Virus record (IMG/VR): IMGVR_UViG_3300048446_000089
Span: 1-26,304 of that record
Strand: one strand, 5' to 3'
Source: a virus
Length of the DNA stretch: 26,304 nt
The notes below the pieces were generated by a model, which saw only the letters and a list, made by a program, of their open reading frames with translations, did no database searches and was not told the origin of the DNA. This document shows positions 1 through 26,304 of the stretch, piece by piece. Numbering within the stretch: position 1 is the first letter of the stretch; every line of letters starts with the position of its first letter. Made by a program: the position numbers and the translations under genes.

Positions 1-117
1 ATCATCAATTGGTTGGATACCTGTTAAGAACTCAGCGAATGTATCAGGTACATCTATACCCTGAGCCTTCATTTGTTTGTGGGTATCCATCAGCCCTAGT
101 AAGTCATAGTCATTCAT
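1..117 (-). CDS. Unknown small protein, 3' end cut by window edge
   Basis: The reading frame opens with ATG at 117 and runs 39 codons to the window edge without a stop, so the C-terminus is missing. The visible peptide begins MNDYDLLGLMDTHKQMKAQG and is acidic and mostly polar, with no membrane segment or motif I recognise. Its start overlaps the end of the upstream gene by 8 nt, which suggests translational coupling in one transcript. If the structured gap at 365-619 marks a genome end, this would be one of the first early genes; otherwise it is a trailing late gene. No function can be given. Confidence 0.6.
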   Translation of the reverse strand, partial: MNDYDLLGLMDTHKQMKAQGIDVPDTFAEFLTGIQPIDD

Positions 118-364
118 TGTTGTTAGTCTCCTTGTTGGATTGTTCTTCTAAGTGTTCAGCTGCTGTTAGTAGTAAGGCTTGCCAGGCCACTACATATTGT
201 TCTGGTTTGATATACCACTCTTGGGCGATTGAGCGGGCATTGCCTGTAGCTTGAGCTGTATCTTCAGTCAGTAAGTTGTACGCTCTGTAGATATTGTCCT
301 CCGCTGCTTCAGCGAACTGTTCGTAGTTTGGGTCATGATCAGATGATCTATCAATAATACTCAT
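110..364 (-). CDS. Hypothetical 84-aa acidic protein
   Basis: The ATG start is at 364 and the TGA stop overlaps the start of the next gene. The protein is acidic at both ends (DRSSDHDPNYEQ near the N-terminus, EEQSNKETNNNE at the C-terminus), with a middle part likely to be helical around residues 30-72. There is no signal peptide, transmembrane segment or catalytic motif. It is the first gene after the GC-rich, repeat-bearing gap at 365-619, so its expression probably depends on a signal in that gap. I do not recognise the family. The coding call rests on the open frame, orientation with its neighbours and the coupled overlap. Confidence 0.65.
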   Translation of the reverse strand: MSIIDRSSDHDPNYEQFAEAAEDNIYRAYNLLTEDTAQATGNARSIAQEWYIKPEQYVVAWQALLLTAAEHLEEQSNKETNNNE

Positions 365-447
365 GGTTAATTGTTGTTAGTTAAGGATGGATGATGATGT
401 GAAACAGATGTGGATTGATTGACACGGATCGGTGCCAGTTCCGTGCC

Positions 448-508
448 CTAATGTCATGAATCAACTGGCTAGTCAGGGCCGCTAAAGTCATGAATCAACT
501 GCCTAGTC
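448..508. repeat. Two-copy 27-bp direct repeat
   Basis: Copy A is 448-474 and copy B is 482-508. They differ at two positions (T/A at the fifth base, G/C at the 22nd) and share the core GTCATGAATCAACTG. The spacing is 34 bp, not a multiple of three, so the repeat is not explained by a protein repeat. The core holds the palindrome TCATGA. It could be an operator, paired promoters or part of a terminal repeat. Confidence 0.75.
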
Positions 509-509
509 C

Positions 510-537
510 GGCCTCCTATCTGATACATAGGGGGGCC
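510..537. other. Hairpin in the GC-rich gap
   Basis: CCTAT at 515-519 pairs with ATAGG at 527-531 around a 7-nt loop. An outer GGCC (510-513) pairs with GGCC (534-537), with a small internal irregularity. There is no T run on either side, so it is not a simple intrinsic terminator. Confidence 0.5.
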
Positions 538-619
538 TCTATTTCTCACTTAGGAGGGGGCCACGGGGGGAGCGGGGCTGCACCGCATAGGCGATACCCC
601 CTCACAAAATTATGTCAAA

Positions 620-814
620 TTACTCCGAACTGGGAAAGTTCCAGAGATGATCAACCTCAGGATGCAGTGAGAGGCCCTCCAGAGGGTCTACAGTACGTCC
701 TTCCATAGCAGCCCTTATGGATCTAACCAAAGTAGGGTTCTTAGCCTTCAGAGCCGCTTCTAGAGCAGCCTGTAGGCGAGCACCTCTTGAGAGGTCTAAG
801 TGATCAGCGGTCAT
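620..814 (-). CDS. Hypothetical 64-aa protein downstream of thyX
   Basis: The ATG start at 814 lies only two bases after the thyX stop, so the two genes are almost certainly co-translated from one message. The N-terminal half is alanine- and lysine-rich and probably helical (LQAALEAALKAKNPTLVRS at about residues 14-32). The C-terminal third is acidic with an aromatic end (HLWNFPSSE). There is no membrane segment or known motif. The operon position hints at a nucleotide-metabolism or early accessory role, but nothing in the sequence shows it. Confidence 0.6.
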   Translation of the reverse strand: MTADHLDLSRGARLQAALEAALKAKNPTLVRSIRAAMEGRTVDPLEGLSLHPEVDHLWNFPSSE

Positions 815-816
815 AG

Positions 817-1446
817 TCAGTTAAAAGCAGCTTTGTAAATGTTGGGAAGAGCTTCCCGAAGAATCTCACGACACCCTAGAGCAAGCTCTTGATGTTCAAG
901 TTGAGTTCCATTAGCAGACCTGAGGTCTATGTAGTGAATCCATGAACGAATACTTCCAGCCATATAAAGCCGAGTAGGAGTATTGAGAGGAAGGATACCG
1001 CGAGCACACTCCTTAGCCACTCCAGAAGATAGTAGTCGGTCATAGAGGTCTCTCTGAGTTTCATACAGGTTCTGGATGTCAGAATTGAATTCATCCACAA
1101 CTTCAGGAGAAAGATCATCGATAGAGTTCTGACGGTTCTTGGTGTCTTGACGACGTAGTTGAGGCACAACAAACTCCCCAAGATCAGCAACAGCATAACG
1201 CTGACTAAACTCTTGGAAGGAGAAGGACCTATGCCTTAGGATCTGAGCTGCGATAGCTCTAGTGGTATCCAACTCAATGACCATATGAGCCATCTCGAAG
1301 GGAGACCAGTGTCTGTGTTTGATGAGATAACGAATAAGCTTCTCACTCTCAGGATTGTCCTGATTGTTAGGGTTAGATACCCTTGCACAGTAAGCTATCA
1401 TCTCCTCTGCATTAGGTGTTACAGAGATTAGTCTTGTTGAAGACAT
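817..1446 (-). CDS. thyX: Flavin-dependent thymidylate synthase ThyX
   Basis: The product would make dTMP from dUMP using methylene-tetrahydrofolate and FAD/NADPH, feeding phage DNA synthesis. At 209 aa it has the usual single-domain length. The ThyX signature is present: RHR at residues 71-73 with the conserved serine at 81 and arginine at 83 (RHRSFSFQEFSQR). The C-terminal RSWIHYIDLR segment matches the family's substrate-binding region. The start is ATG at 1446, preceded by the tandem hexamer ACGTTAACGTTA; no clear Shine-Dalgarno sequence is visible. It lies downstream of a terminator at 1625-1652, so it probably has its own promoter. ThyX is common in cyanophages, whose hosts also use ThyX. 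I see no missing key residue. Confidence 0.96.
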   Translation of the reverse strand: MSSTRLISVTPNAEEMIAYCARVSNPNNQDNPESEKLIRYLIKHRHWSPFEMAHMVIELDTTRAIAAQILRHRSFSFQEFSQRYAVADLGEFVVPQLRRQDTKNRQNSIDDLSPEVVDEFNSDIQNLYETQRDLYDRLLSSGVAKECARGILPLNTPTRLYMAGSIRSWIHYIDLRSANGTQLEHQELALGCREILREALPNIYKAAFN

Positions 1447-1487
1447 TAACGTTAACGTGGAATGTGGTTGGTGTAAGTAATAGAGGA

Positions 1488-1516
1488 ATAACAGGCCTCG
1501 TACCGAGAGGCGTTAT
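1488..1516 (-). promoter_or_regulatory. thyX: Hairpin in the thyX leader
   Basis: The arms ATAAC-GCCTC and GAGGC-GTTAT pair over ten base pairs with a two-base bulge and a 7-nt loop. On the thyX transcript the hairpin ends about 40 nt before the start codon. No T run follows, so it is more likely an mRNA-stability, processing or translation-control element than a terminator. The function is inferred; the pairing is directly visible. Confidence 0.6.
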
Positions 1517-1615
1517 CAGCCTATTAAGTTTGTTGGTGTTGGTGTGTGTTTGAAGAACCTTTATCCAGATTGGATTCGGTCGCTCCGCTCCCTCATAGAG
1601 CCTCTAGATGTGCTT

Positions 1616-1652
1616 AAAGGAAAGAAACCCCCTGATTGAAACAAGGGGGTTT
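1616..1652 (-). terminator. Intrinsic terminator after terL
   Basis: On the minus strand AAACCCCCT (1652-1644) pairs perfectly with AGGGGGTTT (1633-1625) around a 10-nt loop, and CTTTCCTTT follows. It begins 58 nt after the terL stop and faces the late transcript. The plus-strand side lacks a T tract after the stem, so it is best read as minus-strand only. Confidence 0.85.
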
Positions 1653-1709
1653 GTCACCGCATATCCACACAAGAGGGCACCACTCCCCTTGCTTAAGACG
1701 CTGCACTTT

Positions 1710-3461
1710 CTACGTCCAGTCCCAAACCTTAGTGCTACCAGTGGATCCCAAGGATTTGAAGGAGTGTCCTAAAACAAGGGCATCTGTGGCTAGATGTGGG
1801 TGGTTTTCAAAGGCAGTCATCATTGCATTCCACTCTTCATTCTTCCTTCTAGCTTGTGCTTGATGTGCTGATTGAGCGACAGCATCAACGAAGTATTGAC
1901 ACCCTTGTGCCATAGCATCAATACGGTCATCGTGCTTAACAGCTCCTTTCTCACGACACATCCTACTCATTTGATACATGAGCATATATTCAAGTCGTTT
2001 CTCAGGAGCAGCATCAGGGTTAGAAGCGTAGTCCCATTCAAGAACTTTAGGATCCATGATCAGCTTGTGCTGGTTAAGGAGGGGTTCAAGTGTTTGGATG
2101 ATACGTTCTTCCTTACGAACAGTAGCACGAACCTCTTCAAGATCCATAGGGACTTGCATCTGTATGAGGTGTCGTTTGAAGAGTTCACAGACCATACCAT
2201 CTCCGAAGTTAGATTCAACAAGAAGCTTAGTAGCTCCGTTGCGTTTACCCATGCGAATAATAGCTGTGAGTGTGTCGTCAGAGTAACCATCTTTGAAGGC
2301 CATCATCTGTCTAATGAAGATGTAACCATTAGCTTGAGAGAGGACACAGGCTGTTGTCTCGTCTGAGCCACGTCCAGAAGGGTCTACAGAGACGATTGTC
2401 TCATCGTAAGGGCAAATACCCTCATCGATGTACATCGGCCCGTAGAAGCGGTCTCCGGGCAGTCCTACGGGGTTAAGGGTTTTGATCATATAGCGGGGAT
2501 CAGCCGACCAAGCATAACGTTCAGCACACTCAGGTCCGAGGGAGGTAACGATAAGGTCTTGGAACTTAAGGGGGAACTTCTCCGAGTCAGACAGCGAGGT
2601 ATCCAGCTGGAACTGAAGCATGAAGTTAGAGCGGCCCATAGCGGCCTCTCGTTCCATCAAGTCTAGGTCAGAGAATCGGCTATCGGTGGGTGTCCATCTC
2701 TCCACTCCTTTCTCGATGTCATCAACCAGTTGAGGCGCGAGGAGCCCCTCGTAGTTGGCTGTGTCCTTGGGATAGCGTGAAGGCCATACGAAGGGCCTGT
2801 AGGAACGCTCTGCGAGCTTCCTGTAGATCGTAAACGTTGACTGTGGAGTACCGAGGAAAAGAATCCGTGAGTCGTCGTCCGGTGTGAGAATTGATTCACT
2901 TTCAGTTACTAGTTGTAGGAGTTTCTCCCGTTGCATATCTGTCGCACTGTTGGCAGGTACTTCCACGTCGTCGAAGATCATCAAGTGCGCCCTTGAGCCA
3001 GTCATCTGCCCTGTGATACCTACACTCTTCACAGAAGGGGCTTGGTGAGGTTTGGCAGGCCCGACATCAAAACTGATCCGGCTCCATCTCTGGTCCTTGT
3101 CCTGGGGTCCTAGGAAGTTCAGCCATGCGATGTCGAGGATTAGCTTTTGACAGAAGATCGAGAAGTTATCAGCACGCTCCTTGGAGGCAGAGATAACCAT
3201 GATCTTTTTATCTGGATCATTGAAGAGAACCCACAGAACAAAAGCAGCAGTAATCCAGCTCTTGCCAACACCACGGAAGGCAGAGATCTGGAGACGCTTA
3301 GGTCCGTTCTGTAGGTAATCAGCGATACAGAGTTGTGCCCTGGTGGGCTTGGGGAGGTCCAGCTCGCGCCAGACCAATGTCAGGAAGACTTTAAAGTCAC
3401 CCCTTATCTTTGCCTCCAGGTCTTGTAGGTCGGTTTGCTTGTCGTTTGTCACGGCGTTCAA
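1710..3461 (-). CDS. terL: Terminase large subunit (DNA packaging ATPase-nuclease)
   Basis: This motor protein pumps DNA into the prohead and cuts the concatemer. At 583 aa it matches T7 gp19 (586 aa). Walker A is AFRGVGKS at residues 61-68, Walker B is LMIFDDVE at 160-167, and the coupling motif LGTPQST is at 203-209. The C-terminal RNase H-like nuclease has its acidic residues at D360 (VSVDPSGRG), E416 (LLVESN) and D511/D512/D515 (HDDRID). There is no ATG start: the frame allows TTG at 3461 or GTG at 3452, and an in-frame TAA lies just upstream. It is separated from the small subunit gene by about 3.7 kb, unlike T7. A strong terminator follows. Confidence 0.97.
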   Translation of the reverse strand: MNAVTNDKQTDLQDLEAKIRGDFKVFLTLVWRELDLPKPTRAQLCIADYLQNGPKRLQISAFRGVGKSWITAAFVLWVLFNDPDKKIMVISASKERADNFSIFCQKLILDIAWLNFLGPQDKDQRWSRISFDVGPAKPHQAPSVKSVGITGQMTGSRAHLMIFDDVEVPANSATDMQREKLLQLVTESESILTPDDDSRILFLGTPQSTFTIYRKLAERSYRPFVWPSRYPKDTANYEGLLAPQLVDDIEKGVERWTPTDSRFSDLDLMEREAAMGRSNFMLQFQLDTSLSDSEKFPLKFQDLIVTSLGPECAERYAWSADPRYMIKTLNPVGLPGDRFYGPMYIDEGICPYDETIVSVDPSGRGSDETTACVLSQANGYIFIRQMMAFKDGYSDDTLTAIIRMGKRNGATKLLVESNFGDGMVCELFKRHLIQMQVPMDLEEVRATVRKEERIIQTLEPLLNQHKLIMDPKVLEWDYASNPDAAPEKRLEYMLMYQMSRMCREKGAVKHDDRIDAMAQGCQYFVDAVAQSAHQAQARRKNEEWNAMMTAFENHPHLATDALVLGHSFKSLGSTGSTKVWDWT

Positions 3462-3487
3462 GTGCTTGGGTTCTTACGTGGGGGTGT

Positions 3488-3694
3488 TTAGATGATGCTC
3501 TGATGTAAGGGTTCATCTTCAATCGGAGGTACACAACCCAACTCTATAGCACGAGCCAGTCCTTCCTCCTCGGTATCAAAGTGTTCACAGTTGGGTTGCC
3601 CAGTCATCATGGAACTACCAATAGGCAGTTTCGAGAAGTGAACAACACCAGGGCCGTGACAGACGACCCATTTTGTTTCAGTAAATGGTCCCAT
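3488..3694 (-). CDS. Hypothetical 68-aa protein upstream of terL
   Basis: I chose the ATG at 3694 because it falls five bases after the upstream gene's stop; the longer frame to 3772 would start without ATG support inside that gene. The 68-aa product starts MGPFTETKWVVCHGPGVVHF and probably forms a small beta-rich unit followed by an acidic helix (DTEEEGLARAIELG). It has two cysteines (residues 12 and 37) but no metal-binding spacing. The family is not recognised. Its place directly before terL is compatible with a packaging accessory, but nothing proves this. Confidence 0.6.
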   Translation of the reverse strand: MGPFTETKWVVCHGPGVVHFSKLPIGSSMMTGQPNCEHFDTEEEGLARAIELGCVPPIEDEPLHQSII

Positions 3695-3699
3695 AGTAT

Positions 3700-4695
3700 T
3701 TAAGCGTTGAAGGCGATAGTCCAACCTTTTGTGATAAGGTTGTCGTAGGCGGTTACAGCAGCTGCCGACCAAGTAGTCTTGGCTGCGTTAGTACCACCGT
3801 CGATACCAAGTGTGATGCCAGTAGCACCATTAGTATCTAGTGAGACAAGAATGTTCTCAATAGATTGAGCAGTTAGGGCACAGGTGGACCAAGCGTTTTG
3901 GAAGGCAGTAGCGCTAAGCGTCCCCGTCGTATCGAACATGTTGGCGGGGAAAGTGGCTAGTTTGGTGCAGGTGGACCAAGCTGCAGTGAAGTTTGTACAA
4001 CTAGATACATCCAATAATGGGAAGCTGGTAAGCTTGTTACAGCCCCTCCATGTGTTGCTGAAGCTCGTCGCACTAGAGGTATTAATCAATGGGAAGCTTG
4101 TTAGTTTGGAACAGCTTCGCCAAGCGTTAGTAAAGTTTGTACCACTAGAAGTATCAAATAATGGTAAGCTAGTTAGGTTGGTGCAGTTGCGCCAAGCGTT
4201 AGAAAAGTTGTTTATCGAGCTTGTTACATCAAACGGACAAGTAAACGTCGTAATTTTATTTGCACCGTACCAAGCGTTAGCCAAGCTATCCCCTAAATCA
4301 GCACCACTACCAATAGCAACAGAAGTAATCTGATCTTCATCCCCACTGTTATTAAAGAACGGCCTATAAACATCATCACTATAAACAACTAAATCATAGT
4401 CACCAGCAGTATAAGTATGGGCTAACGTATTAGAAGTGCTCTCTTCGTAAACACCTGTTGAATCCCAATCAACTGCATAATTAACAGTACCAGCAGATCT
4501 TAGGTTAAACGTACCACCAGCACTTGTGATGCCGTAGGTAATGATTGAAGCATAAGGACCACCACCTGGACGATTGAAGAACATTGCTACGCGACCATTG
4601 CTGATGCGTTGTTCAAGTCTAGAGCTAAAGGTCTTAAAAAAATTGATGCGCGGGAAGATTGTCTGGCCTCCCGTAGGCGTAAACTGATCACTCAT
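3700..4695 (-). CDS. BspA-like leucine-rich-repeat (DUF285-type) protein
   Basis: The protein is 331 aa. Residues about 60-115 look like a PKD-like beta domain (NYAVDWDSTG, then HTYTAGDYDLVVYS). Residues about 138-275 are tandem units of mostly 24 aa with the pattern F-x-x-A-W-x-x-C-x-x-L-T-x-F-P-x-x-(N/D)-x-S-S, typical of BspA-type leucine-rich repeats. The last 55 residues form a capping region ending in YDNLITKGWTIAFNA. Such repeats usually act as adhesion or binding surfaces, so a virion surface or host-binding role is plausible, though T7 has no counterpart at this position. There is no signal peptide or membrane segment. The ATG start overlaps the upstream gene by 8 nt, indicating coupling. 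Confidence 0.85.
   Translation of the reverse strand: MSDQFTPTGGQTIFPRINFFKTFSSRLEQRISNGRVAMFFNRPGGGPYASIITYGITSAGGTFNLRSAGTVNYAVDWDSTGVYEESTSNTLAHTYTAGDYDLVVYSDDVYRPFFNNSGDEDQITSVAIGSGADLGDSLANAWYGANKITTFTCPFDVTSSINNFSNAWRNCTNLTSLPLFDTSSGTNFTNAWRSCSKLTSFPLINTSSATSFSNTWRGCNKLTSFPLLDVSSCTNFTAAWSTCTKLATFPANMFDTTGTLSATAFQNAWSTCALTAQSIENILVSLDTNGATGITLGIDGGTNAAKTTWSAAAVTAYDNLITKGWTIAFNA
3918..4206. repeat. 72-bp tandem repeat array (about 4 units)
   Basis: The leucine-rich repeats are encoded by a 72-bp period. Units begin near 4206, 4134, 4062 and 3990 on the minus strand, each with a similar CAAGC-type core for the A-W dipeptide. Units are diverged, not identical. A longer unit at the 3' end carries a 5-residue insertion. 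Confidence 0.8.
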
Positions 4696-4957
4696 CGTAA
4701 TTAGAAGAAAGTTGAATAATATCTAGACCTTCAACCTCAGAAGGCTCTGAGAGGTATTTAGGAGGCCCCACAACAGGGTCGGGAGGCACAAAAGGTGTAA
4801 TCCCCTTCTCGACAGCGGAAGAGGCCTTAGAGGCGATGTAGAGGGTCTCTAAGCCGTATAGCCATCCTTTCAGGAAGAAAGACAAGAGGGCTGGAAGTTT
4901 TCTATCCAACCACCTTGCTACGTCCCGAAACTCATTAAGTCGGAACTTTGGAATCAT
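4688..4957 (-). CDS. Small protein with one hydrophobic segment
   Basis: The 89-aa product has a basic N-terminus (MIPKFRLNEFRDVARWLDRK), a hydrophobic stretch at about residues 23-42 (LPALLSFFLKGWLYGLETLY) that could cross or lie on a membrane, then a proline-rich acidic tail (TPFVPPDPVVGPP). Its ATG overlaps the stop of the upstream basic-protein gene as ATGA, and its own stop overlaps the next gene by 8 nt, so three genes are translationally linked. A membrane-associated or virion-linker role is possible. A holin is less likely because the segment contains Lys, Trp and Glu. The family is unknown. Confidence 0.65.
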   Translation of the reverse strand: MIPKFRLNEFRDVARWLDRKLPALLSFFLKGWLYGLETLYIASKASSAVEKGITPFVPPDPVVGPPKYLSEPSEVEGLDIIQLSSNYDE

Positions 4958-5679
4958 TTAATTTTAGTATTGTATCGTTTACCCTTCCAGGTGAATTCCT
5001 TCTTACCTGCCTTACGGGCAGCAGTAAAGGCTTTGTCAAAAGATTGGGCTGAAGTTCCAACCTTCTTGGGACCAACCTTCTTGGGACCAGCTTTTCTACG
5101 ACTGCGTACTTTACCGTTTTTATCCCTAGTGTTGTACTTACCGGCAGACTTCTTAGGGTCCTTTCTAACAGGCTTCCCTTTGAGAGTACCTTCAGCAACC
5201 CCTCTATTCAGCACATCATCAGTGATAATAGCGGCAACCAAAGCTGCGGGATCACCTTTTGATCTTTTAGCAATACGAGCAATTCTAGCTGCACGACCTG
5301 GGTTAGCAGCCTTAACTCTAGCTGCCTGTTTAATTTGTGCTCCAACTCTAGAGACTTTAGGTGTAGCTGTCTTAGGTGGAGCTTTATAGCGTTTACGTGA
5401 TCCTTGAAGTCCAGATACCCTTTGACTAGGACCCTGCTGTGGGGCAGTACGTGGTCCTTGGGCACCCCGTGGGGTGGAGCTGACAGGATTCTTTTTAACT
5501 CGCCCAGCATCCGAAGTTACACGATTTTTAGCACGTCCTTTAGTTGTGGACCGTGTTGAGGAAGAAGTAGGCTTCGGGGCTGTGGATTTCTTGGTACGAG
5601 TTTTACGTGTAGACGAGCTAGTAGGCCTAACCCGATTGCGTCTACGATATGACCTACGGGGGTCTCTGTTACTTGCCAT
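4954..5679 (-). CDS. Large Arg/Lys/Pro/Ser-rich basic protein
   Basis: I start it at the ATG at 5679 (MASNRDPRRSYRRRNR), five bases after the upstream stop, rather than at 5697 inside the upstream gene. The 241-aa protein is highly basic and low-complexity over about residues 1-120 (repeated R/K, S/T and P). A short helical block at about 130-165 (AALVAAIITDDVLNRG) is the only hydrophobic part. A PKKVGPKKVG repeat comes from a 15-bp tandem duplication near 5059-5090. The C-terminus (FDKAFTAARKAGKKEFTWKG) resembles a tail motif I recall from many phage structural proteins. A DNA- or capsid-binding virion protein is a reasonable guess; there is no enzymatic motif. Confidence 0.75.
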   Translation of the reverse strand: MASNRDPRRSYRRRNRVRPTSSSTRKTRTKKSTAPKPTSSSTRSTTKGRAKNRVTSDAGRVKKNPVSSTPRGAQGPRTAPQQGPSQRVSGLQGSRKRYKAPPKTATPKVSRVGAQIKQAARVKAANPGRAARIARIAKRSKGDPAALVAAIITDDVLNRGVAEGTLKGKPVRKDPKKSAGKYNTRDKNGKVRSRRKAGPKKVGPKKVGTSAQSFDKAFTAARKAGKKEFTWKGKRYNTKIK

Positions 5680-5684
5680 AGTGA

Positions 5685-5936
5685 TTAACAATTCCAACGG
5701 TTACGTGCTGCCTTACCGCGTTCACCCGTCCATTTACGGGAGCGAGCACAGAAGGACTTTTTACGGCCAGCAGCTTTTGAGCCAGCCTTAGGTTTGCCGG
5801 TAACAGGGGCCTTGAGGTTGCTACCGGTCTTCTTATTGATGCGGGCCCGACCTTTAGCAGTCAGGCCGCCTTTTTTGGACTTGCATCCATTTTTGACTCC
5901 GCACCCTTTCATAGCCCCCTTTTTCTTAGAGGCCAT
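5685..5936 (-). CDS. Small Lys-rich phage protein (DUF6321-like)
   Basis: The 83-aa product is rich in Lys, Gly and Ala (MASKKKGAMKGCGVKNGC at the start). It carries GLTAKGRARINKKTGSNLKA at about residues 24-43 and SFCARSRKW then RWNC at the end. From memory this pattern matches the DUF6321 family of small phage proteins; I could not search to confirm it. Two cysteines near residues 12 and 18 and two near the C-terminus might bind metal. It has no hydrophobic segment. It lies in a run of small basic proteins and ends five bases before the next start, so it belongs to the same operon. A nucleic-acid-binding role is inference only. Confidence 0.75.
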   Translation of the reverse strand: MASKKKGAMKGCGVKNGCKSKKGGLTAKGRARINKKTGSNLKAPVTGKPKAGSKAAGRKKSFCARSRKWTGERGKAARNRWNC

Positions 5937-5939
5937 TTA

Positions 5940-6137
5940 TCAGCTCAGTACGGAAGAAGCCTTACCAATTTGGTTAGGAGCAACGACGTGCTGGTCTTTA
6001 GTCACAGTGCTGAGAATATCAAGCACTTCAGACACGGTTGTAGCTGTGCCTACACCTTGGAGGGCAGTAACGGCAGTTGTGGTGAGCTGATAAGCTCCAC
6101 CTTTCTTTTTCTCAGTTGAAAATGTAGTAGCAGTCAT
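5940..6137 (-). CDS. Hypothetical 65-aa Thr-rich protein
   Basis: The ATG start is at 6137 and the stop lies three bases before the next gene. The peptide begins MTATTFSTEKKKGGAYQLTT and is rich in Thr and Val, with a helical middle (SEVLDILSTVTKDQ). It has no membrane segment and no known motif. Small Thr/Ala-rich proteins of this kind are often minor virion components, but I cannot assign one. The sequence just upstream holds a start-less frame (6158-6277) in a different phase that may once have been a separate gene. Confidence 0.6.
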   Translation of the reverse strand: MTATTFSTEKKKGGAYQLTTTAVTALQGVGTATTVSEVLDILSTVTKDQHVVAPNQIGKASSVLS

Positions 6138-6157
6138 TTAAGTAAGTCCTGGAATAG

Positions 6158-6277
6158 TTACGTTTTGAATATCGTTGCTGACCATTGATACAAGGCACCA
6201 CCCGAGGAAGTTCTTAGGTAGATGTTGTCATCAGTTGAGCCTGCATATGTTGTTGTAATAACAGTTGATGCTATAAT
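6158..6277 (-). pseudogene. Start-less reading frame next to HNH gene (gene remnant)
   Basis: Directly after the HNH stop codon, in the same frame, 39 sense codons run to a TAA at 6160-6158. The peptide contains STDDNIYLRTSSGGALYQWS, a protein-like, beta-rich composition unlike random sequence. There is no ATG, GTG or TTG in frame early enough to express most of it (the frame opens ATT ATA). The simplest reading is the 3' end of a small gene whose 5' end was lost or replaced when the HNH gene arrived. Expression by stop read-through or from a rare ATT/ATA start is a less likely alternative. Confidence 0.45.
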
Positions 6278-6547
6278 TTAAGCCGTTTTTAATAAAATGA
6301 AGTCTTCCACCCGCATGGATCCCTTGAGTTGATTACAGGAACGACAAGCTGTCGTGCAGTTAGAAGCAGACCACCTATCACCACCCCTCGACCGAGGGTG
6401 AATGTGGTCAATTGTTAGGTTTTCTGTAGAGCCGCAGTAGGTGCAGCGGTATCCATCCCTAGCAAAAATGTTTTCTCTCCACATACGTTTTGCATCAGAT
6501 GCACGAAAAGTGAGGAGATTTTCCATGAGGCTTCGGGGAGTTTCCAT
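6278..6547 (-). CDS. HNH endonuclease (small, free-standing)
   Basis: The 89-aa protein has a compact HNH/McrA-type nuclease fold: zinc cysteines C35 and C38 (CTYC), the DH pair at D47-H48 (IDHIHPRSRGG), N63, and the second zinc pair C68 and C71 followed by N72 (CRSCNQLKG). All expected catalytic and metal residues are present, so it should be active. Its start is the ATG at 6547, 18 nt after the upstream gene, with no clear Shine-Dalgarno sequence; M8 is an alternative. Free-standing phage HNH genes of this type usually act as homing endonucleases; packaging-associated HNH proteins are also known near terminases. The adjacent remnant frame favours a mobile insertion. Confidence 0.93.
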   Translation of the reverse strand: METPRSLMENLLTFRASDAKRMWRENIFARDGYRCTYCGSTENLTIDHIHPRSRGGDRWSASNCTTACRSCNQLKGSMRVEDFILLKTA

Positions 6548-6565
6548 TGGCTCGTTAAATTTTTA

Positions 6566-6826
6566 CTAGAGTTCAAAGTATTTAGACTTCATGCGTGTGA
6601 TCATAATCTGATCTTCACTCACATGAGCGTCGAGCTTCTCTTCCATACGACGGAGAGAGATGACTAGACCATCAAATTTACGGTCTAGCTCTTCACGTGT
6701 GACGTAGTTCTTAGCGAGGTCTACCTCAAGATTATCAATACGTCTGTCTAGCTGCGACACAACTTTTGCGGTATAGCCAGCAGCAGCTAGGATAAGAGTT
6801 ATAGCAGGTGCTATGAGAGCTTCCAT
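6566..6826 (-). CDS. Membrane-anchored coiled-coil protein (Rz-like candidate)
   Basis: The 86-aa protein has an N-terminal hydrophobic helix at about residues 3-23 (ALIAPAITLILAAAGYTAKV) followed by a charged helix at about 27-75 with coiled-coil spacing (RRIDNLEVDLAKNYVTREEL). This is the architecture of inner-membrane spanins such as Rz. Its position after the small terminase gene corresponds to T7 gene 18.5 (Rz). It is short for an Rz protein, and I did not find a partner outer-membrane lipoprotein, so the assignment is tentative. A holin or a membrane scaffold is the alternative. The ATG at 6826 is preceded by an AT-rich gap that shares a short motif with the capsid leader. Confidence 0.7.
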   Translation of the reverse strand: MEALIAPAITLILAAAGYTAKVVSQLDRRIDNLEVDLAKNYVTREELDRKFDGLVISLRRMEEKLDAHVSEDQIMITRMKSKYFEL

Positions 6827-6864
6827 CGTAAGGACTATTTACTGATTAATTTAATGTATGCTAA

Positions 6865-7143
6865 TTACTTACGCTTAGCTCTACCACCAGACCCTTGACG
6901 GGCCCGGTTCTTCTTAGGAGGTTCACGTACAAGCTTCCCACTTTTGGTGTGGGAATAGTCTTTGCCTCCTTTTCCATAATTCCCATCAGCACGTCTGGCT
7001 GCATTTAGCTCAGCACGGTACTTCTTATTGGTGGAGGTTTTGTTTCGTTTTCTTTGAGCTGCATTCTTTTTGGCCCTGGATTTAGGATTCTTAGCGTAGT
7101 ACCTTGCAGACTTACCAGGACTCTTGGTCCGTTTAGGAGCCAT
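6865..7143 (-). CDS. Small, strongly basic protein of marine-phage type
   Basis: The 92-aa product is about 40% Lys/Arg (MAPKRTKSPGKSARYYAKNP at the start) with a central YRAELNAARRADGNYGKGGK segment and a HTKSGKLV motif. I recall similar basic proteins in many marine phages, without a known function. It has no hydrophobic core, so it is likely disordered or nucleic-acid bound. Its ATG overlaps the stop of the small terminase gene by one base (TAATG), so the two are translated together. That coupling makes a packaging or DNA-condensing role attractive, but this is inference. Confidence 0.8.
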   Translation of the reverse strand: MAPKRTKSPGKSARYYAKNPKSRAKKNAAQRKRNKTSTNKKYRAELNAARRADGNYGKGGKDYSHTKSGKLVREPPKKNRARQGSGGRAKRK

Positions 7144-7373
7144 TAGATGTGCCTCTGAACTTCGTCAAATGTTAGGTCCGGCATCTCAGCCAGGAGACTA
7201 GCTAAAGGACTGCCAGACACAGGCACACCCGTGATCCCATTGGCCTTCAGCCAGTCAATAGCAGCACGGAGGTCTGCTGTGGTGGCCTCTCCTGACTTGA
7301 TGCGATCAATGATCTCAACAGTCAGCATGGAGTGAAGTTGATCAAAGAGATCTTCCGATGCACGTTTAGCCAT
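7143..7373 (-). CDS. terS: Terminase small subunit (T7 gp18-like)
   Basis: The small terminase recognises the phage DNA and regulates the large subunit. I choose the ATG at 7373, giving 76 aa (MAKRASEDLFDQLHSML), because GGAG lies six bases upstream; the longer frame to 7406 lacks such support. T7 gp18 is 89 aa and similarly helical. The sequence shows two helices (about residues 5-35), a short loop with GEATTADLRAAIDWLKANG, then a partly hydrophobic tail (LASLLAEMPDLTFDEVQ). It follows a small membrane protein, as T7 gene 18 follows holin gene 17.5. Unlike in T7, about nine genes separate it from terL. Confidence 0.8.
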   Translation of the reverse strand: MAKRASEDLFDQLHSMLTVEIIDRIKSGEATTADLRAAIDWLKANGITGVPVSGSPLASLLAEMPDLTFDEVQRHI

Positions 7374-7374
7374 G

Positions 7375-7605
7375 TCATTCTCCGAGGTTCTTAAGTTCTT
7401 CAGCAAGTTCTCTCACGCGCCAGCGTAAAGCTTCTACTTTTTCATCTTCCTTACGGGCTGGTTTGAGGGTATCGATCAAGCTCTTAACCAGAGCTGCGAT
7501 GGAGTTCTCCTTCAGTTTGGATTCTCCGATGATCTCAGAAGCAGCGAATGCTGCGATAAAGCCAAGAGCTTCAAAGCTGAGTTTGATGCCAAGAATTTCA
7601 ATCAT
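7375..7605 (-). CDS. Small membrane protein, holin candidate
   Basis: The 76-aa protein has one hydrophobic segment at about residues 10-27 (FEALGFIAAFAASEIIG) and a charged helical C-terminus (KPARKEDEKVEALRWRVREL). It sits just before the small terminase gene and in the lysis region, the position of T7 holin gene 17.5, which also encodes a small protein with a single membrane helix. This supports a holin-type role, but the sequence alone does not prove it. Its ATG overlaps the upstream stop as ATGA, and its stop lies one base before the terS start, so all three genes are coupled. Confidence 0.7.
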   Translation of the reverse strand: MIEILGIKLSFEALGFIAAFAASEIIGESKLKENSIAALVKSLIDTLKPARKEDEKVEALRWRVRELAEELKNLGE

Positions 7606-8177
7606 GATGCTGTATGATGTGGGTAAAGTAAATGTCCGATCTTGTGAGCTAAAGCCCTCACAATATCTCTGTAGTGGTCAGGTTTTTCCTTCTCTTCGTC
7701 CCAGACAACAACCAGCAGTCCCCAAGCATCTTCATTGCCCCAAACAGAACAAGCCGTATTCTTGGCCTTTCTATTCAGTTCAGTGCAGATCCTCAGGGTC
7801 AGCTTCCCCACGTCATGAGCATCAGATGCCCAAAAGTGTCCAAGGGGAAGGGGGTTTTGTCTGACACCAGTTGAGTGAACTGTGTCGAGGTTGTGCGCAT
7901 CAGGCCAGCTATACAGCCAGATCCCTGCGATGCTTTCATAGGCGTGGTGAGCATCATTGATGACGTTCTTCACCTCCCTGAAGGCATCAGGATCAGCCTT
8001 GATACGCTCCTCGATGGTTTGTAGATTAGTTAGTCCCTCCTGATATTCAACATAGGTCTGGAAGCCAACAAAGAGCAATCCAGATAGCATCAAAGAAGAT
8101 ACCACCTTTCTTGTCCAGCTGGCCCAAGTGTTGTCCGTTGTTATCAGGCTATCAATAACTTTAATGAGTTCATTCAC
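7602..8177 (-). CDS. Membrane-anchored protein of unknown function in lysis region
   Basis: The start is GTG at 8177, placed inside an 8-bp inverted repeat; the nearby ATG at 8173 is out of frame. The 191-aa protein has a short cytoplasmic N-terminus, one membrane helix at about residues 25-42 (VVSSLMLSGLLFVGFQTY), a helical linker, then a soluble domain of about 110 aa rich in Trp and His (GIWLYSWPDAHN, ending in HKIGHLLYPH). HKIGH lacks the glutamate of a zinc protease HExxH motif, so I do not call it a peptidase. Between endolysin and holin-candidate genes, it may help lysis or envelope disruption. The family is not recognised. Confidence 0.75.
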   Translation of the reverse strand: MNELIKVIDSLITTDNTWASWTRKVVSSLMLSGLLFVGFQTYVEYQEGLTNLQTIEERIKADPDAFREVKNVINDAHHAYESIAGIWLYSWPDAHNLDTVHSTGVRQNPLPLGHFWASDAHDVGKLTLRICTELNRKAKNTACSVWGNEDAWGLLVVVWDEEKEKPDHYRDIVRALAHKIGHLLYPHHTAS

Positions 8178-8208
8178 AGTAATAGGTAGAAGGGTTCAGG
8201 TTACTGTG
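8175..8208 (-). promoter_or_regulatory. Inverted repeat enclosing a GTG start codon
   Basis: CACAGTAA at 8208-8201 on the minus strand pairs perfectly with TTACTGTG at 8182-8175, around an 18-nt spacer. The last three bases are the GTG start codon of the 191-aa membrane protein. No purine-rich ribosome-binding site is visible in the spacer. It could delay translation of this gene, or bind a dimeric regulator as DNA. Confidence 0.6.
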
Positions 8209-8219
8209 GATGTGCGGAG

Positions 8220-8903
8220 TCACCGTAGAACACGGCGGCAGATCTTATACTTAGCCAAGCGATCATCCCATCCATTGTACCCGCCGTTAATGCGGACACA
8301 TACAGACTCAAAGCCCTTCTGTTGAGCACACTCAAGTAAGCGGTTCTCATGGATCCAGGTTTCAGCTGATCTAAATGGGTAGGTAGCTGCTACATAGTCA
8401 ACACCCTCCATAATACGAGGGTCTCCAATAGCAGCAGCCAGCCGTGAGTAGTTGTGCCTCCCCGTGAGCTGGAGGACCCCGGCTCCTTTGAACCGAGGGC
8501 CGTCTCCTGCCTGTGTATTACCTAGATCAGAGCGATATTCATATGCCCAACCGTCTGCTAGTTCCTTCAGGAATTTAAGATTACACGTTTCATGCAAGAT
8601 GTTAGCCATCAGCATGCATGTAGCCTCAATATCCTGATCAAAACCAGTGACAGCTAGGAGCTTGTTGCAGTCATCCACCTCCTGTTGCGTGAACAGCTCA
8701 GCAGCATAACCTGTGAGCTGGGAGAATACCTCAGCAGTGATCAATTGACCAGAGGGCTCAGGAGGGGGTGGAGAGGCTCTGTAAGCCTCCTTAAACTCCT
8801 CTTGGGTAGATACAGGCAGGGAAGCCCAGAGGGCCTCCCACGCTGCATCCTGGTGGGGCTGAGCAGCATAGTATTTAGCTGCGTTGATTAGGAATGAGGT
8901 CAT
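8220..8903 (-). CDS. Endolysin, GH19 chitinase/lysozyme-like
   Basis: This enzyme would cut peptidoglycan at lysis. The 227-aa protein has an N-terminal helical module (residues about 1-45, SFLINAAKYYAAQPHQDAAW), a Pro linker (PPPPEP at about 45-50) and a GH19-type catalytic domain. The likely acid/base is E105 in ANILHETCNL, with E114 as the second carboxylate. The GDGPRFKGAGVLQLTGRHNY block (133-152) and RINGGYNGWDDR near the C-terminus are characteristic of the family. There is no signal peptide, so release needs a holin or similar. The start is ATG at 8903. It follows the tail fiber gene closely and precedes the membrane-protein genes, forming a lysis cassette. T7 instead encodes an amidase elsewhere. 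Confidence 0.93.
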   Translation of the reverse strand: MTSFLINAAKYYAAQPHQDAAWEALWASLPVSTQEEFKEAYRASPPPPEPSGQLITAEVFSQLTGYAAELFTQQEVDDCNKLLAVTGFDQDIEATCMLMANILHETCNLKFLKELADGWAYEYRSDLGNTQAGDGPRFKGAGVLQLTGRHNYSRLAAAIGDPRIMEGVDYVAATYPFRSAETWIHENRLLECAQQKGFESVCVRINGGYNGWDDRLAKYKICRRVLR

Positions 8904-8915
8904 GTTTTAAGTTGA

Positions 8916-11234
8916 TTAAGGGGTAAGTACTCTATAAGAAACAAAACTACCAGCAGAAAGAGCAGTGTTTACTGGATTAGCAACAAGCTGTGCAAACTTG
9001 GGAGCAAACCAACCACCAGTATTTCCGCATTTTAGAGTACCTATCATGCTTAGTGATCTTGTGTCTGTGTCCCCACCAACAACCAGGCTGGAGCTAGCAG
9101 ATGTAAAGACTTGGGGCTCAATCCAGGTATTAGAAGTATCAAACTTCCCCTGATTAGGTCCCCAGAAGATGTAGCTAAGTGCTGGAGCATTCCATGAAAC
9201 TTTAAGATCTGCTGTTGAGTTGCCAGTATGAAAGAAGCTAGCAGTGAACTGCACAGTTTGGTTGGGGTTTAGGTAGATACCAAGGTAATCTGTTAAGTCA
9301 AACCAGGCTGTAGAGTTAGAAACTGTTTTACCTAGGTCTAAAGCTCTAGTAAACCCAGCAGAATATAGACTTAGCCCGCCTACTTGGTAAGTATCAACTA
9401 GAGATGTTTTTCTAGATGTGCTGATAGGGTTGATGGAGATGTCTTTACCGTCCCCTACGTTGCTTAACACTACAGCAGGGTCTTGGGCACGTTGCGTGTT
9501 CCAAATACCGTCAATGCTTAGTCCATCAGTAAAGTTAGGACCTACTTCTACTGAGTGTAAACAGTGTTGATTCCTTAAGTTACTAATGAAATTTTGGTGC
9601 CCTTCAATAAAAACTGCCGTTAGAGGTTGGGAGTTATCATCTTGAGCAGTGACTACACAGTCTTTGAGTGTGTTATTAGAGCCAGACATAAACACACCAT
9701 AGTCACCATAAGCACCCAGTGTCGTGCTTAATTCTCTACAATCCATGTCTACATTAAAGACTTCAAATCTTATTGTTTGACTGGATTCGGTGGGGTTTGG
9801 AGAACCAAGAGCAATAGCGTGACCAGTGCAGCCTACGACTGAGCTGATTTCTATTCTCACTAAACCGGAGTCCCCTTTATTCACCCGACCACTCAGTCCC
9901 CCTTTATCAAAAGCAAAGCCATGGCCTTTGATGTTTTTTACACTGCATTGACTAATGCGGCTGTTGTTTGTTCCAGCGCATCCATAAATACCAGCTCCTG
10001 TTTGATCCCTAATGATACAATTTTCCACTGAACTGTAGAAAACTCTAGCAAAAGGATCAGTGGTGTCCTCAGCCTCTAATTGAATTCCAAAGTTGTTAGT
10101 GGCATAGGTTGTTGCTTTTCTAGTTGCAGATGCGTTAATGGTGAAATTTAGCACTTTTGAATGTTCGTGCATCAACCTGAACACTGCACCATTCGTGTGA
10201 TCAGCTAAAATAAAGCAGCTAAGGGGACCTGAGCCTTCTAATGTCTGGCTTAAGGTATTAGTCCGAATGGTATCTGTGGTTCTATATGTACCTGGTGGGA
10301 AATATAGAACAGTAGAACTAACTGTATCTATAGCAAGCTGAATAGCAGCAGTATCATCAGTAACACCATCCCCTACAGCACCAAAGTCTTTAACGCTTAC
10401 ACGCTGCTCTAGACGCTGCTGTACGGTCTGCTCTACACCACTGGGGTAGGTGTAGTCAATCTGAGATGGCGGTACTGAAGTCTGAAGCGGGATATTATTG
10501 ATACAGTAGATAGCCACCACATCATCTTGCAACAGAGGCTGTGTAAAGGTGATCTGTGAGCTTGACTGAGTGGTGTAATCAATGTTGGTTTGCTGTAGAG
10601 CACCATTGACGTAGATCTGCTCTAAGCCTTCAGAGACTGCAAAGACAGGAACACCACCCACATTGCTAGTAAGTACCGTATCACCCTGTGCGGCTGTGTA
10701 ATAGACGTAGGAGGTACTGACAATCTCAGTGTCACCACCAGTTCTGTTATCAACGTAAGCCCTGTTAGCAGCATCTGTAGAGTTAACAGGGTCAGCTACG
10801 TTGGTGATGCGGTTATTAGCAAGGTTTACAGTCTTATTAAACTGAGCCCCACCATTAACTACATCAAACCCACCTAGGTTCAGGTTGCCAGTCATAGGTA
10901 GGGAACCATTAGGCAAGAAAGTGTTGCCTTGAAGCTCCTGAGCTACATAGAGAGTCTGCTCAAAGTTACTATTAAGATCTTGAGCACGAATAGCAGAGCC
11001 GGGGAAAAAGGAGGCGGCTAACTCATTAATATCAGTTACCCTAGAGATTCTAATAGCAACCCCTGTGGAAGGGGCTGTATTAAACTCAATAGTTGTAGCG
11101 TTGGCAAGTGTGTATTCAGTTGTTAGGGTGCCATCTAGTGTGATGTAGATGTCACTTTCTTCAATATAGGGGAATGTAAAAGAGTAGAGAACGGTAGAAC
11201 CGTCCCCTACATACCTGTTTTCAGTTGATGCCAT
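8916..11234 (-). CDS. Tail fiber with T7-type anchor and pectate-lyase-like beta-helix
   Basis: Residues about 5-140 match the T7 gp17 virion-attachment domain (NRYVGDGSTVLYSFTFPYIE, later AIRAQDLNSNFEQTLYVAQE). After a linker, residues about 275-560 begin with VSVKDFGAVGDGVTDDTAAI and YFPPGTYRT, the entry of the pectate-lyase superfamily, followed by repetitive N- and G-rich strands of a right-handed beta-helix. The C-terminal 150 residues may be a host-binding or trimerisation part. At 772 aa it is longer than T7 gp17 (553). The beta-helix may bind or degrade host surface polysaccharide; catalytic residues cannot be assigned by eye. The ATG overlaps the upstream stop by 14 nt. Confidence 0.93.
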   Translation of the reverse strand: MASTENRYVGDGSTVLYSFTFPYIEESDIYITLDGTLTTEYTLANATTIEFNTAPSTGVAIRISRVTDINELAASFFPGSAIRAQDLNSNFEQTLYVAQELQGNTFLPNGSLPMTGNLNLGGFDVVNGGAQFNKTVNLANNRITNVADPVNSTDAANRAYVDNRTGGDTEIVSTSYVYYTAAQGDTVLTSNVGGVPVFAVSEGLEQIYVNGALQQTNIDYTTQSSSQITFTQPLLQDDVVAIYCINNIPLQTSVPPSQIDYTYPSGVEQTVQQRLEQRVSVKDFGAVGDGVTDDTAAIQLAIDTVSSTVLYFPPGTYRTTDTIRTNTLSQTLEGSGPLSCFILADHTNGAVFRLMHEHSKVLNFTINASATRKATTYATNNFGIQLEAEDTTDPFARVFYSSVENCIIRDQTGAGIYGCAGTNNSRISQCSVKNIKGHGFAFDKGGLSGRVNKGDSGLVRIEISSVVGCTGHAIALGSPNPTESSQTIRFEVFNVDMDCRELSTTLGAYGDYGVFMSGSNNTLKDCVVTAQDDNSQPLTAVFIEGHQNFISNLRNQHCLHSVEVGPNFTDGLSIDGIWNTQRAQDPAVVLSNVGDGKDISINPISTSRKTSLVDTYQVGGLSLYSAGFTRALDLGKTVSNSTAWFDLTDYLGIYLNPNQTVQFTASFFHTGNSTADLKVSWNAPALSYIFWGPNQGKFDTSNTWIEPQVFTSASSSLVVGGDTDTRSLSMIGTLKCGNTGGWFAPKFAQLVANPVNTALSAGSFVSYRVLTP

Positions 11235-14200
11235 GTTTTTCAGCTAGTTCTTGTAGGTAGTTATCGCCTCTAGAGGAGAACTTGGTCTGCCTCCTTTGGT
11301 CTTGGTTGTAGCGAATCTCATCAGCAAGGATTTCAAACTCAGGATCGTTCTGGAGGGCATCCAGAGCTCTGTCCCTGAAGTCCATAATCAGCTGATGGGT
11401 CTTATCGTAGAAGGGGTACACCTGCTTATAGTCAGCTTCTACCTTATCGGCTTGAGCTAGTTTAATAAACAGAGCACGATCCTCTTCCCACTTAGGGTTA
11501 GAAGCAAGCTCATCAAGAGCCTTACCCAATCCAAGCTCTCCCATCTTCTTAGAGATGGCAGATCTGTGTTCAGGCTTCAATTTAATACCTCCAAGAGTGG
11601 TAAAAACCATATTCTTATCGTACTGAATGTCCTCTAACCAGTCCCTACCAGGAGAAGTACCCCGATCATGGACGTTCATAGGGTTAATGACAGCATTCAT
11701 ACCAGAGTTTAGGTTCTTAACTGGGGTTCCATCCAACATATCATAATGAATAGCACCACCACCCATAGCCCCGAAGGTAAAGGTGTCAGCAAACCTAGCC
11801 ACCTGGTTCTCAAACTCCATCTTATAAGGACGGAAGATGTTGTTGAACTGCCTACGCTGCGAGGATGCAGGTAAGAAGCTGTTACCAATACCAGCAATAG
11901 TGGCCTGGATGTTCTCAGCCGTATTCCCTTGAGGGTTCAACAAGATACCCAGAGGACGCAGACCAGCAGTAACAGAACGCTGAGTCAAGTTAGCTGTCAA
12001 GGTGTAAGCCAAGTAGCTCATCATGTAACTAGCCTGATCCTCACTCATAGCACCCTTGGAGAAAGCATCACCAACAGTAGCCACGAAGCGTAGGGGGAAG
12101 TCAAATGGAGCCATACGACTGTAGTCAATCCACTTACCACCCACTTTAATGGAGTAAGGAGGGCGAGCTTGGATCTCACGCTGGGTCTTGTTGGGGTCTG
12201 GAGCACCAGTGATGTTTCCAGTGACATACATCATGCCAGCAGCACCAACTAGGCCGAATCCAATACGCTCACGGCCTCTCATAACAGCCTTAGCCCACTC
12301 ATCTTCACCAGCCATCACCGCCTTGTACTCGCTAGTTAACCTAGCAAGGATAGGGGTGTGCTCCATACCAAACACAGTGATGTTGTGTCCAGTCTTGACG
12401 AAGGGGAAGAAGATACGTAGGAACGGGTTCTCACCCAAAGCAGCCCCGAGGGTAGCTGCATTCCCTTGTAGAGCTTGCTGGAAGTTGCCTTCTTGAGCAA
12501 CAGCAAGAACATCAGGGTCTAGGATCTCTCCAGTCTTAGGATCAATAGCATCAGCACGGTTCTTCTCCAGTAGGGAGTTGAATGTGTTCCACAGAGCATC
12601 ACCGGAGTCATCACCAGCCTCAAGAGCTTGGGCAAATGTCCTGTTTTGATACTCAATACGAGCAGTCCATGCCTTCATGAACTCATCAGTGGTTGTCATG
12701 ACCTTTGTAGGCCAGGAAAAGATGACGTTATCCACTACACCGTGCATATGCTCCATCATCTTGACACCCATGGCCAGGTTCTTGTCTCCTTGGACCTCTG
12801 CTGTCTCTTTAAGAACAGCTAAAGCGTTCACAGTCTCCTCAGAGCCCACTCCGTGGGTCATCTTCTTAGATGTATCAGAGACAGGTTCACCGGTCTTCCA
12901 GGCCATCATGGCTTGGCTCCAGGCTTCATCAAGATTACTCTTGAAGTTCCACTGAGCAGCACGCATGTGACGGAAATCACCAGTACCTAGGGCACCAGCG
13001 AGGGGACGCAACCAAGCATTAGTGGCTGAAGATAGGCCATTAACGATGTGAGTCTCTGTATTAGACAGCAATGAGTTAAAGAAGGAGCGGAACGCAATGT
13101 TCGTACCCTCCACCCAGAAGCTATCCCAGATGCCCCTCATCTTAGTAGGGTCACCATCTGCCAGGGCAAGCTGTGAAGCCATCTTCTGGGCCTTCAGACG
13201 GGCCTTAGGTGAGCCATCAGCCAAAGCTTCAAGCAGCTCATCCATCTTCTTCATGCCAGTCTCGAACAACTTGTCGCTCTTGGCTTGGTCCATTGTAGGG
13301 ACCTTGAACTTACGTCCAAACAGGTCGATCTGATGGTTATAGAGCATCCGTCCCGAGATAGAAGCAGTCTCGTGGTGTGTACGGATCAAAGCACCAAGGG
13401 TGTTGACCATATCGATGGTGTGGATCGTGTTGTCGATACCTTCCATACCTAGATCACCTACAGCCTTGATCTCCTTGTGAAGTTCAGAGGATAGGGCCTT
13501 GATTAGACCATTCACAACCACGATACCCTCATCAGTAAGGATCTCTTGTCCTTCACCAAAGGCCATCCTGGGCAGATTCATCTCTGAGTAAGGAAGGTGG
13601 ATGTTCTCATTAAACAACTTGAGAGCACGTTCTCCAACCTCACGAGGTGAGATCTTCAGGTAGTTAGCAACCTCTTCAACCTTGACACGGTTGGCACGGA
13701 TGAAGGAGTCAAACCACTTCTTGTTAATAGCATTAGGATCACCACCCATACCCTTCTTGATGTTCTCGATACGGTTCTTAGTCAGAGGACTACGGGTTGC
13801 AGTCTTAACTTGCTGACCGCGACGAGGGGTAAGAATAGAGTCACCAGCAGCCTTAGTGAAGTCTGGGGTAGTCTTACTAGGGCTAGGAGCAGCCATAGGA
13901 CCCTTTAAATGTCCATTTTTAGATTCACGAAGGACGTCTGACCCCCACGTGGGGATAACATTATCACCTTGGACATCATAGATACCTTTCTGATCAAAGG
14001 CTTGGCCAAGCAACTCAGCTTGAGCACGATCAGGAACAACCCTGCTCAGCTCTAGCTCAACCACACCAGTATCAGGGGCTTTCCAAGCGCCTAGGTAGAC
14101 ATCCTCACGAGAGAGGACATCAGCATGCTTCTGGAGGAAGGCTTGAACAGCCTCAGGCTCCATGCTCTTGAGGGAAGCCCCATCAATAGCCACAGCAAAG

Positions 14201-15537
14201 CCCTCAGCAGGTTCAGCACCTGTGAAGGGGTTGCGAGTGAAAGCACCGTCATCACCTAGGTCTTCAATGGCTCGGTAGATACCACCGTTGAAGTCGTTAG
14301 GGAGCTGTCTAGCAGCAGGAGTGAAGTACTCAGGGAAGACATTAGCAATATCATCCCAAGTCACAGGGATACCCTTCTCGTATTGATCCATGACAGACCG
14401 ATAACGTTGGAAGTGAGTCTCGTCTCCAAGCTCCTTCAAGCGGTTAAAGACCTGCTTAGCACCAGGAGGTACATCAAAGATAGATGTCTCCTGTAGGCTC
14501 TTCTGAGAGGCCTCAACAAAGGCGTCTTCCTTAACATTGCGAGGCGCATCTACTGGGAGGTTACGCACAGCAGCCGCTCCAGCAAGATAGGCCCCAACAC
14601 CCCCAACGAAGCCGCCAAGACCGAAGCCCTCAAACATGTTCTTCAGAGCATTAGCATAAGGACCGTCACCATCATCTACGGCTAAAGCTGTTGTCCAAGT
14701 AGGAAGCCAGTCAGGAGCGTGTTCTTTGATGAGATTGGTGATGTTATCGTTACCACCCAACCCATCAATGAAGTCAGCGGCCATACCGTACATACCTTCT
14801 TTGGCAGCTGTAGAAGCAATGATCTTAACCTTCTGAGCCTTAGTTGTTGCAGCAGCCATCTTGCCACCAACACCAACAACACCCCTAAAGCCACCAGTAG
14901 CACCCATGATGAGAGCAAACTCACCAAAGCCTTGAGCAATCTTACCGATAGGAGTCTGGGCTCCTACCTCATCCTTACCAAGGTTCCACTGAGCCCACTC
15001 ATACTGACTGCTGAATGGGTTCTGCTTACCATCTTCTTCAGCCAGCCCCACAAGAGAGGGGATTGACTTGATGGTATCACCTAGGACTTCAGCAGCTCCA
15101 ATAGTCTGCTGCATAGCCCCTAGGCCTGAACCAGCTACTATGTTCGCGGGCTCAGCAATGATGTCAGTGACACCAGTCTGATCTTCTTCGCGTCCTGTTA
15201 CCTGCTTCTCGTTGATCTCCTCTCTGCTGAGTTGATCCCCTTGAAACGTGTTATCAATGGTATCTCTAAAGTCTCCCACAAGGGAGTCAATAGCGTTAGT
15301 AGCACCCCCAGAACCTTCACCACCACGTAGGGCATTGAAGGCATTCCCCAGGGATCCTAGGAGCCCCTCAGGCTCCGACTCCTCTTCAAGGGCAACCTCA
15401 TCAGGAGTCACTTCAAGAGCTTCATCCTCTTCCTCTTCAGGGGTCCAATCCAGGGTTTCCCCTTTGGGTATGTGTGAATAGTCCTCTGCACCAGCAAAGG
15501 CGGATTGTGTCGCTTGACTGAACTCTTGATCTTCCAT
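11221..15537 (-). CDS. Internal core / DNA ejection protein (gp16-like)
   Basis: The 1438-aa protein is the longest in the window and sits directly before the tail fiber gene, as T7 gene 16 (1318 aa) does. It begins with an acidic region (residues about 1-75, WTPEEEEDEALEVTPDEVAL). Gly/Ala-rich hydrophobic stretches at about 195-240 and 305-325 (GLGGFVGGVGAYLAGAAAV) could insert in membranes on ejection. Long helical regions follow. T7 gp16 has an N-terminal transglycosylase; I see no ESGG-type catalytic motif here. The murein-degrading activity seems to lie in the upstream gp15-like protein instead. The start is ATG at 15537, after GGTGA and a T6 run. Confidence 0.88.
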   Translation of the reverse strand: MEDQEFSQATQSAFAGAEDYSHIPKGETLDWTPEEEEDEALEVTPDEVALEEESEPEGLLGSLGNAFNALRGGEGSGGATNAIDSLVGDFRDTIDNTFQGDQLSREEINEKQVTGREEDQTGVTDIIAEPANIVAGSGLGAMQQTIGAAEVLGDTIKSIPSLVGLAEEDGKQNPFSSQYEWAQWNLGKDEVGAQTPIGKIAQGFGEFALIMGATGGFRGVVGVGGKMAAATTKAQKVKIIASTAAKEGMYGMAADFIDGLGGNDNITNLIKEHAPDWLPTWTTALAVDDGDGPYANALKNMFEGFGLGGFVGGVGAYLAGAAAVRNLPVDAPRNVKEDAFVEASQKSLQETSIFDVPPGAKQVFNRLKELGDETHFQRYRSVMDQYEKGIPVTWDDIANVFPEYFTPAARQLPNDFNGGIYRAIEDLGDDGAFTRNPFTGAEPAEGFAVAIDGASLKSMEPEAVQAFLQKHADVLSREDVYLGAWKAPDTGVVELELSRVVPDRAQAELLGQAFDQKGIYDVQGDNVIPTWGSDVLRESKNGHLKGPMAAPSPSKTTPDFTKAAGDSILTPRRGQQVKTATRSPLTKNRIENIKKGMGGDPNAINKKWFDSFIRANRVKVEEVANYLKISPREVGERALKLFNENIHLPYSEMNLPRMAFGEGQEILTDEGIVVVNGLIKALSSELHKEIKAVGDLGMEGIDNTIHTIDMVNTLGALIRTHHETASISGRMLYNHQIDLFGRKFKVPTMDQAKSDKLFETGMKKMDELLEALADGSPKARLKAQKMASQLALADGDPTKMRGIWDSFWVEGTNIAFRSFFNSLLSNTETHIVNGLSSATNAWLRPLAGALGTGDFRHMRAAQWNFKSNLDEAWSQAMMAWKTGEPVSDTSKKMTHGVGSEETVNALAVLKETAEVQGDKNLAMGVKMMEHMHGVVDNVIFSWPTKVMTTTDEFMKAWTARIEYQNRTFAQALEAGDDSGDALWNTFNSLLEKNRADAIDPKTGEILDPDVLAVAQEGNFQQALQGNAATLGAALGENPFLRIFFPFVKTGHNITVFGMEHTPILARLTSEYKAVMAGEDEWAKAVMRGRERIGFGLVGAAGMMYVTGNITGAPDPNKTQREIQARPPYSIKVGGKWIDYSRMAPFDFPLRFVATVGDAFSKGAMSEDQASYMMSYLAYTLTANLTQRSVTAGLRPLGILLNPQGNTAENIQATIAGIGNSFLPASSQRRQFNNIFRPYKMEFENQVARFADTFTFGAMGGGAIHYDMLDGTPVKNLNSGMNAVINPMNVHDRGTSPGRDWLEDIQYDKNMVFTTLGGIKLKPEHRSAISKKMGELGLGKALDELASNPKWEEDRALFIKLAQADKVEADYKQVYPFYDKTHQLIMDFRDRALDALQNDPEFEILADEIRYNQDQRRQTKFSSRGDNYLQELAEKHGIN

Positions 15538-15557
15538 AAAAAAGTCACCCGTAGGAG

Positions 15558-18500
15558 TTAGATTAACTGGCCATTAGATGGCTGTACTTGACTTGTTCCA
15601 TGGACAAAGGCGTACCTTTTACCACCAGGAACTTCAATAAGAAGACGGTGCGAACCCTCTCCTCTTGCTGAGTTGTCAACCCAGTTTTCAACCACTCTAG
15701 CCCCATTAGTCAGATAGATCTCTCTATTCTGCTGGTAGGACGCATAGTCGATCCCGTGGGATCCTCTGTTGCGGTGGTCTTGTTCGGTCTGTGTGACCTC
15801 CATAGCTTGTGATAGGGGAGCCAAGCCATCATTAGTAGCTACTGCCACATAACGATCTAGCTCTCCCCGCGTAAGTCTAATATTCCTATCACCATACAGT
15901 CCGCCAGGAGTAACTCCCTTGACGTCTAGGTGATCACCAGTTGAACCATAGCCAAGGGTTCCGGTGGTATAGACCTTACGTGGTTGATTGTTGCTGTTAG
16001 CTACCAACATAGCACGACCTGCTTGTCGTCCATAGCCATCCATGATTGCTGCTCGAATCTGCTGCTGACTTGAACGAGGGTTCATGACAGTCTGATAGGC
16101 ACGAGGATTGCTCACAAGGAGGGTTTCCATGATGTGAATAGGATCAGGCTGAGCACCATTAGGCCCGCCGAGCCAAGGGGCTGGAGGGAGTGGCTGCTGA
16201 GCAGCTTTATTCATCAACTGAATAGCACCTGGATCTTTCTCATTCACACCAACCCAAGCTGTTGGATTGACACGAAGGTAGTCAAGTGTGATGTAGTCTT
16301 GCATAGCCTTGTCGAACTTAGCATCCAAAGGAATACCAAGCTTCTGGACACGCTCTGCGAGTGTACTGTGGATGAACTGATAACGACCAGCAGCATGAAT
16401 GCGACCAGCAGCTCCATGTTGGAGAAGCTCGCCTACAGACATATCTGTCAGCTGTTTACCAAAGGTATCCTTGGCAGCACCTGAGCCATAAGCAACACGT
16501 CCCCCGTGGGAGCCGCCTTTGTTCATAGCATCATAACCCCAACCACCTGATTCAGGCTTAGCAATGCGATTAAGCACATCACGTTGGAGTTGACTCATAC
16601 CTCGGAGGCCTCCCTTGTTATCACCAGCAACATAGTTAACCTGAGTCAAGTTAGCTAGTTGCAGGGATGCTTTGGGGGGCACACCGTAGGTTTGGAATTC
16701 AGACATAGAAGTCCGAAGGTTAACTGGAGCAACATTGCGGAGTTCCTTTAAGCGTTCCTCACGCTGTTCAAGACGATAGGCACCAGTGAGAGCACCAAGA
16801 GAGCCATAGCCCTGTAGCCTCATCTGGTCATCAACAAGGGTCCTAGAAGAGATTCCAAGTTCACCAGCCATCTCAATGGTACGCACACTGGGCGCTTTAC
16901 CTCTTGACATAGCATCAGCGTCAGCTCGGAGATCTGTTGGACTGATAATGATGTCCCTGGTAGTCTGAACAGCGTTAGGGGTTTGACGGAGGGTTTTGAT
17001 CTCTTCTGGTGTGTGGGAAGAGTATCTACGAGCCTGTGACTTATCTAGGGTGATTGTCTTAGGCTTACCGGGTAATGGGGCCTGGAAGCCCTCAAACTTG
17101 CCACCCTCAGAAGCGTTGAGTCTGTACTCAGGCTTATTAAGTAGTTGCTTGATATAGGTATCAACCATCGTGGAAGGATCACCACCTGGGTTAGCCTTAG
17201 CCCAACCAGCCAACATCTTGGTTAGCTCATTGTTCATGTGACGAGCCCTGATCTTGATCTGAGCAGAGCTAGAACGTAACTCCTCATTAGATAGGGGAGC
17301 CCTCAAGGCACCATCAGGCTTGAACATGTTATTCTTGAGGTTGTTCTCCAGAGAAGACTCTAACCCCTTAGTTACCCCATTTGCCTGGGCAACATGCTCT
17401 TGACCAGCAGCGTTGGGCCCATACTCCTTATGCACTTCAGCAGAGATCTTACCCTCAGCAAGATAAGCATCCAGCTCATCCTGTGTATAGGGATCACCCG
17501 ACTTAGCACGTAGCTCGATGTCAGCCTCAAGGGAATCAATGATACCCAGGCCATTACCCATCAGCAGTTTAGCCTGTTTCAGGGCTTCTGTTGATCCATT
17601 CTGTTGTAGAGCAGCAATAGCAGCTGCCTTGTTCTCAGGGGTTGGGTTATCTAGATAGTCCTTGGAGATTTGTGCAATCTCATAGGTATCCTTGTTAGAC
17701 TCGTGAGTAAAGTCAGCCATAGCGGCCTTCTCTGCCTTATCAAGGGCATCACGAAGACGAGCCTGATAACGCTTATCAGCTCCAATGGTAGTACCACGGT
17801 TGCCGGGTTGTTGTTCAACCTGCATCAAGGCCCTGATACGACGAACCCCATCCACAGGATCGTTCTCATACTGCGTCAGGAGCCCCTCTAAGGCCCTTCG
17901 CTGTGTGAGTGGTGTACGGCCTGCTGAGCCATCAACTCCACTACTAGCAGCTGCCTCAGTGGCCTGTGCCCAAGCTTGATTAGGATCAAACTCCAGAGCT
18001 GCCATAGCAATGTTATCGGCCTCCTCTAGCTTAGCCACCTCTGTCTGCTCCCCAGCTCGTCTGGCAAACAGGTTAGAGATGACACCACTGGTGTTGCCTT
18101 GCATGGTCCTGGCAAGGTCTAGGAGGACCCTACGGTTACCCCCTGTTACACCCTTACCAAACTGTTTGTTTAAGCGGAATACCTCGGCAGTGATCTCCTC
18201 ATCAGATAAACCAGATAGGCTTAACTGACGAGTCTGCTCACGAAGCCAAGCCCCGTGCATTGCCTTAGCTTGGGAAGTGGTTCTCCTGATAGGAGCTTCC
18301 TGGTTATAGGTGGAGGAAGCAGTAAGCTGTTGAGCAGTGTTAATGTCACCACTAGCAGCTATATCACTACTAACCTCCCCAATAGCTTGAGACTCAGCTT
18401 GAACCTGATAGTTACGCTCCTCATTGGCTTCAATGGCATTCTCAGTTGATTCACTGAATCCACCTAAGCCTGCCTCCGCAATAATAGTATCTTCATATTC

Positions 18501-18860
18501 CTCTTGCTCTTTGACCTTCTGTCTCTGCTCGGCTTCAGCACCAAGCTTTTGAAGAGCACCAGCAGCTGTAGAGGAGAGCCCTGCAAGGCCCTTCATCAAG
18601 CTGAGGTTAGCATTAGCCTTTGAATGCTCCATGGTCATCCGGGCTTTCTCAATGGTTTGAGAGCCTTTAAGGATGCCAGTGTCAATCTGTTGTTGACGAG
18701 CTAGAGCACGGGACTTAACCTTCTCCTGCTCCATTGTGTTCTGGAGCTTGATCTGTTCCTGCTTTGTTGTGTCAATTGCTTTCTCAGCACCAAAGCCACG
18801 GGACTGTGCACTTCTTTCGTAGCCTCCTTCAAATTGAGGAGCATTGTAGATTCTTGCCAT
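15558..18860 (-). CDS. Internal core protein with lysozyme-like and M23-like domains (gp15-like)
   Basis: The 1100-aa protein occupies the T7 gene 15 position but is much longer (T7 gp15 is 747 aa). About the first 700 residues are helical, Gln/Ala/Glu-rich core sequence. A lysozyme/transglycosylase-like domain spans about 760-870: AKPESGGWGYDA carries the likely catalytic glutamate near 769, and AAGRYQFIHSTLAERVQKLG with MQDYITLDYL resembles the lambda-lysozyme fold. The last 130 residues look like an M23 (LytM) domain in altered order: STGDHLDVKG near 972, SHGIDYA near 1033, RYAFVHG near 1083. Two murein-cutting domains would open the cell wall during ejection. The ATG follows the upstream stop directly (TAAATG). 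Confidence 0.88.
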   Translation of the reverse strand: MARIYNAPQFEGGYERSAQSRGFGAEKAIDTTKQEQIKLQNTMEQEKVKSRALARQQQIDTGILKGSQTIEKARMTMEHSKANANLSLMKGLAGLSSTAAGALQKLGAEAEQRQKVKEQEEYEDTIIAEAGLGGFSESTENAIEANEERNYQVQAESQAIGEVSSDIAASGDINTAQQLTASSTYNQEAPIRRTTSQAKAMHGAWLREQTRQLSLSGLSDEEITAEVFRLNKQFGKGVTGGNRRVLLDLARTMQGNTSGVISNLFARRAGEQTEVAKLEEADNIAMAALEFDPNQAWAQATEAAASSGVDGSAGRTPLTQRRALEGLLTQYENDPVDGVRRIRALMQVEQQPGNRGTTIGADKRYQARLRDALDKAEKAAMADFTHESNKDTYEIAQISKDYLDNPTPENKAAAIAALQQNGSTEALKQAKLLMGNGLGIIDSLEADIELRAKSGDPYTQDELDAYLAEGKISAEVHKEYGPNAAGQEHVAQANGVTKGLESSLENNLKNNMFKPDGALRAPLSNEELRSSSAQIKIRARHMNNELTKMLAGWAKANPGGDPSTMVDTYIKQLLNKPEYRLNASEGGKFEGFQAPLPGKPKTITLDKSQARRYSSHTPEEIKTLRQTPNAVQTTRDIIISPTDLRADADAMSRGKAPSVRTIEMAGELGISSRTLVDDQMRLQGYGSLGALTGAYRLEQREERLKELRNVAPVNLRTSMSEFQTYGVPPKASLQLANLTQVNYVAGDNKGGLRGMSQLQRDVLNRIAKPESGGWGYDAMNKGGSHGGRVAYGSGAAKDTFGKQLTDMSVGELLQHGAAGRIHAAGRYQFIHSTLAERVQKLGIPLDAKFDKAMQDYITLDYLRVNPTAWVGVNEKDPGAIQLMNKAAQQPLPPAPWLGGPNGAQPDPIHIMETLLVSNPRAYQTVMNPRSSQQQIRAAIMDGYGRQAGRAMLVANSNNQPRKVYTTGTLGYGSTGDHLDVKGVTPGGLYGDRNIRLTRGELDRYVAVATNDGLAPLSQAMEVTQTEQDHRNRGSHGIDYASYQQNREIYLTNGARVVENWVDNSARGEGSHRLLIEVPGGKRYAFVHGTSQVQPSNGQLI

Positions 18861-19547
18861 TTAGCTCCAATTGTAAGCGGGGATACCAAGGTTGAGGTTC
18901 TCACCAACTCCACTCGGATCGGGTGTGAGGAGGGGAGCCTGGACTGTGGGCATGAGGTTACTGTAAGCGGTGTTGTGAGCTGACTTAGCCTGAGTATGAG
19001 CAATATCCATACCGATGCTGGCAGCCTGTTCAGCACCCCTCAGGGAAGCATTCTGCTCAGCAGTAGCAAATCCTTCTTGACGCTCAGCATCCAAGGCTAG
19101 GAGGCCGATAGACTGGCCTGTAGCTCCTGAGGCTAGGATCTTACCTCTAGCTCCAATAGACTTGGCATAGTTGGCCTGGGCCTTGAATGCAGCAGCTGAA
19201 CGAGCCTCATTAAGCTTGACCTGCTCCTGGGTGTAGGCCTTGTTAGCTGCTTCGTTGTTGTTGGTTATTTGTCTGTAGTAGGCGAGATGGTTGGCCTGTT
19301 GAGCCCTGGTCTCTCCAATATGCTTTTGAACCTGTGCGGTACGCTCTCTGAAGGCACTATTCTGTGCCTGAGCATATTGCATGTTCATATTCTGTTGAGC
19401 CTGCTGGGCTTGCATAGCCGCAGCTTGCTGTTGTTGAGCTGCCTGCTGCTGGCCCTGCATGATACCAAAGGCAGACGAGGCAAGTCCACCAATAGTACCA
19501 ATTGCAGACAGGGCTGGAGCAGCGGCTGCTAATGCTATGGCGCACAT
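18861..19547 (-). CDS. Internal virion protein (gp14-like)
   Basis: The 228-aa product corresponds to T7 gp14 (196 aa), which leaves the capsid and forms a channel in the outer membrane. Its N-terminus is hydrophobic and Ala/Gly-rich (LAAAAPALSAIGTIGGLASS at about residues 6-25), suited to membrane insertion. Then come a Gln/Ala-rich helix (residues about 33-60) and long charged helices (ARSAAAFKAQANYAKSIGAR), ending in a Pro-rich tail. The start overlaps the gp13-like gene by 13 nt, and the stop abuts the gp15-like start. Position and composition support the call; sequence identity to T7 is not evident by eye. Confidence 0.88.
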   Translation of the reverse strand: MCAIALAAAAPALSAIGTIGGLASSAFGIMQGQQQAAQQQQAAAMQAQQAQQNMNMQYAQAQNSAFRERTAQVQKHIGETRAQQANHLAYYRQITNNNEAANKAYTQEQVKLNEARSAAAFKAQANYAKSIGARGKILASGATGQSIGLLALDAERQEGFATAEQNASLRGAEQAASIGMDIAHTQAKSAHNTAYSNLMPTVQAPLLTPDPSGVGENLNLGIPAYNWS

Positions 19548-19993
19548 AGTTTTACGATCTCATAATAAGGTAGGTAGAGTGGTGCAGGTTGAAGCATACG
19601 AAGAGCCTTAAACCCTAACATCTTCAGTAGTTTGTGGTGAAATGTGTTTCTGACATCTGTATAGTTCCACAAAGTGTCATAGTTAGTCTCCTCCTTAGCT
19701 AACCACTTACGGGCTTGTCGGACAAAGGTTATGGGCTGTGTTTGGAGAGCTGGTGTACATAGCATCCAGATAATCCCACTTCTGGGCGTACCTGTTGGGC
19801 AGATACCAGCTACTCCGCAGATGTCACCGTCTCTGTTAAAGAAAGAAACAGCAACATCACTCAGAGCCACGGAGAAAGGCAGAGAGCCTAGGTTATGACC
19901 TAGACCCTCCAGCTCCATCTTATCCTCTGGTCGGATGTTCTTGGCAACCTCCAAGGCATCTTTGATTGTAGCCTTTTTGGTTGAGTAGTTCAT
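19535..19993 (-). CDS. gp13-like internal virion protein, GNAT-like fold
   Basis: The 152-aa protein sits between the tail tube B and gp14-like genes, the position of T7 gene 13 (138 aa). Its outline resembles a GNAT acetyltransferase: IKDALEVAKNIRPEDKMELE at the start, a central strand pair (VAGICPTGTPRSGIIWMLCT), and a late NTFHHKLLKMLGFKALR segment where acetyltransferases have their C-terminal helix and strand. The P-loop for acetyl-CoA (Q/RxxGxG/A) is not seen, so it may be a structural relic of the fold. In T7, gp13 is needed for morphogenesis. The start is ATG at 19993, seven bases after the upstream stop. Confidence 0.82.
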   Translation of the reverse strand: MNYSTKKATIKDALEVAKNIRPEDKMELEGLGHNLGSLPFSVALSDVAVSFFNRDGDICGVAGICPTGTPRSGIIWMLCTPALQTQPITFVRQARKWLAKEETNYDTLWNYTDVRNTFHHKLLKMLGFKALRMLQPAPLYLPYYEIVKLCAP

Positions 19994-20000
19994 GCGGTAA

Positions 20001-22979
20001 TTAGCGGAGTGTACGGACGCCTCTGTTGTTATAGGTGCCTTCCCAGCTGTATCCAGTGATGGAGGAGGGGAAAGGATCAGGGGCCTTGATAGTCAGTTGG
20101 GTGATGTTACCTGGAGAGAAGATCGGCATAGTTGCCTCTCCTATCTCAGCTACAGGGACTGCGTTGGCATCATAGATGTTGGCGGGGGTGATCTCAATGT
20201 TTTGAACAACATCATCATACCCAAGCCTAGAAAGGGTAACCTTGTATCGACCTGAGTAATACAAATCAAAGTGGACAAAGGAAACCATAGGGACGTTCAC
20301 CCTATCTGCCTTGTTGTCAGTTGTGAGGAAGATAGAAGGTAGTGAGACCACCGACTCATAACCACAACCCACAACATAGTCAGTATCAACCATATCCGTC
20401 CTCACCTCGGCATAGTGACCAGTACCGTCCTCTTGAACAACTAGGTCAATGAAACCACCAGCATTAAAACCAGTCGTTGTTATCAAGGTGTAGAGTTGAT
20501 CAGCTATGAATGTATCAGCGTTAAACCTAAGTAAGGAGACACTGGGCTTAGTTGGACTAACCTCAAGGGTTGTGTTGGAGTTCCCAAGAGCAATATCGAC
20601 CCTAGGTGAGAAGCTAGAGAATCCTACATCCAGGGGAGCCTGGCTAGGATCATCTGTCAGCTCTGACTTACACAGGATGAACTTGGAGCCGTCATACATG
20701 ACTGTGTAGAACAGGTCATCTTCAGCTGCAAACATCTTAATCTGAGCTGGGTACAGCCAGCGTGTCCAGCCTGCTAGTTGACGCTCATCACCATTGTTGA
20801 AGAACTTGAATACATAGACCTCATCAGTTCCCTCTCCATAGGCTATGAGGTTGTTATTAGGGAACACCTCACCCCATATAAAGGCTGGTGGTAGATACTC
20901 AGGAATGACCCTTGTAATATCTGCCACCTGGGGACGGTTCTCAACTGAGTCAACTGCCATCTCCATGACCTTGGAGTAGGTCTGGCTCTCTGAAATGAAG
21001 GAGATCGATACCCCGGAGTTCAAAGGGAGGACCTGAGAACGGTAGAAGTAGTTACTGATCTCAGTCATCTTCACAGTAGACGAAGAGAATGCAATTTCAT
21101 TTGACGCAAGGAGGAATTGACTCCTCTCTGCAAATAGAACTAAACCTTTTGGGGTTCCTACAACACCTTTTAGGATTGCAGGGATAGTTGAGGAGGCTGT
21201 AAGGTCGATAGGATCTGCATCAGAAATAGCGATAGCAGAAGTCTGGAAGAAGTTGAAGTAGTCTCCAGGTTGAGACATGATCACAGCATCTTCCGATAAG
21301 AAGCCTAGGCGGTTAGCAAAGAAGAAGAGGTTTGAAATACTCCTATCCACAAAAGAGGGTTCAGGGTTAGTTGTCTCATCCCCTACCTCTCTTCCAGCCC
21401 AACCACCAAACGCACTAGACGTATTCAGAGCATCCAACGTGAAGGAGCCATCAGCCTGCCGTATGAGGGCGTGAGGCATTGTTGAGCTGTTAACCGATGT
21501 CTTTATACCAGGAGCCACTGTCTCAGCCCAAGAGCCTGCTCCAGGGATACCAGGGGCCTCAGTCTCAAACTTGACGTAGTAGTCATCCGCTTCAGCCTCT
21601 TCAGTATTGTTAACCTTGACCACATAGCCATCAAAACATTGATTAGGCAGCTCTGCTACATCTCGGGCAATACCCTTGATGACAGTCATTGCCTTGTTAG
21701 TGACACCTCCCCTAACACCTAGGTTGAAGTCTCTCCCTGCTGTATTGGTGATCTTGATGATGTTACCAACAGTCTCAGCAGAGAAGTCTGCGATGGCATT
21801 AATACCAGTAGCCAGGTTAGCAACCACTTGACCAACGTCTAGGGTTCCTGCACTGGTATCAACAGGGGTTGTATAACTAGCTGAACCAGCACTGTTATAG
21901 GCATAGACGAAACGCTCCGCAGTGACACGGATTGTATAGGAACGTCCATTCAGACTTACGGTTGCAGTTTGGCCTACACGCCAGCCCACACCACCATTTA
22001 ATAGTTGCACGTCAACTCTATGCCGAGACATGTACTTGGCATCTGAGAAGGATCTTAGCTCCTCCTCTAGGACAAGTACCCTACCACCATAGTTGTCAGT
22101 GAGTTCCTGATCCACCCTGCTAGGTCTATCTTCCCACACAGAATCATAGACATCACACTTAAAGAGGGGGAACCCTGAGATCCAGTCACCCTTGAAGCCA
22201 TCAAACTGAGTCTTGGCCCGAGCCTCCTCTACGTTAGATGGTGGAGATACATAGCCGACTTTCTTGACCCGACGCTGGATGGAGTTACCACCCACCAGAT
22301 AAGGAGTACATTGATTAACTAATCTAAAAGATAGACCATTGGCTACTGTGAAAGTCTGGGCACCTGATTGAGCACAACTACCACCATCATCTAAGTCGTA
22401 TGAACCTGGGATAACTTCAATAGCTGTAGCTGAGTAGACCTTGTTAGGAGCAGCAGCACCGTCGTTAGATAGGTCAATGTTGTAAGTAGTGTTATAAGCT
22501 ACCTGATCAATGGCCACCAAAGCAGCTTTAGCCACAGCTGCACTGGTGTCCGTATTCATTGACACCTTGGCATTGGTGTTTGTGATTAGCGTGTAATCAG
22601 CCACAGAGATCTGTTCTACTGTGTTCTGATTAGCTCCACTAAAGTACGCACTGGCACTCTCACTGATAGTCACTGTTCGTTCAGTTCCATCATTCAGATC
22701 CCACACCCTCAGGGTTAGGGTTGGATTACTGAACATAGCTACAGCGTATCTTTCTTGGTTATCCCTAAAGATAGGGAACCAACGTGCATCAGCTGGTACA
22801 GGATCAGCCGAGGTGGCTAGGGTGTTAATGTACTTACTACCAGGCCTCTTACGGCAACCAAACGTAGGATCTAGGTAGACGTTATCAGCTGCTCTTACCT
22901 GGCCCGGCAGCTTCACTGGGTCTGGTTGTTGACTTACCCCACCTAGTAGGTTGGGGATTTTCTGGGAAACTGCTGCCAT
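20001..22979 (-). CDS. Tail tubular protein B / nozzle (gp12-like)
   Basis: The 992-aa protein is the T7 gp12 equivalent (794 aa), forming the tail nozzle below the adaptor ring. The N-terminus is highly typical: SQKIPNLLGGVSQQPDPVKL, then VRAADNVYLDPTFGCRKRPG. The rest is beta-rich, with RLGFLSEDAVIMSQPGDYFN near residue 560 and a long C-terminal beta region ending YSWEGTYNNRGVRTLR, all consistent with the family. It starts at the ATG at 22979, two bases after the stop of the adaptor gene, so the two are coupled. It is about 200 aa longer than in T7, probably from inserted beta domains in the first half. Confidence 0.96.
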   Translation of the reverse strand: MAAVSQKIPNLLGGVSQQPDPVKLPGQVRAADNVYLDPTFGCRKRPGSKYINTLATSADPVPADARWFPIFRDNQERYAVAMFSNPTLTLRVWDLNDGTERTVTISESASAYFSGANQNTVEQISVADYTLITNTNAKVSMNTDTSAAVAKAALVAIDQVAYNTTYNIDLSNDGAAAPNKVYSATAIEVIPGSYDLDDGGSCAQSGAQTFTVANGLSFRLVNQCTPYLVGGNSIQRRVKKVGYVSPPSNVEEARAKTQFDGFKGDWISGFPLFKCDVYDSVWEDRPSRVDQELTDNYGGRVLVLEEELRSFSDAKYMSRHRVDVQLLNGGVGWRVGQTATVSLNGRSYTIRVTAERFVYAYNSAGSASYTTPVDTSAGTLDVGQVVANLATGINAIADFSAETVGNIIKITNTAGRDFNLGVRGGVTNKAMTVIKGIARDVAELPNQCFDGYVVKVNNTEEAEADDYYVKFETEAPGIPGAGSWAETVAPGIKTSVNSSTMPHALIRQADGSFTLDALNTSSAFGGWAGREVGDETTNPEPSFVDRSISNLFFFANRLGFLSEDAVIMSQPGDYFNFFQTSAIAISDADPIDLTASSTIPAILKGVVGTPKGLVLFAERSQFLLASNEIAFSSSTVKMTEISNYFYRSQVLPLNSGVSISFISESQTYSKVMEMAVDSVENRPQVADITRVIPEYLPPAFIWGEVFPNNNLIAYGEGTDEVYVFKFFNNGDERQLAGWTRWLYPAQIKMFAAEDDLFYTVMYDGSKFILCKSELTDDPSQAPLDVGFSSFSPRVDIALGNSNTTLEVSPTKPSVSLLRFNADTFIADQLYTLITTTGFNAGGFIDLVVQEDGTGHYAEVRTDMVDTDYVVGCGYESVVSLPSIFLTTDNKADRVNVPMVSFVHFDLYYSGRYKVTLSRLGYDDVVQNIEITPANIYDANAVPVAEIGEATMPIFSPGNITQLTIKAPDPFPSSITGYSWEGTYNNRGVRTLR

Positions 22980-22981
22980 AA

Positions 22982-23578
22982 TTAGAATCTAATAGTAACA
23001 AAGGATGGACGATATGTTGGATAGTTCCTGTTATCAGCTGTACCGAGCATGTTGTAATCACCTTGATCGGTCTCATACTGGAGCATCGCAGCCCTGGCTA
23101 GCATCTCTTCACGCTCTCCAAACTTAACTTGCTCGGTAGAACCTACAGCTCTACCTGCAAACAGGTTAGCAGCTCTCATAGTGATGTAGGTAGCAAAGGC
23201 TTCAGGAATATCTTCAAACTCAAAGAGCCAAGTCACATCAAGGCTGAGCTTCTCAGTGAACTCATAGGAGTGAGCTCGTTTGTCATACAGCTTCCCTTGA
23301 CGTATGATCACATCAATGGTCTGTGGGTACTCAGTATCTAGAGACAGGACATTCTCAGGAATAACAACATAACCAGTAACTGGATCAGGGGTAAAGGGAT
23401 ACTCTTTCTCTGTATTGAATACCCAACCCTCAGCCTGGAGGGTACGACTGACTTCATCAATAGTATTGGAAGCCATCGTAACCATAGGGTTATCGTTATC
23501 AATGGTCGATACTGGAGCCATGCCAATATTGGACAGGACAATGTTAACAGCTGATAGTTTAGTTAATTTAGAAACCAT
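22982..23578 (-). CDS. Tail tubular protein A / adaptor (gp11-like)
   Basis: The 198-aa protein matches T7 gp11 (196 aa), which forms the ring joining portal and tail nozzle. It has the typical helical N-terminus (LSAVNIVLSNIGMAPVSTID), then VSRTLQAEGWVFNTEKEYPF, and a C-terminal helix after YITMRAANLFAGRAVGS. The ATG at 23578 overlaps the last 11 nt of the HNH gene. AAGGAG lies nine bases upstream, inside the HNH coding sequence, so it has its own ribosome-binding site. In T7 this gene also follows the capsid gene and its terminator; here the HNH gene is wedged in between. Confidence 0.95.
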   Translation of the reverse strand: MVSKLTKLSAVNIVLSNIGMAPVSTIDNDNPMVTMASNTIDEVSRTLQAEGWVFNTEKEYPFTPDPVTGYVVIPENVLSLDTEYPQTIDVIIRQGKLYDKRAHSYEFTEKLSLDVTWLFEFEDIPEAFATYITMRAANLFAGRAVGSTEQVKFGEREEMLARAAMLQYETDQGDYNMLGTADNRNYPTYRPSFVTIRF

Positions 23579-24038
23579 TTAATGATGCTCCTTTCTGTAT
23601 GTTTTCTGTAGCTGTGAGTACCTGGAGATTCCAGGGTAAATGGGGACCACCTCTAGCTAATGGCCAGATGTGATCTACATGATGCTCAATACCCGTGTCC
23701 ACTGTTAGACGTTGAGCGTCTTCGTAGCGGTATTGGATCATTAAACGTTCAATCTCATTAGTGGGGGTTTGCACCCTTACTCTGCGCCGCTTGGCATGGG
23801 CTGTTGAGCAATGAGCGTTGTAAGCCTCTGTATTGGCTTCCCTCCACTTATAGGTTTTGGCCTTGTGGTACTCAGTGTTTCGATTGTAGTGGGATCGGCA
23901 TTGGATCCTATTGCACTCCATACATGCAGCACTGCGTGTCTTTCTGTTAGCTATGTGTCCCTGCTTACAGGGCTTGCCATTGAAATACTGCTTATGACCA
24001 GCCGCGAGAGCGTCTGATCTCTTGGAAAATAATGTCAT
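23568..24038 (-). CDS. HNH homing-type endonuclease between capsid and tail genes
   Basis: I start it at the ATG at 24038 (156 aa); a longer frame reaches TTG at 24065 but would translate through the terminator hairpin. A Cys/His zinc module occupies residues about 24-42 (C24, H28, C39, C42). A basic helical middle (KAKTYKWREAN) follows, then an HNH core with D122-H123 (VDHIWPLARGG), N137 (NLQVL) and N146 near NIQKGAS. All core residues are present, so it may be active. No Shine-Dalgarno sequence precedes the start, only the terminator's T run. The stop lies within the tail tube A start. A free-standing homing endonuclease invading the capsid-tail junction is the best reading. Confidence 0.93.
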   Translation of the reverse strand: MTLFSKRSDALAAGHKQYFNGKPCKQGHIANRKTRSAACMECNRIQCRSHYNRNTEYHKAKTYKWREANTEAYNAHCSTAHAKRRRVRVQTPTNEIERLMIQYRYEDAQRLTVDTGIEHHVDHIWPLARGGPHLPWNLQVLTATENIQKGASLNGF

Positions 24039-24041
24039 AAG

Positions 24042-24063
24042 AAAAAAGGGACCCGAAGGCCCC
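24042..24063 (-). terminator. Intrinsic terminator after the capsid gene (UUCG loop)
   Basis: On the minus strand GGGGCC (24063-24058), TTCG and GGTCCC (24053-24048) form a six-pair stem (one G-U pair) closed by a C(UUCG)G tetraloop, followed at once by TTTTTT (24047-24042). It begins 15 nt after the capsid stop, the place of T7's late terminator after gene 10. Partial read-through is needed for the tail genes unless they have their own promoter. Confidence 0.93.
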
Positions 24064-24078
24064 AATAATAAAAATGGA

Positions 24079-25080
24079 TCAAGCAGCCTGAAGTGAACCG
24101 GCTACGGAGACACGGAGTGAATCAGCGCCCATAGCCAATTTCCCAACAATCAGGTCCCCTTGGAATTGCACATGGAAGTCCCCTGAGGTGGTCTCGATGG
24201 AAGGAGCAACAGCTTCAACACAACCAGCAGCTTCACGGTGGAAGACAAGGCCAGCAAGGTTGGTGTTATCGATCACGTAGTCATTCTGCTCGCCAGCCAC
24301 AGCAGCATTAGCTGTAGCGTCTTTGCCATACTGACCAGCAAGGACGTTGGACTTATAGATACGAATACCAGCGATGGAGTACAGACCCTTACCGCTGTTC
24401 ATGTCACCCTGAGTGTTACCGATTTCACGGTTCAGGATGTTTGTATCAACAGAGGAGATCAGGCTGTAGTACTGACGAGGAGACAGCACTGCAACGCGGC
24501 CTTCCTGAGGAGCAGAACGCTCGTCAAGGACAGCAGCTGACTCGAAGAATCCATCAACGATTGCCTGAGCGTTGTTGGTGTTACCAGCACCGATGTTGAC
24601 CTGGAAGCCACCGGGCTCACCAGTTACCACTGAAGACTCAGTAGCAGCTTTACAGAGGACACGTGCAAGACGGTCATCATAGTGAAGGGCAAGAGCCTCA
24701 CCGATCTGCTTGGAGATCTCCGAGCGGGAGGACCACTGGCTCAGAAGCTCATCTAAATCATATACAAACTGACTAGATACGAGAAGGTCATCCATCAAGA
24801 TCGTTTTCTCATTGCTTTTCAGGCCATCTGCTGGAGCGATAGCAGTACCAGGGGTGTGGTATCCGCTAGAGAGCTTACCAGTCAGCAAGAACTGCTTGCT
24901 CTTACCACCACGGAGGGAGTAGTTGCGGATCAGTCCTTTGAAGATTGTAGCGTCATTGAAGGCATTGAACACTTCGCCACTGAACAGCTTAAGAGCGGTT
25001 GCATAACGAGTGTCATAATTCTGGGAGGGAGTACGTGACCCATCGGCTACGTTGTTACCCTGGAATGAAGTAAAAGTCAT
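24079..25080 (-). CDS. Major capsid protein (gp10-like)
   Basis: The 333-aa protein is close in length to T7 gp10A (345 aa) and has the HK97-fold outline of the family: an N-terminal arm (MTFTSFQGNNVADGSRTPSQ), then LFSGEVFNAFNDATIFKGLI, GKSKQFLLTGKLSSGYHTPG (extended-loop region), the long helix SRSEISKQIGEALALHYDDR, and VAVLSPRQYYSLISS in the A domain. The gene lies between the scaffold gene and a strong terminator, as in T7. The ATG at 25080 has no good Shine-Dalgarno sequence, unexpected for the most abundant virion protein, so expression may rely on a strong promoter and a structured, processed 5' leader in the 163-nt gap upstream. Confidence 0.97.
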   Translation of the reverse strand: MTFTSFQGNNVADGSRTPSQNYDTRYATALKLFSGEVFNAFNDATIFKGLIRNYSLRGGKSKQFLLTGKLSSGYHTPGTAIAPADGLKSNEKTILMDDLLVSSQFVYDLDELLSQWSSRSEISKQIGEALALHYDDRLARVLCKAATESSVVTGEPGGFQVNIGAGNTNNAQAIVDGFFESAAVLDERSAPQEGRVAVLSPRQYYSLISSVDTNILNREIGNTQGDMNSGKGLYSIAGIRIYKSNVLAGQYGKDATANAAVAGEQNDYVIDNTNLAGLVFHREAAGCVEAVAPSIETTSGDFHVQFQGDLIVGKLAMGADSLRVSVAGSLQAA

Positions 25081-25243
25081 TAATCTAAAATGTTAAGAGG
25101 TAGACATGTATTGGTCAGTCGTTCTAGAACTATGTAAGTTTTGACTATTTAGGCCATAGTCAGGGCGCTAGCACCCAAAGAGTTGTCCAGCGTACTGGGC
25201 TCAAAGGGCAAGGACTAGGAGGAGAGTCGAACTCCTCAACTGA
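25081..25243 (-). promoter_or_regulatory. Structured capsid leader (candidate promoter/processing region)
   Basis: The 163-nt gap corresponds to the T7 gene 9-10 gap, which holds the phi10 promoter and an RNase III site. Visible on the minus strand are GAGGAG-TTCGACT-CTCCTC (25237-25219), CCAG-TACG-CTGG, a near-palindrome around GCTAGC, GACTAT-GGCCTAA-ATAGTC, and the palindrome GTTCTAGAAC. No known phage promoter consensus is recognised. A promoter here is inferred from context. Confidence 0.5.
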
Positions 25244-25276
25244 TCAAAGGAGATCAGTGCTCCGAGCTAGCCTGGC
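25212..25276 (-). other. tRNA-like fold across the scaffold stop codon
   Basis: In tRNA order the minus strand shows TA then GCTC/GAGC (D stem, 4 pairs), A, CTGAT/ATCAG (anticodon stem, 5 pairs), TTG, and AGGAG/CTCCT around TTCGACT, a perfect T arm. Faults: the D loop is one base, the anticodon loop is eight bases, and the outer arms pair at only three or four of seven positions. It cannot be a working tRNA. It may be a decayed tRNA copy, a tRNA-like processing signal, or chance. Confidence 0.35.
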
Positions 25277-26089
25277 TTCCACATCGTTGCGGTAAGCCGG
25301 ATCATTCTGGTATCGTGGATCAGCTATCGCACGACTCAGCTCAGCATGTGAGCGGAAGACTTTAGCATCAGAAGATGGAGCTTTCTTCCCTGTGACCAGG
25401 GGAGCCTCATATCCTTCAGCAGACTTGTAGCGGCTACTGAGGGCCTCGACTGCAAACTTGATAGCAGCAACGTTGCCACTGTTCGTGACTTGGTTGTAGC
25501 TCTCAACTTCAGCAGGATCGAGGTTAGCTGCTGCCCATTGAACCATCTGTTGATAGGACTCTTGTCCACCTACAGAATCAAGGATAGCTTTCTCAGCCTC
25601 AGCTGTGACTGCTTGAGTCTTAGCTGCCTCTTGGTTGGCAGCATACTGGGTCATGTAGGCCTTGATGAGGTCCTTGCTATCCAACTTGGAAAGCTCCTCG
25701 ATACTTTCTTCAGTCAGCTCACCCTTCGACAGGTAGGCTTCAGAAGCGCGAGTAACAGCAGCTGCTGCTTCAGAGACTTCCTCCTCAGACTCAGGCTCTT
25801 CCTCAGGGGTCTCTGTAGGCTCCTCAGAGGGCTCCTCAGCTTCTTCAGGTGTATCCTGTCCTAGCTTACGTTGGAGCTCCTCATAGGCCTTTACAAGGTC
25901 ATCCTGGGACTTGAACTTACCAGCAATCAGACCAGCCTCTTCGTTAGCTGCTTCAGTCTCAGCATACTTACGAGCACGATCTTCTTCTTGGAGCTTAGCG
26001 ATCTTCTCGCCTTGCTCTAGTGCAGCAGTCTCAGCTGCTTGTTGCTCAGCGGATGGACCCTCAGAAGGATCGAATACGGTGGTAGGCAT
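25244..26089 (-). CDS. Scaffolding protein (gp9-like)
   Basis: The 281-aa protein sits immediately before the capsid gene, like T7 gp9 (307 aa), and should direct prohead assembly and then leave. It has the family's typical composition: a helical N-terminal part (AEQQAAETAALEQGEKIAKL), the segment LIAGKFKSQDDLVKAYEELQ, a very acidic Glu/Pro tract at about residues 78-105 (EEAEEPSEEPTETPEEEP), more helix, and a basic C-terminal part (DPAYRNDVEARLARSTDLL) likely to contact the capsid protein. The ATG is at 26089, three bases after the upstream stop. The last codons overlap the tRNA-like arms at 25212-25276. Confidence 0.95.
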   Translation of the reverse strand: MPTTVFDPSEGPSAEQQAAETAALEQGEKIAKLQEEDRARKYAETEAANEEAGLIAGKFKSQDDLVKAYEELQRKLGQDTPEEAEEPSEEPTETPEEEPESEEEVSEAAAAVTRASEAYLSKGELTEESIEELSKLDSKDLIKAYMTQYAANQEAAKTQAVTAEAEKAILDSVGGQESYQQMVQWAAANLDPAEVESYNQVTNSGNVAAIKFAVEALSSRYKSAEGYEAPLVTGKKAPSSDAKVFRSHAELSRAIADPRYQNDPAYRNDVEARLARSTDLL

Positions 26090-26092
26090 AGA

Positions 26093-26304
26093 TTAGAAAT
26101 GAGTAGTAGTTACTTTACCGAATGTTGGTTGGATCTTACCCTTCTTGGCATACTTACCAGCAGTAGGGTTGGAGGTACCGTCCACCTTTTGACGGACACT
26201 GTACTTGACCTCCTTTGGAGAGACAACCTCAGCTAGCTCTGTAGGCTCCCAAGCTTCGTTGACATTGGGGGTTGCTGGGTTATCACCCTTGAAGGAGCCA
26301 TCAG
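26093..26304 (-). CDS. Unknown protein upstream of scaffold, 5' end beyond window
   Basis: An open frame enters from the right edge and stops with TAA at 26095-26093, giving the last 69 residues. It includes NEAWEPTELAEVVSPKEVKY and VRQKVDGTSNPTAGKYAKKG, then a Thr-rich end (KVTTTHF). The C-terminus is basic and looks beta-rich or disordered, with no membrane segment. In T7-like phages the portal gene lies upstream of the scaffold; this tail does not look like a portal end to me, so it may be a small extra head protein between portal and scaffold. The function is unknown. Confidence 0.7.
   Translation of the reverse strand, partial: DGSFKGDNPATPNVNEAWEPTELAEVVSPKEVKYSVRQKVDGTSNPTAGKYAKKGKIQPTFGKVTTTHF

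Follow-up and report, generated by a model that had tools for sequence, protein, structure and literature searches.

A compact tRNA-like element precedes the capsid gene of T7-like cyanopodoviruses and probably serves as mRNA punctuation

What kind of RNA structure lies between the scaffold and capsid genes of cyanobacterial T7-like phages, and could it part the two messages? The window analyzed here is a 26,304-base virus record from IMG/VR, in which we examined the minus-strand junction between these genes. It belongs to a T7-like cyanopodovirus, a marine cyanobacterial phage, whose scaffold and capsid genes have relatives in S-CBP42, S-TIP28, P60 and Syn5. The scaffold protein gene (25244..26089, minus strand) was assigned from its open reading frame and its resemblance to the counterparts in P60, Syn5 and S-TIP28, and the major capsid protein gene lies at 24079..25080 on the same strand. 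A sequence-only reading had pointed to tRNA-like arms straddling the scaffold stop codon. The arms are indeed present at that place on the minus strand, and our analysis confirms that the window element is a tRNA-like RNA, more complete than it had appeared.

The compact fold spans positions 25272-25208 (minus strand), with further hairpins following in the capsid 5' UTR, and consists of a 6-bp acceptor-like stem, a tiny D-like hairpin, a hairpin with the stop codon, a T arm and an unpaired C-UU. The acceptor arms had been said mostly to fail. Instead, GGCTAG (25267..25272, minus strand, within the last scaffold codons) pairs with CTAGTC (25213..25218, minus strand) to form P1, a stem of 6 bp including one G-U pair. 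The 3' strand of P1 abuts the T arm (P3) without a gap, and P1 stacked on the T stem gives 6+6 = 12 pairs, as in a tRNA. P3 itself, GAGGAG-UUCGACU-CUCCUC (25219..25237, minus strand), comprises strands at 25237-25232 and 25224-25219 and the loop UUCGACU at 25231-25225; this loop had been read correctly, but its stem has 6 bp and not 5. Both the 12-bp acceptor/T stack and a TTCRANY T loop (TTCGACT) are therefore found, with the stack divided as 6+6 instead of 7+5.

Between P1 and P3 lies the anticodon-like hairpin P2, ACTGATC(TCCTTT)GATCAGT (25239..25258, minus strand). The CTGAT/ATCAG stem recognized earlier extends to 7 bp and closes a loop of 6 nt rather than 8 bases, and the scaffold stop TGA (25246-25244) falls in this loop as previously noted, at its edge. 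The last scaffold codons encode the 5' strands of both P1 and P2. A 4-bp GCTC/GAGC D stem, as first proposed, is rejected because its loop would be 1 nt; a mini D-like hairpin GCU-CGG-AGC (25259..25267, minus strand), with 3 bp, a 3-nt loop and its first G shared with P1, is likelier in view of the class-wide covariation between T loop and small loop described below. The GG of its loop is presumed to be the G18G19 partner of the T loop. A canonical D arm and a 7-nt anticodon loop are both missing, and the anticodon-like loop, of 6-8 nt, varies in relatives. On the 3' side, a discriminator-like C73 and the conserved U74 and U75 (25210..25212, minus strand), which read A-U-U in most relatives, mark the presumed 3' cleavage site; no CCA is present 3' of the element. 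A terminator was also considered and ruled out, because the T arm is not followed by a run of U.

Default ARAGORN and Rfam searches of the window, including the Rfam tRNA model, gave no match, and ARAGORN relaxed to an 85% threshold called a 66-nt tRNA at the element. We then scored the top half of the fold, that is, T loop, T stem and continuous P1. The score of the window element was equalled in 3 of 20,000 dinucleotide shuffles, and no second site on either strand of the window attains it. Covariance model R1, built from 14 elements that all come from other phages, recovered the element with 21.8 bits (E = 1.7e-4) as its sole significant match in the window, the runner-up having E = 2.9. 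Models R2 and R3 were also run against the window. The top match of R3 (20807-20850, minus strand, E 0.026) lies within a tail gene, has an E of 2.9 with R1 and was taken as chance.

Lack of covariation in close relatives had been named as the result that would overturn the tRNA-like interpretation. Covariation is present. In alignment A1, which holds the window's own type with 14 relatives, the 12 acceptor and T pairs are paired in 98.2% of cells, with 25 double-change (compensated) cells vs 7.1 after shuffling; none of 500 shuffles scored as high, and the signal is lost when the pairing partners are slid. Double compensatory changes occur at 5 of the 6 pairs of P1, and the 6 pairs of P3 are 100% kept, with double changes at 3 of them. 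The type 1 alignment, A4, behaves similarly (97.8% paired; 38 double changes vs 10.7 shuffled, 0 of 500 shuffles as high). Over all types, 58 distinct elements are 96.6% paired at positions 61-72 vs 69% when shuffled, with 211 double changes vs 62, although these raw counts are inflated because P1 was chosen in each sequence for its complementarity. The MAFFT-based alignments A1 and A4 and the shuffle controls, including the dinucleotide shuffles of the top-half score, are less prone to this bias. Of the other MAFFT alignments, A2 mixed geometries and was dropped, and A3, A5 and A6 mis-registered P1; none of them fed a model.

As for P2, its own strands form 6-7 bp in all 11 relatives compared, as against an average of 4.0 bp for mismatched strand combinations. 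The 3' strands, located beyond the scaffold stop, track synonymous codon changes (CTA/TAG, TTG/CAA, CTG/CAG). Since these strands are noncoding, protein conservation cannot account for the pairing. The junction thus carries a conserved fold with covariation, as expected of a tRNA-like element.

Its geometry is also constrained. Elements differ in where the T stem ends and P1 begins (5+7, 6+6 or 7+5), and the stack comprises 11, 12 or 13 pairs in 24, 26 and 8 elements, respectively; the 11-pair stacks, about 40% of elements, often have a U-U mismatch at the 1-72 position. Exactly twelve nucleotides past the T loop, A73 is found in 70% of 78 elements, followed by UU at 74-75 in over 90% of them (about 85-94% across the counts of distinct elements), and the exact AUU occurs in 37 of 58. 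Two further features were not imposed as such by the search pattern: the pair G53-C61 never changes, and 95% of elements have a pyrimidine at position 60. A 12-bp length of acceptor plus T stem is thought to be the ruler of RNase P, which also cuts hairpins consisting of acceptor and T stem alone (PMC11143913).

In the tRNA elbow, residue 19 pairs with residue 56 and residue 18 contacts residue 55, and RNase Z likewise reads this elbow (PMC4810234). Among the phage elements, a UUCRA T loop goes with GG in the small D-like loop (often UGGU) and a UGCRA T loop goes with AG (UAGU, UUAAAG). A blind rule relating T-loop class to GG or AG gave 30:3 vs 1:14, leaving 30 elements unassigned, including that of the window, where it failed to select the D-like hairpin. 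At least 15 changes of T-loop class can be counted on the capsid tree, and 5-6 phylogenetically independent pairs changed in the same direction and 0 in the opposite one (p about 0.03). This fits a swap of G18-U55 with A18-G55 while G19-C56 stays constant, which would be a three-dimensional contact. At the level of sequence, a D-loop/T-loop elbow contact is supported in the family.

How widespread the element is was assessed on 173 distinct capsid-upstream stretches gathered by searching IMG/VR for scaffold and capsid and by adding isolates; 85 of them pass the top-half threshold vs 3 of 3,460 shuffles. Class counts refer to the 151 distinct cyanopodovirus junctions with a reasonably close capsid, 17 labels being assigned by eye. 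A T-loop element is present in 94 of these (57 of the UUC class, 32 of the UGC class and 5 others), a hairpin motif that we call type B in 44, tRNA-Gly in 3, and none of these in 10. In each of the 17 wholly examined isolates, the region about 110-220 nt 5' of the capsid gene holds a T-loop element, type B or tRNA-Gly; carriers of the element include the model viruses P-SSP7, Syn5, P60 and S-TIP37. The capsid slot of NATL1A-7 is occupied by a genuine tRNA-Gly(UCC), as are those of L354 and L370.

For 18 more distant T7-like junctions, there was no T-loop element among the scan results listed; another distant junction (L081) has a tRNA-Arg. Rfam searches of 18 relatives returned the glutamine-II riboswitch and a group I intron and no tRNA-like family. 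An IMG/VR scan for a T loop, a variable gap and ATTG yielded, among the matches listed, mostly true tRNAs and at least two further cyanophage copies. One record, L403 (IMGVR_UViG_2896843662_000006), has three T-arm plus ATTG matches inside 1.4 kb, near 1457, 2324 and 2785; these are possibly decayed tRNAs, at least two of which escape tRNA calling.

The element is not confined to the capsid slot. Whole-genome searches of isolates found nine extra copies in seven isolates (E below 0.004), at 1003 and 2560 in P-SSP7, 8798 in P-SSP2, 1275 in S-CBP2, 1323 in S-SBP1, 1439 in S-TIP37, 23720 (minus strand) in NATL1A-7, and 43084 and 43721 (both minus strand) in NATL2A-133. All nine are located at gene boundaries; five overlap the stop codon of the preceding gene, and after most of them come UUG and a further hairpin. 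A weak R3 match at 27071 in S-SRP01 (E = 0.002) is also in a capsid upstream region. In L394 (P-SSP7 975-1085), L395, L396, L636 and L638 a hairpin with an ACTGA/AATGA-like loop comes directly after ATTGC; such a hairpin would become the 5' end of a cut message.

Type B has its own covarying 9-bp stem with the cap CACCTCAG[A/T]GTCGGA, sits in the same pre-capsid slot and is followed by ATTG, with (A)UU 10 nt past the motif. Examples among the 44 relatives that carry it are L390 (NATL2A-133 24208-24250, minus strand), L382 and L105. It matches no Rfam family, and its core may resemble part of the peptidyl-transferase region of 23S rRNA. On the capsid tree, exchanges between type B and the T-loop form number at least 20. 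Type B may be an alternative means of presenting the same cut site, or it may indicate an enzyme that lacks tRNA specificity; since it occupies 44 of 151 junctions with the same AUU, the job of the slot may not require a tRNA shape.

Other structures surround the element. Downstream, the capsid 5' UTR of the window has a hairpin, GACTAT-GGCCTAA-ATAGTC (25143..25161, minus strand), which was read by eye; in the relatives its stem is variable and the GGCCTAA loop recurs. Of 18 scanned relatives, 10 have a glutamine-II riboswitch (RF01704) in the scaffold-capsid region (L003 at 2080-2132, L024, L030, L044, L049, L102, L105, L110, L141 and L035), the window being without one. A conserved pseudoknot-like motif, CTTCCGG...ACGGTTTAAGGA...GGAAG, is located directly 5' of the element in many type-1 and type-B relatives (about 1683-1745 in L005). 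It has a weak opposite-strand match to PhotoRC-I (E 0.56), and a tie between this motif and the PhotoRC-I family, whose model may describe the opposite strand, deserves attention.

What might the element do? We think it somewhat probable that it is a compact precursor-tRNA mimic in the late mRNA, placed between scaffold and capsid to be cut, a function we infer from these comparisons. Host RNase P would recognize the elbow and cleave 5' of P1, which in the window is within the last scaffold codons, and RNase Z or RNase E would cleave at the AUU. Scaffold and capsid messages would be parted in this way, and the capsid mRNA would gain a defined, structured 5' UTR. The tRNA-like interpretation is strongly supported by the covariation of the stems, the fixed geometry, the covariation of the elbow and the genuine tRNAs that some relatives carry in this slot; because of this evidence and the copies at other gene boundaries, recognition by RNase P and RNase Z is plausible. 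The RNase Z family is present in Synechococcus elongatus. Because the window form overlaps the scaffold stop, a ribosome finishing the scaffold would melt the fold, and, more speculatively, cutting may compete with scaffold translation.

A broader proposal, which we advance tentatively and at slightly less than even confidence, is that tRNA punctuation extends across a clade of cyanobacterial T7-like phages, with interchangeable cassettes marking message boundaries for host RNase P and RNase Z. These cassettes would comprise genuine tRNAs, mini-tRNA mimics whose co-varying elbows come in two types, and type B presenting the same cut site. They would sometimes span the upstream stop codon, making translation and cutting compete.

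A tRNA-like fold could also work uncut, by blocking exonucleases, forming the 3' terminus of the scaffold message or binding a protein that recognizes tRNA. We hold this to be rather unlikely: the structured hairpins downstream in the capsid 5' UTR and the unrelated-looking motif occupying the slot in 44 junctions would suit a stability or binding element, but the constant 12-nt distance of the (A)UU from the T loop, and substitution by a genuine tRNA, which needs excision to work, fit cutting better. It is improbable, in our judgment, that the slot serves another host or phage nuclease, such as RNase E acting at the AUU or RNase III acting on the long helix, tRNA likeness being then one of several ways to place about 10-12 bp of helix ahead of the AUU. 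RNase E prefers single-stranded AU-rich sites, and the covarying 9-bp stem of type B is likewise accompanied by (A)UU; both are in favor of this option, which leaves the T-loop/D-loop covariation and the genuine tRNAs unexplained.

The sequence-only reading had also entertained a relic of a host tRNA gene, for example a former attachment site. Real tRNA genes do occur at the slot in three relatives, and attachment sites often use tRNA 3' halves. A genome scan with the 17-mer of the T arm matched at least 80 loci in diverse bacteria, with no cyanobacterium among the matches listed. However, the stems differ among phages yet remain paired, and single genomes carry similar elements at several gene boundaries; a relic is therefore unsupported and, in our view, very improbable. 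Arms formed by chance, with the scaffold C-terminus conserved as protein only, would be compatible with the coding nature of the 5' strands of P1 and P2, but not with 3' strands that follow synonymous changes past the stop codon or with the rarity of equal top-half scores among shuffles, and the probability we give to this explanation is close to nil.

Cutting by RNase P and RNase Z, as we propose here, has parallels in other systems. Mammalian mascRNA and menRNA (RF01684), the 3' elements of MALAT1 and MEN-beta, likewise combine an acceptor stem, a reduced D arm and a T arm in a long transcript, and they are cut by RNase P and RNase Z. The Syn5 copy aligns to RF01684 with E = 0.015 and 23.4 bits, far under the gathering score of 42.5, and the window has no match to this family; the likeness is therefore one of analogy. 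Mitochondrial tRNA punctuation also relies on tRNA folds between genes, whose removal would release the messages, although those are real tRNAs, whereas the phage elements are mostly mini-tRNAs without anticodon function, some of them over stop codons. The RNase III sites of T7 are intergenic hairpins that set message ends, likewise in a T7-like phage, but they are irregular duplexes that lack a T loop and a fixed 12-nt spacing. The C4 antisense RNA of phages P1 and P7 is a regulatory RNA of temperate phages and is not known to form a tRNA-like family kept at gene boundaries. C4 is an example of a phage RNA that RNase P processes, and tRNA-like structures of the TYMV type are cleavable by RNase P in vitro (PMC11143913, and cited therein). 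These plant-virus structures are also viral tRNA mimics; they are aminoacylated 3' ends of RNA genomes, whereas the phage elements are internal to the mRNAs of DNA phages.

No prior description of the element was found in Rfam or in the searched open-access literature, the scope of our search being limited to these sources. The element represents a new family of tRNA mimics, probably serving as mRNA punctuation, and we know of no earlier conserved family of gene-boundary tRNA mimics in DNA phages. It provides a natural series of minimal candidate substrates for RNase P and RNase Z, in which the elbow takes two alternative forms. In addition, it opens to test how phage mRNA is processed in hosts without a demonstrated T7 RNase III scheme, and how cyanopodoviruses come to make far more capsid than scaffold, which is a long-standing question.
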